Source of the DNA: Nostoc sp. PCC 7107 | GTDB lineage: Bacteria > Cyanobacteriota > Cyanobacteriia > Cyanobacteriales > Nostocaceae | Length of the DNA stretch: 64,000 nt | Direction of reading: 5' to 3' | Assembly (NCBI RefSeq): GCF_000316625.1 | Contig: NC_019676.1 | Coordinates: 2,033,001-2,097,000 of the forward strand | Shown: positions 1 to 64,000 of the stretch, piece by piece | Layout of the letters: each line of letters starts with the position of its first letter | How positions within the stretch are numbered: position 1 is the stretch's first letter | Notes under the pieces: model-generated | Databases searched by the model: none | Told to the model about the DNA's origin: nothing | The model's input: only the letters and a program-made list of their open reading frames with translations | Program-made: the position numbers and the translations under genes

Positions 1-78
1 ATCTCATACTACTAAGTCTTCCACCTTTCCCCAACCCCCAATTTCTTAAATAAAATCCCGCCATTCAAAATCGTAACG

Positions 79-2721
79 ATGCAGCCTACAGATCCTAATA
101 AATTTACAGATAAAGCCTGGGATGCAATTGTTAAATCTCAGGATATAGTTCGTGGTTATAATCAACAACAATTAGACGTTGAACATTTAATTATTGCCCT
201 TTTAGAAGAACCCACAAGTTTAGCAATTCGCATCTTAGTACGGGCAGAAATCGACCCCATTCGCTTGCAACAGCAACTAGAAGCTTATACCCAACGTCAG
301 CCCAAAGTTGCTAATAATGACCAGCTTTACCTCGGTCGCACTTTAGATGTGCTGCTTGACCACGCCGAGGAAGCAAGAGTGAAAATGAAAGATACCTACA
401 TATCTGTAGAACATATTCTTTTAGGCTTTGCGGAAGACGAACGTGTTGGTCGGCGAATTCTCAAAGGTTTTAATGCTGATAGTGGTACTCTAGAGGCCGC
501 AATTAAAGCTGTGCGTGGTAGCCAAAAAGTGACAGATCAAAATCCAGAATCTCGCTATGAAGCACTGCAAAAATTTGGTAGAGACTTGACAGAACAAGCC
601 AAAGCGGGAAAACTCGACCCAGTTATTGGCCGGGATGATGAAATTCGGCGCGTGATTCAAGTATTATCCCGCCGGAGTAAAAATAATCCGGTTTTGATTG
701 GTGAACCAGGAGTAGGAAAAACTGCGATCGCCGAAGCTTTGGCACAGCGTATCATTAACGGTGATGTCCCGGAATCTCTCAAAAATCGCCAATTAATCTC
801 TTTAGATATTGGGAGTTTAATTGCTGGGGCGAAATATCGGGGTGAATTTGAAGACCGACTCAAAGCCGTCCTGAAGGAAGTTATCGATTCCAACGGACAA
901 ATTGTCTTGTTTATTGATGAACTGCATACGGTTGTGGGTACAGGTTCCAATCAACAAGGGGCGATGGATGCGGGAAATTTACTCAAACCGATGTTGGCGA
1001 GGGGTGAACTGCGGTGTATTGGCGCAACCACTTTAGATGAGTACCGCAAATATATTGAGAAAGACGCAGCCTTAGAACGCCGTTTTCAACAAGTATTTGT
1101 CGATCAGCCGAACGTAGAAAATACTATCTCGATTTTGCGGGGTTTGAAAGAACGCTACGAAGTTCATCACAACGTCAAAATTTCTGATTCAGCATTAGTA
1201 GCGGCGGCTACTTTATCAGCACGATACATTTCTGACCGCTTTTTACCCGATAAAGCCATTGACTTGGTAGATGAAGCCGCCGCCCAGTTGAAAATGGAGA
1301 TTACCTCCAAACCTTCAGAATTGGAAACCATCGACCGCCGCTTAATGCAGCTAGAAATGGAAAAGCTGTCACTAGCGGGTGAAGAAAAAGTTCCTACCCA
1401 AACACGGGAACGTTTGCAGCGCATTGAAGAAGAAATTGACACCTTAAAGGTAAAACAGCAAGAATTTAACGAACAATGGCAAGGTGAAAAGCAGTTATTA
1501 GAAGCGATTAGTGTTTTAAAGAAAGAAGAAGAAGCCTTGCGGGTGCAAATTGATCAGGCAGAACGGGCGTATGATTTAAATAAAGCTGCCCAATTGAAGT
1601 ATGGCAAATTAGAAGGCGTACAGCGCGATCGCGAAGCTAAAGAAGCAAAACTTCTAGAACTGCAAAGCCAAGGTTCAACTTTGTTGCGCGAACAAGTCAC
1701 CGAAGCCGACATCGCCGAAATCGTCGCCAAGTGGACGGGAATTCCAGTTAACCGTTTATTGGAATCAGAACGGCAAAAATTACTGCAACTCGAAAGCCAT
1801 TTACATCAACGCGTCATTGGACAACACGAAGCCGTCGAAGCCGTAGCCGCCGCCATTCGTCGCGCCCGTGCAGGAATGAAAGACCCCAGCCGTCCCATTG
1901 GTTCATTTTTGTTTATGGGGCCGACTGGAGTAGGTAAAACTGAACTAGCCCGCGCATTAGCACAGTTTCTCTTTGATTCTGATGATGCTTTGGTACGCCT
2001 AGATATGTCCGAGTATATGGAAAAACACTCGGTTTCCCGGTTAGTTGGTGCGCCTCCGGGATATGTTGGTTACGAAGAAGGCGGTCAACTTTCCGAGGCG
2101 GTGCGCCGTCATCCTTACTCAGTGGTGCTGTTGGATGAAGTCGAAAAAGCTCATCCCGATGTGTTTAATATTTTGTTGCAAGTACTGGATGATGGGAGAA
2201 TTACTGATTCTCAAGGTAGAACAGTAGATTTTCGCAATACTGTAATTGTCATGACCAGTAATATTGGCAGTGAACACATTTTAGATGTGTCTGGTGATGA
2301 TTCTAAATATGACATGATGCGGAACCGAGTAACAGATGCACTGCGATCGCACTTCCGCCCCGAATTTCTCAACCGTGTCGATGATATTATCCTGTTCCAT
2401 ACCCTCAGCCGTTCCGAAATGCGTCACATCATCCGCATTCAACTCAAGCGTGTTGAGAACTTGCTAAAAGAGCAGAAAATCTCCTTTGAAATCACCCAAG
2501 CAGCTTGTGATTACTTAGTAGAAATGGGTTATGATCCAATTTATGGCGCACGTCCCTTAAAACGAGCAATTCAGCGAGAAGTCGAAAATCCCATCGCCAC
2601 TAAATTATTAGAAAATACATTTATTGCTGGCGATACCATCCTGATTGATAAAGATGAAGATAATTTGACTTTTAACAAAAAAGTTACTGTGAAAGTCTCA
2701 GTTCCACAGGTAATCACATAA
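79..2721 (+). CDS. clpB: ATP-dependent disaggregase ClpB
   Basis: ClpB/Hsp104 chaperone of 880 residues, which as a hexamer threads aggregated proteins through its pore with DnaK help. The Clp N-domain covers about residues 1-150. NBD1 has Walker A GEPGVGKT near residue 207 and Walker B VLFIDELH; a coiled-coil M-domain spans about 410-530; NBD2 has Walker A GPTGVGKT near 613 and pore motif GYVGYEEGG. The M-domain separates ClpB from ClpC and ClpA, and no ClpP-docking IGF loop was noticed. The length is normal for ClpB. The ATG at 79 gives the standard N-terminus, although no strong ribosome binding site is visible. Cyanobacteria usually carry two ClpB paralogues and the sequence alone does not tell me which this is. 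The gene stands alone with no operon partner in view. Confidence 0.97.
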
Positions 2722-2763
2722 GCATTTAATCTGCATTAATACAGTTGGAAAAACCTCTCTTAC

Positions 2764-2840
2764 GCCAGTCGCTTCTCTCCGAGACGCTACGCGTAGCTTG
2801 TTTCCCCGTAGGGGTACAAGTCGGGAAACCTTCTGATAGT
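2764..2840. repeat. Dispersed palindromic repeat after clpB
   Basis: The gap between clpB and the next gene holds a perfect 12-bp palindrome GCTACGCGTAGC (2786-2797). It runs straight into a second hairpin at 2797-2820 (CTTGT-tt-CCCC-gta-GGGG-t-ACAAG). This GC-rich double-hairpin resembles the small palindromic elements scattered between genes in Nostocales genomes. It is not followed by a T-tract, so it is not a classic terminator. Confidence 0.6.
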
Positions 2841-2968
2841 GCTGGGTTCCCTGTATTGTAGCCAGTGGCGTAGAGGCGGCAAAAGCTGAATATTTTTGTT
2901 TTAAAAAAACATTGTCAATATCAGCCCAAAATTAGGTAAAATATAATGCCATTGCGCCAGCAGTTCTC

Positions 2969-4039
2969 ATGACCTCATCTGCCTCGTTTGATACATTAGA
3001 GTCTCTGCAATCGGATATCGCTGACTTAATCGATCGCTTACCGACGTTAAAACATCGACAATTTATCCAACAGGCACTTGCCACTGTCATCCGTTTGGCT
3101 GATAGTGACATTGATCGTCTTGATTGGAAGATACTATCCTCTGCTTTAGCGGATATGGAGCTAGGATTTGAGTTATTTTACAACTACCGACATGTACGTA
3201 AAGTAACTATCTTTGGTTCTGCCCGTTTATCACCAGAAACACCAGAGTACCAAATGGCGCTGGAATTTGGTCGCGCTGTAACTCAGTTGGGTTTTATGGT
3301 GATGACAGGTGGCGGTGGCGGGATTATGCAAGCTGGTCATGAAGGCGCAGGGCGAGAAAATTCCTTTGGGTTAAATATTCAGTTACCCTTTGAACAGCAA
3401 GCGAACCCGATTATTGAAGGTGATCCAAAGCTGATTCACTTTAAGTATTTCTTCACCCGCAAACTGTTTCTCCTCAAAGAAAGTGATGCAGTTGCGTTGT
3501 TTCCTGGTGGTTTTGGGACTCAAGATGAAGCTTTTGAGTGCATGACTTTAAGTCAGACTGGCAAATTTGGCCCTGTACCTTTAGTTTTGATTGACCATCC
3601 AGGTGGAGATTATTGGCGGTCTTGGAGTGATTATATTGATCGACAACTGGTGCAGAAAGGTCTTGTGAGTCCAGAAGACCCTAGCCTTTACATGGTGACA
3701 GATAACCTAGAAGTAGCTTGCAATGCGATCACCGATTTTTATAAGGTTTATCACTCCAGCCGCTACGTGAGTAATCAGTTGGTGATTCGCCTAAATTGCG
3801 ATTTATCAAATGCAGAGGTAGAACAACTGAATGCTGATTTTAGTGACATTCTCGTAAAAGGCAAAATTGAAAAAAGTCAAGCTTTGCCTCAAGAAGCTCA
3901 AGATGAAACTTTAGAATTACCTCGGTTAATTTTGCACTTCAATCAACGAGATTTGGGGCGATTATATCAGATGATTGCCACTATTAACCAAATGGGCAGA
4001 CCTTCCCAACAGGAGATAGCCCATCCAGAAAGAAAGTAG
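2969..4039 (+). CDS. LOG-family (TIGR00730-type) Rossmann protein
   Basis: Protein of 356 residues with the LOG (lysine decarboxylase-like, cytokinin-activating) fold. A Gly-rich nucleotide-binding turn TGGGGGIMQAG lies near residue 113 and the signature PGGFGTQDE near residue 177. Family members are phosphoribohydrolases acting on nucleoside 5'-monophosphates, but substrate cannot be read from sequence. It is much longer than the roughly 190-residue plant-type LOG proteins: about 85 extra residues come before the Rossmann core and a C-terminal extension of about 100 residues follows, as in the long bacterial group. The ATG at 2969 is the first start in frame and matches the expected family N-terminus. 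It stands alone between clpB and a SnoaL-like gene. The family call is secure; the function is inferred. Confidence 0.85.
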   Translation: MTSSASFDTLESLQSDIADLIDRLPTLKHRQFIQQALATVIRLADSDIDRLDWKILSSALADMELGFELFYNYRHVRKVTIFGSARLSPETPEYQMALEFGRAVTQLGFMVMTGGGGGIMQAGHEGAGRENSFGLNIQLPFEQQANPIIEGDPKLIHFKYFFTRKLFLLKESDAVALFPGGFGTQDEAFECMTLSQTGKFGPVPLVLIDHPGGDYWRSWSDYIDRQLVQKGLVSPEDPSLYMVTDNLEVACNAITDFYKVYHSSRYVSNQLVIRLNCDLSNAEVEQLNADFSDILVKGKIEKSQALPQEAQDETLELPRLILHFNQRDLGRLYQMIATINQMGRPSQQEIAHPERK

Positions 4040-4143
4040 TATCAAGACTTATTGATTAACATTGTGCGTCACTTGTTAATCTTCAGAAAGTTTTGCAAAG
4101 CTTGTCTACAAATCAGCTATTTGTGAGGAGAAGGAGTTTACCA

Positions 4144-4539
4144 ATGACACTACGCGATCGCGTTCAAGAACTACTTGATTTTCAAAAAACAAATCCAACT
4201 ACAGCGCAAATATACGAAGAGTTTTATGATGAAAATGTTGTTGTTCAAGAGAATTTACAACCACCACGAGTTGGACGCGCACTAAGTATTGAACGGCAAA
4301 AACAAATGAATGCCAATGTCAAAGAAGTACATGATTTCAAAATTGGTGCTGTACTGGTAGATGGCGATCGCTCAGTTATTCAAATGCGAATTGAAGTAAC
4401 TACCGTTGATGGTTATCGCATTCTCATTGAAGAATTAGGTTTACAAACGTGGAAGGATGGAAAAATAATTCACGAACAGTATTTTTATGATCCTGTTAAT
4501 ATTCAAGGCAAGACTAAAGAAATTAACGAAATACATTAA
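4144..4539 (+). CDS. SnoaL-like (NTF2-fold) protein
   Basis: Small protein of 131 residues with the alternating helix/strand pattern of SnoaL/NTF2-fold proteins: a helical start, a YDENVVVQE strand, a central helix, then amphipathic strands ending WKDGKIIHEQYFYDP. The family includes cyclases, isomerases and pure ligand-binding proteins, and no catalytic residue can be assigned. The start was moved from an upstream TTG (4093) to the ATG at 4144, which sits just after a strong purine-rich ribosome binding site (GAGGAGAAGGAG). It is a single gene followed by an inverted repeat. Confidence 0.75.
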   Translation: MTLRDRVQELLDFQKTNPTTAQIYEEFYDENVVVQENLQPPRVGRALSIERQKQMNANVKEVHDFKIGAVLVDGDRSVIQMRIEVTTVDGYRILIEELGLQTWKDGKIIHEQYFYDPVNIQGKTKEINEIH

Positions 4540-4546
4540 ATTTCTA

Positions 4547-4574
4547 GTAGAGACACGAAATTTCGCGTCTCTAC
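4547..4574. repeat. Inverted repeat / probable terminator hairpin
   Basis: GTAGAGAC-aCGAAATTTCGc-GTCTCTAC forms a 28-nt near-perfect hairpin with one A-C mismatch directly after the SnoaL-like stop codon. The sequence resembles a dispersed inverted repeat frequent in Nostocales. There is no strong T-tract, so a terminator role is possible but unproven. Confidence 0.6.
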
Positions 4575-4635
4575 ATCTGTTGGAATAGCGAAAAATAATT
4601 TAGAACTGCTCACTAACAATGAATATTATTAATCA

Positions 4636-6462
4636 CTAAAGCTTATTCAATGCTTGTTGAACAATTTTCCGAACAATTGAATTTTCATCTTCTAAGCATT
4701 GATTAAGTGGTTCCACTGCTCGTAAATTTCCTAAATTGCCTAGATTTAATGCTGCTGCACCACGAACCCTAAAGTCTTCATCTTTGAGCATTTCAATTAG
4801 GGCTTTCACAACTCGCTCATCATTCATTTTTGCCAGAGCGTAAACAGCTGTTATTCGCACATCTGCATTCACATCCTGCAAAATACTGATCATAGGTTCA
4901 ATAGCTCTTGTATCTACGCGTTCTCCCAGGTAATAAATAGCACTTTTACGTAGCCAGTTATTTTCATTTGCTAATGTCAAAATTAATAAATCGATCATCA
5001 GCGGATTTGTAATCTTCGCGATCGCGGAAAGAGTGTTTGTTTGGATGCGACTTTCAGAAGCTTGCAGCAACTGGGTTAATATTTCCAGCAAATCGGGATG
5101 TTGACGGGTAAGAAGAGTTTCGATAACTTGGTGAGTTGCTTGCTCGGAACGTAGCCAATCTCTGTTAATGGCTTGTAATAAACCTTCCCGATCTCTGAGA
5201 AATTCCACCAAAATATCTGTAGTTCTAGAATCATCAATGAGCCGTAAAGCATGAACCACAGCTAATTGGACGTGAGGGAAACTAAAAGCATCTCTGAGAA
5301 AACTACCATTGCTGCGAAAAACAGCAATCAGAGGTTCGATAGCTCTCACATCGCCAAACTTGCCTAATGCTGAGGCGATCGCACCACAAGCGGTAGACTG
5401 ATTCTCATGACTCAATGCTTCAATTAACGGTTCAATCGCTTTGGTATCGCCAAATTCTGCTAACGCCCATGCTGCTTTAGTTCGCACAAAAAAATCTGAG
5501 TCTTGCAAACACTGAATTAGCGGTTCAACTGCTCGACTATCTCCCAACTTTACCAATGATTCAATTGCATTCGTTCTGACTTTACCAGAGGGATGGCTTA
5601 AAGCCTGTAGAAGTGGCTCAACTGCTCGAATATCGCCTAATTCACCTAACTTTTTTGCCGCCAGAGCATGACCAGCGTTGTCATAGAGTATATTTTGTAA
5701 ACCAATTACTAACGGTTCCGCACCAACTTGATTAACTAAACCCAAATTCGCTAAATTATCTAATGTATTAGCTGCCATTGCTTGCAACATCCCAGCATCA
5801 GGACTCAATGGCGCAGCTTGCAAAGCCTGGATTAATTCTTCCAGTGCATTCGGGTTAGACAAATCAACTTCACTAGCAACTGTTGGCGGCTCAGGATTGT
5901 ATGATTCATTCGTAGTCGATGTTTCTCTGCCCCGATAGTTATACTTACGATGAATTTCTGCAACTTTTTGTTTGTCTTCTTTTATGTATCCTTCATCATC
6001 AAAATAATAAGCACCAGTTTCGTAACACTCTGCTGTAGCCAGCATTAAATCTGTCAAACTATCCCAGCGAATTTCTTTAATACAACCCTCTGGATCGATG
6101 AACCAAATAGGTGCAGAATCTTCTCCTGTAACAACAGCGTACCTATAATCACCATTAAAATCTAATATCGTTAGCCAGTGCGGATTCCAATCAAAGCCCC
6201 AACTTAAAAAGTCTGCATACCATTTCAACGCCTCTTGCAAAGAGAAAAAGTTGTCAAATTTAGGAACTATATAGCCATATTGGCAACCATTATGCCACCC
6301 GTAAAACTCGTATAATTCTTCTGGTAATCGATAAGGAAAATTTTCAACAATTGCGTCTATTTCTTGGCGAGTTAGTCCAGGCGCTAAACTCAAAGCAAAT
6401 TCGGGTTGATTTTTGACTAACCAAGTCTCAATTCTATCCAGCGCATCTGTTAAAAGTGACAT
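4636..6462 (-). CDS. SMI1/KNR4-like plus HEAT-repeat protein
   Basis: Protein of 608 residues joining two modules. The first 170 or so residues look like an SMI1/KNR4 domain: the LPEELYEFYGWHNG and WFIDPEG segments are typical. From about residue 200 to the end there are roughly ten HEAT/PBS-lyase-type repeats built on A(V/I)EPLI..L.(D/S)....VR..A...L. SMI1/KNR4 domains often occur in bacterial immunity proteins and HEAT repeats are protein-binding scaffolds. A scaffold or regulatory role is inferred. No phycobilin-lyase partner gene is nearby, so a PBS lyase role is not supported. The start at 6462 (MSLLTDALDRIE) is preferred to an upstream ATG at 6498 because the fold begins there. The gene lies alone and converges with the preceding one. 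Confidence 0.75.
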   Translation of the reverse strand: MSLLTDALDRIETWLVKNQPEFALSLAPGLTRQEIDAIVENFPYRLPEELYEFYGWHNGCQYGYIVPKFDNFFSLQEALKWYADFLSWGFDWNPHWLTILDFNGDYRYAVVTGEDSAPIWFIDPEGCIKEIRWDSLTDLMLATAECYETGAYYFDDEGYIKEDKQKVAEIHRKYNYRGRETSTTNESYNPEPPTVASEVDLSNPNALEELIQALQAAPLSPDAGMLQAMAANTLDNLANLGLVNQVGAEPLVIGLQNILYDNAGHALAAKKLGELGDIRAVEPLLQALSHPSGKVRTNAIESLVKLGDSRAVEPLIQCLQDSDFFVRTKAAWALAEFGDTKAIEPLIEALSHENQSTACGAIASALGKFGDVRAIEPLIAVFRSNGSFLRDAFSFPHVQLAVVHALRLIDDSRTTDILVEFLRDREGLLQAINRDWLRSEQATHQVIETLLTRQHPDLLEILTQLLQASESRIQTNTLSAIAKITNPLMIDLLILTLANENNWLRKSAIYYLGERVDTRAIEPMISILQDVNADVRITAVYALAKMNDERVVKALIEMLKDEDFRVRGAAALNLGNLGNLRAVEPLNQCLEDENSIVRKIVQQALNKL

Positions 6463-6888
6463 AAAAATTCCGGTGAGTGTATCTATATAATTCCCCAACT
6501 AAAACTGCGAAAAACTATATCAGAAAAGCAAAATTTTTTATAACTAATTTGGAAATATTTGAGCTTAAATGATTAAGGCATTGCTATAAATATTAGTGTT
6601 TGCCATCTAGACTCAGATTAAAATAATCAATTACAGAAGTTTGTGTTTATTAAAACCACCATCCTGTACTCTTCTCTGTGCCTCTGCGTGAAACCAAAAA
6701 GATGTAGTTTATTCATATAAAGGTAGTAGGAATTGTCAAGTCAAATAAGTCACAAATGTAAATTTATTCTACCTACTACCAGATTAGGAATAGACCAGTT
6801 ATGATTACCCAATGCTGATGAGCATAAAAAAGCCTGTATATTAGCACAGTAAATCACAAATCACATCGTAGAAAATGGGGAGTAAGAA
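6463..6888. other. Intergenic region with a long-spaced inverted repeat
   Basis: A 426-bp divergent gap. GGTAGTAGG (6722-6730) is repeated inverted as CCTACTACC (6772-6780), separated by 41 bp of AT-rich DNA. A decayed dispersed-repeat fragment (CTCTGTGCCTCTGCGT, near 6675) is also present. Promoters for the flanking genes must lie here but no clear -35/-10 pair could be singled out. Confidence 0.5.
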
Positions 6889-8208
6889 ATGCTGGAATTA
6901 TTGAGTTCAGGTTTGGTTTCTCTGTGGCTGGAAATGGCCGGAGTCGAAATCAAGCCTTCTGATGCTTTAGAAGCATTGGCTGGGCAAGTAAATCCTGGCT
7001 TGGTTCTGGCTTCTGATCCCAATCCCACTGGGGTGAATACAGTCCAACAATACCTACAAGGATTAATTAAATCTAAGTTAGTCGCCCAAAATTTAGCCGA
7101 AAGCCAAGGAATTTGGTTACAGTCGGGGCCAATACTCATGGCTAATCACGAAGGTACAACACCTTTACCAGCAGCTTCTTTAACTAAAATTGCTACTTCT
7201 TTGGTATCTTTGAAAACTTGGGGGCCAGACCACCAATTTGAAACTTTGATTGGGACTACTGGGCCTGTAGTTAATGGTGTATTGCAAGGTGATTTGGTCA
7301 TTGCTGGTGGTGGCGACCCGATGTTTGTGTGGGAAGAAGCGATCGCCCTTGGTAATACACTCAATAAAATGGGTATTAAGCAAATCAAGGGAAATTTACT
7401 CATTACAGGCAATTTTGCCATGAATTTCCAGCGCCATCCCCTACTGGCTGGTCAAATGGTCAAGCAAGCCCTAAATCATAAAGTTTGGACTCGTCCAGCG
7501 AATTACATTTACTCCATCATGCCCAAAGGCACACCCAAACCAGAAGTTGTGATTACAGGTGCTGTTAAAGCTGTCCCTCAACCACCGCAACAAACTTTGC
7601 TAGTGCGGCACAAATCTTTACCCTTGCGCCAATTGCTAAAAGAAATGAACGTTTATAGCAATAACGAAATGGCCGAAATGCTGGCAGAATCTGTTGGGGG
7701 AGCAAGTGTAGTACAATCAACGGCTGCCTATATGGCGAGAGTTCCTGAGTCAGAAATTCAATTAATCAATGGTTCGGGACTCGGACAAGAAAACAGGATT
7801 TCCCCTAGGGCTGTTTGTGCAATGTTAATGGCAATTCAACAGCAAGCCTCTGCTCATGACCTGAATTTAGCAGATTTGTTTCCCATGTCTGGGTTTGATC
7901 ATCGAGGAACACTACACAGCAGACACATGCCAGTCGGGACTGTGATGAAAACTGGCACTCTTCGTGATGTGAGTGCTTTAGCTGGTGTTGTGCCGACACG
8001 CGATCGCGGTTTGGTTTGGTTTGCTATTCTCAACCGTGGCCCCTTTGTATCTAATTACCGTCTAGAACAAGATAAGTTGTTGCAAAATCTGGTCAAACAA
8101 TTAGAAGTTGTTCCCGCAGTTCCCACAGCGATTACTCCCCACTCACCAGCGAACTCTTTACCCGAACTAGGCGCGACGAGTCGCAACGAAATTTTGTTTA
8201 GAGGTTAG
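6889..8208 (+). CDS. dacB: D-alanyl-D-alanine carboxypeptidase, S13/PBP4 family
   Basis: Penicillin-binding protein of the PBP4 (peptidase S13) family, 439 residues. It trims or cleaves peptidoglycan cross-links using an active-site serine. All three signature boxes are present: SLTK with Ser97 as nucleophile and Lys100, the SNN box (YSNNEMAE, about residues 254-261) and KTG (MKTGTLRDV, near 354). The usual large insertion between the first two boxes is shorter than in E. coli PBP4, as in cyanobacterial members. The N-terminus lacks a clear Sec signal with an AXA site; only a mildly hydrophobic start (LLSSGLVSLWL) is seen, so export is uncertain or the true start lies elsewhere. The ATG at 6889 follows a weak purine stretch (GGGGAGTAAGA). 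Confidence 0.9.
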   Translation: MLELLSSGLVSLWLEMAGVEIKPSDALEALAGQVNPGLVLASDPNPTGVNTVQQYLQGLIKSKLVAQNLAESQGIWLQSGPILMANHEGTTPLPAASLTKIATSLVSLKTWGPDHQFETLIGTTGPVVNGVLQGDLVIAGGGDPMFVWEEAIALGNTLNKMGIKQIKGNLLITGNFAMNFQRHPLLAGQMVKQALNHKVWTRPANYIYSIMPKGTPKPEVVITGAVKAVPQPPQQTLLVRHKSLPLRQLLKEMNVYSNNEMAEMLAESVGGASVVQSTAAYMARVPESEIQLINGSGLGQENRISPRAVCAMLMAIQQQASAHDLNLADLFPMSGFDHRGTLHSRHMPVGTVMKTGTLRDVSALAGVVPTRDRGLVWFAILNRGPFVSNYRLEQDKLLQNLVKQLEVVPAVPTAITPHSPANSLPELGATSRNEILFRG

Positions 8209-8332
8209 GTTCTAGAATAACGTAGAGCATATTTTTTGTTATCTTCAGCCGATCAAAAATTTGCTCTACGGATAAATCTAAGTTAATTTTTTGGAGTATG
8301 GGTGCGATCGCAAATGAAGCTTGCAGAGTCAT
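8198..8332 (-). CDS. 44-residue ORF coupled to eCIS cargo protein 1
   Basis: A short ORF whose ATG overlaps the stop codon of the preceding DUF4157 gene (TAATG), the arrangement expected for translational coupling. It contains the stretch LDLSVEQIFDRLKI. A related stretch, ITLSVEQVFSWLKM, follows the second DUF4157 gene, at 10178-10345. Its 3' end overlaps the end of the carboxypeptidase gene by 11 bp on the other strand. It may be a small partner protein or the C-terminal remnant of a larger gene; the motif resembles the C-terminus of Uma2/DUF820 proteins. I cannot assign a function. Confidence 0.35.
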   Translation of the reverse strand: MTLQASFAIAPILQKINLDLSVEQIFDRLKITKNMLYVILEPNL

Positions 8333-10053
8333 TAATTCTCATTACCAGCCCATATCAACAGTTTTCTGCCAAAAACATATTTACCATACCAATCTTTTTC
8401 GTTCTTTACTACCTTTTTCAGAGTTTGGAATTTTTCTTGTTGACTTTCATCATTTTTTGTCTCTTCTTGCAATTGTAAAGCTCTCTCAAGAACTTGCTTG
8501 ATTGATTCTTCCATCGGATCATGTTTACCACTTGTGTAATCTTGGTTTTCTTCTAGCTTTTCCCAATCATGGCCACCCTTCATCTTTGGCAAAGCAGTAA
8601 CTTGTTGGATGAGTCCATCTACATTTTTATTTCCCTCTTTCCTATGAATTATGTCAACACTTTCACTAACTCTGACAAGATCACCTGTCTCAGAATTACC
8701 GCCAATTCTGATCTGCTGTAGTCCGCTGGCAAAATTAATAGTCACTGGTTTACTTTCAAGATGTTTAACAACATCTTTGGGAGTATCTTTTAACTGACCT
8801 TTCGACCCAACTCCGGCAGAAGCTATGTAAGCATTTATGTTCCCAACGATATTACCAATCTGAGTCGTCATATCGTTTATCATGCCATCGATCACACCCT
8901 TAATATCATTATTTGCATCTATGTGTGTCAGAGCATATATCGTTTCACCATCCGCGTTACTAGCAGACATAGCCAATCCAGTGCAAGTTGCGGCTCCTGT
9001 TGTCACCAACCCATTGATTTCATTGAAGCTTTTTGTGACATGATAATAGCTTTGAGGCACAATGATATCATTAGCCATTACGTTTTTATCATTGTTACTC
9101 AACTTATTTTCCGCCTTGGCTGCTATTTCACAGTCTGCTTTAAACTGCTCTAGCGTTACTTGCTCTTTATAGTCCTCATAGTCTTTATATCCTTGAATTA
9201 TTACCGTCCTCTCAATAGCTTGTTGGACGAAACGCCACATTCTTTTATATTGCTTTGCAACCTCACCTTCCTCATCATCCGTAATTCTTTGAATTTGTTT
9301 TTCGGCTCTGCTAACAGATAATATTTCTGCATCTGCTGATTTTTGGACTTTTCCTGAACCAGTTTGCTGCACTACATGAGTCAATTCATGGGCAATTAAT
9401 TCCTGTCCGCCTCTACTTCCAGGATCATAAGTTCCTTGGCGAAAGAAAATATCTCGACCTGTTGTAAACGCTTTCGCCTGAATTGATTGATTCATTTGGT
9501 CAGACTGAGCATCTGTATGAATTTTGACACCACTAAAATCAGCACCGAAAGCTTGTTCCATTGGCTGTTTGATAGTCTCTGCTAGTGACTGTCCGCCGCC
9601 TTTTGATCTTTGAATAGAAGCTTCTAAATCTGGTGTTGCACTAGTTTCGTCTGCATTTGATAGCCGTTGTATGAGAGATTTTTTTCTCAGTTCTTCTTCT
9701 GGTTGTAACTGTGGCTGTACTGGTGGAGTTTCTGGTGAATTTATTCGTTCCACCACATCCGCGGCTAGTCTGTCAGCTTCTTGCTCATATTTATCCCCTG
9801 GTTCACCAATACTAAGTTTCATCTGGATTCTTGGTGCTGGTGGCGGTTGATAGCCAGGGGGAAAAAGTGGGATATTGGCGAAGTTGTTCCCAGATGTTTC
9901 AGTGCTGGTTGATTTAGCTTGTAAATCTGCTGGTGATTGTTCTGATTCTTCAGTTTGCGGCTGGATGACAAAGCGACGGGGTGCAAATTGATTTGCTGGT
10001 ACATCAGAGTGATTTGCAGGAGTTTTCCCTGTTCTGTGTTGTCGCTTATACAT
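8332..10053 (-). CDS. eCIS-core DUF4157 protein with putative toxin C-terminus (cargo 1)
   Basis: Protein of 573 residues with the layout of cargo carried by contractile injection systems. The start shows the conserved leader MYKRQ..NQFAPRRF.IQPQ, followed by a low-complexity Pro/Gln/Glu linker. About residues 110-235 form the DUF4157 (eCIS core) domain, with KYEQEADRLA and GADFSGVKIHTD stretches and a HELTH metal-site motif at 222-226. The C-terminal 330 residues have no obvious close relative. They contain a Cys357 (ATCTGLAM) and His377 (ALTHID) pair whose spacing recalls CheD/CNF1-type deamidases; this is inference only. The start was moved to 10053, where an AGGAG box precedes the ATG. 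It is the last large gene of the minus-strand eCIS arm and shares its first third with the neighbouring cargo 2. Confidence 0.8.
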   Translation of the reverse strand: MYKRQHRTGKTPANHSDVPANQFAPRRFVIQPQTEESEQSPADLQAKSTSTETSGNNFANIPLFPPGYQPPPAPRIQMKLSIGEPGDKYEQEADRLAADVVERINSPETPPVQPQLQPEEELRKKSLIQRLSNADETSATPDLEASIQRSKGGGQSLAETIKQPMEQAFGADFSGVKIHTDAQSDQMNQSIQAKAFTTGRDIFFRQGTYDPGSRGGQELIAHELTHVVQQTGSGKVQKSADAEILSVSRAEKQIQRITDDEEGEVAKQYKRMWRFVQQAIERTVIIQGYKDYEDYKEQVTLEQFKADCEIAAKAENKLSNNDKNVMANDIIVPQSYYHVTKSFNEINGLVTTGAATCTGLAMSASNADGETIYALTHIDANNDIKGVIDGMINDMTTQIGNIVGNINAYIASAGVGSKGQLKDTPKDVVKHLESKPVTINFASGLQQIRIGGNSETGDLVRVSESVDIIHRKEGNKNVDGLIQQVTALPKMKGGHDWEKLEENQDYTSGKHDPMEESIKQVLERALQLQEETKNDESQQEKFQTLKKVVKNEKDWYGKYVFGRKLLIWAGNEN

Positions 10054-10177
10054 TTTTCTCCTCAAGATATTTTTGTGCCAGCAAAAAACCTGCCGTAGTT
10101 TTGCGACAGAGGTATTGTAAAATTTTGGCACTATCTTACTGAAGATTAATGGCGATCGCCACAATCAATACTATTGT

Positions 10178-10345
10178 TTACATAGATTGCATCTTCAGCC
10201 AACTAAAAACCTGCTCTACTGACAGAGTTATGTCAATTTCTGGTAAATTTAATAAGCGATCGCTACCTTGTAATAATTCTGGTTGTTGATTAGGATGAAA
10301 AACTATAATTGCGCGATCACTACTATTGATACTATTGTTTCCCAA
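10178..10345 (-). pseudogene. Gene remnant after eCIS cargo 2, Uma2-like C-terminus
   Basis: Reading frame open from the TAG at 10373-10375 to a TAA at 10178. It encodes a stretch including AIIVFHPNQQPELL and ITLSVEQVFSWLKM. No ATG or GTG lies in the frame; a TTG at 10345 is the only possible start. The sequence resembles the C-terminal third of Uma2/DUF820 proteins, which I recall only in outline. DNA around 10191-10262 matches 8241-8311 downstream of cargo 1, so both cargo genes share a 3' flank as well as a 5' domain. It is probably a decayed piece duplicated with the cargo cassette. Confidence 0.35.
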
Positions 10346-10388
10346 AAAAGCGATCGCTTTTATTCTCGCATCCTACACCGATGATTGG

Positions 10389-11564
10389 TTATGAGCTTGC
10401 AGTTTTTCGACACCATCCCTCTAGCATCTGTTCCTTTTTGAATGTCTGCACTGAGCGAAATACTGCACCTCCACCCTTTCCTTGTTCTGCTTCCGTTTTC
10501 AAATGTCCGCAGATCAATTGTGAGTCATTCTTATCACTTTCAAAGTGAAAATGAGCATACCATGCGTCAAAATAAATACTTTTATTAGGATTTTTAAATC
10601 CCGTAAATTCGATTCGATACGAATCTAAGAAGTTATTCTTGTCTAGTTTTTTCCTTGTCTGTGTTTGGATAACTCGGTTTACTTGACCATCTAAACTCAA
10701 AGTTTTTAAAGTATCAATGCCTGGTGTCTTTTGTTTTAGCTTGTCCCATCTCTCCTGATTTTCCTTGTCAATTTTATTTTGCCGCTTTTTGTCCAGATCA
10801 TTTTGCAATTCTTTAGCACCACTCTTAACTAAAATGGCATCCATTTCCTGTGCTGAATAAAATGTTTTAGCTTCCTGAAATTCCTCAAGCTTTTTGAAAG
10901 CTTTGATCATCCGCTTCATCATTTCTAAAGTTTCGCAATATGGCTCTAAATGCTGGGTTTTTACCGTTTCTAATTCATCTTTACTTGTTTGCCAATTGGT
11001 CTTTAATAGTGTATCAATTGTATCTTGATCAAAAAGTTTGATCTTCATCGTTTGAACTACCATTCTCTGAGCCGAAAAGGAAGAAAACGATTCTTGACCC
11101 AATACACCTATACCGTTCTGCTGCACTACATGGGTTAATTCATGGGCTAGTAACTCTTGTCCACCCTGGCTCCCTGGGTCGTATTCACCCTGGCGAAAGA
11201 AAACATCTCGCCCTGTTGTAAAGGCTCTCGCTTGAAGGGATTGATTCAATTGGTCAGACTGGGAATCAGAATGAATCCGCACACCACTAAAATCAGCGCC
11301 AAATGCCTGTTCCATTGGTTGTCGGATGCTTTCTGTTAGTGGCTGTCCGCTACTTCTGGCTTGTTGTATCGACTCTTCTAAATCAGGTGTTGCAGTCATT
11401 CCCCCTGCACTAGACAAACGTTGCACTATGGGTTTCATTTGCAGTTTGTCTTCATCTTCAGGCATTTCTTGGCGTTGAATATTACCTGAGATTGATTTCA
11501 TTTGCAGTTCGTCTTCATCGCCTGTTGATTCCTGACGCTGAACTTTATTCACTCTCAGGTGCAT
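10389..11564 (-). CDS. eCIS-core DUF4157 protein, C-terminal part (cargo 2, split)
   Basis: The larger piece of a second DUF4157 cargo gene. It carries two QRQE..(D/E)LQMK repeats, the DUF4157 core with GADFSGVRIHSD and HELTH, and a C-terminal domain unrelated to that of cargo 1. That domain is Lys/Glu-rich and helical, then ends in a possible beta domain with AWYAHFHFES and LICGHLKTE. No toxin family could be recognised. The first in-frame ATG (11564) overlaps the upstream piece by 20 bp in a different frame, and no good ribosome binding site precedes it. Removing one T in GAATAAAG near 11545 would join both pieces seamlessly as ..PESEKVQRQE.., matching the layout of cargo 1. The gene is therefore probably frameshifted, or the base is an assembly error. 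Confidence 0.7.
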   Translation of the reverse strand: MHLRVNKVQRQESTGDEDELQMKSISGNIQRQEMPEDEDKLQMKPIVQRLSSAGGMTATPDLEESIQQARSSGQPLTESIRQPMEQAFGADFSGVRIHSDSQSDQLNQSLQARAFTTGRDVFFRQGEYDPGSQGGQELLAHELTHVVQQNGIGVLGQESFSSFSAQRMVVQTMKIKLFDQDTIDTLLKTNWQTSKDELETVKTQHLEPYCETLEMMKRMIKAFKKLEEFQEAKTFYSAQEMDAILVKSGAKELQNDLDKKRQNKIDKENQERWDKLKQKTPGIDTLKTLSLDGQVNRVIQTQTRKKLDKNNFLDSYRIEFTGFKNPNKSIYFDAWYAHFHFESDKNDSQLICGHLKTEAEQGKGGGAVFRSVQTFKKEQMLEGWCRKTASS

Positions 11565-11883
11565 TAATTCGCTGCACTACATCTGCTGCTAATCTGTCCG
11601 CTTCTTGTTCGTATTTGTCACCAGCCTGGCCGATGGTGAGCTTCATTTGAATGCGTGGTGGCTGGGGTTGAGTGACATTGCTAGGAAATACGGATATATT
11701 TCGCAAGTTGTTGCCAGATTGCTTTTTCTTATCTGATTGAGTCTGTAAATCAGGCGTTTGGTTGTTGGTTATTTCTTCGGCTTGCGGCTGGGCGACAAAA
11801 CGGCGTGGTGCGAATTGATTGGAGGTTAAGATTTCAGCAGAATTTGTAGAAGTCTTTTTTGTTTTGTACTGTCTTGTATACAT
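11545..11883 (-). CDS. eCIS-core DUF4157 protein, N-terminal part (cargo 2, split)
   Basis: N-terminal 112 residues of cargo 2. It begins MYTRQYKTKK, contains the same NQFAPRRFVAQPQ leader as cargo 1 and enters the DUF4157 domain (KYEQEADRLAADVV) before an early TAA after PESE. The rest of the protein continues in another frame at 11564. In injection-system cargo the leader plus DUF4157 region is thought to direct loading into the tube lumen, so this fragment alone would be a loading domain without payload. It lies 115 bp downstream of the ATPase gene on the same strand. Confidence 0.7.
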   Translation of the reverse strand: MYTRQYKTKKTSTNSAEILTSNQFAPRRFVAQPQAEEITNNQTPDLQTQSDKKKQSGNNLRNISVFPSNVTQPQPPRIQMKLTIGQAGDKYEQEADRLAADVVQRINAPESE

Positions 11884-11998
11884 TTACTCAACACTCCAAT
11901 CTTTTAAAATAGTGGTTTGTTGTCCAGACTTAGCTAGTATCAATTTTGGCATTAACTTGAGGATATTAGTTTAGCGATCGCCACTACTATTCACGGTG

Positions 11999-13966
11999 TC
12001 AAACCCAGCCTTTCACTTCAGCATCTGTCAATTGTCGTTCTAATTTGGTGTACTCACTTTTAGCTGCTTGTAAAAGATGTTTCATCTCTACCGCGTCTCC
12101 GCTATCGGCTGCTAAAAAGGCGGCGTTGAGAGCGATGTTGCGAATATTACCGCCCGATACATTTAACTTGGCTAATTTACTCGCATCTAAATCTTGAGTA
12201 GGTGTTTGACGTGGAAAGACACGTTGCCAAATCTCGGTGCGCTGGGTGATATCGGGGAAGGGAAACTGGACGACAAACCTAATCCGACGCAGAAATGCTT
12301 GATCTAAGGAAGCTTTTAAGTTGGTGGTGAGAATTGCTAAACCCCGGTAAGATTCCATCCGTTGGAGTAAGTAGCCTACTTCAATATTGGCATGGCGATC
12401 GTGGCTGTCTTTTACTTCGCTACGTTTACCAAATAAAGCATCGGCTTCATCAAATAATAAAATTGCCCCGCCGGCTTCGGCTGCATCAAATACCCGCCGC
12501 AAGTTTTTCTCGGTTTCACCAATGTATTTACTCACCACTTGGCTTAAATCTATGCGGTATAAATCTAGACGCAATTCATGGGCAATTACTTCTGCGGCCA
12601 TTGTCTTACCAGTACCACTAGCACCTGCAAATAAGGCACTAATACCTAAACCACGCCCACCTTTGTTGCCAAATCCCCATTTTTCATAAACTTTCGTCCG
12701 TTGGCGCACATGGGCAGTAATATCACGTAATACTTGGCGTTGTGCTTCTGGTAATACTAAATCATCCCAAGTTGCACTAGTTTCCATTGGTTGGGCTAAT
12801 TCATCCAGACGAGATCGCGCTTGAAAACGGCAAGTATCCCATAAAAGAGTGCTGAGTTCTTCTACTTCTTTGGCCTTTTGACTTTTGACTTTTAACTTGC
12901 CTTTGGCTTCTGCACAAACTGTTTGAATAGTAGAGGCGTTGAGGCTGAAGTGGGAAACTAGTTTATCTACATGGCCATTGAGACTAGTGGCTGCTTCGCC
13001 TAAAGTATTTTGCCAGATGATCTGTTGTTCTGTGATGTTGGGTTTATGAACGTCGATCGCAATTAGGGAACGTTGGAGCGATCGCTTTCTTTCCAAGCTA
13101 GTAATAATTAAGGGACTAGTAATACTCGTTATCAAACGCGCGATCGCATTTTCTTTGGCTGGCTCTGTATAATCTACTTCATCACAATCTAATAGCAAGA
13201 CGCTATTGTTGAGCATTGATTCTCTTTCCCACAGGCGTAGCAAGTCGTTCATTTCGTTCTGACGCAAATTAGTAATTGCCCCAGCCGACATTTGATGTAA
13301 ATTGAGATTTAGCAACTTGCAAGCTGTGGATGCGATCGCTTTTTTGCTGGCGATTTCATCTCCACATAACTGGATAATTGGTAATGCTGTTTGTGTTTCG
13401 ATCCAAGTTGTGGCTAATTGTTCGACTAACTGCTGATGAGATGGGACAATTTCGCTATCAGGGATTACCACAGGTTGCACAATACTTTGTAATCTTTCAT
13501 CTACGTGATTCAAGCCCAGCAAATAATGCAAAATCCGTTCATCAACTCGCAAATGACTCAGATTCAGGACAGAACCTTCACTAATTTGGATTAACTGCCA
13601 CTTTCGCAACGGTGCAGTTGGTATCAAAGCATTGCAGTGAGGTTGCGGTAAGCTGGCTTTGGCTAACATAAAGGTTGGGTAGGGTTTTCCTAAACTACCT
13701 TGAGCATTGGCACATAAAATACCCCAGTTAGCATCTAATTCCATACCAACGCAGAGTAACAAAATGTGACTCTCAAATTCTGATAAACCAAAAATTTGAC
13801 AGAGAGTGTGAAGGGCTGGCGGGGAAAGGTTGGGAAAATGAGGATTGCGGTTTTCTTTAGGTTCTTCAGCTAGTAAAGCCTGGCGAACTATATTTAGTGC
13901 ATTGATTAAGTAATCATAGTTGGCTGATTGCCATTCATAGTTCTGAGTTAATAATTTATTTTCCAT
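11999..13966 (-). CDS. AAA+ ATPase of the contractile injection system (Pvc15/Afp15-like)
   Basis: AAA+ protein of 655 residues. The N-terminal 370 residues contain a poorly conserved region found in eCIS ATPases. The C-terminal AAA+ module has Walker A GASGTGKT near residue 447, Walker B ILLFDEADALFGKR near 500, sensor 1 ILTTN and an arginine-finger-type FLRRIRF. Pvc15/Afp15 relatives are required for assembly or cargo handling; the exact step is not settled. It lies between the DUF4255 gene (75 bp upstream) and the cargo genes on the same strand, consistent with one operon. A heptamer-repeat insertion within the coding sequence (12880-12908) adds a charged KGKLKVKSQKAKE stretch without breaking the frame. 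Confidence 0.88.
   Translation of the reverse strand: MENKLLTQNYEWQSANYDYLINALNIVRQALLAEEPKENRNPHFPNLSPPALHTLCQIFGLSEFESHILLLCVGMELDANWGILCANAQGSLGKPYPTFMLAKASLPQPHCNALIPTAPLRKWQLIQISEGSVLNLSHLRVDERILHYLLGLNHVDERLQSIVQPVVIPDSEIVPSHQQLVEQLATTWIETQTALPIIQLCGDEIASKKAIASTACKLLNLNLHQMSAGAITNLRQNEMNDLLRLWERESMLNNSVLLLDCDEVDYTEPAKENAIARLITSITSPLIITSLERKRSLQRSLIAIDVHKPNITEQQIIWQNTLGEAATSLNGHVDKLVSHFSLNASTIQTVCAEAKGKLKVKSQKAKEVEELSTLLWDTCRFQARSRLDELAQPMETSATWDDLVLPEAQRQVLRDITAHVRQRTKVYEKWGFGNKGGRGLGISALFAGASGTGKTMAAEVIAHELRLDLYRIDLSQVVSKYIGETEKNLRRVFDAAEAGGAILLFDEADALFGKRSEVKDSHDRHANIEVGYLLQRMESYRGLAILTTNLKASLDQAFLRRIRFVVQFPFPDITQRTEIWQRVFPRQTPTQDLDASKLAKLNVSGGNIRNIALNAAFLAADSGDAVEMKHLLQAAKSEYTKLERQLTDAEVKGWV
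12880..12908. repeat. In-frame heptamer repeats inside the ATPase gene
   Basis: The sequence ccttttgacttttgacttt plus nearby variants is a short run of TTTTGAC-type heptamers. It resembles the short tandemly repeated repetitive (STRR) sequences known from heterocystous cyanobacteria, here lying within codons of the AAA+ gene. The corresponding T-rich repeats occur outside genes at 16355-16382 and 20444-20471. Confidence 0.55.
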
Positions 13967-14041
13967 AGAAAGTTTGATTAGTTGAAAGTTGTATTTTTTA
14001 ACACATGAAAATACAGGTTTTTTCAGAGGATACTTCAGAAA

Positions 14042-15307
14042 TTAAGCGATCGCTATTACAGGCCCGATATAACTTTCATAAGTGGGACTATGAGGATCTG
14101 TATCAACTGAAAGTAAACTTTCTGCACCATCAACAACTAGGCGGACTAAATAGTTTCCAGGTAAACAATCAGTAATCGCAAAGGTAATAGAATTGCTATT
14201 GTTGCGGCGATGCTTAGTTTGTTCGTAGGAATATCCGGTAAATTGGGTGAGGGAAAGTTCTGTTAAAACTAAAGTGACTTGTTGTGTTTTCTCAATTGTG
14301 AAGTTAACTATAACGTTGACATCCGCCGATCGCAGGTCGTTACCTCTGCCATGTAAATTAGATACAGTAACTTCTTGAATTGTTGGGCGCAGTAATATCG
14401 GTACAACATTAGAGTTCACACGCTGTTGGGGATGAATTACCTGTAAACTCTGGACACCAGCCCGTAATGATTCTGTAGGTATGCGAGAAAGATCCAAAGT
14501 AATTTGCTTTTCGGTAACAGTTTGAGGAATTATAGTAACCTTACCAAGACGGATTTGAGTAATCTCTGCGTTTAAGTTGTTACCTTGAATTAATAAAGTA
14601 CTGCTGGCGAGAATTAATGGGGTTGCTGTGCTTTGGGTTTTCCAGAGTTTGGCTAGTTCTTCAGCTACCTTAATGTGAGCGATCGCCGGTTGATATGGTG
14701 TAATATGACGCTGAATATTGCGGACAGGTAAGGGTTTTTTCGGGATGTCACCGCTATCAATTAAGATGACACTGGCTTTATAACCTAATGACAATGAGTA
14801 TGGTGTTTGAAAAAATACCGTCCATATTTTGGAAATTTCTTCGATATTCATATCAACGGGAGAAATTGTAATCGCTTCCACTTGTTCGGCTAAATTAGAA
14901 TCGGCTAAAAATGTAAAAGTTGAATCGGCTACTGTTTCCCGAATCATCTCTTGGGTGATAATCGATTTGCTATTGAGTGTGCTGACAATGCTACCCATGA
15001 GGCGCTGCGGTTCCAATTCCACATCGTTACCGTAACAGGTGATCAAGTAGTACAAATCTAAACCTGTTTGCGATCGCTTAATATATTTATCTTCGGAATG
15101 GCGTTGTCTTAAATCAGCACTGCGCCAAGCACTATTAAGCAAAACATCGTAAAGATAAATGTTTACTCCTGCTTCTGGTGTAGCATTATTCAGGCGATCG
15201 GGTCTCACAGTTGTCACCCGCGCACCATCCACGTCTACTTGAACGTTGACTTGCAATGTTCTTTGCAAAGTTGCGGTGATTGTAGCGATGGCTAAATAGT
15301 TACTCAT
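14042..15307 (-). CDS. DUF4255 (Pvc16_N) tail-terminator-like protein, long form
   Basis: Protein of 421 residues. Residues 1-190 match the DUF4255/Pvc16 N-terminal domain, with a strand-rich start ATITATLQRTL and YLYDVLLNSAWR. Family members cap the inner tube and sheath of contractile injection systems. Residues 200-420 look like tandem beta-sandwich domains, one TIG/IPT-like (LIQGNNLNAEITQIRLGKV), which could display a binding surface. The gene ends 75 bp before the ATPase gene and starts within the same minus-strand run as the response regulator. A second, short DUF4255 protein is encoded across the divergent promoter at 17992-18534. Only one normally acts as the terminator, so the long form may have a separate role. 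Confidence 0.82.
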   Translation of the reverse strand: MSNYLAIATITATLQRTLQVNVQVDVDGARVTTVRPDRLNNATPEAGVNIYLYDVLLNSAWRSADLRQRHSEDKYIKRSQTGLDLYYLITCYGNDVELEPQRLMGSIVSTLNSKSIITQEMIRETVADSTFTFLADSNLAEQVEAITISPVDMNIEEISKIWTVFFQTPYSLSLGYKASVILIDSGDIPKKPLPVRNIQRHITPYQPAIAHIKVAEELAKLWKTQSTATPLILASSTLLIQGNNLNAEITQIRLGKVTIIPQTVTEKQITLDLSRIPTESLRAGVQSLQVIHPQQRVNSNVVPILLRPTIQEVTVSNLHGRGNDLRSADVNVIVNFTIEKTQQVTLVLTELSLTQFTGYSYEQTKHRRNNSNSITFAITDCLPGNYLVRLVVDGAESLLSVDTDPHSPTYESYIGPVIAIA

Positions 15308-15313
15308 TTTTAT

Positions 15314-15334
15314 AGTGCTGAGTGCTGAGTGCTG
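15314..15334. repeat. Heptamer tandem repeat (AGTGCTG x3)
   Basis: Three perfect copies of AGTGCTG sit between the response regulator and the DUF4255 gene. They are of the STRR type described in heterocystous cyanobacteria. The surrounding 15308-15564 gap also holds a GC-rich dispersed-repeat fragment (near 15350-15380) and no supported gene. Confidence 0.65.
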
Positions 15335-15564
15335 AGGAGCCAGTGTGTTGGGCGGCTCTGCCGACTTGAAGCAACTGGCGTTGCTGAGTGAATTGTTATA
15401 ATGTTATGTGATAAAAAGAGTTCGGCAGAATTATTAAAGTGTTTCCGAGTTAAAAGAAGTGATTTTAATTGAATAATATTACACAACTTGTCTCTCAACA
15501 TTTTTCTGATAAACTCCCTTTTATTACTTAATCAAATACTCAGCACTTTCAACTCAGCACTAAA

Positions 15565-16248
15565 TTATGGAGAAACTAAACCAAGTTTTAAAGCTTTGAC
15601 AATTGCTTGAGTACGACTGGTGACACTTAATTTGTCAAAAATAGCTGTTAAGTGGGCTTTAACTGTGGCGACTGTAATATATAAATTGCCAGCAATTTGT
15701 TCGTTAGAGGCACCTTGAACTAACCAATTTAATACTTCTTGTTCTCTTTCAGTCAGATGAATAGAACTATGATTAGAGTTTAATGAGTGTCCTGTGTAGT
15801 AGTGAAATAATCTAAAAAATGCCGTTGCTACATCCGGCGGTAAATAAACTTGATGATTAATCACAGTCGTAATCGCTTCACACAATTGAGTTGCTAATTG
15901 GTCTTTAAATACATAACCACAAGCACCTGCTTGCATAGCACGAAATATCCATTCATCTTGCTGATGAGCCGATAGAATTAATACTTTACCGTTATAAGAT
16001 AATTCCCCTAAACGTTGCAGCGCCATAATGCCATCTTCTGGGGGTAATTCTAAATCTAGTAATATTAAAGCGGGATGTTGTTCAGCAGTTAATTTCACCG
16101 CTTGTTCAACAGATGCTGCTTCACCAACAACATTTAAACCTAGACCACTACTATTAGTATAAAAATTTAATAAGGTGCGTATACCTTTACGAAAATGTGG
16201 TTCATCATCGACCAGTAGAACAGAGATGACCTCTTTTTTAGTATTCAT
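15565..16248 (-). CDS. NarL/FixJ-type response regulator in the eCIS locus
   Basis: Response regulator of 227 residues. The receiver has acidic pair DD at 14-15, phospho-acceptor Asp65 (LILLDLELP) and a conserved Lys in VFKDQ. A LuxR-type helix-turn-helix follows at about 160-220 (LTEREQEVLNWLVQGASNEQIA..TVKAHL). It lies 124 bp downstream of the histidine kinase gene on the same strand, so the two form a two-component pair. It is embedded between the kinase and structural genes of the injection system. A role in controlling the divergent eCIS promoters at 17540-17991 is inferred from position. Confidence 0.88.
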   Translation of the reverse strand: MNTKKEVISVLLVDDEPHFRKGIRTLLNFYTNSSGLGLNVVGEAASVEQAVKLTAEQHPALILLDLELPPEDGIMALQRLGELSYNGKVLILSAHQQDEWIFRAMQAGACGYVFKDQLATQLCEAITTVINHQVYLPPDVATAFFRLFHYYTGHSLNSNHSSIHLTEREQEVLNWLVQGASNEQIAGNLYITVATVKAHLTAIFDKLSVTSRTQAIVKALKLGLVSP

Positions 16249-16354
16249 GGTAGTTTACCTGGTGTATACAAGAGAATTCAGGAGTCTGAACTTTGGCAGT
16301 TTGAATCAACAGACTATCTGAAACTATGAAAAGCTTGCAGTATAAGTCTTATTT

Positions 16355-16382
16355 CTTTTTACTTTTGCCTTTTTACTTTTGC
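16355..16382. repeat. Two 14-bp T-rich tandem repeats
   Basis: CTTTTTACTTTTGC occurs twice in tandem and covers the 3' end of the histidine kinase gene, supplying its last codons and stop. It is built from heptamer-like units and resembles the repeats at 20444-20471. It is probably an STRR. Confidence 0.6.
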
Positions 16383-17539
16383 CTTTTATAGGGTAATGTA
16401 AAGGAAAATTGTGCGCCACCTTCTGGGAGATTTTCTGCCCATAAGTTACCTTGATGTGCCAGGATAATTTTTTGGGCGATCGCTAATCCTAAACCTGTAC
16501 CACCTAAACGGCGAGAATAATAAGGCTTAAATATTTGCTTCAATTCCTCTGGCGCAATTCCCGAACCGCGATCGCCAATCTCAATTAGCACTTCATTACT
16601 GTAGGCGTACCAATTGCAAGTTATTGTCCCGCCACGATGACTAAAATGAATTGCATTGGATAATAAATTATCAAATACCTGTTTCATCTGCCAGTTATCG
16701 ACTGTCACATACACAGGTTTCTCAGGATAGTTAATCTTTAATTCTTTTTCTTTTAACAAATGTTGTAAAGTTTTAATACATTCACCAATAATTGTTTGCA
16801 AATTGTGTTGTTTAAAGTTTAAATTTGCCTGTTGACCACGGTAAAGTAAATCCGTTAATTTAGCGCTGAGTTCATCGACAGTTTGCCGAATTAAGCTGGC
16901 TTGTTCTTGTAAATCACCTTGAGGTAATGCCAAGCGGAGATTTTCTGCATAGAGATTAATCAATGCTAAAGGATTTCGCAATTGATGTTCTGCTTGTCCG
17001 AGAGCTTGAGATAAAGCCGCAATTTCTTGTTGTTGGCGCGATCGCTCTCTATACATAGCCAAATAATTGCTCAATATTTGAGCATTACTCAGCAGTAAAT
17101 TTTGCTGTTCATCTGACAGTGATTTGCTAGTACAGATTAATAAATACTCGGCTATTTTCACACTCTGTTTGCTAATTCGACAAACATAGCTATGATAAAA
17201 ATCCGATGCTGCTAATTCCGTAATTTTGAGAACGGGAAAATCTTCTCGCCACCAAGTTTCTGCTCGCAAAGATGCAAAATCTAAGTTGGAATTTACAGAA
17301 ACAAAGTTGTTTGTTTGCCAACTTTGTTCTGATAAGTATTCAGCCACTAAATGACGGTTTCCCTTTGCCAAATCGTGATAAACAATCCAGATAGCCACAA
17401 TCGGTAATAAGGCAGTTAATTGTTGAATAATTAGCTGACAAATTTGGTTAAAATCTGACTCTGGCAGCTTACTCTCCGAATTATTTACCAACAAAGGTAG
17501 CGGAAATTGAGAGGTTAATTTTTGTGTAGCCACCCTCAT
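16373..17539 (-). CDS. Soluble sensor histidine kinase in the eCIS locus
   Basis: Kinase of 388 residues without membrane segments. A GAF-like sensor region spans about residues 20-165. The HisKA helix follows with the phospho-acceptor in AEHQLRNPLALIN near residue 185, then a HATPase domain with the N box (FDNLLSNAIHF), G1 DRGSGIAPEE and G2 GGTGLGLAIAQ. The ligand of the sensor region is unknown. The gene precedes the NarL-type regulator on the same strand and lies next to the divergent region that separates the two arms of the injection-system locus. The ATG at 17539 has a GGAG about 14 nt upstream. Its C-terminal codons run into a tandem repeat. Confidence 0.88.
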   Translation of the reverse strand: MRVATQKLTSQFPLPLLVNNSESKLPESDFNQICQLIIQQLTALLPIVAIWIVYHDLAKGNRHLVAEYLSEQSWQTNNFVSVNSNLDFASLRAETWWREDFPVLKITELAASDFYHSYVCRISKQSVKIAEYLLICTSKSLSDEQQNLLLSNAQILSNYLAMYRERSRQQQEIAALSQALGQAEHQLRNPLALINLYAENLRLALPQGDLQEQASLIRQTVDELSAKLTDLLYRGQQANLNFKQHNLQTIIGECIKTLQHLLKEKELKINYPEKPVYVTVDNWQMKQVFDNLLSNAIHFSHRGGTITCNWYAYSNEVLIEIGDRGSGIAPEELKQIFKPYYSRRLGGTGLGLAIAQKIILAHQGNLWAENLPEGGAQFSFTLPYKRQK

Positions 17540-17991
17540 CCTGTTTTACACTCCGAAACACTCTAATAGCTAAGAAGCATTATGGATGCTACTCAATTTC
17601 AGATATTTTTTGCTTGGAGAAATTATGATTCTTACTGTATAAATACGGACGAATTTAGCTTACTCCACCCCTTGGGAATTTGGGGATTTTAAAACAATAA
17701 TTTTACAATATCGACCAAAGTCTAATAACCGCCAGCCAGCTAGATCCCTAAGCTAGAAAGAGTTAGCCCAATAGTGGCAAATCGACTAACAAAAAAGCCT
17801 GATTCAAAGGTTTATTTTGTGCTGTCAGCCCTCTGCCTTCCGTAAGTTAGGTAGCAAAGTAGTCACTTTCTGCTGCCTGCATCAGGAACTCTGGTAAGGA
17901 CGCTTCAACCTCCATAGATTCATGCTGGCGGTAAAAATACACCCGCCAGACTGATTAAGGGAGCATTTCCGTCACCCTGCTGTTGTGTCTT
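17540..17991. promoter_or_regulatory. Divergent regulatory region between the two eCIS arms
   Basis: A 452-bp gap that must hold promoters for both the kinase-to-cargo arm and the sheath-to-tube arm. An inverted repeat CTGGCGG (17925-17931) / CCGCCAG (17943-17949) lies 43 bp before the plus-strand start and would form a hairpin in its leader. No single -35/-10 pair stands out, and no other gene is seen. Confidence 0.5.
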
Positions 17992-18534
17992 ATGATCCCA
18001 GCTGCTACCCAGACTTTAGCAAAAATTTTAGCTGGCGGGATTTCCCTGCTCAGTACAGAGCAAATTGATTTCAGCCACCCTGGTGTGGAACAGAATATCA
18101 ACCCCAGGCTGAATTTATACTGTTACAACATTCAAGAAAGTGTTGAAAAACAACAGTCCAATTGTCAGCAACCAGTAGACAAAAGGAAGTTAGTCTTATT
18201 CACACCGAGGTGGTTTGATGTCTCATTTTTGGTGAGTGCTTGGGATTTTACCAGTTTGGGTGAACAGCGTCTCTTGTCTGAGGCTTTAATACTACTTTTG
18301 CATCATCACTCATTACGAGAGGAAGTACTAGCTCCAGCACTACGCGGTCATGGCGAATTAGCAATGACCGTTTCTGCTATTCATCCTTTGGACGCTGCGG
18401 CTTTGTGGAATGCCCTAGGAGTACCATTACGTCCAGCTTTGTATGTGACATTAACAATTCCCCTGAACCTAGAAAGTTACTCTGTCACTGAATCAAGTTC
18501 AGTAGATTGTTCAAAACCAACACAAAAAGTCTGA
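17992..18534 (+). CDS. DUF4255 (Pvc16_N) tail-terminator-like protein, short form
   Basis: Protein of 180 residues consisting of a DUF4255/Pvc16-like domain alone. Its typical segments are NPRLNLYCYNIQES, WFDVSFLVSAWD and LLSEALILLLHH. Family members close the end of the sheath/tube in contractile injection systems. It is the first gene of the plus-strand arm, 71 bp before the sheath gene, which is where a tail terminator is often found in eCIS operons. The ATG at 17992 was chosen over an upstream TTG (17983), but no good ribosome binding site precedes either. The long form at 14042-15307 shares the domain but differs elsewhere. Confidence 0.8.
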   Translation: MIPAATQTLAKILAGGISLLSTEQIDFSHPGVEQNINPRLNLYCYNIQESVEKQQSNCQQPVDKRKLVLFTPRWFDVSFLVSAWDFTSLGEQRLLSEALILLLHHHSLREEVLAPALRGHGELAMTVSAIHPLDAAALWNALGVPLRPALYVTLTIPLNLESYSVTESSSVDCSKPTQKV

Positions 18535-18605
18535 AGTGTGAAGGCTGAAGTCTGAAATTTCATACTTTATACCTCAGCACTTTAAAAATAGGAAAATCAA
18601 GTTTT

Positions 18606-20276
18606 ATGCCAAGATTAGATTATTTTGCACCTGGTGTCTACGTTGAAGAAGTAGACCGAGGTAGTCGCCCAATAGAAGGGGTGAGTACAAATATCGCTGG
18701 TTTTATCGGGTTTACAGAAGATGTCCGTGGTGATGCGGAATTATTTAAACCGATGCTAGTGACATCGTGGAACGAGTATCTAGAATATTATGCTAAACAA
18801 GGTTCGGACGGCTTCACCGATTTTGATGCCTATTTACCCTTTGCGGTGAATGGTTGGTTTCTCAACGGTGGTGGACGTTGTTGGGTAGCTAGTATCGGCA
18901 CAAAACTTCCTGGTTCTCAGCCACCACCAGCAGAAGAAACAGCTTTAAAACTGCGTACTACTGGCAACCGCCCATCTTTAAGCTTTGCTTTGAAGCCTGC
19001 TGAAGATGACGATAATAGCGGTGCAGAAGGCAGAATTAATGTTTCTGTCACCGAAAGTCAACCGCGTCCACCAGAAAGTCCAGAAGCTGAACCACCTGCA
19101 AATACTGGTGAATTTTTCAAAGTTATTATTAGCCGCAATGGGGAAATTCTGGAAGAATACGACAATCTTTCCATGAACCCTCAAGTTGAAGCGCCGCTAG
19201 GTGCTTATGCGGTGACAGCTTTGCAAGAGTCGCAGTTTGTGACTGTTGCTGACTTAGAAACACCAGGACAACCGCTGTCGCGTCGTCCTGCAAATGGTAC
19301 TTACGAAGTTAGTCCACCGCCATTAGTTTCGACTCCTGACCGTTTCCCCAGAGATGTGCAAGGTGTCCGGGACGATCGCACCGGGATGCAAGGTATCTTT
19401 GAAATTGACGAAGTTACCATGATTGCTTTCCCTGACTTGATGCGGGCTTATCAAAACGGCATCTTGGATTTGGATCAGGTTCACGGCATCATGGAAGCAA
19501 TGGTCAGTATGTGTGAAAATACTGCTCCTAACCGGATGGTAGTATTAGACCCACCGCCGTGTAAAGGTGGTGGTGCGCCTGTACCTCCTACCCAGGTGAA
19601 GCCCCAGCATATTGCTCAGTGGTTGAGTGCATTTAATCGGCGATCGCAATTTGCCGCCCTCTACTATCCTTGGATTAAAGTCCCCAACCCCCGTAACGGT
19701 GGTAGACCGATTTTGATTCCTCCCGCTGGTCACATGTTGGGTGTTTGGTGTCGGACTGATGAAACCAGAGGGGTTTATAAAGCACCTGCTAACGATACAC
19801 CCAGAGGTGTAATTGGTTTAGCCTACGAAACCAACCTGCGTGAGCAAGAACTACTCAACCCCTTGGGTATCAACTGTATTCGTACCTTCCCCAACCGTGG
19901 TATCCGCATTTGGGGCGCTCGCACTTTGGTAGAACCAGATAACTTACAGTGGCGTTATATCAGCGTCCGTCGCTTGATGAGTTATATCGAGAAGTCCGTA
20001 GAACTCGGTACTCAGTGGGTAGTATTTGAACCCAACGACCAAGATTTATGGGCGCGTGTTACCCGCACCGTCAGCAATTTCTTAGAAAGACTGTGGCGCG
20101 AAGGTGCTTTGTTTGGTGCTTCGGCTGCGGAGGCTTTTTACGTCAAATGTGACGCGAGTATCAACACCCACGAAACCATGATGTTGGGTCGGTTGTATAT
20201 CGAAGTTGGTGTTTGTCCTGTACGTCCGGCGGAATTTGTCATCTTCCGCTTTAGTCAATGGTCGCCTAACCAATAA
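18606..20276 (+). CDS. Contractile sheath protein of the injection system
   Basis: Sheath protein of 556 residues in the phage tail sheath/Pvc2-4 family. It polymerises around the tube and contracts to drive it outward. The conserved N-terminal strand FAPGVYVEEVDRGSRPIEGV and the ..TNIAGFIGFT segment are clear. The C-terminal half has the catalytic-free sheath core with RGVIGLAYETN, GINCIRTFPNRGIRIWGART and RRLMSYIEKSV, and ends in the beta-strand used for subunit hand-shaking. Residues about 100-260 form a Pro/Glu-rich insertion typical of surface sheath domains. An AGGA box precedes the ATG. Only one sheath gene is present, whereas Photorhabdus PVC loci carry three. Confidence 0.95.
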   Translation: MPRLDYFAPGVYVEEVDRGSRPIEGVSTNIAGFIGFTEDVRGDAELFKPMLVTSWNEYLEYYAKQGSDGFTDFDAYLPFAVNGWFLNGGGRCWVASIGTKLPGSQPPPAEETALKLRTTGNRPSLSFALKPAEDDDNSGAEGRINVSVTESQPRPPESPEAEPPANTGEFFKVIISRNGEILEEYDNLSMNPQVEAPLGAYAVTALQESQFVTVADLETPGQPLSRRPANGTYEVSPPPLVSTPDRFPRDVQGVRDDRTGMQGIFEIDEVTMIAFPDLMRAYQNGILDLDQVHGIMEAMVSMCENTAPNRMVVLDPPPCKGGGAPVPPTQVKPQHIAQWLSAFNRRSQFAALYYPWIKVPNPRNGGRPILIPPAGHMLGVWCRTDETRGVYKAPANDTPRGVIGLAYETNLREQELLNPLGINCIRTFPNRGIRIWGARTLVEPDNLQWRYISVRRLMSYIEKSVELGTQWVVFEPNDQDLWARVTRTVSNFLERLWREGALFGASAAEAFYVKCDASINTHETMMLGRLYIEVGVCPVRPAEFVIFRFSQWSPNQ

Positions 20277-20531
20277 ACAATTTTGGATTTTGGATTTTAG
20301 ATTTTGGATTTAAAGTTTCCGAAATAACTAATATCCATAAATTTAAATTAAATTCAACATACTTACAGGGTACTAATACCGCACGGCGGAAATAAACATA
20401 CCATAAGGAATTGCTAAAATGCTTGTGGGATAACTATTCTTTCTTTTGCCTTTTGCCTTTTTACTTTTGCCTTGTTGTACTAGCTATACCTTGTAAGTAT
20501 ATAAATTTACCAAAATTAAGGAGCTAAAAAT
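20277..20531. repeat. Repeat-rich gap between sheath and tube genes
   Basis: Contains TTTTGGAT-type repeats at 20281-20311 and TTTTGCC heptamers at 20444-20471. The latter share the TTTTTACTTTTGCC unit with 16355-16382. No terminator or gene was found. A separate promoter for the tube genes could lie here. Confidence 0.55.
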
Positions 20532-21017
20532 ATGCCTGAATTAAAACCAATAGCCGCCAGTAATTTTTACTTTGAAATTGATAGCATGACTGATATGGCT
20601 TTTAGCAAAATCGGTGGTGTTAAATTTGAAGCCAAAGTTCAAGGTCAAGATAAACCTTTAATGTCTACTAAAGGTGGAAATACTGTCAGACAAATTAACT
20701 CTGCTGGGTTTGAAGGACTATTCAATATTGAAGTCACAACTTTAATGAGTGGTGATAGTGATAGCACCAGCAAAAAAATGTATGATTGGTTCAAAAAATG
20801 TATGCCGAAAACTGAAAAAGGTGAAGGCAAATGGGCAGAAGGTAAAAAAACTGGCTCTATAGTTGCCTACGATACTGATGGCAATGAGGTTATGCGTTGG
20901 GACTTAAAAGAAGCTTGGCCTTCTCAATATAAAATTGGAGATTTTGATGTTTCTGGTAACGGCTATGTTGAAGAAACTTACACCCTAACTTGTGAAAATA
21001 TAAATCGTAAAAAATAG
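20532..21017 (+). CDS. Injection-system inner tube protein 1 (gp19/Hcp-like)
   Basis: Protein of 161 residues of the T4 gp19-like tail tube family. The start SNFYFEIDSMTD, a central GLFNIEVTTL strand and the end VSGNGYVEETYTLTCENINRK are typical. Hexameric rings stack to form the lumen through which cargo travels. An AAGGAG ribosome binding site lies before the ATG. It is followed after 56 bp by a second tube paralogue. Three tube-family genes in a row match the usual eCIS set of tube, tube initiator and baseplate adaptor, but which is the main tube cannot be decided from sequence. Confidence 0.88.
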   Translation: MPELKPIAASNFYFEIDSMTDMAFSKIGGVKFEAKVQGQDKPLMSTKGGNTVRQINSAGFEGLFNIEVTTLMSGDSDSTSKKMYDWFKKCMPKTEKGEGKWAEGKKTGSIVAYDTDGNEVMRWDLKEAWPSQYKIGDFDVSGNGYVEETYTLTCENINRKK

Positions 21018-21073
21018 ATTTGCCTATTTTTTCTAGTTAATTAATCATTCCGCAGTTATTTGGAGGTTTGTTT

Positions 21074-21541
21074 ATGGCAGAGTTTGTTTCTAACGCCAAA
21101 TTTTACTTTGAAGCCGATGGGCTGACTGATATTCTGATACAGAAAATCAGCGGTATGCAAATGAAAATGGTCGTAGCTGGTGGAGATGCACCGATTGGTG
21201 TCACCAAAGATGGTAAAACTCAAACCAATGCTACTATCGGTAGCGTAGAATGCTCAGAAATTACTGTTGAATGTGTAGCAACGGCAGATTCTAAACAACT
21301 GCTGGATTGGTACAATAAATGTCATGCAGAAGCTCTTTCTGGTGGTAAAGCTGAAGGTCGTTCAAGCCGTAAATTAGCAAAACTTGCTATCTATGATGGA
21401 GATGGTAACGAAAAAGTTCAGTACGAATTTACAGATATTTTTCCTACTAGCTATGGAACAGGAGATTTCACAGCAGGGAGTGGTGATTTGCTAACAGAAA
21501 CAGTCACCATTGGCTTTACTTATTTTGAACGGAAGAAGTAA
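21074..21541 (+). CDS. Injection-system inner tube protein 2 (gp19/Hcp-like)
   Basis: Protein of 155 residues, paralogous to the preceding gene. It shares the layout NAKFYFEADGLTD at the start, SECSEITVEC.. in the middle and GDLLTETVTIGFTYFERKK at the end. It differs enough to suggest a distinct ring position. The ATG at 21074 is preferred to an upstream TTG because a GGAGG box sits at 21062-21066. A heptamer repeat cluster separates it from the third tube gene. Confidence 0.88.
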   Translation: MAEFVSNAKFYFEADGLTDILIQKISGMQMKMVVAGGDAPIGVTKDGKTQTNATIGSVECSEITVECVATADSKQLLDWYNKCHAEALSGGKAEGRSSRKLAKLAIYDGDGNEKVQYEFTDIFPTSYGTGDFTAGSGDLLTETVTIGFTYFERKK

Positions 21542-21545
21542 GTAG

Positions 21546-21604
21546 AAGTATGAAGTATGAAGTATGAAGTATGTAGACACCCTTTGGGTGGCTTCCCGAA
21601 GGGT
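21546..21604. repeat. AAGTATG heptamer x4 plus adjacent hairpin
   Basis: Four perfect tandem copies of AAGTATG (21546-21573) follow tube gene 2. After them comes an inverted repeat ACCCTT..AAGGGT (21579-21604) of the dispersed Nostocales type. It lies within the operon, so its hairpin could modulate expression between tube genes. Confidence 0.65.
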
Positions 21605-21670
21605 AATTTTATCTTTTATTTTTTAGACTTCATACTTTTCTCTTATCTGAATTTTTATGTAGTAAATATC

Positions 21671-22162
21671 ATGACAGATTTTCCTGAAATTCTGACGAAT
21701 AGCCGTTTTTATCTCGAACTAAAGCTAACTGGTAGTCAAGAACCAGTAGATGGCTATTTTATGGAATGTCAAGGTTTTAAGGTTAATCAGCAAGTAATAG
21801 AAGTTGCCGAAGTTACGCCGCAAACCTGGGGTAAGAAAGGCAATACTAGTGGAAGAGTTATCCGCACAAAAATTCCGGGAAATATATCTTATTCCAATAT
21901 AGTTTTACGTCGTGGTTTAACTATTTCTATGACCATGTGGAATTGGTTAGCTGCTGTGCAAGAAAGTAAATGGGGTGACGAAAAACGTGATGGTTCTTTA
22001 GTAATTTATAATCAAGCTGCTGAAGAAAAATTTAGATTAGCATTTAAAAATGCTTGGCCTGCTAGTTATAAAATTAATGATGTGAATGCAGCTGGTAGCG
22101 AACACGAAATTGAAGAAATAGAAGTAGTTGTAGAAGAATTAAAACGAGTAAAAGTAGCATAG
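21671..22162 (+). CDS. Injection-system tube-family protein 3
   Basis: Protein of 163 residues of the gp19-like tube family, more distant from tube proteins 1 and 2. It has NSRFYLELKLTG, ECQGFKVNQQVIEVAEVTPQ, a basic KIPGNISYSNIVLRRG stretch and the ending EIEEIEVVVEELKRVK. This form, with RRG and WNWL motifs, is typical of the tube-initiator or baseplate-adjacent paralogue (Pvc5/Pvc1-type) in eCIS loci. The ATG at 21671 was chosen because family homology begins there; the frame is open further upstream but that stretch derives from repeats. The stop at 22162 is immediately followed by the next ATG. Confidence 0.87.
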   Translation: MTDFPEILTNSRFYLELKLTGSQEPVDGYFMECQGFKVNQQVIEVAEVTPQTWGKKGNTSGRVIRTKIPGNISYSNIVLRRGLTISMTMWNWLAAVQESKWGDEKRDGSLVIYNQAAEEKFRLAFKNAWPASYKINDVNAAGSEHEIEEIEVVVEELKRVKVA

Positions 22163-22163
22163 A

Positions 22164-22472
22164 ATGTTGCAAACTGATTTTGAATTTACTTTACCGAAAG
22201 GGTATCTAGATGCAGACGGTAATTTACACCGTAAAGGAGTTATGCGTTTATCCAGAGCGATAGATGAAATTGTTCCTTTACGTGACCCCCGCGTAAAATC
22301 AAATCCAGCTTATGCGACGGTGATAATTTTATCTCGCGTGATTACTCATTTAGGTGCATTAGATGAGGTAACACCTGCGGTTGTGGAAAATTTTTTTGCT
22401 TGTGATTTAAGCTATTTACAAAATTTTTATCGCCAAATTAATGAATTAGAAGAACTAGGGAGTGGAGAGTAG
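22164..22472 (+). CDS. Small eCIS tail-assembly-chaperone-like protein A
   Basis: Protein of 102 residues starting 1 bp after the tube 3 stop, so probably translationally coupled. It shares the pattern FTLP+GYLDADGNLH+KGVMRLS.A.DEI with the next gene, so the pair arose by duplication. Position between tube and missing tape-measure genes, small size and helical content suggest a tail assembly chaperone comparable to phage lambda gpG; this is inference. Unlike protein B it lacks a C-terminal zinc-ribbon-like CPQC. Confidence 0.75.
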   Translation: MLQTDFEFTLPKGYLDADGNLHRKGVMRLSRAIDEIVPLRDPRVKSNPAYATVIILSRVITHLGALDEVTPAVVENFFACDLSYLQNFYRQINELEELGSGE

Positions 22473-22493
22473 GAGTATAGAGGAAAATAACAA

Positions 22494-22865
22494 ATGATTA
22501 ATATACAAACAGAATTTAACTTTACCCTACCTAGAGGTTTATTAGATGTAGACGGAAATTTGCATCGCCAAGGTGTGATGCGTCTAGCGACAGCTAAAGA
22601 TGAAATAATTGTGCAGAAAAATCGGGCTGCTCAGGAAAATACAGCTTATGCTGCGATCGCAATGCTATCACAAGTAATCATTTGTTTGGGTGATTTAACA
22701 ATAATAACTCCTGATTTACTAGAAAATCTTTTTTCACGGGATTTGGCATATTTGCGAGAGTTTTATAATCGAATTAATCAGCAAGGTGATGCTGAAATTC
22801 CAGTACAATGTCCCCAATGTCAGACTAATTTTCACGTAGAGTTAGCTTTATCGGGGGAATCATAG
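22494..22865 (+). CDS. Small eCIS tail-assembly-chaperone-like protein B
   Basis: Protein of 123 residues, paralogue of A, with an added C-terminal VQCPQCQTNFHVE segment that could be half of a metal site. A GAGGAAAA ribosome binding site precedes the ATG. Its last codons (TTA TCG GGG GAA TCA TAG) contain five G residues at 22853-22857. The -1 frame from there runs on into a 47-codon DUF6760-like stretch that has no start codon of its own. A programmed -1 frameshift producing a longer fusion, as with lambda gpG-GT, would explain this layout. Confidence 0.78.
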   Translation: MINIQTEFNFTLPRGLLDVDGNLHRQGVMRLATAKDEIIVQKNRAAQENTAYAAIAMLSQVIICLGDLTIITPDLLENLFSRDLAYLREFYNRINQQGDAEIPVQCPQCQTNFHVELALSGES

Positions 22866-23008
22866 GCTACCCCTCAGATTTACTCCATGAGGAGGTAGCC
22901 TGTATTGCGTTTAATTTCCATTGGAGTTTAGCAGAAATTTTAAGTTTAGAGCATTCTGACCGTCAGCATTGGGTTGAAGAAATTAGCAAAATTGTGCAGC
23001 CAGAATAA
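22853..23008 (+). CDS. DUF6760-like short ORF without a canonical start codon
   Basis: Reads GGIIGYPSDLLHEEV then IAFNFHWSLAEIL and LEHSDRQHWVEEISKI, ending at TAA 23006-23008. This matches my recollection of the DUF6760 family found next to small chaperone-like genes in eCIS loci. The frame is open only from 22829 (TAA at 22826-22828), and it contains no ATG, GTG or TTG before the conserved part. Expression would need a -1 frameshift from the upstream gene at the G-run, or initiation at ATC/ATA (22859/22862). Coordinates given start at the proposed slip position. Confidence 0.65.
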   Translation, partial: GGIIGYPSDLLHEEVACIAFNFHWSLAEILSLEHSDRQHWVEEISKIVQPE

Positions 23009-23055
23009 TTGATAAATGCCTTATCACATTAGCAAATCTTTAGGTACACACTATA

Positions 23056-23150
23056 GGAAGATGCCCCAATATTGAACTCAGCCTAAATTTATTCTGGTGT
23101 GTCAAATAACTGCTTTCTACAGAGGTTTAGCTGAGTGCTAAACCTTTTTT
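23056..23150 (+). ncRNA. Candidate small RNA unit A
   Basis: A -10 like TACACA (23045-23050) is followed by TATAGGAAGATG, about 60 nt of AT-rich sequence and a strong intrinsic terminator: AGGTTTAGC-tgagt-GCTAAACCT with T6, at 23123-23150. The same order and spacing recur at 23671, 23960 and 24446. It could be the terminator of the tube operon, but the shared upstream promoter-like box argues for a separate transcript. The exact 5' end is estimated. Confidence 0.5.
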
Positions 23151-23339
23151 ATAATTTATGGTTTTGTAAAAAACTAACGGCTCTAGTAAACTCGCGATCG
23201 CAAGATATATTTTATCATCGATAGCTAAATCTAATACACTAGATTGTCATCTAAAGTTTTTCTATCTCTCGCTAGATAGGCGAAATAAATTATTTTCAAA
23301 GTTAATATTCGGTCTCATAATGCCTGAAAAACGTGTATC

Positions 23340-23367
23340 TACCCTGGAAGTAAAACCAGGGTTTTTC
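23340..23367 (+). terminator. Intrinsic terminator (divergent unit B)
   Basis: ACCCTGG-aagtaaaa-CCAGGGT followed by TTTT. Upstream, ATAAATTA at 23285-23292 and TACACT at 23235-23240 recall the conserved boxes of the neighbouring small-RNA-like units, but the spacing differs. It is probably a diverged member of the same series. Confidence 0.55.
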
Positions 23368-23670
23368 TCATTAATATAAACAATTAAATATAAGAATCAG
23401 ATTTGATTTCTGAAAAATTCTAGTGTGTGTAGTGGCGTTAGGCGTAAGCCGCAAAACACCAAAGGTTTTGTGGTAGAGGTATTACGCTGTCGCTAACACA
23501 TCCTACTTGTTGGACATATTATTTGTTATGCAAAATATTTTTATACAATAGTTGAGTGTAATATCCCACTAGAGGTAGGGTGAATTAATAATATCCCGAT
23601 TGAAAATCTAATTTGTACATTTACTGAAGAGAAATACATATCATGCTTTATATTTTTTGTACACAACTGT

Positions 23671-23763
23671 AAGGAAGATGATCTACATTTAGTGAGGAGA
23701 TAAATTATCTAGATATGGTAAACACCTGGTATTTATAGGCTTGGCTATTGTCCAAGCCTTTTT
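23671..23763 (+). ncRNA. Candidate small RNA unit C
   Basis: TACACA (23660-23665), then AAGGAAGATG, ATAAATTA (23700-23707), GGTAAACACCTGGTA and an intrinsic terminator AGGCTTGG-ctattgt-CCAAGCCT-TTTT ending at 23763. It aligns almost without gaps to unit E over about 85 nt. Terminator stems differ from units A and D by compensating T-A to C-G changes. The 5' end is estimated from the -10 box. Confidence 0.55.
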
Positions 23764-23959
23764 CATATTTTTTATACAATAAAATTATGTGAAAATCTTA
23801 ATCAGTAAACTATAATTAGCTCCTTTGTACATAGCTTTGATATCTAAAACTAATAATCTAACTTGCTCCTAATACTGTTTTTTAAGCTGTGCTCAACTCT
23901 CTCTATTCTTACTTTTCTGGTGTTTACATCAATTGTATAGTATTTGGCTATAACCTAAA

Positions 23960-24055
23960 GATAGATGAAGTATCTGAGTAGAAAGTAATAAATTAATTTA
24001 GTACGTTGTTAAGCACAGCAATTTTTAAGGTTTGGCTAATAGCTAAACCTTTTTT
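23960..24055 (+). ncRNA. Candidate small RNA unit D
   Basis: The best promoter of the set: TTTACA near 23922 and TATAAC at 23949-23954. AGATAGATGAAG, AATAAATTA and a terminator AGGTTTGGC-taata-GCTAAACCT with T6 (24028-24055) follow. Its layout matches units A, C and E. No convincing ORF lies within. Confidence 0.55.
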
Positions 24056-24079
24056 GTATCTAAAAAAGTAGATAAATTT

Positions 24080-24242
24080 TATAGCGATTTCCGGTCAAAT
24101 GAGGTACATAACTAATGTTTTTGAATGCAGAGGGGCGCAGAGAGAAGTTGCCAGGAGGGTTTCCCTCCAAACAAACTTCGGTGGTGTTGCCTAATTTTAT
24201 TAGTAATGTATTTAGTACTTCAGCATATTAGGAAATGCTATA
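24080..24242. mobile_element. MITE-like element between small-RNA units
   Basis: Imperfect terminal inverted repeats of about 40 bp bound this 163-bp stretch: TATAGCGATTTCC.. at the left and ..GGAAATGCTATA at the right, with GAGGTACATAACTAAT matched by ATTAGTAATG..GTACTTC inside. The middle holds a fragment (GCAGAGGGGCGCAGAGAG) seen in other dispersed repeats. It has no coding capacity, so any transposition would depend on a transposase elsewhere. Confidence 0.5.
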
Positions 24243-24445
24243 GCTTAATAATTTTCGATACATAGCACAATCTAACCTAATACAGATTAGGCTGCAAAGT
24301 AGATAAGGAAGGATAGTAAAAAGAATAAAAAATTGATCAATGATTTAGGACTGCTACATATTTGTATTTATAAATTATTTCAGAATTGAAAATATTACTT
24401 GTGTTTCCAGTCATATCAGTTATTAAATCATTTGTATACATCCTT

Positions 24446-24541
24446 GAGAGAGATGAGCTAAAGGATGAATTCGGATAAATTAAGCTTGGTGTAGTAAATG
24501 CTTGGTATATATAAAGGCTTGGATAAACCAAGCCTTTTTTT
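24446..24541 (+). ncRNA. Candidate small RNA unit E
   Basis: TATACA (24435-24440), GAGAGATGAGCT, GGATAAATTA, GTAGTAAATGCTTGGTATAT and a terminator AAAGGCTTGG-ataaa-CCAAGCCTTT-TTTT ending at 24541. It is closest to unit C. The lack of a shared reading frame among units favours RNA rather than peptide products. Confidence 0.55.
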
Positions 24542-25360
24542 GTAAACTTTTTGGGCATTCCATTATTACTAATTCTTATCGTATTTGTTGGTCAATCTAA
24601 TGCAAGTATATTTCAAAAACTCTGCAAAATAGTGTTGGGTGTACTTTAAAATGATAAATACACAGGTGACACTAGCGATCGCCTCAAGCCTCAACAGAGT
24701 GTATATGAATTGCACTGAAAAAGTCTAACCAAAGATTTTATATAAGTAATACTGGCAGAATTGACGAAAAACTCTTGAAATACTTACAGTCATCCACATC
24801 ATTGTGCGTCCTGGCCGAATAGTCCAGAGAATAAACTGTTGAAGTTTCATTAAGAGGACTCATATTTGTGCTTTCCGTGGGAACTATATGGACAATTGCA
24901 CTAACAGAGGCTAGAGGGAATGGCAACTCATGAATTTATGTGAATCTCCGGTAATCTTACTTAACTAAACGTTACATTATGTCTGGTTTAGGCAAAGCTG
25001 AGGTTTTTTAAGTGTAACTACTGAGAAAAATCTAGTTAAATTTTGCTAATTTAGCAGTATTCTTTGAAATTCGTTTATCTAAAAGTTGATTAAAGACAAG
25101 GAGATTGTTTTAATTTTTACTGTTTGTGAAGTTACTTCTCCTAATGCTGATCAATTTTAATGATGGTAATTAATTTAACTTTTAATTACCCATATAAAAA
25201 AGGTGTAAACATCAAAAATCAATAGCATCAAGTTACTAATGCTCCAAAATTTATCCTAAGTATTTGTAGTATATTTTACGCAAAAAACTAAGTTTTTTTG
25301 AGCATGGTAACTAAAACACGTACGAATTGATATGACACATCTTGAATTTAGCTGAAGTAA
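24542..25360. other. Long AT-rich gap before the chemotaxis operon
   Basis: About 820 bp with no supported gene. Short ORFs in it have neither family features nor ribosome binding sites. The promoter of the downstream five-gene operon must lie near its right end, but no clear box was identified. Confidence 0.5.
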
Positions 25361-26404
25361 ATGCAAAATCTAATTCCTATGAGTAGTCATCGGTTAATCC
25401 AAAAACTACATCCACTATCTTTATTAGCACAGCTAACTAGTCGACGTGCTACGGGATGTTTACGTGTATTTACTGGATCAACTTCATGGTCAATCCATCT
25501 AGAAGAAGGTAAACTTACTTATGCTTCTTCATCTGATAAGGTGTTTGAGCGACTGGATAATCAGTTACGGCGTTTGAGTCTGAATATTCCCACACTCAAT
25601 AGCGCTACTCGTGTTCAGATGCGACTGATGTTTGAACCAGCTAGTGAAAATCTGTCCATACCATATCCAGACTACCAAGCTATTTGTTGGTTGGTAGAGC
25701 AGCGTTATATCAGTTCTATGCAAGCAGCTACCTTAGTAGACGAATTAGCTAAAGAGGTGCTGGAGTCATTTTTAATTTTAAAAGAAGGAACATACGAATT
25801 TTATCCTGACACTTCATGGAATGAACTACCAAAATTCTGCCAGTTAGACTTGCGTTTACTAGTGGAATATTGTCAAAGACAATTACGACATCGTTATCAT
25901 ATCCAATCACCAGTTAATGTTGCTAAAGGCTCTCCAGTTTTACCTGCAATTAATTCCCTGTCTAATGGCAAGACATTAACTAAAAATAACTCTAGTGAAA
26001 ATAACAATCAGAAATATGTCAAGCAATTAGAAAAAACTAGCTTATATACAGTTGCTTGCATTGATGATAGTCAAACTGTGTTAAATTCTATCAAGCTATT
26101 TTTAGATGAAACCACTTTTTCAGTAGTGACAATTAATGATCCAGTTAAGGCATTAATGCAGATTCTCCGCAGTAAGCCTGACTTGATTTTGCTAGATGTA
26201 GAAATGCCCAATCTAGATGGTTATGAACTTTGTTCATTATTACGAAGGCACTCAGCATTTAAACATACACCTATTATTATGGTGACTGGTAGAACAGGAT
26301 TGATTGATAGAGCTAAAGCCAAAATGGTCAGATCATCTGGTTATTTGACTAAGCCTTTTACTCAATCAGAATTACTGAAAATTGTGTTTAAGCATATTAA
26401 ATAA
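25361..26404 (+). CDS. PatA-like response regulator (PATAN + REC)
   Basis: Protein of 347 residues. The N-terminal PATAN/DUF4388 domain (about residues 8-180; LTSRRATGCLRVFTGSTSWSI..EGKLTYA) is the module shared by PatA, PixG and related cyanobacterial regulators. A Ser/Asn/Lys-rich linker follows. The C-terminal receiver has phospho-acceptor Asp279 (LILLDVEMP), and Thr/Lys in VTGRTG and LTKPF. PATAN proteins act in heterocyst patterning or in pilus-based motility and have no DNA-binding domain. It is first in a five-gene chemotaxis-like operon, as in the pix, tax and hmp-type loci. The start may be 25361 or the ATG at 25379; neither has a strong ribosome binding site. Confidence 0.88.
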   Translation: MQNLIPMSSHRLIQKLHPLSLLAQLTSRRATGCLRVFTGSTSWSIHLEEGKLTYASSSDKVFERLDNQLRRLSLNIPTLNSATRVQMRLMFEPASENLSIPYPDYQAICWLVEQRYISSMQAATLVDELAKEVLESFLILKEGTYEFYPDTSWNELPKFCQLDLRLLVEYCQRQLRHRYHIQSPVNVAKGSPVLPAINSLSNGKTLTKNNSSENNNQKYVKQLEKTSLYTVACIDDSQTVLNSIKLFLDETTFSVVTINDPVKALMQILRSKPDLILLDVEMPNLDGYELCSLLRRHSAFKHTPIIMVTGRTGLIDRAKAKMVRSSGYLTKPFTQSELLKIVFKHIK

Positions 26405-26435
26405 TAATGTCTTTCCCATAAAAGGAGAATTAGGA

Positions 26436-26813
26436 GTGAGTCTGACTTTGGTTGGCACAGTTTTAATTGTTGAAGATTCGCCCAGCGAATTAGAACTTAT
26501 GAGTCATTATCTCAAAGAGAGTGGTTATAACGTCATCAAGACTAGTGGTGCAAAAGAAGCTCTAGAACAAGCTATTTTGCAAAATCCTGATGCGATTGTG
26601 ACTGATGTTGTCATGCCGGGAATGAGTGGTTTTGAGTTATGTCGTTCACTAAAAAAAAATCCGGCAACTCAAAAGTTACCAATAGTTATTTGTAGCTCAA
26701 AAAATCTAGAAATTGATAGATTATGGGCAATGAAACAAGGTGCTGATGTCTATATTACCAAGCCATACACACGAGAACAGTTATTAAGAGCTATTAAATC
26801 AGTGGTGATTTAA
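26436..26813 (+). CDS. CheY-like response regulator (PilH/HmpB type)
   Basis: Single-domain receiver of 125 residues. It has the acidic pair ED at 13-14, phospho-acceptor Asp57 (AIVTDVVMPGMSG) and ITKPY with the conserved Lys. Such proteins relay phosphate from the CheA-like kinase in cyanobacterial motility systems. The GTG at 26436 is chosen because AAAGGAG lies about 10 nt upstream. Longer starts would overlap the preceding gene's end and add unrelated residues. Confidence 0.9.
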   Translation: MSLTLVGTVLIVEDSPSELELMSHYLKESGYNVIKTSGAKEALEQAILQNPDAIVTDVVMPGMSGFELCRSLKKNPATQKLPIVICSSKNLEIDRLWAMKQGADVYITKPYTREQLLRAIKSVVI

Positions 26814-26817
26814 ATCA

Positions 26818-27315
26818 ATGAATAATTTTAACGCTATGCTTGCTGAAAAACCTCAGCAAAATCATCTCAGAGATGGTTATCTGAAGTTTCAGCTAAATCA
26901 ACAAACTGCTGCTATGTTGGCAATGAATCACACTCAAGAAGCTGTGATTTTACCTGTAGAAGCTATTACTCCGATGCCGAATATGGCTGGATGTATCTTA
27001 GGATTAATGAATTGGCGGAGTCGGATAATTTGGGCTATTGATTTACCACGAATGCTCAATTTAGAAGCTATAGATACGCGAAGACAGCAATATAATGTCA
27101 TCGTCATTAAGGTAGAATCACTGCTGTTAGGTTTAGTTGTCCAAGAAATTAAAGGTACAACTAAAATTATGCTTGATGATATTCATTCTCCTATTGGACA
27201 AGTAGCATCTAGTTTAGTTCCTTATTTGCGTGGATGCGTTGTGCAACAAGAAGAGATATTGCTGGTATTAGATGCTCAAGCAATTGTGCAATCTTCTATT
27301 CTCCGCAGTGATTAA
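26818..27315 (+). CDS. CheW-like adaptor
   Basis: Protein of 165 residues of the CheW fold (VEAITPMPNMAGCILGLMNWRSRIIWAIDL), which couples the chemoreceptor to the CheA kinase. It starts 4 bp after the CheY-like stop codon and is co-transcribed with it. The N-terminal 25 residues are variable. There is no fusion to a receiver. Confidence 0.9.
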   Translation: MNNFNAMLAEKPQQNHLRDGYLKFQLNQQTAAMLAMNHTQEAVILPVEAITPMPNMAGCILGLMNWRSRIIWAIDLPRMLNLEAIDTRRQQYNVIVIKVESLLLGLVVQEIKGTTKIMLDDIHSPIGQVASSLVPYLRGCVVQQEEILLVLDAQAIVQSSILRSD

Positions 27316-27376
27316 GTTGTCTAGAATTCAGATAACTTGAGATATTTTTGATGTACCTATGCAGGAGAATTTCAGG

Positions 27377-29674
27377 ATGTTTAATAAAACTGACACGGCT
27401 AAGAGTGGTGATGGTAAAAATCGTGCTTCTTTGATTACATCTACCAAACTTTCTGAGAGTAAAATTCCACTAAATAATAGTGCTAATGCTGCTAAATCTG
27501 ATGGTGAGATGCAGCATAACTTAGGTGGAAATTTAAAACGGCTGAGTTTAGAAACAAAAGCCACAATTATTGCGATCGCCATCAGCACTATACCAGCTTT
27601 AGTCATAGGTGCGATCGCCTATACTTTTGCGAGTAAATCATTGACTCAGCAAATTACCCAATCTCAAACGGCTGAAGCTGTTGGTTTAACAGATAAAGTT
27701 AACCGCTTTATGTCTGCAAGATATGGAGATATTCAAATACTAGCTAACTTGCCTGTATTTGTTAACAACAACTTAACAAGAAGTACTAATACTCCAGAAA
27801 AACAAGCATTACTAGATAAAATTCTTGCAGCTTATCAAACTTATAATAGTATTGCTGTCTTTGGCACAGACGGTAATGTGATTGTGCAGTCTTCTGGTGA
27901 AGCCCTAGATAACCAAAAAGATAATAACTATTTTCAAGAAACTCTGCAAAAAGATGCTGCGGTAATTAGTCAACCAGAAAAATCTGCTGATATTTATCTA
28001 GCTGCACCTATCAAAGATACAGTTACAGGCAAAACTTTGGCAGTTGTCAGAACCAGCCTACCGACGAAAGCTTTAGAAGACACCATCAAAAACTATGCTG
28101 TTAACGGTTATCAATACGCTTTGCTAGATAATGCTGGCAAAGTTTTCTTAAGTTCACGCCCAGAATTATTAGGCAAAGAAGCAAAAGCCGAGTATCCTGG
28201 TTTAGCCAAAATTCTTGCGACAAGCAATATCTCTACCCTGACAACTGTTCCCCAAAGCCATCATAGAAGACAATTAATTAGTTACGTACCTGCGCCAAAA
28301 ATTGCCGGGTTATCAGATTTAAATTGGCAAGTCTTATTGACTACTGATGCGGCAATTTTATATGGTACTCAACGACAATTGTTGTGGATAGTTACCATTG
28401 GTACAGGATTAATTGGACTCGTTGTTGCCGCGATCGCAGCTTGGTTAGCCAAGCGTACCACACTGCCGATTATCAATGCCACCGCTGCCGTCGCCAAACT
28501 AGGACAAGGTGAACTCAACACCCGCCTGGCATCAGAAAGAGAAGACGAGCTAGGTGTATTGAGTGCCAATATTGACAACATGGCTGCTCAATTACAGGTA
28601 TTCGTTAAAGAACAAGCCGCCGAAATTGCCCAAACCAAGACTGTTACTGAATCAACTTCCACAGCCGAACGCCCAACACAAGAAGCCTTACAACTGCAAC
28701 TATTAGAACTACTAAATGACATCGAAGGTGCAGCTAGAGGTGATTTAACTGTACGCGCTGATGTGACAGACGGCGAAATAGGCACTGTTGCCGACTTTTT
28801 CAACTCTATTGTCGAAAATTTGCGGGATATCGTCACCCAAGTTAAACAAGCAGCCACGCAGGTAAACACTGCTATTGGTTCTAACGAAAGCGCTATCAGC
28901 CAACTTGCTGACGAAGCACTAGTGCAAGCTGAGGAAATTAACCGCGCCCTTGATGCTGTTGATAAGATGACACATTCCATGCAGGCAGTTGCCAATAGTG
29001 CCGAACAAGCCGCAACTGTAGCTAACAACGCCGCCCAAAACGCTTCCAAGAGTGAAGAAGCAATGTATTTAACCGTGCAGAACATTCTCTCTCTACGGGA
29101 AAGCGTTGGCGAAACAGCCCAAAAAGTTAAACGTTTAGGAGAATCTTCGCAACAAATTTCTCGCGTGGTGTCCTTAATTAATCAAATTGCTATGCAAACC
29201 AACTTACTCGCCATCAACGCAGGTATAGAAGCCGCCCGTGCTGGTGAAGAAGGCCAAGGTTTTGCTGTGGTAGCCGAAGAAGTAGGTGAGTTAGCAGTCC
29301 GTAGTGCAGCTGCTACTCAAGAAATTGAACAAATTGTCGAGAACATTCAACGGGAAACTAGCGCTGTTGTTCAAGCGATGGAAATTGGTACTACCCAAGT
29401 TGGCGAAGGTGCGCGGGTAGTTGAAGAAGCCAAACAAAATCTTGGCCAAATTTTCGATGTTTCCCGGCAAATTGATTCTTTAGTACAGTCTATTTCTTCT
29501 GCAACCGCATCTCAAGTGCAAACATCGCAAACTGTCAGCTTATTAATGAAAGAAATCGCTGCTATATCTCAACGCACTAGAGATTCTTCCAGCGTAGTTT
29601 GCCAATCTCTCAAACAAACTGTAGAGATTTCTCATAAGTTGCAAGAGACTGTGGAGACTTTTAAAGTTAATTGA
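27377..29674 (+). CDS. Methyl-accepting chemotaxis protein (PilJ/HmpD type)
   Basis: Receptor of 765 residues. A cytoplasmic N-terminal tail of about 60 residues precedes TM1 (about 63-85). A periplasmic Cache-like sensor domain runs to TM2 (about 335-358), followed by HAMP segments, a second HAMP-like stretch ([21 protein letters not shown]) and the signalling hairpin with [20 protein letters not shown]. No CheR/CheB tail pentapeptide is visible. The ATG at 27377 follows an AGGAG box and is preferred to one at 27359. The signal sensed (light or chemical) cannot be read; no bilin-binding GAF is present, which separates it from PixJ/TaxD1. Confidence 0.92.
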
Positions 29675-29762
29675 TTTTGTCACTTGTCATTTGTTCTTTG
29701 TCTTTTGTTTACGAATGACCAATGATAAATGACTAATAATTAATGACTAAATAATAAAACCA

Positions 29763-32741
29763 ATGTCACAAGATAAAGAATTAGAAATCCAGATGCAGTT
29801 TCTGGAAGAAGCGACAGATTACCTCAATACTTTAGAAGCAGTATTGTTGGAAATAGACACTAGCCATCGCATAGATTTAGAAAAAATTAATGGCGCACTC
29901 CGTGCTGCCCACTCAATTAAAGGTGGTGCGGCAATGATGGGATTTCGAGTGCTAAGTGATTTAGCACACCGCTTAGAGGATGCTTTTAAAGTATTAAAAA
30001 CTAGAAAAAGTTCTCTAGAAATTGACCAACAATTGCAAAGTTTATTACTGTCGGCAATTGATTGGATGCGTCAGATTGTCGAATTACTCTCAACAGAAAG
30101 TGTCATTGAGGAACAATGGTTAACAAGTTTTTGTTTTCCAGTTTTTGATGAGCTTTATCAACGTTTAGGTGATCCTAATCCTGAAGATGCAACAACTATG
30201 TTGTCACCAGAAGATGGACAAAATATTATTCCTTTATTATTTGAAACCGAAGTTGAAGGCTGTTTACAACGGCTAGAATCTGTGTTGGCTGACAGTCAAC
30301 AACCTTGTTTGCAAGAAGAAGTGGCAATTATGGCTGCTGAGTTGGGCGGTTTGGGAGAAATGCTGCAATTAACGGCGTTTACTCAACTCTGTGATTCCAT
30401 CAAACGCTGTATCGAATTTGCTGCACCAGAAAGCATTCCGGAAATTGCCCAAATTGCATTGCAAACATGGCGGCGATCGCAAGCTTTAGTCTTAACAAAT
30501 CAATTCGATAGTTTACCTAGAGCAATTGAGTTAAGTGAAGCATCAAGCACCTCTACAAATTATCATCAATTTGAGCAACTTTCAACCGCAGATGCGATCG
30601 CCCAATTCCTTGCTACAGATAACGGTGTTCACCAAGAAGTAGAATTAGCAGAAACACCATTGATGAGGCAAGCCGAAGAAATAACTGTTAGTAATTTCCT
30701 CCCCTTAGATGTAGAGATTAATCAAAGTATTAGTCTGCCGGAAATCAACACCATTATTGCTGAACACAAAATTGAAGTAATTAGTAATGGCAAAGACCGC
30801 GAACATTCCGAAAACTCAGTCAGAGTTCCCAGTAAACAACTAGAACAAATTAATGATTTATTTAGCGAACTCATAGTTCAAAGAAACGGTTTACATTCAC
30901 AACTCGAAAAATTGCGTAAACTCTCACGGAATCTCAACCAGAGAGTACAAACTCTTGATCGGGAAAATCAAGAACTACGGATGGCATATAACAGAGTGCT
31001 ATCAGCTAATGCACGTCAGTATCAGCTGGTATCCTTCGACAATTCAGATACTAACTTAGTACCAGAAACCTCTCCCAATACTCAGCACTCCCTAGAAGAA
31101 ATTAATTTGCGATCGCAAGATGTCATCGAAACAATTGTCCAGGTACAAGAAGTTTCCACAGATATTCAATTAAGTGTAGACGATGCCGATCAAATTGCTC
31201 GTAAATTAAACAAAACATCCAAGCAATTACAAACAAAGATTAATCAAGTGCGGATGCGTCCAATTTCTGAGTTAGTTGAGCGTTTTCCTAGAGCCATCCG
31301 CGATTTAAATGTAGAATATGGTAAAAATGTCCAATTAAAAATTGAAGGTGGCAACACTTTAATTGAACGTAGTATTTTAGAAGCATTAAATGACCCTTTA
31401 ATGCACTTATTAAGGAATGCTTTTGATCATGGTATTGAAGAATCAGCCACTCGCCACAGCTTAGGTAAACCAGAACAAGGATTAATCGAAATTCAAGCCA
31501 CTCACCGCAGCAATCGCACAATTATTACCATGCGAGATGATGGACGAGGTATTTCTTTAGAAAAAATTCGTTCTCGCGCCTTAGCAATGGGTCTAGATAG
31601 TTCTTTATTAGAAAATGCGAGTGATGATGAACTACTTTCATTAATTTTTGAACCAGGGTTTAGCACTTCTGAAAAAGTCACCGCCTTATCTGGTCGTGGC
31701 GTGGGGATGGATGTAGTTCGCAACAACCTCAAACTTGTACGTGGTGATATCACAGTTGATACCGAACCAGGAAAAGGAACCACCTTCACCTTATCAGTAC
31801 CCTTTACCTTGTCTGTGGCGAGAGTGCTGTTAGTTGAAACTAGTAAAATATTACTGGCATTTCCTACAGATGTGGTTTCTGAAATATTTTTACTTCAAAG
31901 CGATCGCATTATCTCAATGGGCGGTAGCGAAGTCCTCAATTGGCAAGGTACAATGATACCCTTGATTCGCCTGGGACAATATTTGGATTTCAATTGTCCG
32001 CGTTACGACAGTCCAGAACTGGAAACTCCCGCAGCCATTAACGCTAGTAGTGTATTAATAGTCAAAGGTAACAATCAAACTGTTGCTGTCCAAGTAGACC
32101 GTTGTTGGGGTGAACAAGAAGTTGCTATCCGCCAAATTGAAGGTAATATCCCTTTACCAGAAGGTTTTAGTAACTGTACAATTCTCGGTGATGGTCGAGT
32201 AGTCGCCTTAGTTAGTGCTAACGAATTACTATATTGGATTGCCACTAACCAAAACACTCCCAAAAATAATCAACTACCCTCAGTCAGATTAAAAACACCG
32301 TTCCTCTTTGTTGATAGTGAAAAACTCGCAGCCTTACCTCCCAAACCAAAAGGCAAGATTTTAATTATTGATGACTCAATTAATGTCCGCCGCTTTTTAG
32401 CACTTACTTTAGAAAAAGGTGGCTACCAAGTAGAACAAGCAAAAGACGGTCAAGATGCTTTAGAAAAATTAGAAACAGGCTTGCAAATTGCTGCTGTAAT
32501 TTGTGATATCGAAATGCCCCGTCTTGACGGCTATGGATTTTTAGGCAAAGTCAAAAACAACATTGATTGGAAAAATATTCCAGTCGCTATGCTGACTTCT
32601 CGCAGTAGCGATAAACATAAACAACTCGCTATGCAGCTTGGTGCTAGAGCCTATTTTTCTAAACCATATAACGAGCAAGAATTACTCTACACTCTAGAGC
32701 AACTCATTGACAATGTAGCCGAAACAGCAGCTTCTAATTGA
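29763..32741 (+). CDS. CheA-like hybrid histidine kinase with REC (PilL/HmpE type)
   Basis: Protein of 992 residues. The N-terminal Hpt domain has phospho-His50 (AAHSIKGGAAMMGF). A long linker carries a second Hpt-like region without the histidine and a coiled coil (about 360-420). The P4 kinase domain follows (HLLRNAFDHGIEE, GRGVGMDVVRNN), then a CheW-like domain and a C-terminal receiver with Asp915 (AVICDIEMPRLDG). It completes the five-gene set of receptor, adaptor, kinase and regulators that controls type IV pilus or hormogonium motility in filamentous cyanobacteria. Which of the known loci (hmp, ptx or another) it matches needs synteny. A terminator follows at 32767. Confidence 0.93.
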   Translation: MSQDKELEIQMQFLEEATDYLNTLEAVLLEIDTSHRIDLEKINGALRAAHSIKGGAAMMGFRVLSDLAHRLEDAFKVLKTRKSSLEIDQQLQSLLLSAIDWMRQIVELLSTESVIEEQWLTSFCFPVFDELYQRLGDPNPEDATTMLSPEDGQNIIPLLFETEVEGCLQRLESVLADSQQPCLQEEVAIMAAELGGLGEMLQLTAFTQLCDSIKRCIEFAAPESIPEIAQIALQTWRRSQALVLTNQFDSLPRAIELSEASSTSTNYHQFEQLSTADAIAQFLATDNGVHQEVELAETPLMRQAEEITVSNFLPLDVEINQSISLPEINTIIAEHKIEVISNGKDREHSENSVRVPSKQLEQINDLFSELIVQRNGLHSQLEKLRKLSRNLNQRVQTLDRENQELRMAYNRVLSANARQYQLVSFDNSDTNLVPETSPNTQHSLEEINLRSQDVIETIVQVQEVSTDIQLSVDDADQIARKLNKTSKQLQTKINQVRMRPISELVERFPRAIRDLNVEYGKNVQLKIEGGNTLIERSILEALNDPLMHLLRNAFDHGIEESATRHSLGKPEQGLIEIQATHRSNRTIITMRDDGRGISLEKIRSRALAMGLDSSLLENASDDELLSLIFEPGFSTSEKVTALSGRGVGMDVVRNNLKLVRGDITVDTEPGKGTTFTLSVPFTLSVARVLLVETSKILLAFPTDVVSEIFLLQSDRIISMGGSEVLNWQGTMIPLIRLGQYLDFNCPRYDSPELETPAAINASSVLIVKGNNQTVAVQVDRCWGEQEVAIRQIEGNIPLPEGFSNCTILGDGRVVALVSANELLYWIATNQNTPKNNQLPSVRLKTPFLFVDSEKLAALPPKPKGKILIIDDSINVRRFLALTLEKGGYQVEQAKDGQDALEKLETGLQIAAVICDIEMPRLDGYGFLGKVKNNIDWKNIPVAMLTSRSSDKHKQLAMQLGARAYFSKPYNEQELLYTLEQLIDNVAETAASN

Positions 32742-32766
32742 ATACCAACTCAATAAATACTTGCGT

Positions 32767-32803
32767 TCATTCCTCGCCTCAAGCTGGGAATGATATTTTT
32801 TTG
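32767..32803 (+). terminator. Terminator after the chemotaxis operon
   Basis: TCATTCC (32767-32773) pairs with GGAATGA (32787-32793), followed by T-rich ATATTTTTTT. It lies 26 bp beyond the kinase stop codon. Confidence 0.7.
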
Positions 32804-33208
32804 CCTTGAAGATTTACCTAGCGATGGCGATTTGATTGTCAACATCAAATTCAACATCGCCTGATAGTCTTACTTATACAGCTTGCATAATTGGCCGTAA
32901 GTAACCTGATAGGTACATGTACAACTTAGCTAAAATTTTTATATTGGGAGGATATCCTAGACTTAATACCCGTGAAGCATTAGTTTGATCATAAAAAAGT
33001 TAATTTAGTTACATTTTTCCAGATTCAGTTAGTGTATTTTGTGTACCAACTTTACTGGTATCCTCCTTGAAGAATCCTATTACTAAGATAGTTAGCATTA
33101 TCCGACTCTTCGGCATCCCTGTATCTATGCTTACTTCGTCTTTACACAAGATATGCTAAAGTTTCTCAACTGCTGATGTTTAATTAAATTCTCCAAATTT
33201 AAATAGTT
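32804..33208. other. Intergenic region, nothing recognised
   Basis: About 400 bp without a supported gene, RNA or repeat. It contains the promoter of the small downstream gene. Confidence 0.5.
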
Positions 33209-33481
33209 ATGACAGAGCAATCAGATTTTCTATCTAATCTCTCTGATTTTCTTTATCCACGTAGTTGCTATTACGGTCAGTTCAAGCCAGAATATTTAGT
33301 ATTTAACGCTAATTTACAAGAATTTGCTCAACGAGTGAGCTACATTAGTAACCTGCAAACAAATGGTAAACTTTCTCCAGAAGAAGCTTACCAGCAAATA
33401 AAGGCTTTGTGGAAACAATTAAAACGTGCAAAGAAACAACTAGAAATTAGGACAGATGTCTTAGATTCCAACAATACTTAA
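33209..33481 (+). CDS. Conserved-looking small hypothetical protein
   Basis: Protein of 90 residues: an aromatic-rich start (FLYPRSCYYGQFKPEYLVFNANL) followed by an amphipathic helical half rich in Lys (KLSPEEAYQQIKALWKQLKRAKKQL). I recall similar short proteins in many cyanobacteria but no function. It has no signal peptide or membrane segment. It converges with the Kir channel gene. Confidence 0.6.
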   Translation: MTEQSDFLSNLSDFLYPRSCYYGQFKPEYLVFNANLQEFAQRVSYISNLQTNGKLSPEEAYQQIKALWKQLKRAKKQLEIRTDVLDSNNT

Positions 33482-33528
33482 TATTGGTACATCATTTTTA
33501 ATAAAAAAACTTTGTGTTCCTGTCGGCT

Positions 33529-34443
33529 TTACTCCAAAGGAAGAACATCATGGAAGTGGTTGTAGTCGATATAACGATGTCCATTAGATGCGTGGTGCAG
33601 TATATCGACAAACCGATGATTCCATAAAATCTCATTACTACCATAGCTATGACGTGCATGAACAATTTGTGCCACGGTTTCATCAATGCCACTTAAAGAC
33701 ACCATCAATACACAGTTAGTTTGACTTAAAGATTCTGGTGTCATTCCATATAAAGGACTAGACTGATCAATTACGTGCATCACCGACCAAGTCAAGGTAA
33801 AGCCAGGAGTTTGTTGTCGCAAAAGTTTGAGATCATATATGCGGCGCATAAAATCACCTTCTGCTGTAACTTCATCACGCATTAGATACACCCGCATCTG
33901 TGCTTCCAAAATTAAATTCCGCCGCTGGTTAGCAGTGCGAAACATCAGAGTCGGCGCACCATCATAGGGTACAATTACCGCCACACGACTAAAGATGACA
34001 CGCGCAGTTGGACGAGAAAACCGTGCAAAGGCTAACCCTGTCATCACAGCAATTCCCATCACCCCAACGATCGCCTCTACCGTAACAATGATATTGGCAT
34101 AAGTTGTTTTGGGATACATTGCACCGTAACCGATGGATGCCAAAGTTTGCACACTAAAGAAAAACGCATCTACAAAAGAACCTGGACGAGCATTCGTAAT
34201 ACAATCTCCCCCTAATAAATACGCCAAAGCAAACAGAGTGTTAATAATTACATAAAAAGCACAAATTAATAGTACAAATCCACTCCAAGAAACTGTCAAG
34301 AGTAAATGGTAAGGATCGCGCCAGTAGGAGTGCCATACACCTAAGCCCATAATCTCCACATTACCATTGTGATATTTGAGATGAATGATGGGTTGTGGAC
34401 GCTGTCGTTGCTTTCGTGCGAGTCTTTTGAGTTGAAATTTCAT
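33529..34443 (-). CDS. Inward-rectifier (KirBac-type) potassium channel
   Basis: Protein of 304 residues with Kir architecture. An amphipathic slide helix (HSYWRDPYHLLLTVSW) leads into TM1. The pore helix with selectivity filter SIGYGAMYP, TM2 (VTVEAIVGVMGIAVMTGLAFARFSRP, written here in parts) and a C-terminal immunoglobulin-like cytoplasmic domain (VPYDGAPTLMFRTANQR..) follow. Tetramers conduct K+ and are gated by lipids, pH or ligands. TM2 appears to lack the classic acidic rectification-controller residue seen in strong rectifiers, though exact alignment is needed. It lies divergent to an MFS transporter. Confidence 0.92.
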   Translation of the reverse strand: MKFQLKRLARKQRQRPQPIIHLKYHNGNVEIMGLGVWHSYWRDPYHLLLTVSWSGFVLLICAFYVIINTLFALAYLLGGDCITNARPGSFVDAFFFSVQTLASIGYGAMYPKTTYANIIVTVEAIVGVMGIAVMTGLAFARFSRPTARVIFSRVAVIVPYDGAPTLMFRTANQRRNLILEAQMRVYLMRDEVTAEGDFMRRIYDLKLLRQQTPGFTLTWSVMHVIDQSSPLYGMTPESLSQTNCVLMVSLSGIDETVAQIVHARHSYGSNEILWNHRFVDILHHASNGHRYIDYNHFHDVLPLE

Positions 34444-34551
34444 CGGGTGTAGCCAAAAGAACGGCGAATCATTGCTATGACTAAGGCTAAAAGCCGCTGT
34501 TATCTGATACAGTGCAGTGGCTAAGTAATACTGGGCGCTTTGACACTAGTG

Positions 34552-35739
34552 ATGAACCGAAATTTCTGGATTACGGCTTTAGTTGCCTTGATTAATTCCC
34601 TCAGTTTGACAATTTTAATCCCTATTATCTATCTTTATGGCAAACAATTTGGGCTGAGTGATTTTCAGACAAGTTTGTTATTTTCGATTTATTCAATAGC
34701 TCAGTTTTTCTCCACACCTGTGATTGGTAAATTATCCGATCGCTTTGGGCGCAAACCTTTGTTGATTATTAGTTTAGCCGGGACAGTGATTGCCAATGCG
34801 ATCGCTGGGACTGCAACCACAGCTAGTTGGCTATTCTTCGCCAGATTTCTTGATGGAATTACTGGCGGTAATGCTTCTGTGGCGCAGGCGATTATTTCTG
34901 ATGTCACCGCCCCCGAAAATCGCGTTAAAGCTTTTGGGATTTACGGTGCAGCCTTTGGCGTAGGTTTTGTGTTAGGGCCAGTTACAAGTTTGCTGGCGCA
35001 GCAATTTTCTCTGGGGACAGCTTTTTTAGTTTCGGCGGCGATCGCCTTTTTCGCTCTGTTAATTACAATTTTCTTTTTACCAGAAACTCTGCAAACTAAA
35101 GCTGCTAAAGCCAACAACCTCTTTGACCTCGGATTAGGAAATTTAATTCGTGGTTTAGCTATGCCAAAAATTGGCATATTACTCATTATTAACTTTTTTA
35201 TCGGCACAACTTTTACAATTTTTACCTATGCTTTTCAACCTTATTTTATTAAGGTATTAGGACAAAATAGTCAATCTTTGACACTTGTATTTATCTTATT
35301 TGGCGTATTGGGAACAATCATGCAAACTTGGGGTGTATCCCTTCTCAACCGTAAATTTAATATTGTTAGTATATTATTTTTAGCTTTATTTATCCGCAGT
35401 TTATCATTTATAATCATGCCAATTTGGCATAACATTATTTATTTTATTATAGTTGCCATTGTATATTCTTTATTTAACTCTTTAGTTCAACCCATGATTA
35501 ATACGTTAATTTCACTCAATGCTAAGTCACAGGAACAAGGCACAGCAATGGGTTTGAACTCTTCTTATTTAAGTATTTCCAATGGAATTGGCCCGGTAAT
35601 TGCTGGTATGCTAATCAATCAATCTCATCCCCAAACTTATAGCTATCCCCTCTATTTAGCAGGGATTCTGACTTTTCTAGTCTTATTTTTAGCAATCTTG
35701 ACTCGCAAAAACTATCTTCCTCATGGCACAGAAAAATAA
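34552..35739 (+). CDS. MFS transporter, TetA-like
   Basis: Major facilitator of 395 residues with 12 predicted membrane segments. The signature GKLSDRFGRKPLL follows TM2, and motif C-like GAAFGVGFVLGP lies in TM5. This pattern fits the 12-TM drug:H+ antiporter group that includes TetA, but the substrate cannot be inferred. The ATG at 34552 is used; an upstream TTG in the same frame and a GTG adjacent are alternatives with no better ribosome binding site. Confidence 0.85.
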   Translation: MNRNFWITALVALINSLSLTILIPIIYLYGKQFGLSDFQTSLLFSIYSIAQFFSTPVIGKLSDRFGRKPLLIISLAGTVIANAIAGTATTASWLFFARFLDGITGGNASVAQAIISDVTAPENRVKAFGIYGAAFGVGFVLGPVTSLLAQQFSLGTAFLVSAAIAFFALLITIFFLPETLQTKAAKANNLFDLGLGNLIRGLAMPKIGILLIINFFIGTTFTIFTYAFQPYFIKVLGQNSQSLTLVFILFGVLGTIMQTWGVSLLNRKFNIVSILFLALFIRSLSFIIMPIWHNIIYFIIVAIVYSLFNSLVQPMINTLISLNAKSQEQGTAMGLNSSYLSISNGIGPVIAGMLINQSHPQTYSYPLYLAGILTFLVLFLAILTRKNYLPHGTEK

Positions 35740-35946
35740 ACAAATTACACCAATCTCTGCATATACATCAGTCTTTGTCAAAAAATGTGTAGATTTCAGC
35801 GCCTGAAGTTATTTCCATATCACAAATTGTCAATTTCTGTAGTCAATTTGACGACAGTTTAATAAAAAGTAGCATATACTCGGTTATATAAGCCTCCGAG
35901 AAAGAAAAATAGCGGAGAATTTAAACTTAGTCAGCAGGTAAATCCT

Positions 35947-36615
35947 ATGCAAACAGTATGGGAATCAACAGAATTAGAATATGCCTTTCTGTTCACCTTA
36001 AGAAAGGTAAATTCCATTAATCCCGAAGGTTTTAAGCCATTCTTTCATAATTTGCCAGTTGATCCTTATATCAAGGGCAATTATCGTTTAAGAAGATTAT
36101 CTCGGTTTACCGTTTCTGGGAACGAGTTAATTAAGCTACCACATGGTTATCTGTTTCAAAGTAAAACATACAATCCTTTATTAGGAGATGTCAAAAGAGA
36201 ATTTGCGGAATTAGAAGACAGCATGATTGAGCTTGATATCTTTAAAAAGATGGTCTTAGCATTTAGTGATTCTTCTAAACTGCATCCAGAAGCAGAAATA
36301 GGAGTTCATCAAATCAGAACCATCTGTTCGGCAGAAAATATGGGAAATCCTGCACCTGAAGGTATTCATCAAGATGGTACTGATTTTATTGGAATATTCT
36401 CTGTTGCTAGAGAAAATATTCAAGGAGGCGAAACCCATTTATACACTGCAAAAAAAGAAAAGCCAGTATTTAGCAAAGTGCTGCATCCTGGTGAACTGTT
36501 ATTAGTTAACGACCACGAATTTTTCCACTTTACCACTCCGATAAAACCACAAATTGATGGGTTGGGAATTAGGGATGTTTTTGTGTTGACTTCGCCTAGC
36601 TTACTAACTGAATAA
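35947..36615 (+). CDS. 2-oxoglutarate/Fe(II) dioxygenase family protein
   Basis: Protein of 222 residues of the 2OG-Fe dioxygenase group that includes bacterial L-isoleucine 4-hydroxylase (IDO). The iron ligands are visible as HQD (GIHQDGTDF) and a distal His in DHEFFHFTTP, with a probable 2OG-binding Arg in GIRDVFVLTS. A free L-amino acid is the likely substrate class by family, not by specific residues. It is a single gene. A terminator follows at 36694. Confidence 0.82.
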   Translation: MQTVWESTELEYAFLFTLRKVNSINPEGFKPFFHNLPVDPYIKGNYRLRRLSRFTVSGNELIKLPHGYLFQSKTYNPLLGDVKREFAELEDSMIELDIFKKMVLAFSDSSKLHPEAEIGVHQIRTICSAENMGNPAPEGIHQDGTDFIGIFSVARENIQGGETHLYTAKKEKPVFSKVLHPGELLLVNDHEFFHFTTPIKPQIDGLGIRDVFVLTSPSLLTE

Positions 36616-36693
36616 TTATTGCCACGGTAGATTCATTTATAGATATAGAACAAAATTTGTTGATTTTACCTTCCCAACATTAATTTAATTGCG

Positions 36694-36732
36694 ATATGGG
36701 GAATTGGATGTAGTCACTTCCCCATATTTTTT
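36694..36732 (+). terminator. Intrinsic terminator after the dioxygenase gene
   Basis: ATATGGGGAA (36694-36703) pairs with TTCCCCATAT (36718-36727), followed by a T-tract. Confidence 0.85.
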
Positions 36733-36803
36733 ATATGGATTCAAGAAGAATAGGGCTGATAGTGGTTAATGAAGTTTAATGCGTATTGAATTAATAGCGA
36801 ATC

Positions 36804-37217
36804 TTAAAAAAATCTTTGTCGTTCTTTGCTCAGTTCCCAACCTTTTTTATCTCGGTTAACACAAGTTAAGCCTGTCTTTTTAGATGTGCAAGTAAAACCT
36901 TGATAACGCAATGTTTTACCATATTGCAAAACAGGACTGTTTGCATCTGCTACAGTGTCGCCATAACAACCCCGATAACCATTCCCTCGCGCATTCAGCT
37001 TAAATACGTGACCCCAGTCTAATTGACAGTCTTTGGGTTGAGGTGGGATTCTTCCAGTAATTTGTAAAACATCACAACGAATACTTTGATCTGCAATTAA
37101 GCAGTGAATATTCTTAGAAGGTGTTTGAAATTGGGTTTCCGCTTGGGCGATCGCCGGGAAAGATATGCAGGAAAATATAGTTGTTGTCAGGATGGTCAAA
37201 AAATTTTTGCGCTTCAT
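36804..37217 (-). CDS. Secreted DUF6636-like protein
   Basis: Protein of 137 residues with a Sec signal: MKRKNF, a hydrophobic core and a cleavage site after AIAQA. The mature part FQTPSKNIHCLIADQSIRCDV.. has six cysteines, which probably pair in the periplasm. The pattern matches the DUF6636 family, whose function is unknown. The start was moved to 37217 where the signal peptide begins; an in-frame upstream start (37256) would add a non-typical leader. Confidence 0.75.
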   Translation of the reverse strand: MKRKNFLTILTTTIFSCISFPAIAQAETQFQTPSKNIHCLIADQSIRCDVLQITGRIPPQPKDCQLDWGHVFKLNARGNGYRGCYGDTVADANSPVLQYGKTLRYQGFTCTSKKTGLTCVNRDKKGWELSKERQRFF

Positions 37218-37645
37218 GAAAAAACCTTGTATGAATGAAAAAGTTATCCATAGCAAATTTGTCTCTTCAAGACTGGTGCTAATTTTTCAAAATGCACATA
37301 CTCTTCTTTTAGACTTTGCTAAATTTAATTATATTCGTAAATATTAATACCCGCAAACACTGAAACAATTGCAGTGTTCTTAAAAAAGTAAATCGTTAAA
37401 TGATTGTCAGCATTGATTTTGAGGTATTTATGATAATTAAATAAGATTTAATTATAGAATATAGAGTGAATTTTACACATGAATAACTTAAGTATCAAGT
37501 AGCTAAGAATCATAGTTTTAGAGAGTTCTCACGTAAGTTCTGATTCAATTTCCCGCCTTGACAAATCAGCCGCAAGAGCAAGGCAGAATAATTCCCATCC
37601 GCGATTTAGGGCATTGTCATCAGTTAAACTTTACTTATTCACATC
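37218..37645. other. Divergent intergenic region, nothing recognised
   Basis: AT-rich 428-bp gap between the DUF6636-like gene and the phytochrome gene. No gene, RNA or repeat was supported. It must hold both promoters. Confidence 0.5.
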
Positions 37646-39907
37646 ATGAGTCCTGAAGACATCACTGCTCAAACTACTTCTGGAAACAACCATGACCAAC
37701 CGATTCATCTCTCTGGGTCGATACAGCCGCATGGTTTATTACTCGCACTCAATGCTGAGTTAGAAATTTGGCAAGTTAGCAACAACACTCAGAAATATTT
37801 GGATAAACAACCCCAAGAGTTACTTGGTCAACAATTGAGTTGTTTACTGGCTACTCCACAAATAATAGCCATTGAACAGTGTTTAGAGAAAAAAATTGGT
37901 AGTTTCACAACTTTTAAAATACCCATTACAACTATCAATGGAGAACAATATTTTGATGGGGTTGTTCATCGGACAAGCAATGCTTTAATTGTGGAACTAG
38001 AGCCAAGAGACAGTAATGATGAGGTAAGTTTTTTAGGTTTTTATAGTTTGGTGAGTGAAGCGATCGCCAAATTACAAAATACCTCCAACCTGGAAGAGTT
38101 TCTGCATTTAGTAGCTACAGAATACCGCAAAATCACTGCTTTTGACCGAGTGATGGTTTATCAATTTGACGAGCAAGGTGCGGGTGCGGTGGTTGCGGAA
38201 GTCAAACGCGAAGATTTACCGCCTTATTTGGGACTTCACTATCCGGCTACAGATATTCCTGAACCTGCAAGACAGCTATATACTCAATGTTTGCAGCGAT
38301 TTATCCCCAATTTCTCAGCCCAATCTGTGGAGTTGATCACACAAAATTCACCCGACACTACACCCGTTGATTTAAGCTGGGCTGGATTGCGGAGTGTTGA
38401 CCCTTGCTGTGTTACATATCATCAAAATATGGGTGCAGCAGCTATTTTGGTGATTGCTTTAATTAAAAATCAGCAGTTATGGGGGTTAATTTCTTGTCAT
38501 CATCAAACACCCAAGTATCTAACTTATGAAGTGCGGAAAATCTGCGAATTGTTAGGACAAATTGTCTCCTTAGAGTTAGGACATAAAGTCATTCACTCAG
38601 AATTAGACTATGAAGTCCGGCTGAAATCTCTCCAGGCGGAATTTGTCGAGTTAATTTCTCAAGCAGATAATTTTATTGATGCGCTAATTAAACCGCAACC
38701 GAGTTTATTATCTCTGGTGAGTGCCACTGGGGCGGCGGTATGCCTAGATAATGAAATTACCCTGGTGGGTGCAACACCAAATATAGAACAAGTGCGATCG
38801 CTAATTATTTGGGTAGACAGTCAAATTAGCAATCGCATTTTTACCACCGATTCTCTACCGAAACAGTACCCAGAGGCGATTGAATTTAAACATACCGCCA
38901 GTGGCTTACTGTTGTTACGCATTTCCCAAATCCAGCGTTATTATATTCTCTGGTTTCGCCCAGAAGTTGTACAAACTATTAATTGGGCGGGAAATCCCAA
39001 CACATCAATTCAGGTACAGACGGATGGTAGCGTTATTTTTTGTCCGCGCACATCCTTTGAAAAGTGGCAAGAAATAGTCCAATTAACTTCTCTACCTTGG
39101 AAACAGTCTGAGATTGATAACGCGTTGGCTTTAAAAAATGCGATCGTCGGGATTGTCCTTTCCAAAGCGGAAGAGTTAGCCAAAATCAATCAAGAACTAG
39201 AACGCAGTAACCACGAACTTGCATCCTTTGCTTATGCGGCTTCTCACGACCTTAAAGAACCCTTGCGCGGCATTTATAACTTCTCGACAATTTTAATCGA
39301 AGATTATGCCCAAGTTCTTGATGAAGATGGCATTGACTACTTACAGACTGTACTTTCTTTGTCTGTGCGGATGGAAACTCTGATTAATTCCCTGTTACGT
39401 CTCTCACAACTAGGACAAACAGAACTCCATCTCCAACTTACCGATCTCAATGAATTATTGAATCAAGTAATAGATGTGATTAGTGCTAGTCGTCATGACG
39501 CTGAACTTGATATTCAGATTCCTCGCCCTTTACCAACAGTTCAGTGTGACGCAGTATTAATCAACGACGTTTTTACTAATTTGATGATCAATGCTTTGAA
39601 ATATAACGATAAATCAGAGCCATCAGTTGAAATTGGCTTTATCAGTGAACAGGAATCAGATAAACTCCCAAAATCTGCCGTATTTCCTGTTTTTTATGTC
39701 AAAGATAACGGTATTGGCATTCAAGCGCATCATTACCAAACTATCTTTCGCCTATTTAAACGGCTACACTCTCAAGAAAAGTATGGCGGAGGAACGGGAG
39801 CAGGACTCGCCATTTCTAAAAAAATTGTTGAGTTACACAACGGTCAAATTTGGGTTGAATCCAGTATGGGTGATGGTTCTACCTTTTATTTCACTTTGCG
39901 AGAATAG
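37646..39907 (+). CDS. Phytochrome histidine kinase (PAS-GAF-PHY-HK) with Cys-Cys chromophore site
   Basis: Phytochrome of 753 residues. The PAS domain has HLSGSIQPHGLLLAL; the GAF domain has YPATDIPEPAR (the Asp of the PASDIP motif is kept), the bilin-site SVDPCCVTYHQNMG and ISCHHQTPK. The PHY domain has the tongue PRTSF motif. The kinase has phospho-His534 (SHDLKEPLRG) and GGGTGAGLAIS. Cys254 aligns with the bilin-binding Cys259 of Cph1, and the next residue, normally His260, is Cys255. The N-terminal Cys used by bacteriophytochromes is absent (SGNNHDQPIH), so attachment through the GAF cysteine to phycocyanobilin is likely. It precedes an Rcp-type regulator by 44 bp, its probable phosphorelay partner. 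Confidence 0.93.
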   Translation: MSPEDITAQTTSGNNHDQPIHLSGSIQPHGLLLALNAELEIWQVSNNTQKYLDKQPQELLGQQLSCLLATPQIIAIEQCLEKKIGSFTTFKIPITTINGEQYFDGVVHRTSNALIVELEPRDSNDEVSFLGFYSLVSEAIAKLQNTSNLEEFLHLVATEYRKITAFDRVMVYQFDEQGAGAVVAEVKREDLPPYLGLHYPATDIPEPARQLYTQCLQRFIPNFSAQSVELITQNSPDTTPVDLSWAGLRSVDPCCVTYHQNMGAAAILVIALIKNQQLWGLISCHHQTPKYLTYEVRKICELLGQIVSLELGHKVIHSELDYEVRLKSLQAEFVELISQADNFIDALIKPQPSLLSLVSATGAAVCLDNEITLVGATPNIEQVRSLIIWVDSQISNRIFTTDSLPKQYPEAIEFKHTASGLLLLRISQIQRYYILWFRPEVVQTINWAGNPNTSIQVQTDGSVIFCPRTSFEKWQEIVQLTSLPWKQSEIDNALALKNAIVGIVLSKAEELAKINQELERSNHELASFAYAASHDLKEPLRGIYNFSTILIEDYAQVLDEDGIDYLQTVLSLSVRMETLINSLLRLSQLGQTELHLQLTDLNELLNQVIDVISASRHDAELDIQIPRPLPTVQCDAVLINDVFTNLMINALKYNDKSEPSVEIGFISEQESDKLPKSAVFPVFYVKDNGIGIQAHHYQTIFRLFKRLHSQEKYGGGTGAGLAISKKIVELHNGQIWVESSMGDGSTFYFTLRE

Positions 39908-39951
39908 TTTAAGATAATTAAAATTTTTTGTTACATTTTTTAAAATCTCTG

Positions 39952-40401
39952 ATGACGAAAAAACTTAACAAACCTCTGTTGGTTGTTGAGGATAGCAATG
40001 AAGACTTTAAAGTGTTGCAACGCCTGATGCGGCGGTTGGCTGTCCAGAACCCCATATACAGATGTACTAATGGGGATGAGGTTTTAGACTTGCTTTATCA
40101 AGAAGAAAGTTCGCAAAACCCTAACAGCATACCAACGCCTTCTGTCATTTTGCTTGACCTGAATTTACCGGGTATTGATGGCCGTGACATCCTCGAACGG
40201 CTCAAGCAAGATATGTGTTTAAAAAAAATCCCCATTGTGGTTTTTACCACATCATCCAACCCCAAAGACATTGAATTTTGCTACCAAAAGGGGGCTAATG
40301 GCTATTTAGTCAAGCCGATGGATGCTCAAGAACTACAAAAGACGGTTCAAGCATTTGTTGACTATTGGTTGGAGAGTAATACAGTGCCACCTGGGGATTA
40401 A
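39952..40401 (+). CDS. rcpA: Rcp1-type response regulator
   Basis: Single receiver domain of 149 residues with the extended loops typical of Rcp regulators that pair with cyanobacterial phytochromes. It has acidic residues ED at 13-14, phospho-acceptor Asp69 (VILLDLNLPGIDG), Thr-rich VFTTSSNPKD and Lys in LVKPMD. The ATG at 39952 is used rather than a TTG at 39928. Directly after the phytochrome gene, it very probably receives phosphate from His534. A strong terminator follows. Confidence 0.9.
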   Translation: MTKKLNKPLLVVEDSNEDFKVLQRLMRRLAVQNPIYRCTNGDEVLDLLYQEESSQNPNSIPTPSVILLDLNLPGIDGRDILERLKQDMCLKKIPIVVFTTSSNPKDIEFCYQKGANGYLVKPMDAQELQKTVQAFVDYWLESNTVPPGD

Positions 40402-40410
40402 AAGTTAAAG

Positions 40411-40444
40411 GTAGAGTGGGCAAAGTTTGCCCACTCTACTTTTC
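40411..40444 (+). terminator. Strong intrinsic terminator after the Rcp-like gene
   Basis: GTAGAGTGGGCAA (40411-40423) pairs with TTGCCCACTCTAC (40427-40439), followed by TTTTCT. It ends the phytochrome-Rcp transcript. Confidence 0.88.
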
Positions 40445-40556
40445 TATACCTGAAAGTTTAAGATTTTATTTATATTTTTGTAATGATTAATTAACAATTG
40501 CAGTAATGTATGGGATTCTGAATGAAGGAGTGTAAACATTCTCCCCCATTCTTAAT

Positions 40557-42278
40557 ATGCCGGACACCTGGACGCTACTCATCATTGATGATTGTGCCGA
40601 GGATCGGAAAATTTATCGTCGATATCTCTTAAAAGATCCTCAAAATTCATATCAGATATTCGAGGCCGATTCTGCGGAAGAAGGGCTGGCTTTGTGCCAA
40701 TCAATCCATTGTGACGTGATTTTGCTGGATTTTTGCCTACCTGATATGAGTGGGTTAGATTTGCTGGAGCGTTTGAAAAAGCGTAAGGTTGAAGCCCCTG
40801 TATCCATAATTATGTTGACAGGGCGTGGTGATGAAGCAGTTGCAGTACAAGCAATGAAACGAGGCGCGTATGATTATTTAGTTAAGCAGCACCTCCAGTT
40901 AGATGTATTACAATTAGCAGTCCGCAATGCCATTAAACAATCTTGCCTAGAAGTTAAACTCAGCAAAACGCAAGAACGACAGCGTTTAATTGCTACGACA
41001 GCACTTCGTATTCGCCAGTCGCTGAATCTAGAAGAAATTCTGCATACGGCTGTTGTTGAAGTCCAGCAACTTTTGAAGTGCGATCGCGTGATGGTCTATC
41101 AGTTTACTTCTGATATGGATGGTAAGATAGTCGCATCATCTGGAGAACCTGAGCAAATATGCGATCGCCTCTGGGATACTTGCTATCAAGAAGAAAGCAG
41201 CTTTGTCACTACACAAGTAGCTCATAGTAGCGTCACAACTAAACAAAAAAATTTAGTTGTGGCTTACAGCAATCTTGGCGAAAATCATCATTGGCGATGC
41301 AGAATTTCCCATAACCATGAAGCGAGTTTGAGCCATTTGTGTTTTCATATAAAAGAACAACTAAATGCTCAAGCAAATCTGGTAGTTCCCATTAATCTGA
41401 ACCAAAACAATAACCCCAATCCAAAACTTTGGGGATTTTTGATTGCTCAACCTACTTCTGAAGATAGACTATGGCCAGATGACGAAGTAGAGATTCTCAA
41501 TCAAGTATCCGTCCAATTAGCGATCGCTATTCAACAAGCAGAACTATTAGCGATGACTCAAGCCGCATTAGTCAAAGAAAAGGAACTCAACAAATTTAAA
41601 TCTCAAATCGTCACCACAGTTTCTCACGAATACCGCACACCCTTAGCTTCCATCTTGGCTGCTGCATCAACAATTAAGCAGAACGGCGCACAACTGAATG
41701 AGTCGAGAAAAAATCGCTTCTTGCAAATCATTGAGCAAAAAGCTAGGCATCTTTCCAAACTAGTGGATGATATGCTGTTAGTCCATCAACTCGAACTCGA
41801 CAAAACAAAATTTAAGCCGCAGCAGCTAGATTTACTGCAATTTATTTCCGAGTTAATCGAAGATCAGCAAGAAGTATTAGGCGATCGCCATGAACTAATT
41901 TTACAGGTTACAGGCAATCATCAAAACTTTTGGGGCGATCGCGGACTTTTACGGCAAATATTGTTGAATTTATTATCCAATGCCATCAAATATTCACCAG
42001 CAGGCGGCAATATAGAAATTTATCTGAATGGTAAAGAATCCGAAATTCTCATAGAAATTCAAGATAAAGGCATTGGTATTCCTGTAGCAGATCAAGAAAA
42101 CCTGTTCAAATCCTTCAGTCGTGGGAGTAATGTTGACACCATCCCAGGAACAGGTTTGGGCTTAGTAATTACTAAAGCCTGTGTAGAGTTACATGGCGGC
42201 AGTATTAGTTTATCTAGTCAAGAAGGACAGGGAACTAAAGTTACCATTAGGTTGCCAAGGCAGCATTCTAACTCGTAA
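40557..42278 (+). CDS. REC-GAF-histidine kinase
   Basis: Protein of 573 residues: receiver (DD at 11-12, Asp58 in VILLDFCLPD, LVKQH), then a GAF domain (about 150-335), then HisKA with His357 (VSHEYRTPLASIL) and a HATPase with GTGLGLVITKA. The GAF resembles the bilin-binding phytochrome/CBCR type in CDRVMVYQF, AQANLVVPI and LAIAIQQAELL. The usual chromophore Cys position seems occupied by Leu and a Cys follows one residue later (SHLCFHIKEQL), so bilin attachment is uncertain. The receiver could accept phosphate from the neighbouring phytochrome system. It has its own gap upstream after a terminator. Confidence 0.87.
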   Translation: MPDTWTLLIIDDCAEDRKIYRRYLLKDPQNSYQIFEADSAEEGLALCQSIHCDVILLDFCLPDMSGLDLLERLKKRKVEAPVSIIMLTGRGDEAVAVQAMKRGAYDYLVKQHLQLDVLQLAVRNAIKQSCLEVKLSKTQERQRLIATTALRIRQSLNLEEILHTAVVEVQQLLKCDRVMVYQFTSDMDGKIVASSGEPEQICDRLWDTCYQEESSFVTTQVAHSSVTTKQKNLVVAYSNLGENHHWRCRISHNHEASLSHLCFHIKEQLNAQANLVVPINLNQNNNPNPKLWGFLIAQPTSEDRLWPDDEVEILNQVSVQLAIAIQQAELLAMTQAALVKEKELNKFKSQIVTTVSHEYRTPLASILAAASTIKQNGAQLNESRKNRFLQIIEQKARHLSKLVDDMLLVHQLELDKTKFKPQQLDLLQFISELIEDQQEVLGDRHELILQVTGNHQNFWGDRGLLRQILLNLLSNAIKYSPAGGNIEIYLNGKESEILIEIQDKGIGIPVADQENLFKSFSRGSNVDTIPGTGLGLVITKACVELHGGSISLSSQEGQGTKVTIRLPRQHSNS

Positions 42279-42533
42279 TTCATATTTTATCCGGTGTGCA
42301 ACTTTCTCTCTCACCTAAACCCCAATCCCTTCTCTAGAACACTAATTAAGTAATCCTGGAAAAAACTCTTCAATGTTTGGAGGTAGGTATACTTTGCAAT
42401 CCGGATAAAAATTATTAATTTTTGTTAAATTATATGATATTTTTGTAACAGGTCACGAAAGCTTGAACGTCTAAACGCTCTTGCCCACGTCCTTTTGCTA
42501 GTTGTAAATACAATTAAGGTTAGGTGTGTAAAT

Positions 42534-43493
42534 ATGCCAATTACAATAGACTCGGCTCGTGGTATTTTTCCAGAAACCCTATCTGCTGATGCAGTACCAG
42601 CCACAATTGCTAGATTTAAGCAACTCAGTGCAGAAGATCAGCTGGCATGGACTTGGTTTGCTTATTTAGAAATGGGTAAAACAATTACTATTGCGGCTCC
42701 AGGCGCTGCTCGTATGCAGTTTGCCGAAGGAACTCTCGATCAAATTCGGAAAATGACTTTTCCTGAGCAAAGTCAGGTGATGTGCGATCTAGCCAACAAT
42801 GCTGATACTCCTATTTGTCGTACCTATGCTACTTGGTCAGCAAACATCAAACTAGGGTTCTGGTATCAACTTGGAGTATGGATGGATCAAGGTATCGTTG
42901 CTCCCATCCCTGCTGGTTATCAGCTCTCTGCCAATGCTTCAGCAGTACTGCAAGCAGTTAGAGAACTGGATCAAGGACAACAAATTACCGTCTTACGCAA
43001 TTCTGTAGTTGATATGGGATTTGATCCTAACAAGTTGGGCGACTATACCAGAGTCGCTGAACCTGTTGTTGCGCCTAAGGATGTGTCGCAACGCACTCAA
43101 GTCACCATTGAAGGACTGACAAATGCAACAGTGCTGAGTTATATGGACAACCTTAATGCCAATGATTTTGGGGCATTAATTGATTTGTTCGCACCTGATG
43201 CAGCTTTGCAACCTCCTTTCCAAAGACCAATCGTTGGCAGAGATGCTATTCTGCGATTTTTTAACGAAGAATGCCAAAACCTCAGCTTGCTTCCAGAACG
43301 AGGTGTTGCTGAACCAGCAGAAGAGGGTTACACCCAAATCAAAGTTACAGGTAAAGTCCAAACTCCTTGGTTTGGCGCTGGTGTCGGGATGAATATGGCT
43401 TGGCGATTTTTAATTAATCCTAAAGGCAAAATTTTCTTTGTAGCAATTGATTTGTTGGCATCTCCTAAAGAACTATTAAATTTAGTTCGCTAG
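42534..43493 (+). CDS. ocp: Orange carotenoid protein (OCP1-type)
   Basis: Full-length OCP of 319 residues. It binds a ketocarotenoid, turns red in blue-green light and quenches phycobilisome energy. It aligns without gaps to Synechocystis OCP as I recall it: MPITIDSARGIFPETL start, all-helical N-domain, linker DMGFDPNKLGDY..VAEPVV, NTF2-like C-domain ending AIDLLASPKELLNLVR. The residues surrounding Tyr201 and Trp288 and the Arg155 of the interdomain salt bridge (VLRNSVVD) are in place, though residue counts were not checked by alignment. The presence of FRP downstream fits OCP1. The start was moved to 42534 where the family N-terminus begins. Confidence 0.97.
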   Translation: MPITIDSARGIFPETLSADAVPATIARFKQLSAEDQLAWTWFAYLEMGKTITIAAPGAARMQFAEGTLDQIRKMTFPEQSQVMCDLANNADTPICRTYATWSANIKLGFWYQLGVWMDQGIVAPIPAGYQLSANASAVLQAVRELDQGQQITVLRNSVVDMGFDPNKLGDYTRVAEPVVAPKDVSQRTQVTIEGLTNATVLSYMDNLNANDFGALIDLFAPDAALQPPFQRPIVGRDAILRFFNEECQNLSLLPERGVAEPAEEGYTQIKVTGKVQTPWFGAGVGMNMAWRFLINPKGKIFFVAIDLLASPKELLNLVR

Positions 43494-43533
43494 AAGAAGT
43501 ACTGGCTAATAGCTATACCTTGAATGATTGTGT

Positions 43534-43567
43534 GAGCGCTCTCTAGTCAAGGGCGCTCCTATTTTTT
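43534..43567 (+). terminator. Terminator between ocp and frp
   Basis: GAGCGC (43534-43539) pairs with GCGCTC (43553-43558), followed by TATTTTTT. It suggests that ocp and frp are separately transcribed or partly read through. Confidence 0.8.
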
Positions 43568-43621
43568 GCAGCAAATGACCCATTGATAAAACAATTAAAC
43601 GTATAAATTTTAAGGTTCGGA

Positions 43622-43948
43622 ATGCAAGTGAGTGAAATTGAATGGTCTAAGACCGAGGAAGATATAGCTAAGCAAGCGTTTGAAAAAGCATATCAACGAG
43701 AAATTGAGGCGGTGATCCAAGAAGTTCAGCAAAGATCCAAGATGATGACACAGGCTGATGAAATGTGGCAGTTACACGATTTCTTAAGTGCTAGAAGGCA
43801 TGAAATAGATGGTAAATACGAATACAGATATTCAGTTCTCATCTTTGTCTTTGCTAGGTTGATTAAAGAGGGTTGGCTACATCTCAACGAACTACAGGGA
43901 CTGGAAAAAGATAAGTTGACCAAAGTAGCCGTTATGACTCGGATGTAA
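43622..43948 (+). CDS. frp: Fluorescence recovery protein
   Basis: Protein of 108 residues, the helical dimeric protein that returns active red OCP to the orange form and detaches it from phycobilisomes. The conserved patch WQLHDFLSARRHEIDGKY is present: Trp49, His52, Asp53 and Arg59 correspond to W50, H53, D54 and R60 of Synechocystis FRP. Its position directly after ocp is the usual cyanobacterial arrangement. A terminator hairpin follows. Confidence 0.96.
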   Translation: MQVSEIEWSKTEEDIAKQAFEKAYQREIEAVIQEVQQRSKMMTQADEMWQLHDFLSARRHEIDGKYEYRYSVLIFVFARLIKEGWLHLNELQGLEKDKLTKVAVMTRM

Positions 43949-43974
43949 AAGGCGACCCAGCCGCATACTTGATA

Positions 43975-44015
43975 GCAGCAGACAAACAGAAATGTTTTCT
44001 GCTGCATTTCTTTTG
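43975..44015 (+). terminator. Terminator after frp
   Basis: GCAGCAGA (43975-43982) pairs with TCTGCTGC (43998-44005), followed by ATTTCTTTT. Confidence 0.75.
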
Positions 44016-44115
44016 TACCAGCACTTTGATTAAATTCTGCAACGCAGCTTTTAATATGGTGCAAGATAGAATTTACGGTGGGCAGATTGCAACATACACC
44101 TATAAATTCCCAATT

Positions 44116-45387
44116 ATGAATAATCACGAACTCTATTTTCAGGGGTTAGAAAAAGCCAAACAAAAAGATTATGCTGGGGCGATCGCAGATTTTAGCCAAG
44201 TAATACAGCTGATGCCATTTGATGCAGAGGCGTATTTGCACAGAGGTTTGGCGTATTATGATTCAGGGCAAATTCTTTTGGCAGTTTCCGATTATACCGA
44301 AGCCTTAAAAATTGATGCTAAATTTGTCGAAGCTTATTATAGTCGTGCATTAGCGCGAGTGGCGCTAAAAAACTTCCCTGGCGCGTTGGCTGATGTAGAA
44401 CAGGCGATTAATCTGCGTAGTAATCATGCCGCAGCTTATAATTTGCGGGGAATAGTGCGCCGCAAACAAGGATTTATTCAAGATGCGATCGCTAGTTTTA
44501 AACAAGCCGCAGAATTATATTTACAACAACAAGATAAAGAAAATTGTCGTCTCTGTCTAGAACAAATTAAACAGCTAAAACCTCCAGTTAAAGCAGCCGT
44601 ACAAGTGCAAAATTCGGTAACTGCACCTATCATCTCTACCAAAGATTATTTTACGCAACTATTAGACAAAGCCGAAAAGGGAGATACACGGGAGGCGATC
44701 GCCGATTTAAACTGGGTATTACAAGCAGATCCTCAAGATGCTCAAGCTTATTGCTGTCGAGGTGTGGTGCGTTGCAAAATGGGGAATTATCGTGAAGCTA
44801 TAGCCGATTTTAACCAAGCACTGTTACTCAAGTTTCAAGATGCTATCGTCTATCGCAACCGAGGTAAAGCCCGTGCCTTTTTGGGAGATCATCAAGGTGC
44901 GATCGCCGATTTTAACCAAGCACTCAAAATGCAGCCTCAAGATGCTTTGATATATGTTGCCAGAGGCAATGTTTATCGAGCAATGGGTAATTATCTAGGG
45001 GCAATTCAAGATTATACCCAAGCTCTGCAAATTAATTCTGATGATGCCTCAGCTTATTACAATCGTGGCATTGCTCATACATTACTCGAAGAAATGCAAA
45101 GCGCGGTAGAAGATTATCAACGTGCAGCTAGTATTTATTGTGAACAAGAAGATTGGGATAATTACCAACAAGCTTTAAATAGTCTGCAAAAAATCCAGAC
45201 AACTTATCCTGAATCGAAAAAGCAAAAGTATAACTTATTACGCCAAAAACTTTTGCGCTTAGTTGGCGGTTATTGGGAAATTGCTCAACGATTAATTGAC
45301 CAAAAACAAGATTATTATCCAGGGATGTCAGATGATTGGTATATGCAAAAAGTGATTGAGGATTTAGAACGCGATCGCGGTAGATAA
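44116..45387 (+). CDS. TPR-repeat protein
   Basis: Protein of 423 residues made of about ten tetratricopeptide repeats in two blocks (residues about 1-150 and 180-360) of the pattern AY..RG.A....G....AIADF.QAL......, separated by a linker. A 60-residue C-terminal tail follows. TPRs are protein-binding scaffolds; no enzyme domain is present. The ATG at 44116 is preferred over upstream ATGs because it lies beyond the frp terminator and begins the first repeat, but it has no clear ribosome binding site. Confidence 0.85.
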   Translation: MNNHELYFQGLEKAKQKDYAGAIADFSQVIQLMPFDAEAYLHRGLAYYDSGQILLAVSDYTEALKIDAKFVEAYYSRALARVALKNFPGALADVEQAINLRSNHAAAYNLRGIVRRKQGFIQDAIASFKQAAELYLQQQDKENCRLCLEQIKQLKPPVKAAVQVQNSVTAPIISTKDYFTQLLDKAEKGDTREAIADLNWVLQADPQDAQAYCCRGVVRCKMGNYREAIADFNQALLLKFQDAIVYRNRGKARAFLGDHQGAIADFNQALKMQPQDALIYVARGNVYRAMGNYLGAIQDYTQALQINSDDASAYYNRGIAHTLLEEMQSAVEDYQRAASIYCEQEDWDNYQQALNSLQKIQTTYPESKKQKYNLLRQKLLRLVGGYWEIAQRLIDQKQDYYPGMSDDWYMQKVIEDLERDRGR

Positions 45388-46095
45388 TCACATAAATTAA
45401 CCAGCAAAATGCAGAAAATTATTGATTAATTAATGCTCAACTATAGTACTTAAATTTCATTGATAAACTATATGTAAGATGGGCATTTTCAGTCAAAATT
45501 GCCATTAACCTAGAATATAGAAGTGAATGCCCGCTTTACAGATGTCTAAGTTTTCGCAAATTATCAACAGACCAAATATCAGGACTTATGTCTAAACATT
45601 TGCTGGATAAGTATTGATTTTTCAGATGATGTAGATAAGAATAAATATAACTCTCATAAAGAGTAAGCGATCTTGGTGAAAACCTAACCTTATCCAATGT
45701 CCGAAGTCCGCAAATGCGGACTTTTTTTTGCAATAAATTGTTATTATTTGCAACACATATAAGAGCAGAAAATATTAGATTAGTTATGTCTACAAAATGA
45801 TTGATAAATATTGCTTTATCGGCGCAATTTAGAAAAAATAAAATGTCGTCTGACACATTTATTCCCCAGATCAGTAATAATTAAACCTTTTAGTTATATA
45901 GTTAGTCCGCTAAAGCGTATTTTATTTTTCATAAGAGTTCACGCCATTGGGACTTCCCATAAGATAGAGTCTCAAAAAACACCAACTTTTTTAAGTAAAG
46001 CTGATATTATCTTCAATATTTTTATACTTTTATGTATATAATTTCATATAAAACTAGCAAATATCATGCTATTTGCTATTTATGAGTAATAAGCT
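45388..46095. other. Long intergenic region holding a candidate small RNA
   Basis: About 700 bp with no supported protein gene. Apart from the small RNA candidate at 45658-45729, only AT-rich sequence is seen. Promoter sequence for the truncated gene at 46096 should lie at its right end. Confidence 0.5.
45658..45729 (+). ncRNA. Candidate small RNA (or orphan terminator)
   Basis: TATAAC at 45646-45651 precedes about 70 nt ending in a strong terminator: AAGTCCGC-aaat-GCGGACTT then T7 (45704-45729). The terminator lies 317 bp beyond the TPR stop codon, so it could also end a long TPR mRNA. No ORF with a ribosome binding site lies within. Confidence 0.4.
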
Positions 46096-46329
46096 ATGAC
46101 TATTCATCATCTTCAGTCTCGTTATCAGCATTCTTCTCTTTATGCTTTATGCCAATCTTATTCACAAAAAACTAGTATTGCAGTCGTTGTGATTGGCTGT
46201 GTTGTTCTTATGAGGTGGATGAAAGATATTACAGTTCTTAAGAGCGTTGTGCCGGGATGGGTAGCGATGAAAGTCAACACTGCTATCTGTTTGATTTTAG
46301 GAGGAACATCTTTATGGCTGGTTCCTTAA
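46096..46329 (+). pseudogene. N-terminal fragment of a membrane-anchored signalling protein
   Basis: 77 residues with one membrane helix (IAVVVIGCVVLM) and the motif KSVVPGWVAMKVNTAICLIL found at the start of the multi-TM sensor domain of cyanobacterial GGDEF/EAL and kinase proteins. It ends at TAA just after GTSLWLVP. The matching remainder of that sensor domain continues in another frame in the next gene, from SIAIHTAVAF. Several membrane helices expected between the two are missing, so this looks like an internal deletion of a few hundred bases that also changed frame near 46320. Confidence 0.7.
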
Positions 46330-48488
46330 TATCAATAGCAATACATACAGCCGTTGCATTTATCTTACTCATCTGTGGCATTCTGTTTGCCTGTCCAAAC
46401 CGTGGATTAATGATTGTAGTCACTAGTAAACATGCAGGCGGAATAATGGCTAGGAATTTATTACCAGCGGCGATTATGTTTCCGCCAGCCATCTGCTGGC
46501 TAGTTCTGTCTGGGTATCGAATGGCGATTTATACTGCGGAATTTGGACTATGTATTTTAAGTGTTTTGAATATTATTGTCTTTGCGGTGTTGATTTGGCG
46601 GAATGCCCGATCGCTTAACATCATTGATCATCAGCGACGGCGATCGCAAATAGCATTGCAAAAAGTTAACGAAGAACTCGAAGAAAGAGTGATCCTTCGC
46701 ACAAATGAGTTATTAAAGACGCTGGGACAGTTACAAACAGAAATTGGCGAACGCCAAACTATCGAACAAGCTCTTTTTCAAGAAAAAGAACTTGCTTTAG
46801 TGACATTGCAATCAATTGGGGATGGAGTGATTACCACAGATGCTAGAGGTTTGATTAAATATATCAACCCAGTTGCCGAGATACTGACTGGTTGGAGTCT
46901 AAGTGAAGCAATGGGTATGCCATTAACACAAGTTTTTCAGATTATTCATGAAAATACCCGCGAAGCAGCAGAAAACCCAGTCGAACAAGTCTTAGATTCT
47001 GGCATGATTGTTGCTTTAAGCAATCACACAGTGCTGATTACCCGCAATGGTAGAGAATTGTCTATTGAAAACTCCGCTGCCCCAATTCGTACTAGAGACG
47101 GCGATATTGTTGGTGTAGTGCTGGTGTTTCACGACGTTACCCAAAACCGCAATATGGCAAGTTTATTATCTTGGCAAGCCAAACACGATAGTTTGACAGG
47201 ACTAGTAAACAGACGAGAGTTTGAACATCGTCTAGCACAAGCCGTCACCAACGCTCAGACTGGTACAGAACAACACGCCTTATGTTATTTAGATTTAGAC
47301 CAATTTAAAGTTATCAATGATACTTGCGGTCATGTTGCTGGCGATGAACTATTGTGTGAAATTGCTAATTTGTTTCAAAACCATGTCCCTTCCTGTGACA
47401 CACTTGCACGTTTAGGGGGAGATGAATTTGGCATTATATTCAACAACTGTTCTCTAGAAGCAGCCGTATTCAGAGCTAATATCATCCGAGAACACACGCA
47501 AAAGTTTCGCTTTGTCTGGAAACAAGATAAAGTGTTCAATCTCAGCATCAGCATGGGCTTAGTTGCCATCAACACTGATACGCCAGATATGAATAGTGCC
47601 TTAAGTGCTGCTGATGGAGCTTGTTATGTGGCGAAAAATCAAGGGCGTAATCGAGTACATATTTATCAAGCTGATGATCTGGAATTGGCAAGACAGTATG
47701 GTGAGATGCAATGGGTTGGCAGAATTACCCAAGCATTAGAAGACAATCGTTTTCGGCTTTATTACCAGTCTATTGTTCCCGTTACTAGAAACGACTCAGA
47801 AACAGAACATTACGAAATTCTCTTACGACTGATTGATGAAACGGGTAAGTTAGTCTCACCAATGGCGTTTATTCCGGCGGCTGAACGCTACAACCTGATG
47901 CAAACCATTGACCGTTGGGTAATTCACACCTTTTTTAGTCATCTAGGTCAATGCGTAGATTTTCAACAATATTATTGTCCGTTAATAGAATACTCTCGTG
48001 GTTGTTTATATACAATCAATCTTTCTGGCGCTAGTATTAACGATGATCAATTTATTGATTTTGTCTGCGACCAGTTCACATTACACCAAATTCCCCCCGA
48101 AGCTATCTGCTTTGAAATTACCGAAACTGTCGCTATCAAAAACTTAGGTAAAGCAGCGAGATTTATTCGTGCATTAAAAGACTTTGGTTGTTGCTTTGCC
48201 TTAGATGATTTTGGTAGTGGGATGTCTTCGTTTGCTTATCTCAAAAATTTACCAGTCGATTATTTAAAAATTGACGGCAGTTTTGTGAAGCACATTGTAG
48301 AAGAACCAATTGATTTAGCAATGGTAGATGCTATCAATAAAATTGGTCAAGTTATGGGGATTCAAACTATTGCCGAGTTTGTGGAAAACAACGACATTTT
48401 AAAAGTAATTCAAAACCTTGGGGTAAATTATGCCCAAGGCTATGGTGTTGGTAGACCTACTCCTTTTAATTTATTTCAATTCAATTAG
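46314..48488 (+). CDS. PAS-GGDEF-EAL cyclic-di-GMP protein with truncated membrane domain
   Basis: Protein of 724 residues. Two membrane segments remain from a larger sensor domain (SIAIHTAVAFILLICGILFA and CILSVLNIIVFAVLIW). A coiled coil leads to a PAS domain (SIGDGVITTDARGLIKYINP), a GGDEF domain with an intact ARLGGDEFG near residue 367, and an EAL domain with EIL in place of EAL (YEILLRL) and DDFGSGMSS. Both enzymatic halves look catalytically possible. The ATG at 46314 follows a perfect AGGAGG (46299-46304), which lies within the truncated upstream ORF. The protein is probably expressed by this start despite loss of its original N-terminus. Confidence 0.85.
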   Translation: MAGSLISIAIHTAVAFILLICGILFACPNRGLMIVVTSKHAGGIMARNLLPAAIMFPPAICWLVLSGYRMAIYTAEFGLCILSVLNIIVFAVLIWRNARSLNIIDHQRRRSQIALQKVNEELEERVILRTNELLKTLGQLQTEIGERQTIEQALFQEKELALVTLQSIGDGVITTDARGLIKYINPVAEILTGWSLSEAMGMPLTQVFQIIHENTREAAENPVEQVLDSGMIVALSNHTVLITRNGRELSIENSAAPIRTRDGDIVGVVLVFHDVTQNRNMASLLSWQAKHDSLTGLVNRREFEHRLAQAVTNAQTGTEQHALCYLDLDQFKVINDTCGHVAGDELLCEIANLFQNHVPSCDTLARLGGDEFGIIFNNCSLEAAVFRANIIREHTQKFRFVWKQDKVFNLSISMGLVAINTDTPDMNSALSAADGACYVAKNQGRNRVHIYQADDLELARQYGEMQWVGRITQALEDNRFRLYYQSIVPVTRNDSETEHYEILLRLIDETGKLVSPMAFIPAAERYNLMQTIDRWVIHTFFSHLGQCVDFQQYYCPLIEYSRGCLYTINLSGASINDDQFIDFVCDQFTLHQIPPEAICFEITETVAIKNLGKAARFIRALKDFGCCFALDDFGSGMSSFAYLKNLPVDYLKIDGSFVKHIVEEPIDLAMVDAINKIGQVMGIQTIAEFVENNDILKVIQNLGVNYAQGYGVGRPTPFNLFQFN

Positions 48489-48560
48489 CAGATAGTAGAT
48501 ATCCGATGGCAAGATGATTATCATCTAATATCTAAAATTTAAAATCCAAAATTGATTGAC

Positions 48561-49922
48561 TCAGCACTTTGCCATAAATTCTGCGCGCAATTGATTAACA
48601 ACGCGATCTAAACCTACAGAATGAGCCGCTTTAAATAAAATCAGATCGCCTGCTTGAATAAATGTTTTGAGTCGCGCTACTAAATCGCCGTGACTAGCAA
48701 AGCACTCTGAGGGTACACCTTCAGCACTTTGAGCGATCGCTTCAGCATCTTGTCCGTCTACCAAAACCAGTAAACCATCTAAATGCAGGTTACGGACGGT
48801 TTCACCGACTTTTTGGTGTAATTGTGGCGATCGCTCTCCTAATTCTTTCATGGCTCCCAATACGGCAATTTTGCGCTTTCCGGGAGTGTCTGCCAATAAC
48901 TGCAAAGCAGCTAACATTGCTTCGGGTGCAGCATTATAAGTTTCATCTAAGAATACAACATCATTGGGTAAAGTATAACGTTGCGATCGCCCCGTGGGCA
49001 TATCCACTGTGACACCATCAGTTAAGGTAGACCAATCAATTCCCAATACCTTAGCCACAGCTAAAGCAGCTAAAAAATTTGTGGCATTATGGCGACCAGC
49101 CAGCGGTAGAGGTAGTTTTATCCCTGCAACTTCTATAGTTTCACTATCAATTAAATTGCCTGAAATATCGCCGCCAGATAAACCATAAGTTAAAACTTCA
49201 CCCGACCAAACCTTTTTAGCTGTGGCGATTAATAAAGGATTATCATGATTGAGAATTGCTACACCATCATGAGGCATTTCAGCGAGTAATTCACATTTTG
49301 CCTCAGCGATCGCGGCTTCTGAACCCAGCAACTCAATATGCGCCGTCCCCACGTTAGTAATTACGCCAATAGTTGGGCGGACAATATGTGTTAGTTCAGC
49401 AATTTGTCCTTTACCCCGCATTGCCATTTCAATCACAGCATAATTGTGTTCTGCATCCAGTTCCAAAAGAGTTTTTGGTACACCAATTTCATTATTGAAA
49501 TTTCCGTAAGTCTTGTGGACTCTACCTTGGGTAGATAAAACCGCTGTGATTAATTCTTTAGTTGTAGTTTTGCCCACAGAACCTGTTACCCCAATCACGG
49601 GGATATCAAAGCGATCGCGCCACCATCTAGCAATTGTTTGATAAGCTGCGAGGGTGTTTTTTACTTGTAAAACCGGGAAGTCAGAATTTTCGTAGTCAAA
49701 ATCCACAATTGCGGCTAACGCACTTTTACCGATCGCTGTGGGAATAAAATCGTGTCCATCAAAATTTTCCCCACGTAAAGCCAGAAATACCTCTCCTGGC
49801 TGAAGAATTCGTGTATCAGTTTGGATACCACTGCTAACTTGAGTTAAAGCAGTTGCCGATAAGTTGGTAGATTGTGCCGAGAGAACTTGCAGTAGTTGGG
49901 ATAGGGTAGAAGACCAAGACAT
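48561..49922 (-). CDS. murF: UDP-MurNAc-tripeptide:D-Ala-D-Ala ligase MurF
   Basis: Cytoplasmic ligase of 453 residues that adds D-Ala-D-Ala to the peptidoglycan precursor. The N-domain has GVQTDTR-like SSGIQTDTRILQPGEVFLA split by family spacing, the central domain has ATP-loop GVTGSVGKTTTKEL (near 110) and ..EMAMRGKGQI. The C-domain has DETYNAAPEAM and LGAMKELGE. The length is typical. The gene converges with the GGDEF/EAL gene and has no mur partner in the window. Confidence 0.96.
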   Translation of the reverse strand: MSWSSTLSQLLQVLSAQSTNLSATALTQVSSGIQTDTRILQPGEVFLALRGENFDGHDFIPTAIGKSALAAIVDFDYENSDFPVLQVKNTLAAYQTIARWWRDRFDIPVIGVTGSVGKTTTKELITAVLSTQGRVHKTYGNFNNEIGVPKTLLELDAEHNYAVIEMAMRGKGQIAELTHIVRPTIGVITNVGTAHIELLGSEAAIAEAKCELLAEMPHDGVAILNHDNPLLIATAKKVWSGEVLTYGLSGGDISGNLIDSETIEVAGIKLPLPLAGRHNATNFLAALAVAKVLGIDWSTLTDGVTVDMPTGRSQRYTLPNDVVFLDETYNAAPEAMLAALQLLADTPGKRKIAVLGAMKELGERSPQLHQKVGETVRNLHLDGLLVLVDGQDAEAIAQSAEGVPSECFASHGDLVARLKTFIQAGDLILFKAAHSVGLDRVVNQLRAEFMAKC

Positions 49923-50434
49923 AGATATTTTGGGATGATTTTTATCAAAAATGATTATCTGTTTTCTTAACTAAATCGTCCATAAAGGAGAAGACGAAAA
50001 AATTTTGTCATCGTATAATCTTTGTGAGAAAAATACAAAGTACCATACTGTTTTTGCACCGTAAATTTTTAGCGATCGTTCAGGAAGTTAATTATTTTCT
50101 GAGACATAATCTCATTGGTCGACTTAACCATGACAAAGCATATCTTATTGCCTAACTTTGTAATCATTCATACTAAATTATCTATAAAATTGTTCACTAA
50201 TTGTCACTCTTGGCAAGTCATCTGGCTACAATTGCGCCAAAGTAGCAAAATACCTTTCTTTTGGTAGTTAATTTTTAATTATCAGTCCATCTTCAGGGAA
50301 AATAAGTATGACATCTTTGGTCAAAGCTACCTAATGCTAATGATAGATGTTTTGTCTTTAACTCTCCCCACAAATTCAACATTCATCAGGCGAACCATAG
50401 CATTACCTATCTACAATCAACTACAGAGGAAGAC
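49923..50434. other. Divergent intergenic region, nothing recognised
   Basis: A 512-bp AT-rich gap between murF and the sucrose-phosphate synthase gene. It has no ORF or repeat of note. A purine-rich AGAGGAAG lies just before the start codon at 50435. Regulatory sites for salt or desiccation response would be expected but could not be identified. Confidence 0.5.
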
Positions 50435-52645
50435 ATGATATCACATAGTTCAGGGTTGTATATTCTACTAGTCAGTGTTCACGGCTTGATTAGGGGTAAA
50501 AACCTGGAATTAGGCAGAGATGCTGACACTGGTGGACAAACAAAATATGTAGTCGAACTTGCCTGTACATTAGCCAAAAATCCCCAAGTTGAAAGAGTAG
50601 ACTTGGTAACGCGTTTAGTAGACGACCCAAAAGTCAGTTCAGACTACGCCAAACCTGTAGAAATGCTTTCAGATAAAGCCCAAATCATTCGCCTGGCTTG
50701 TGGCCCTCGGCGCTATCTCCGCAAAGAAGTTCTCTGGCCACATTTAGATACCTTTGCAGATGAATTACTCAGACATATTCGCAAAGTTGGTAGAATTCCC
50801 AATGTTATTCATACTCACTACGCCGATGCTGGATATGTCGGTTGTCGAGTTGCTGGCTGGCTGGGAACACCGCTTGTACATACAGGTCATTCCCTCGGAC
50901 GAGTCAAGCAGCAAAAATTATTAGAACAAGGAACCAAACTCGAAACAATAGAAGATCACTTTCATATTAGTACCCGCATTGAAGCTGAAGAAATTACCCT
51001 TGGCGGCGCAGCCTTAGTCATCGCCAGTACTCATCAAGAAATTGATGAACAGTACAGCGTTTATGACCAATATCAACCAGAAAGAATGGTGGTCATTCCA
51101 CCAGGAGTGACATTAGAAAAGTTTTATCCCGCGCCCGAAAATTGGCCAACCCCCCCAATTTACAAGCAATTGCAGCGATTTCTCCAAGATCCAGAAAAGC
51201 CAATGATTATGGCAATTTCCCGGCCAGCGATCCGGAAAAATGTCAATCGTCTGATCAAAGCTTTTGGGGAAGATTCCGAACTGCGTCATCTAGCTAATCT
51301 TGTAGTTGTGCTAGGACAACGAGATGACATCTCGACAATGGAATTTGGGCCGCGTCAGGTGTTTGCAGAAATATTTCAATTAATCGATCGCTATGATCTT
51401 TATGGTCACATAGCCTATCCCAAACACCATAATTCTGATGATGTGCCTGATTTATATCGCTTGACAGCGAAAACTGGCGGCGTGTTTATTAATCCCGCAC
51501 TCACAGAACCCTTTGGGTTAACTTTGATTGAAGCCTCCGCTTGTGGTGTACCAATTATTGCCACATCTGATGGTGGGCCAAGGGATATTATTGGCGCTTG
51601 TGAAAATGGTGTGTTGATTGATCCACTGAATATTGAAGACATTCAAAATGCCCTGCGTGATGCTTTAACAAATAGGCAACAATGGCAACGTTGGTCTAGC
51701 AACGGCTTAAGCAATGTCCGCAAGTATTTCTCTTGGGAAAGTCATGTAGAACAATATCTAGAGAAAGTCCGCCTCTTTCCCCAACAAAAGATTCAATCTT
51801 TACTCAGTCCAGTGCGGGAATTTCCTACACGCGATCGCCCAGAATGGAAAATCCCAGAAACCAATCACTTACCAACAGCCGATCGCTTCCTAGTTTCCGA
51901 AATTGATAACACTTTATTAGGTGATCAGGAAGCTTTGCATCAGTTGATTCATCGTATTCATACTGAAGGACATACAACTGGTGTTGGTATTGCTACAGGC
52001 CGCAACCTGGAAAGTACCTTAAATATGTTAGAGGAATGGGAATTTCCCATGCCTGATTTACTCATAACTTCAGCCGGAAGCGAAATCTATTACGGCCCGA
52101 AAATCGTTACAGATACCAGTTGGCAAAAACACATCAGCTATAATTGGCAACCTGCGGCAATTCGAGAAGCGATGAAAGCTATTCCTGGAATAGAATTACA
52201 GCCACCAGACACCCAAGGTAAGTTTAAAATTAGCTACTTTGTTGATGCTGATCAAGCACCAAATTTCCGCGAAATCATCCGCCATTTGCGTCAGCAACAA
52301 CTCCCCGTCAAAGGCATTTTTAGCCATAATATGTATCTTGATTTATTACCATTCCGAGCTTCTAAAGGAGATGCTCTGCGCTACGTAGCTTTAAAATGGG
52401 GATTACCCGTAAAGCGTTTCTTAGTCGCAGGCGCATCAGGTAATGATGAATCCATGCTGGCGGGTAATACCTTAGCAGTTGTTGTCGGGAATTACAGCAA
52501 AGAAATTCACAAGTTACGCGGTTATCCCCAAATTTACTTTGCTCAAGGACTCTATGCTTGGGGGATTTTAGAAGCCTTAGATCACTACGACTTTTTTGGT
52601 AATTTATCTGTAACACAGTCAGAACCAGAAATGATGGCAGTGTAA
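50435..52645 (+). CDS. sps: Sucrose-phosphate synthase with degenerate phosphatase-like domain
   Basis: Protein of 736 residues. The GT-B glucosyltransferase part (about 1-460) has GLIRGKNLELGRDADTGGQ at the start, HTGHSLGR, AISRPAIRKN and the E-X7-E segment EPFGLTLIEASACG. It makes sucrose-6-phosphate from NDP-glucose and fructose-6-phosphate. The C-terminal HAD domain (about 485-720) resembles sucrose-phosphate phosphatase, but the nucleophile Asp is Glu489 (EIDNTLLGD) and motif IV reads GASGND with Ala667 in place of Asp. That domain is therefore probably non-catalytic, as in other cyanobacterial synthases, and a separate phosphatase is expected. Sucrose serves as compatible solute and carbon carrier to heterocysts. 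Confidence 0.93.
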   Translation: MISHSSGLYILLVSVHGLIRGKNLELGRDADTGGQTKYVVELACTLAKNPQVERVDLVTRLVDDPKVSSDYAKPVEMLSDKAQIIRLACGPRRYLRKEVLWPHLDTFADELLRHIRKVGRIPNVIHTHYADAGYVGCRVAGWLGTPLVHTGHSLGRVKQQKLLEQGTKLETIEDHFHISTRIEAEEITLGGAALVIASTHQEIDEQYSVYDQYQPERMVVIPPGVTLEKFYPAPENWPTPPIYKQLQRFLQDPEKPMIMAISRPAIRKNVNRLIKAFGEDSELRHLANLVVVLGQRDDISTMEFGPRQVFAEIFQLIDRYDLYGHIAYPKHHNSDDVPDLYRLTAKTGGVFINPALTEPFGLTLIEASACGVPIIATSDGGPRDIIGACENGVLIDPLNIEDIQNALRDALTNRQQWQRWSSNGLSNVRKYFSWESHVEQYLEKVRLFPQQKIQSLLSPVREFPTRDRPEWKIPETNHLPTADRFLVSEIDNTLLGDQEALHQLIHRIHTEGHTTGVGIATGRNLESTLNMLEEWEFPMPDLLITSAGSEIYYGPKIVTDTSWQKHISYNWQPAAIREAMKAIPGIELQPPDTQGKFKISYFVDADQAPNFREIIRHLRQQQLPVKGIFSHNMYLDLLPFRASKGDALRYVALKWGLPVKRFLVAGASGNDESMLAGNTLAVVVGNYSKEIHKLRGYPQIYFAQGLYAWGILEALDHYDFFGNLSVTQSEPEMMAV

Positions 52646-52658
52646 TTTCTTAGTTTCA

Positions 52659-52699
52659 CGCGTATGTAGGGGGTAAGTTTTTACTTTTTTATATACGCG
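52659..52699. repeat. Inverted repeat after the sucrose synthase gene
   Basis: CGCGTAT (52659-52665) and ATACGCG (52693-52699) flank 27 bp of T-rich sequence. It could form a weak stem-loop. A terminator role is possible. Confidence 0.45.
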
Positions 52700-52869
52700 G
52701 GATGCTCTGTTTAAATTTATTAATTGGGTAATGAAATTCGTTTTATGACAAGGTGCGATCGCAATAACCGTACTTACTCAGTATTGGCATATTGCTCAAT
52801 AGTAACTGCTGTTATTTTCCATAAAACAGCATTTTATTTTATGATTTGATTTGAAGAATTGATATGAGA

Positions 52870-54291
52870 TTATCCTTGCAGAGGCAAGCTAATGGTAAAG
52901 GTTGCCCCTTGATTCAGGGTACTGCTGGCGGTAATACTACCTTTATGAGCTTCGATAATGCGTTTAGCGATCGCTAGTCCTAATCCATTACCGCTACCTT
53001 TACGGGAAGGGTCTGTAGTATAAAATTGCTCAAAAATCCGGGGTAAATCACTGTCGTTAATGCCCTTACCCTGGTCTTGAATTTGAATAATTGCTCTTTT
53101 TTCTTCACTGTACCCAGATATCAACACTTGAGAATCTGGATGTGAGTGTTTAATAGCATTATCTAATAAATTGAGGATAGCCTGTAATAATCTTTCTTGA
53201 TCACCTTGTAGTTGTAGTTCAGCGACATTGATTTTCACAGTTACACCTACAGCCTGCATTCGTGGTTCCACTGCATTTACAGCACGGGTAATTAATCCCC
53301 GCAAAGAAATTGTTTGCTTTTCTAATTCTGTGACCCCTGCTTCTAAGCGTCCTAAATCTAGCAAGTCATGAATTAAGCGTGATAAACGTTTAGTTTCACT
53401 TTCGATAGTTTGAAAAAAGCGATCGCGTAATTCTGCTTCTTCATAAGCACCATTTTTGAGTGCATCAACTGTCACCTGCACATTACTAATGGGTGTACGT
53501 AATTCATGAGAAACATTAGCTAAAAATACCCGACGTTCTTGGTCTAAAGAAGCTAACCGTTCACTCATCCGGTTGAGTTCTGCGGCTAACTGATCTAACT
53601 CATTATTTTGCTGAATAATCAACTTATCACCGAAATGTCCGCTACCCAAGCGAATCGCAAAGTTCCGCATAATTTCAATCGGTTTTGACAGACTGCGTGC
53701 AAATCGACTGCTAATTAATGCACACAGCAATATTGTCACTGCAAGAGTTCCTAAAACACTCCAAATTACAGTCAAAAACTGGCGCTGAAATTGTTTCAGG
53801 GTGATGGACATTCGCAATACACCCAATAATTGACCTTGACGCTGAATTGGTCTTGCAATATACAGGCGATCTTCGTTGCTTAAAACTCCTTTAGCAACTC
53901 CTTGCGCCGCATAATTTTGGAAAGCTTGCTGCATTCCTGGCACTTTGTACCAATTCGTAACTTGCTGATCTAATTTGGGGTCAGAAGTTGCGATAAGACT
54001 GCCTTTTTGATTAAAAACACGCAGCGTTATTGTCTGTGGTGCGCCATAGCGTTGTACTAGTATTTTTACCCGTGAAATATCCTTTTCTTCTAGCGCATCT
54101 GCTACGCTTTCACTCAAGGCGCTTGTCCAGTTTTCTAAGTCCATCTGTCGTGTCCGCATAAAGTACGCATGGAACGACCACAAAATATAACCAGCCATGA
54201 GTGATGTGCCGAAAGCTGTCAGCATAAGATAGGTGGCTAACAGCTTGGCATGAATTGTATTTAACTTAATGCGTGGTATCCAGCCTGTCAT
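52870..54291 (-). CDS. Membrane sensor histidine kinase
   Basis: Kinase of 473 residues. TM1 lies at about 14-36. A periplasmic domain of about 130 residues carries [19 protein letters not shown]-type CHASE-like sequence (written here in family terms). TM2 is near 170-195, followed by HAMP, HisKA with [13 protein letters not shown] (His near 260) and a HATPase with [12 protein letters not shown]. Its ATG overlaps the stop codon of the upstream receiver gene (ATGA), showing tight coupling. The stimulus is unknown. The HAMP-HisKA layout is typical of kinases paired with OmpR-type regulators. Confidence 0.9.
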
Positions 54292-54665
54292 GAAGGCTGT
54301 TCCCCAGAACGACGGCGCAACACAGCTTTAATCCGTGCTAGTAGTTCGCGGGTGTTGAATGGTTTAGTCACATAATCATCTGCCCCTGCTTCTAAACCCC
54401 AAATTTTATCTATATCTTGATCTTTAGCAGTAAGCATAACAATCGGTACATCAGAAAAAGCTCGAATTCGCCAGCAAACCTCCATACCGCTAACTTCTGG
54501 CAGCATAATATCGAGCAAAATTACATCAGGTACTTGTTTATGGAACTGTTTGATCGCACTATGCCCATCAGCCGCGATCGTCACTGTGTAGCCCTCTTTT
54601 TGTAATGTGTAAGTGAGACTGTCACACAAGGGTATTTCATCATCTACGAGTAAAATATGGGGCAT
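54288..54665 (-). CDS. Receiver-only response regulator of OmpR type
   Basis: Protein of 125 residues: acidic pair DD at 8-9, phospho-acceptor Asp52 ([13 protein letters not shown]) and TKPF. The sequence [17 protein letters not shown] is the linker that normally leads into an OmpR winged-helix domain, but the protein stops after SGEQPS. The DNA-binding part is thus absent and the kinase gene begins at the stop codon. It may be a natural single-domain variant or a truncated regulator. Confidence 0.88.
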
Positions 54666-54762
54666 TTTTCATTTCTAGAATAAACGTTTAATTCTAGCTT
54701 GTGTAGTTTGTAGTAGGTTTGGCATCCTTCTGTGGTTACAGGTTGGCGATCGCAATTCTAAC

Positions 54763-54853
54763 AGGACTTACGCACAGACTACGGAAAATCGAACCACAGA
54801 GACGCAGAGGTCACGGAGAAATGAGAGTTTGAGAGGTGTTTTGCGTAAGTCCT
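54763..54853. mobile_element. MITE-like element with 12-bp inverted ends
   Basis: AGGACTTACGCA (54763-54774) is repeated inverted as TGCGTAAGTCCT (54842-54853). The 67-bp interior includes CCACAGAGACGCAGAGG, a dispersed repeat also seen in part at 6661-6700 and 24130. The element lies between the receiver gene and the ABC permease gene, touching the end of the latter. It has no coding capacity. Confidence 0.65.
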
Positions 54854-54855
54854 AT

Positions 54856-55656
54856 CTAACTTGAAGCACTTGTATAAAATCGCAAAGCAAACCGCCAAAA
54901 CTTAGTAGAAAGCCAAAATAAAACAATTGCTAACACCATTGCACCTATCAACCCACTAAACTGAACTCGACCCAACATTACTTCTGCGGGAATAGTAGTC
55001 AAAAATGTGACTGGTACAACAAAGGTAAAGAAAAAACGGTAAGCTGCGGGATAAGCCACCATTGGATATCTACCAGCCTCCAACAAACCCCGCAATACTT
55101 CAGTGGCGTTATTAATTTTCACAAACCAGATGCTAGTGGCTCCCAGCATAAACCACAGGCTATAAAAAATAACTAAACCAAATAATAAAGGTACCGCACT
55201 CAGCAGATAGTTCTGAATTCCTAAGCCCAGGCGCTTACCTGCATAACCAATGATCATCATACCGAAAATTATGTCCGGTAATCCCCAAGGCGAAAGAGTA
55301 TGAGTAGATAGCCAAAATTGACTACGGATAGGTTTGAGGAGTACAAAATCTAAAGTTCCTATCTGGACATGACTCACAATTTTATTTAAGTTAGGAGCCA
55401 AAAATGTCGCCGAAAAGCCTTGCAGTATGGTAAAAATACCCAACACAACTAAAGCGGCTTCCCACGACCAGCCAGCAAAAGTATAGCCAGTGCGATAAAA
55501 CAAGAACAAGCCAAAAATACTTCCAACTAAATTACCCAAGCTGGTAAGGGTAGCGACGACAAAGTTAAGCCGATACTCCATCTCTGCTGCGATGGAGGTA
55601 GTCCAAAATAGTCGGATTAATTTCCAATATCTCCTCATTTTCGATTGAAACTCCAT
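54856..55656 (-). CDS. ABC-2 type transporter permease
   Basis: Membrane protein of 266 residues with six predicted helices, of the ABC-2/DUF990 permease group. Members pair with a second permease and an ATPase, neither of which is adjacent. A VQIGTLDFVLLKPIRSQFWL stretch (DxLLxKPxxxxF) is the group's hallmark. Substrate is unknown. The start at 55656 or the internal ATG at 55638 (MRRYWKLIRLFW) are both possible; the latter has a GGAG at some distance. Confidence 0.85.
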   Translation of the reverse strand: MEFQSKMRRYWKLIRLFWTTSIAAEMEYRLNFVVATLTSLGNLVGSIFGLFLFYRTGYTFAGWSWEAALVVLGIFTILQGFSATFLAPNLNKIVSHVQIGTLDFVLLKPIRSQFWLSTHTLSPWGLPDIIFGMMIIGYAGKRLGLGIQNYLLSAVPLLFGLVIFYSLWFMLGATSIWFVKINNATEVLRGLLEAGRYPMVAYPAAYRFFFTFVVPVTFLTTIPAEVMLGRVQFSGLIGAMVLAIVLFWLSTKFWRFALRFYTSASS

Positions 55657-55970
55657 GACATAAATAATTGATCAACTTATGCAAACTTCATAATATTCAT
55701 CATGCAGCAATATTGCTGAACGCTAAGATATTTAATGCTGATGCTTGAGAAAGTGAGATTTCATAAATTTTGATTTACCAGAGTTAAACTTTACCAGCGG
55801 AACAAATAGATAAATATTTATTGCCAATTATTCGTGGGATTATTGTTATTTCTTTAGTGCCTACCATTGTGGATTAATCCCAGAAAACAGATCCAAAAAC
55901 TAGTAAATTAGAGTTTGTCCAGTCCATTATCAGATTTTAAATTCCTGAATTTACTTTTTTATGAAATTTT
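55657..55970. other. Divergent intergenic region, nothing recognised
   Basis: A 314-bp AT-rich gap between the ABC permease and ExoD genes. No repeat, RNA or gene was supported. Confidence 0.5.
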
Positions 55971-56594
55971 ATGGCTAGATTATCTCAAGAATTACAACGC
56001 TATTTCTTTGAAGAAGAAAGATCAGCAAAAGTGACTTTGGCAGATATTCTGCTTTTAGCACAAGAAAGAATTTTTGGCTTTTTACTAGTTATTTTGTCTC
56101 TACCTTCAGCCTTACCAGTACCCGCTCCAGGATACTCAACGCCTTTTGGTATCCTAATTTTTTTACTCGCAATACAATTAATTGTAGGTGCAAAAAGTCC
56201 TTGGCTACCGCAGAAAATGTTAAATCACCCAATCCAACTAGAGACAGTTCAAGGGTTTTTGAAGGCGGGAATTCCTTGGTTACGCAGAATTGAAGCGATC
56301 GCTCGTCCTCGTCTCACTGTTGTTTGTACTACAACCCCAGGTAGGGTGACAATCGGTATAGCGATCGCTCTTATGTCAATTTCGATGATGATTCCCATTC
56401 CTGGAACAAACACATTACCAGCTATGGGTATTTTTGTAACTGGTTTTGGTCTGTTAGAAGATGATGGTGCTATTAGTTTAGGTGGTTTAGCCCTGAGTCT
56501 GATGGGCGCAATTTTGACTACTTCAATCTTAATTGCACTGATTTGGGGTGGTTCCAGTATTCTTGATTTAATCAGAGCTTGGTTAGGTCGTTAG
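55971..56594 (+). CDS. ExoD-family membrane protein
   Basis: Protein of 207 residues of the exopolysaccharide synthesis ExoD family. A helical start (LSQELQRYFFEEERSAKVTL) precedes four or five hydrophobic segments, with the conserved LPSALPVPAPGYSTPFG and ..MIPIPGTNTLPAMGIF motifs. ExoD affects polysaccharide production in rhizobia but its molecular role is unresolved. It is encoded alone, followed closely by a broken gene at 56653. Confidence 0.87.
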   Translation: MARLSQELQRYFFEEERSAKVTLADILLLAQERIFGFLLVILSLPSALPVPAPGYSTPFGILIFLLAIQLIVGAKSPWLPQKMLNHPIQLETVQGFLKAGIPWLRRIEAIARPRLTVVCTTTPGRVTIGIAIALMSISMMIPIPGTNTLPAMGIFVTGFGLLEDDGAISLGGLALSLMGAILTTSILIALIWGGSSILDLIRAWLGR

Positions 56595-56652
56595 CTAAAA
56601 TTTCTTTCTTTAGGAGAATTAACTAGAAGCGCCAGAGAGTAAGAATAAAGTT

Positions 56653-57186
56653 ATGAATGGTGTGAACATCAATCTCTATCTACTCCTAGAAAATCTCTTG
56701 TTTTTGACTGTTGCCACATCTTGGATTGGGATTTTAAGTCGGGTATGGAAACATCCCAAACCATATACTTTGCCTTTACCATTCCCTTGGTGGCACAAGT
56801 GGTAGTTCTTATCAATCCAAATACTAGGTGTACTACTACAACTACAAATTATGTTGTTGTGGGGCGTATGGTGGAAACACAGCGCTGTATTAGCTGTTCT
56901 GGGTTGGTACTTTATTATCTTGGGTTTGCAAATTTTGTTTGAAGTTGTAACTCTAAGAAAACTACAAAATGTAATATGGGTACTAGTGCCTTATATTTAC
57001 TTACCTTATCGTTTCTGGAAACTTTACGAAGGTTTGACACTGTTGGGTTCAGAACCTGAACTGCTGTGGGTGCGATATTTATTGATGTTTGAACTAGTGC
57101 TATGGATTGTGAACTACGCCATAGATGTATCGCAGCTACCCAGACTATTTCGTTGGGAAGTAGATTCAACATCTCTAACAAGTTAA
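56653..57186 (+). pseudogene. Membrane protein gene interrupted by an in-frame amber codon
   Basis: From the ATG at 56653 one frame runs 177 codons to the stop at 57184-57186, interrupted only by a TAG at 56803-56805 after PFPWWHKW. Sequence on both sides is hydrophobic and fits a small protein with four or more membrane helices. The downstream part could restart at ATG 56851 but has no good ribosome binding site. I do not recognise the family. Either a nonsense mutation (for example from CAG or TGG) or a sequencing error explains it. Confidence 0.6.
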
Positions 57187-57818
57187 CAGTTGAACATATT
57201 TATCAAGTGAATTTAAAATTTTGATGGCTGTGGTGGACAGTTTAAAAAGATGAACGTAACTTGCTGCCGTACACTGATAAATGGAGGTAAAGGTAATAAA
57301 TCATCTCCAAAACTTGCATTGTTTATTGGCTTCAGCTACAGTCAAGACATATTCCCTGGAGTTAAATTATGCAGATCAAGTTAAATGTTGAGGCATAAAT
57401 TGTATCTTATTTTACTTTTAGGGATTATTTCATCTCTTTTTTTATATATTTATTGAGAAAGATTTGCAATATAATTTCCAGGATTGGGAACTTACAAGCC
57501 CGTAACTTTAAACAACTTTTTAAAACACATACAAAAGGAATATCTAGCGATAAGCCACTACATAATTTAATCAAAAATTTAAAATTTTTCCGGAAAAGTA
57601 CAGTAATAACTTATTGGAGTTTAGCTGACAATATTGTGGAGACTTTATTAATTAGACAGTTTTTCTCTGGAAATGATGTTATAAAGTGGCAGTTTGCTTT
57701 TAAGCCCTAAATGCAAATTATTTCTGTTTATCTTTATGATATGCAGAAATTGTAGTCAAAAACACAATTGTTATTCACACCTCTTGTATCTGTAAAGCCA
57801 ACAAATGAGATAAGTTCG
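57187..57818. other. Intergenic region with only doubtful ORFs
   Basis: About 630 bp. An 85-codon ORF at 57453-57710 starts with TTG, lacks a ribosome binding site and shows no family features, so it is not annotated. No terminator or repeat was found. Confidence 0.45.
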
Positions 57819-58796
57819 ATGAGTACCTTTTTTTGTTCTGATTATGCGCGACAAGTAGGAGAAGATTTAATTGGTAGTGCTACCAATTACGAAACATATA
57901 TTTTAGTCGAGTGTCCGCCACCTTGGACTACAGAAACTTTTAATTCTCGATGGGTTCCTAAAAACTTACAAAGTTTAGAACAGGAAATTAACCATGCAAA
58001 ATTACCAGTTAGATTTCTTTTAATCGCTAATGATACATCACATAAAAATGACCAAACAACACTGTTAATTTATCAGAAAAAACAGGGTTTAAGTCATGGA
58101 TACTGCAAGTATGAATTTCACTTGCCAAATATTGAGCAAGTAGCAGGTGTGGTCAAAAAATGGTTAGCCAATAGAACCGCTGATTATCCAGTATACACAA
58201 ACGCAACAAGAGATATCTTAGTGTGTACACACGGTAGTCATGATAAATGCTGTGCTAAATATGGTAATCCTTTTTACTTCCATGCTGCTAATACTATTAA
58301 TGATTTGGAATTAGATAATGTGAGGCTTTGGAAGTCAAGTCATTTTGGTGGACATCGTTTTGCACCTACAGCCATAGACTTACCAGAAGGAAGATATTAT
58401 GGTGTTCTTGACCAAGAAATATTGAAGGCGATACTAACAAGGACTGGCGATATTCAATCCTTAGAAAAAGTTTATCGAGGCTGGGGAATTTTACCAAGTC
58501 AGTTACAAGTTTTGGAACGAGAACTAATTTTCCATTATGGATGGGATTGGTTTAATTACAAAGTTGCTGGCAAAATCCTGGAACAAAGTTTAGATAATCA
58601 GACACTTCTAGGTGAAATTAGTTGTGAAAGTCCTGATGGTTCTTTATATATTTATCAAGCTCAACTTATCAAGGATAATACTAAGTCTGTTAAACTTAGA
58701 AGTGCTTGTAATGCTCATCAAGAGTCAGTATTAGTGAAATATACTATTGCTAATGTCTGGCTGACATCAACAAAGGTGGTAACTTTGAGTAAATAG
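57819..58796 (+). CDS. Sucrase/ferredoxin-like family protein
   Basis: Protein of 325 residues of the sucrase/ferredoxin-like (thioredoxin-like ferredoxin) family. It carries the cysteine cluster CTHGSHDKCCAKYG and the histidine-rich SSHFGGHRFAPT that probably hold a 2Fe-2S cluster. The molecular role is unknown, although relatives often sit near siderophore or ABC genes. The ATG at 57819 was preferred over an upstream TTG. It converges on an ABC exporter gene with a shared hairpin between. Confidence 0.85.
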   Translation: MSTFFCSDYARQVGEDLIGSATNYETYILVECPPPWTTETFNSRWVPKNLQSLEQEINHAKLPVRFLLIANDTSHKNDQTTLLIYQKKQGLSHGYCKYEFHLPNIEQVAGVVKKWLANRTADYPVYTNATRDILVCTHGSHDKCCAKYGNPFYFHAANTINDLELDNVRLWKSSHFGGHRFAPTAIDLPEGRYYGVLDQEILKAILTRTGDIQSLEKVYRGWGILPSQLQVLERELIFHYGWDWFNYKVAGKILEQSLDNQTLLGEISCESPDGSLYIYQAQLIKDNTKSVKLRSACNAHQESVLVKYTIANVWLTSTKVVTLSK

Positions 58797-58896
58797 TAAT
58801 TTTAGGGTTAATCATCTACCAATATTTCTGTTGATTTATAAAAAATCTAGTTAATAGTATTTTTGTTTCAAAACTGCAAAGGAAAAATCAATAATT

Positions 58897-58924
58897 TAGG
58901 ATGGGTATGATCATGCCCATCCTA
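58897..58924. terminator. Bidirectional hairpin between convergent genes
   Basis: TAGGATGGG-tatgatcatg-CCCATCCTA is a nearly perfect 28-bp inverted repeat placed between the two stop codons. T-tracts are weak on both sides. Confidence 0.65.
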
Positions 58925-58937
58925 CTGAATCCAACGA

Positions 58938-60818
58938 TTAAGTTCCTAACATTTGTAAGTTATGCAAGGTTGCATACATACCCCCTTGTTGTAATAATTC
59001 CTCATGACTACCCTGTTCAATTAATTCACCTCGCTTGAGAACAAAAATGCGATCCACATTGCGAATTGTTGATAGGCGGTGAGCAATCACAATAGCAGTA
59101 CGTTTTACTAGTAACTGATCTAGTGCCTGCTGAACTAAAGCTTCTGTATTCACATCTAAACTTGCCGTTGCTTCATCTAATACGAGAATTTGGGGGTTAC
59201 GAATAGCAGCACGAGCAAAGGCTAATAGTTGTTTTTGACCACTAGAAAGATTTGTGCCACGCTCTCGCAATTGAGTATTATAGCCTTGGGGCAATTCTCC
59301 AATAAACTGAGCAATATTAGTATTTTGTGCAGCTAATTCAATTTCCTCGAATGTATACCTGTCTCCGAGGGTAATGTTACTTTTAACATTCCCAGCAAAT
59401 AAAAAGCCTTCTTGTAAAATGACAGCCATATAGCGGCGCAAGTCTGCTTGAGGGACTTCTCGAATATCAACACCATCGATTAAAATTCGTCCTTGGGTGG
59501 GTTCATAAAGGCGACACAGAAGCCGAATAATGGAGCTTTTACCTGCGCCAGTAGGGCCGACTAATGCGACTTTTTCGCCAGGACGAATCACAAAATCTAA
59601 ATCTTTGATGACAAAATCATCGTCTTTATAAGCAAACCAGACATGTTCAAAGCGAATTTCGCCTAATTCTGGTGTGGAGTTGAAACTTTGTGATTCCATC
59701 TCCGCCATGATTTCGTCTATGTAACCAAAGCTATGATCAAATACTGAGAAACGTTGATTGTTGCGATCGCGGATTTCTATCGGTTCATCTAAAATATCGT
59801 TAATTCGTTCAATGGCAGTAAAGCCAGCTTGAATAACGGTAAATTTTTCGGCAAAATCTCGCAATGGGTCAAATAATCGCTGGGCGTACAGAACAAATGC
59901 AGATAATACACCAAATGTCAGGTTTTGTTCCAACAGTAACCAACCACCCATCCATAATACACCTGCGATCGCGACTAAGCCAATCCATTCCAAGGTCGCT
60001 GATACCGCAGAATCATAAAAAATGGTCTGATCCATTTGGCCAATGTAGCGGTTGTTAACGCTGCGGAACAACTCTGCATTAATTTTTTCCCGCCTAAACA
60101 ACTGTACGACGTTAATACCAACAATATTTTCTTGTAGCTGGGAATTTAATAAAGACAGTTCTTCCCGTGCTTTATAGTTAGCTTTACGATACTTTTGCTG
60201 AAAGTAAATAATCAACCAGGTAATAGGTAGTAATATTAACAGCAGCAAACAAGCAAGTTGCCACTGAATAGACAACATAATCCCAATAATCACCACCATA
60301 GAAAATATATCGGAGATTATGCCGATCGCCCCAGTAGAAAATACATCTCCTAAAATTTCTACATCGCTAGTGAGTCTGGTAATTAATTTACCTACAGGTG
60401 TGCGGTCGAAAAAGCGGACTGCCAAAGATGTGACATGCTTAAATAAGTCTTGCCGAATAGCGGCTGTGATATTTTGTCCTAACTTCTGTAGCAGATAACC
60501 CTGGATGCTGGTGAAGAACATTCGGGTAACAATTGCCACCAAGATAAATCCTTCCAGGATATTTATCCCTTGCCACAGAGGAATATTCCTGAGAAACTCA
60601 TAAGTACTGGGTTCATTACGGATGAGAGAAATAGCTTGTCCAATCAATAATGGTTGTATGGCATTAGAGAAAGCAATCGGCACAAGCAATAGCATTGCCA
60701 AAGTCAGCAGTTTGATATCACGACGAGCATAGGGAACTAACCGCAAAAATAATCGCCAGTCATTGCCACGCCAACTGTCTCGTCTGTAGGATTTTTTCAG
60801 GGATTGGTAGATGCTCAT
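58938..60818 (-). CDS. ABC exporter, fused membrane and ATPase domains
   Basis: Half-transporter of 626 residues of the MsbA/MdlB type. Six membrane helices occupy about residues 30-330. The nucleotide-binding domain has Walker A GPTGAGKSS (near 416), Q-loop, signature LSSGQKQLLAFARA, Walker B ILVLDEATASLD and an H-loop IAHRLST. It would export lipid or drug-like substrates as a homodimer or with a partner. Residues 335-385 between the two parts include an extended acidic insertion (DEIMAEMESQSFN). It is not next to a second half-transporter. Confidence 0.93.
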   Translation of the reverse strand: MSIYQSLKKSYRRDSWRGNDWRLFLRLVPYARRDIKLLTLAMLLLVPIAFSNAIQPLLIGQAISLIRNEPSTYEFLRNIPLWQGINILEGFILVAIVTRMFFTSIQGYLLQKLGQNITAAIRQDLFKHVTSLAVRFFDRTPVGKLITRLTSDVEILGDVFSTGAIGIISDIFSMVVIIGIMLSIQWQLACLLLLILLPITWLIIYFQQKYRKANYKAREELSLLNSQLQENIVGINVVQLFRREKINAELFRSVNNRYIGQMDQTIFYDSAVSATLEWIGLVAIAGVLWMGGWLLLEQNLTFGVLSAFVLYAQRLFDPLRDFAEKFTVIQAGFTAIERINDILDEPIEIRDRNNQRFSVFDHSFGYIDEIMAEMESQSFNSTPELGEIRFEHVWFAYKDDDFVIKDLDFVIRPGEKVALVGPTGAGKSSIIRLLCRLYEPTQGRILIDGVDIREVPQADLRRYMAVILQEGFLFAGNVKSNITLGDRYTFEEIELAAQNTNIAQFIGELPQGYNTQLRERGTNLSSGQKQLLAFARAAIRNPQILVLDEATASLDVNTEALVQQALDQLLVKRTAIVIAHRLSTIRNVDRIFVLKRGELIEQGSHEELLQQGGMYATLHNLQMLGT

Positions 60819-61041
60819 AATGGGAGCATGATATTAATTTTATTTTGCACTGGGAAAACACGCCTATTTAATGTAGCATTCACACCCGTGGTCTAATGAT
60901 ACGTCAGACATATAAATTCCCAGACTCAGAAACAGACACAAGCCAGCTTACGCAAACATACTCAGCATTGGTAACAATATCATTTTGGGATGTGGGCAGT
61001 AGTTTACAAAGATAAATTTATGACTCAAGGTCATACATAAT

Positions 61042-61080
61042 AAAAGCAGCCTGTAATTTTGCTTACAGGCTGCTTTTCAA
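61042..61080. terminator. Strong terminator between convergent/tandem minus genes
   Basis: AAAAGCAGCCTGTAA (61042-61056) pairs with TTACAGGCTGCTTTT (61063-61077). A-rich and T-rich edges make it work in both directions. It ends the gene at 61095-63470. Confidence 0.9.
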
Positions 61081-61094
61081 CATAACTAAATTAT

Positions 61095-63470
61095 TTAGTT
61101 AGGCGCTCTGACACCATTTTTCCCTAATGCAGAATAGTCTACGGAGGGGAAGAGGCTATCTTGGCCACTTACCCTATAATCAAATCCCTGAATTGGGACG
61201 ATTTGCTTAAAGGTAATCTTCCTAGAAGAATCGGGTGATGTTCTGGCATTTTTGCCATAGGCATCTGTATAAATTACGGAAGATGAAGAATTATCAAAGG
61301 CTAATCTGGAAAAGTGACTCTCTATACCAACTGTCCCTCGGAAAGGTGAACGAGGATCATCCCACACTACTTGGCTACCAGCGGCTAGGGTTTCTTGGCA
61401 TAACAAGGTCTTAGCGAGAGGATGAGTAGAGGAATAACACAAATCCACTGTTCTACCAATCTTCGTGGTAGAAGAGGCATCATAAATCCGAGCAGGATTT
61501 GTAACTCTAAAGTAAAAATCACCGCGTACGAACTCTGTTAGCCAGTATTCAAATGTTCTTTTTTGAACTAAGGAAGACTGTTCTGCTTGAGTACCACGCG
61601 CATAGCAATCCTTTGTAGGAATGGCACGATGAGCGCCATCTGTTGGTTGGTTGAGCGGATTCGGCGTAATACCAGAAGGCAAGAATGCGTCACAATAAGT
61701 TGCTTCCGGTTCTTTGAAGTATCCAGGCGCACCAAACAAGCCAAACTGTTTGACGTTAAAAGCTTGTTGTCCATCACATTTACCTGCCACAAACATTTCA
61801 TGTGCCGTATTTGTGAGCGCATCTGGTGAATGTGAACCCATGTGTATTTTTACGAGTACATCACATTTTGTTGTGTTACTGCTATTGTTAGCATTGTACA
61901 TAGTCCAGTTATTGGCAACAAAAACCTTATGGCCAAAGTGGTCTTCATGTCTGGGATTAGCTGGGTCATTAATTGCGTGCTGTTCGTTGATATAGCCGAA
62001 AGCTGGCATACCCGCAGTAGTAAACACTTCTGAACCGCGTGGGTCATCGCCATGCTCATGACCATAGGTACAATAAGTATTGGTTTCTGGGTTGAAATCC
62101 ACCGGTGGGTGCCAAGTTGGGTAGATTTTATTATCGTCAGCTTTTACCCAATAAGTATCGTGTATCCATTTTGGACATTCCCAAGTTTTTCCAGGAGACC
62201 ATAGACCGTATGACTTAGCCAGTGTCGCAGAACTTGCAGGTAGCAAATCTTGTGTCCGCACTGGGCTACCAGCAATTGGTATAACAGGTGCTGGTCTGTT
62301 GACCATAACGGTAGATTGCCATTTTTGTACCTGGTCAATTGTCTGCGTTGTATCCTTTGCCCAGAAAGCGAACCAATTAAAGCGCATTGTGCTGTTAGTT
62401 CCTGGGAACCTGATAACTAGGTTTTGTATTCCTTTGGCAAGGGCTGTATTCAAAGTCAAAGGACAAGGAACAGTACGGTAGGTTGAGACAGAGCCGGTGC
62501 TGTTGATGCTACATGTTCCCAACAAAGTACCACTAGCCGAGCCTAAGCGCACTTCAACTGCATTAGTTCCTGAAGCCAAAGCAACGCGGAGCATCAGTGC
62601 TTCTGCACCACTGCCTAAATCAATGTTGTTGTAGACTGCATAGTTGCCTCCTGAAGTATTCGACAGTTCTTGAGTCTGTACACCAGGTAAAAGGAAAAAT
62701 GGATCTTCACTGTTTTCAAAATAATCTCCCCAAACTTTTGTTAACCCAACAGTGGAAGAAGACTTGAGTGCATCTATACGCTGAAAGACTGGCCAAGGTG
62801 CTTTAGAACTTGCTGGAATAGTTGATGTCGATGTTGTTGGTGGGTTTGATGTTGTTGGTGGGTTTGATGTTGTTGGTGGGTTTGATGTCGTTGGTGGGTT
62901 TGATGTCGTTGGTGGGGCAGCAGCAACAAAACTGATGTCACGAAAATAGTTCGTATTTTGGTAAGAATTCGTGGGGAACGCGCCTACAGTTGTGTTGTAC
63001 ACTCCATTGCTACCTGCCACTGAACTCAAATCTCCATTGACAATGGAGTTAGTCATCCCTCCATTCGTGGCTGGGTAATAAGTATTGGTGTTGACAGAGA
63101 CTACGTAGTTTGTATTGGCTTGAATATTCAGAGGTGTATTCAGAGCTTGTTGCTGCCAACCCGAAGGAGTTTCGTTGGCAAAAGTAACACTAGATAGGAG
63201 AGTTCCTGTTTCTGACCAAATTCTGCCAGTATGCGAGCCTGTCTCATTGGCAGGTTTCCAGAAGCGGATCGAGCTAACCTGTCCCTCTTTGGTACTGCGG
63301 AATTTCATACCTAATTCATAGGGAATTCCATCAGTCTTGAAAGTGCTAGGAGCTTGAGTTGTTAAAACTGTTAGGGGTGCAGTCTGGGCATGAATTATGG
63401 TGCTAGAGAAACTCAACAGCAGCGTAAGTGCCGCGAGTAGGCAAAACTTGATATATTTAATCTTCTTCAT
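61095..63470 (-). CDS. Secreted modular protein: DUF4082, CBM-like and His-rich domains
   Basis: Protein of 791 residues with a Sec signal ending near HAQTA. Residues about 30-190 look like DUF4082 (KFRSTKEGQVSSIRFWKP). A Thr/Ser/Asn/Pro repeat (TTSNPP x4-5) links to a carbohydrate-binding-like beta domain (about 245-375; YAVYNNIDLGSGAEALMLRV). The C-terminal 400 residues are unknown and rich in His/Asp: CTYGHEHGDDP, HEDHFGHKVF, KIHMGSHSPDALTNTAHE, which could bind metal. An extracellular role in polysaccharide binding or modification is inferred. It is encoded directly after the small gene at 63477. Confidence 0.75.
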   Translation of the reverse strand: MKKIKYIKFCLLAALTLLLSFSSTIIHAQTAPLTVLTTQAPSTFKTDGIPYELGMKFRSTKEGQVSSIRFWKPANETGSHTGRIWSETGTLLSSVTFANETPSGWQQQALNTPLNIQANTNYVVSVNTNTYYPATNGGMTNSIVNGDLSSVAGSNGVYNTTVGAFPTNSYQNTNYFRDISFVAAAPPTTSNPPTTSNPPTTSNPPTTSNPPTTSTSTIPASSKAPWPVFQRIDALKSSSTVGLTKVWGDYFENSEDPFFLLPGVQTQELSNTSGGNYAVYNNIDLGSGAEALMLRVALASGTNAVEVRLGSASGTLLGTCSINSTGSVSTYRTVPCPLTLNTALAKGIQNLVIRFPGTNSTMRFNWFAFWAKDTTQTIDQVQKWQSTVMVNRPAPVIPIAGSPVRTQDLLPASSATLAKSYGLWSPGKTWECPKWIHDTYWVKADDNKIYPTWHPPVDFNPETNTYCTYGHEHGDDPRGSEVFTTAGMPAFGYINEQHAINDPANPRHEDHFGHKVFVANNWTMYNANNSSNTTKCDVLVKIHMGSHSPDALTNTAHEMFVAGKCDGQQAFNVKQFGLFGAPGYFKEPEATYCDAFLPSGITPNPLNQPTDGAHRAIPTKDCYARGTQAEQSSLVQKRTFEYWLTEFVRGDFYFRVTNPARIYDASSTTKIGRTVDLCYSSTHPLAKTLLCQETLAAGSQVVWDDPRSPFRGTVGIESHFSRLAFDNSSSSVIYTDAYGKNARTSPDSSRKITFKQIVPIQGFDYRVSGQDSLFPSVDYSALGKNGVRAPN
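62833..62904. repeat. 18-bp tandem repeat encoding TTSNPP linker
   Basis: Four consecutive copies of an 18-bp unit (gttgttggtgggtttgat with one variable base), plus a partial copy, encode the Pro/Thr linker of the secreted protein. Copy number could vary between strains. Confidence 0.8.
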
Positions 63471-63476
63471 AATTAT

Positions 63477-63836
63477 TTAGCAATTGACGCTTTCTGCTGT
63501 GACACTAAAGTTAGTTTTGGCAGTACCCATCTTGGTATCAGCACCACCCAAGAGCATTCCTTCACCGTAAGCAAGGCTATTTGACCCTGATCTATACACA
63601 GGAAATTTCATGGTCACACTAGCTTGGTTATGCTTCGATGAAGTTGCGTTCTGTGTCAATTGCTTATTTGTCAGAAATTTATGGAGACTAAAATTCTCTT
63701 TCTGAACATACTTGTTGTTGCTTTGATTGGTTGGGGAGAGATTAGCTCTACAACTGGAAACAGACCAAAAAAAAGCATCATAAATAACAGGAGCAGTTGA
63801 TTCTGCTACTGTCACAAGGTCATTGAAAAGTTTCAT
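63477..63836 (-). CDS. Hypothetical protein upstream of the secreted modular protein
   Basis: Protein of 119 residues, stopping 6 bp before the start of the next gene, so probably in the same operon. It shows no signal peptide or membrane helix. The C-terminal half has KFPVYRSGSNSLAYGEGML and GGADTKMGTAKTNF, which look like beta strands. I do not recognise it. The ATG at 63836 follows an AGAGG box; a TTG at 63890 in the same frame is the alternative. Confidence 0.5.
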   Translation of the reverse strand: MKLFNDLVTVAESTAPVIYDAFFWSVSSCRANLSPTNQSNNKYVQKENFSLHKFLTNKQLTQNATSSKHNQASVTMKFPVYRSGSNSLAYGEGMLLGGADTKMGTAKTNFSVTAESVNC

Positions 63837-64000
63837 AGAACCTCTTAGCCTGATTGTCTTTATATCGGGAACATAACTTCTATCTAACAATTCAGAAGTA
63901 TTGAGAAATGAAAAATGAACACACTTTTTGACGATTGCTTCTCCCGAAATAAGCTCTAGAACTGATCTTCAGAAGAAACTGATCACGCAGTATTATGTTG

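Follow-up and report, generated by a model that had tools for sequence, protein, structure and literature searches.

Our analysis strongly supports a model in which the chaperone-like gene at 22494-22865 of the window, i.e. the whole stretch of 64,000 nucleotides analysed, ends in a programmed -1 ribosomal frameshift signal through which a chaperone-DUF6760 fusion would be made, a reading to which we assign a probability of about 0.92. Such a shift had been proposed as probable in the first-pass annotation and is borne out by a conserved slippery heptamer, its phase, a downstream hairpin, a freeze of synonymous sites and replacements of the run that are themselves slippery. Given these features, together with the spacing of the hairpin and the homologues in which the -1 frame is closed 5' of the run, frameshifting is the best explanation of the locus. 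The conservation of the signal, the selection acting on it and the translation of DUF6760 are supported by sequence comparison; the slippage itself, the rate at which it occurs and the function of the fusion we infer.

The gene lies in a cluster of the eCIS type, in which sheath, tube and Pvc16-type genes are present (Table 1). Matches of the sheath in the PDB include the Afp, Pvc and Anabaena All3325 sheath chains, and the two top chains carry only the name "phage tail sheath". Of the position that had been assumed for the junction, after the tube and before a tape measure gene, the first part was seen, as three tube genes lie upstream. No tape-measure gene was seen 3' of DUF6760 in the window, where a terminator-like hairpin follows and no further + strand ORF of 50 aa or more begins before 25361. 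The region of this terminator-like hairpin (23096-23148) resembles the Rfam family cyano_het_sRNA (RF02596; 30 bits, gathering threshold 35.7, E 0.0011). Elsewhere in the genome, a fourth tube gene is found outside the window at genome position 1694688-1695080, and the sole spike-type (PF04717) match, at 4306432-4306653, is more than 2 Mb away from the window, which holds the one Phage_sheath_1C match of the genome; as such, the injection-system genes of this genome seem to be dispersed. A HELTHVVQQ motif is shared by two proteins of the window (8332-10164 and 10389-11564, minus strand), which by eye resemble DUF4157 proteins and adjoin a gene that, again by eye, is ATPase-like (11999-13966). 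DUF4157 proteins are described as injection-system cargo in a passage of PMC8894136.

Table 1. Features of the injection-system cluster and of the proposed frameshift site (window coordinates).
Feature	Position	Strand	Evidence or remark
Pvc16_N gene, 183 aa	17983..18534	+	heads the same-strand cluster; PF14065, E 1.6e-21
Tail sheath gene, same cluster	18606..20276	+	PF04984/PF17482
Three gp19-type tail-tube genes	20532-21017, 21068-21541, 21557-22162 (scanned from 21674)	+	PF06841 in each
Second chaperone-like gene, 102 aa	22164..22472	+	PHROG 508, E 0.0045
Tail-assembly-chaperone homologue, 0 frame, 123 aa	22494..22865	+	TAG stop at 22863-22865
DUF6760 frame (-1), 59 codons stop to stop	22829..23008	+	TAA stop at 23006-23008
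Predicted slippery heptamer G_GGG_GAA	22853..22859	+	0 frame xxG GGG GAA
Predicted stimulatory RNA hairpin	22865..22900	+	fold, z-score, covariation, covariance model
Part of the -1 frame that would be used after the shift, DUF6760 domain	22853..23008	+	PF20546, E 1.5e-10
Terminator-like hairpin 3' of DUF6760	23121..23147	+	consensus scan: 2 found, shuffled mean 0.3

The first-pass annotation had taken the upstream gene to be chaperone-like, and its product (13.8 kDa, with a CPxC motif near the C-terminus) indeed matches PHROG 508, a tail assembly chaperone family, with E 4.5e-10. Its match to the Pfam family Phage_TAC_7 (PF10109, E 0.0024) is under the Pfam cut-off and, since a PF10109 search of its own genome gave no match at E <= 0.001, the Pfam chaperone label is weak. 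The chaperone-like gene immediately upstream, at 22164-22472, has neither a slippery run at its end nor a -1 partner and thus provides a natural control; the two paralogues stand in tandem, and the CPxC motif and the slip run are found in the second only. The -1 frame, open from 22829 and overlapping the chaperone by 37 nt, had been thought to encode a conserved-looking protein, and this protein was identified as DUF6760 (PF20546; 41.4 bits, cut-off 27). A codon comparison of homologues, in which the residues of downstream DUF6760 are conserved and its synonymous sites freer, indicates that this frame is translated, and the predicted fusion would comprise 171 aa (19.4 kDa). Neither protein had a credible match in a search of solved structures, in a library that also holds the Afp, Pvc and Anabaena sheaths; that the two go without a solved chain although the sheaths are present is what one would expect, as weak evidence, of an assembly factor that does not stay in the particle. 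The predicted structure of DUF6760 was set aside owing to its low confidence (pLDDT 63).

Homologues were gathered through DUF6760, which was matched in 32 of 386 genomes of the phylum and in 141 of 217 genomes of the family, while a single scan of genome contigs returned 20 loci. The 158 loci analysed are a part of these matches, with 29 taken from each of the phylum and family searches and 79 further loci picked for different genera together with extra copies. Eight were dropped as duplicates of the 220-base junction, leaving 150 distinct cyanobacterial loci, of which 143 remained after filtering by spacing, length or N and 71 were non-redundant at 85% identity. Of the 150, 147 could be given a chaperone adjacent to DUF6760, and in 146 of these 147 DUF6760 is in the -1 frame relative to it. 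The exception, L028, reads +1 and has a chaperone apparently one base short just before the junction, where it seems to be either mutated or misassembled. L046, L138 and L149 are without an assigned chaperone; in the latter two the run and stem are intact, and they are apparently broken or rearranged copies.

In the window, the chaperone gene ends TCG GGG GAA TCA TAG, so that the GGGGG reported for its last codons is seen at 22853-22857. Orthologous loci largely keep this run: GGGGGAG (108) and GGGGGAA (36) account for 144 of the 150 cyanobacterial loci, followed by GGAAAAG (3), GGGGGGA (2) and GGGGGT (1), the last only in L046, which lies at a contig end and has a stop in its -1 frame as well. 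Together, GGGGGAR, GGAAAAG and GGGGGGA make up 149/150, counted with an anchoring pattern that was limited to the listed heptamers and anchored all 150 loci. The phase is equally constant, with the first G of the run in the third codon position of the 0 frame in 146/147; the codon before GGG is any of nine, all ending in G, among the 71 non-redundant loci, and the 0-frame stop follows 2-3 codons on, counted from GGG, in 134/146. With DUF6760 joined to it, the chaperone ORF carries a slip run near its end in 144/147 cases, versus 2/92 for other chaperone-like ORFs of the same loci. G_GGG_GAA is not a classical X_XXY_YYZ heptamer with full re-pairing of both tRNAs; both tRNAs can re-pair on the homopolymer heptamer G_GGG_GGA. 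The -1 frame is open from the run to the stem in 149/150 loci, and in L024, L030 and L154 a TGA closes it immediately before GGG; therefore, a shift in these loci, if any, would occur on the run. About 12 nt upstream of the run, homologues favour GTG GAG codons. A Shine-Dalgarno-like core (GGAG and the like) is present upstream of the run in 42/71 loci versus 13 and 4 in two control stretches, which is suggestive of a further stimulator; we did not count it, as the window has GTAGAG, without the core.

A second set of loci, found through the signal itself as outlined below, contains two further variants of the run, namely TCG GGA AAG CTC TGA, i.e. G_GGA_AAG, in L204 and seven G in L209. These replacements bear on the idea that the RNA polymerase slips on the G run and yields mixed mRNAs, for which the homopolymer at the junction would be a natural substrate. 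However, the GGAAAAG and GGGAAAG loci have no such homopolymer, five G are short for polymerase slippage, and slippage in transcription needs no hairpin over the next codons; we hold it to be extremely improbable.

The frameshift reading is further supported at the codon level. Several codons of the -1 frame are near-fixed relative to their usage, namely GGG (97%, usage 21%), GGA (99%, 31%), TAC (97%, 31%), CCC (87%, 29%), two GAG (89% and 96%, 30%) and GTA (100%, 20%). In a synonymous simulation, which ignores the relatedness of the loci, z ranged from 25.9 to 53.7 at GGG, GGA, GGC, CCC and GTA and from 4.4 to 9.3 at TAC, TCA and the two GAG, versus -0.8 to 0.4 at the loop codons; over the 34 codons after the stem it ranged from -2.1 to 6.6 and was mostly below 4, a bias that is weaker but not nil. 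The freeze is thus strongest at the run and at both stem arms, where it marks a predicted signal in the nucleotides.

The downstream hairpin is predicted to form between the arms GGCTACCCCTCA (22865-22876) and TGAGGAGGTAGCC (22888-22900, with one bulged A), with a stem that reaches 22862-22903, a folding energy of -24.4 kcal/mol and a z-score of -3.6; the gap between run and hairpin is about 5-6 nt here and about 5-8 nt across the homologues. The run-to-stem distance is 13 in 144/150 loci and 16 in the other 6, and z was below -2 in 61/71 loci (-2 or above in 10) versus 2/71 for a downstream and 3/71 for an upstream control. The 71-locus alignment was compared with 500 shuffles, which related sequences can beat without any structure: 88.3% of cells are paired (shuffled mean 85.0) and 46 cells are changed on both sides (shuffled mean 17.3), values that none of the shuffles attained. 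The outer pair of the stem, for instance, is GC in 27 loci, AU in 23, UA in 3 and CG in 1, and is unpaired in 16. Pairs with a double change numbered 6 (4.1 shuffled; 16/500 as high), and further pair types, at 14, showed no excess (13.3 shuffled; 233/500 as high). The covariation score was 0.146 (0/500 shuffles as high) and fell only slightly, to 0.133, when the 3' arm was slid by +1, with paired cells down to 52.3%. RNAalifold alone retained 8 pairs, and its covariation term was small (-0.34). No known + strand element was found at the hairpin in Rfam, and a mir-199 match on the minus strand (E 0.72) was taken as chance.

The 3' arm of the stem contains a Shine-Dalgarno-like AGGAGGT (22890-22896) that is largely conserved, its least conserved position being kept in 58/71 loci. 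Since it lies 7 nt before an ATT (22904-22906) that is shared by 47/71 loci, translation of DUF6760 might start at this codon, with the hairpin as an on/off switch. The remaining 24 loci have another codon at this position, however (ATC 8, CTT 5, CTG 4, GTT 4, ATA 2, TTG 1), and an isoleucine or leucine there fits a conserved stretch resembling P2 E'. Initiation at the ATT would also leave unexplained the run, its phase and why the -1 frame contains no stop between run and stem (149/150), and in light of the codon variation we disfavour it as barely credible.

A covariance model of the proposed frameshift signal (model R1) recovered the window site with E 2.5e-16, the next best site in the genome having E 0.8, and matched 54 of 194 genomes of the class. 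The second set consists of 38 loci from the 58 matches listed, of which 34 are new and four (L189, L190, L196 and L198) repeat loci of the first set. DUF6760 was present in 36/38, and 35/38 also had a chaperone with DUF6760 in -1; for the new loci only, the figures are 32/34 and 31/34. The runs of this set are not independent evidence because its loci were found by the signal itself. L207 and L208, both weak matches to the model, are without DUF6760. L206, a second match in its genome (G568), has only four G at the run, lacks the conserved tryptophans and looks like a degraded copy of DUF6760.

Beyond these loci, a tblastn search of plasmid sequences found 35 records, of which 19 were analysed, one per strain or species (the other 16 are further S. 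clavuligerus and S. cattleyicolor records). GGGGG or GGGGGG is present in the same frame in 18 of the 19, from five bacterial phyla (10 Actinomycetota, 4 Cyanobacteriota, 2 Pseudomonadota, 1 Bacillota and 1 Spirochaetota). The exception is a plasmid of Haloferax larsenii (L171:2474-2743), where an archaeal DUF6760 has an ATGA overlap but lacks the G run; judging from its sequence, this lineage may make DUF6760 as a separate protein. Model R1 matched the Paraburkholderia, Rhodococcus, Paenibacillus and Treponema sites (E 5e-13 to 1e-5), reached only E 0.004-0.6 for Kitasatospora, Embleya, S. cadmiisoli, WZ-12, Rhizobium and NBC_01324, and found no match at the S. clavuligerus, YIM 121038, S. 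cattleyicolor, BHT-5-2 and Haloferax sites. The cyanobacterial hairpin is thus largely not kept in actinomycete loci. By energies alone, S. cattleyicolor and NBC_01324 are predicted to form another stem in this position (-33.7 and -24.7 kcal/mol), and the folds of YIM 121038 and WZ-12 are weak (-11.8 and -7.6 kcal/mol). The 3' neighbour of the plasmid loci varies between a 2.3-3.3 kb gene, a tube gene and other genes. In the ten actinomycete loci the codon overlapping the stop is GTG or ATG in six, CTG in two and neither in two; therefore, coupled initiation may also act in the loci with GTG or ATG.

The -1 frame of the window had been described as free of ATG, GTG and TTG, which is correct for ATG and TTG, but a sole GTG is present at 22994-22996, four codons before the stop and useless as a start. 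Among the homologues, none of the three codons occurs from the opening of the -1 frame to the stem in 104/150 loci; a start codon is found solely upstream of the run in 29/150, and an ATG or GTG at or after it, near the stop, in 17/150. Of the three loci whose -1 frame is closed before GGG, two (L024 and L154) carry a GTG two codons further on, and L030 has no standard start there. The first-pass annotation had named initiation at ATC or ATA as the competing explanation, which we disfavour given that neither codon is conserved in the 71 loci: the ATC position is occupied by GTA (22), GTC (21), ATC (9) and seven other codons, and the ATA position by ATA (20) and 18 other codons.

A broader form of this alternative is termination-reinitiation, whereby a separate DUF6760 would be started at or near the chaperone stop, at an ATGA or GTGA overlap or at ATC, ATA or GTA, with GGGGGA or the proximity of the stop helping. 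Homologues with an ordinary start, which had been named as evidence against a frameshift, do exist (17/150 cyanobacterial loci, with the ATG or GTG at or just after the run, 6/10 actinomycete loci and Haloferax, whose ATGA comes without a run), but the run persists in all of them except Haloferax. Streptomyces DUF6760 is annotated from the codon overlapping the stop, and ATA is the commonest codon at its position in the window (20/71). Yet the candidate start codons differ widely across the 71 loci, no standard start precedes the stem in 104/150, and Kitasatospora and S. cadmiisoli keep the run although CTG stands at this point. Furthermore, the replacements GGAAAAG and GGGAAAG are slippery but not Shine-Dalgarno-like, and reinitiation leaves the spacing of the hairpin and the length of five G unexplained. 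Overall, we regard termination-reinitiation as very unlikely, if less remote than polymerase slippage or a start at the ATT.

Under the frameshift reading, most ribosomes would terminate at TAG and release the 123-residue chaperone. A minority, hindered by the hairpin ahead while tRNA-Gly occupies GGG in the P site, would slip back by one base at G_GGG_GAA; GGG then re-pairs perfectly with GGG, and the Glu tRNA can exchange GAA for GGA at the cost of a single G:U pair. The slipped ribosomes would read on into DUF6760 and yield the 171-residue fusion at a fixed minor ratio. By analogy with lambda gpG/gpGT and P2 gpE/gpE+E', we expect that the chaperone part coats a tape-measure protein, that the DUF6760 part recruits tube subunits and that neither the chaperone nor the fusion stays in the finished injector.

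In all likelihood, the locus represents a new occurrence of a known phage mechanism, placed in a cellular injection system and equipped with a conserved signal of its own. It is also rather probable, although with clearly less confidence than we place in the locus itself, that programmed -1 frameshifting is general in bacterial contractile injection systems with DUF6760, with G_GGG_GAR and a hairpin in at least five phyla; that a chaperone:fusion ratio set by the ribosome is built into the assembly or length control of the injector; that DUF6760 is the diverged counterpart of P2 E'; and that standard annotation either overlooks it or assigns it a wrong start. If so, a classic phage recoding switch would be at work inside a cellular machine, common in cyanobacteria and present in actinomycetes too, whose relatives are under development for protein delivery. 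The fusion would then be a missing assembly factor, invisible in structures of the finished particle, DUF6760 would gain a function and its dropped or mis-started annotation an explanation, and the length and yield of injectors would depend on a frameshift rate that is directly measurable.

In the open-access literature searched (subscription papers and preprints lie outside it), the text available held no report of such a frameshift in contractile injection systems, eCIS or tailocins, nor one on DUF6760. The main text of PMC8894136, on the Anabaena injection system, contains neither 'frameshift' nor 'chaperone', the part of PMC13222765 at hand merely cites the title of a T4 chaperone paper and has no such frameshift, and no such report was found in the accessible portions of PMC8528098, PMC5411513, PMC8718954 and PMC12998442. 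A relative of DUF6760 was found neither in the phage collection at E <= 0.1 nor in one scan of viral contigs, and a phage origin by sequence was set aside accordingly.

Downstream stimulatory structures are common, though not universal, at the frameshift sites of phage tail assembly chaperones. At the same spot as the slippery run, L204 carries G_GGA_AAG, which we take to be lambda's own heptamer. According to passages of the review PMC5009743, G_GGA_AAG is highly shift-prone in E. coli, and lambda makes a chaperone, gpG, and a minor -1 fusion, gpGT, as proposed here; gpG associates with the tape measure, gpGT recruits tube subunits in addition, and the mature virion contains neither. Unlike our locus, the lambda pair belongs to a siphophage. 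A shift of 7% is given for a phage tail assembly chaperone cluster in a passage of PMC3711429. The heptamer GGGGGAA of the window is identical to that of SEA-PHAGES chaperone genes; as stated in parts of PMC10274946, every one of 'the thousand' fivetwo motifs of those data has this sequence, and the Glu tRNA re-pairs with GGA via a G:U pair, the same argument as ours, those sites being predicted ones in phage genes. The predicted fold of the chaperone (pLDDT 78.7) resembles, in a Foldseek comparison with viral predictions, T4-like baseplate hub assembly proteins (E 1.4e-4) and Mu FS-gp41 (E 0.13) as well as a phage tape measure chaperone, with modest query-normalised TM-scores of about 0.5, and a fold search of the PDB gave no match at E <= 0.001.

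The closest relative of the proposed switch is gpE/gpE+E' of phage P2 (PF10109 and PF06528), made by a -1 frameshift. In the P2 record, sheath and tube are followed by E, by E+E' through an annotated -1 site, and by T; of this contractile-tail operon, the order from sheath and tube to chaperone and overlapping -1 frame is common to our locus. In a single hhalign comparison, the E' part is remotely like DUF6760 (probability 89.8, E 1.8e-6), with an FHW..W pattern, and the Treponema copy of DUF6760 matches both PF20546 (27.2 bits, cut-off 27) and, below its cut-off, PF06528 (17 bits, cut-off 23). The window protein falls short of Phage_P2_GpE (PF06528; no match at E <= 0.01), and for this reason we did not file it under that family. 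P2 slips on T6G, and the 64-base stretch after its site folds with -15.6 kcal/mol (energy alone), whereas our locus has G_GGG_GAR and a conserved hairpin. In addition, unlike P2, it is a chromosomal injection system rather than a virus, and its chaperone carries a C-terminal CPxC motif.
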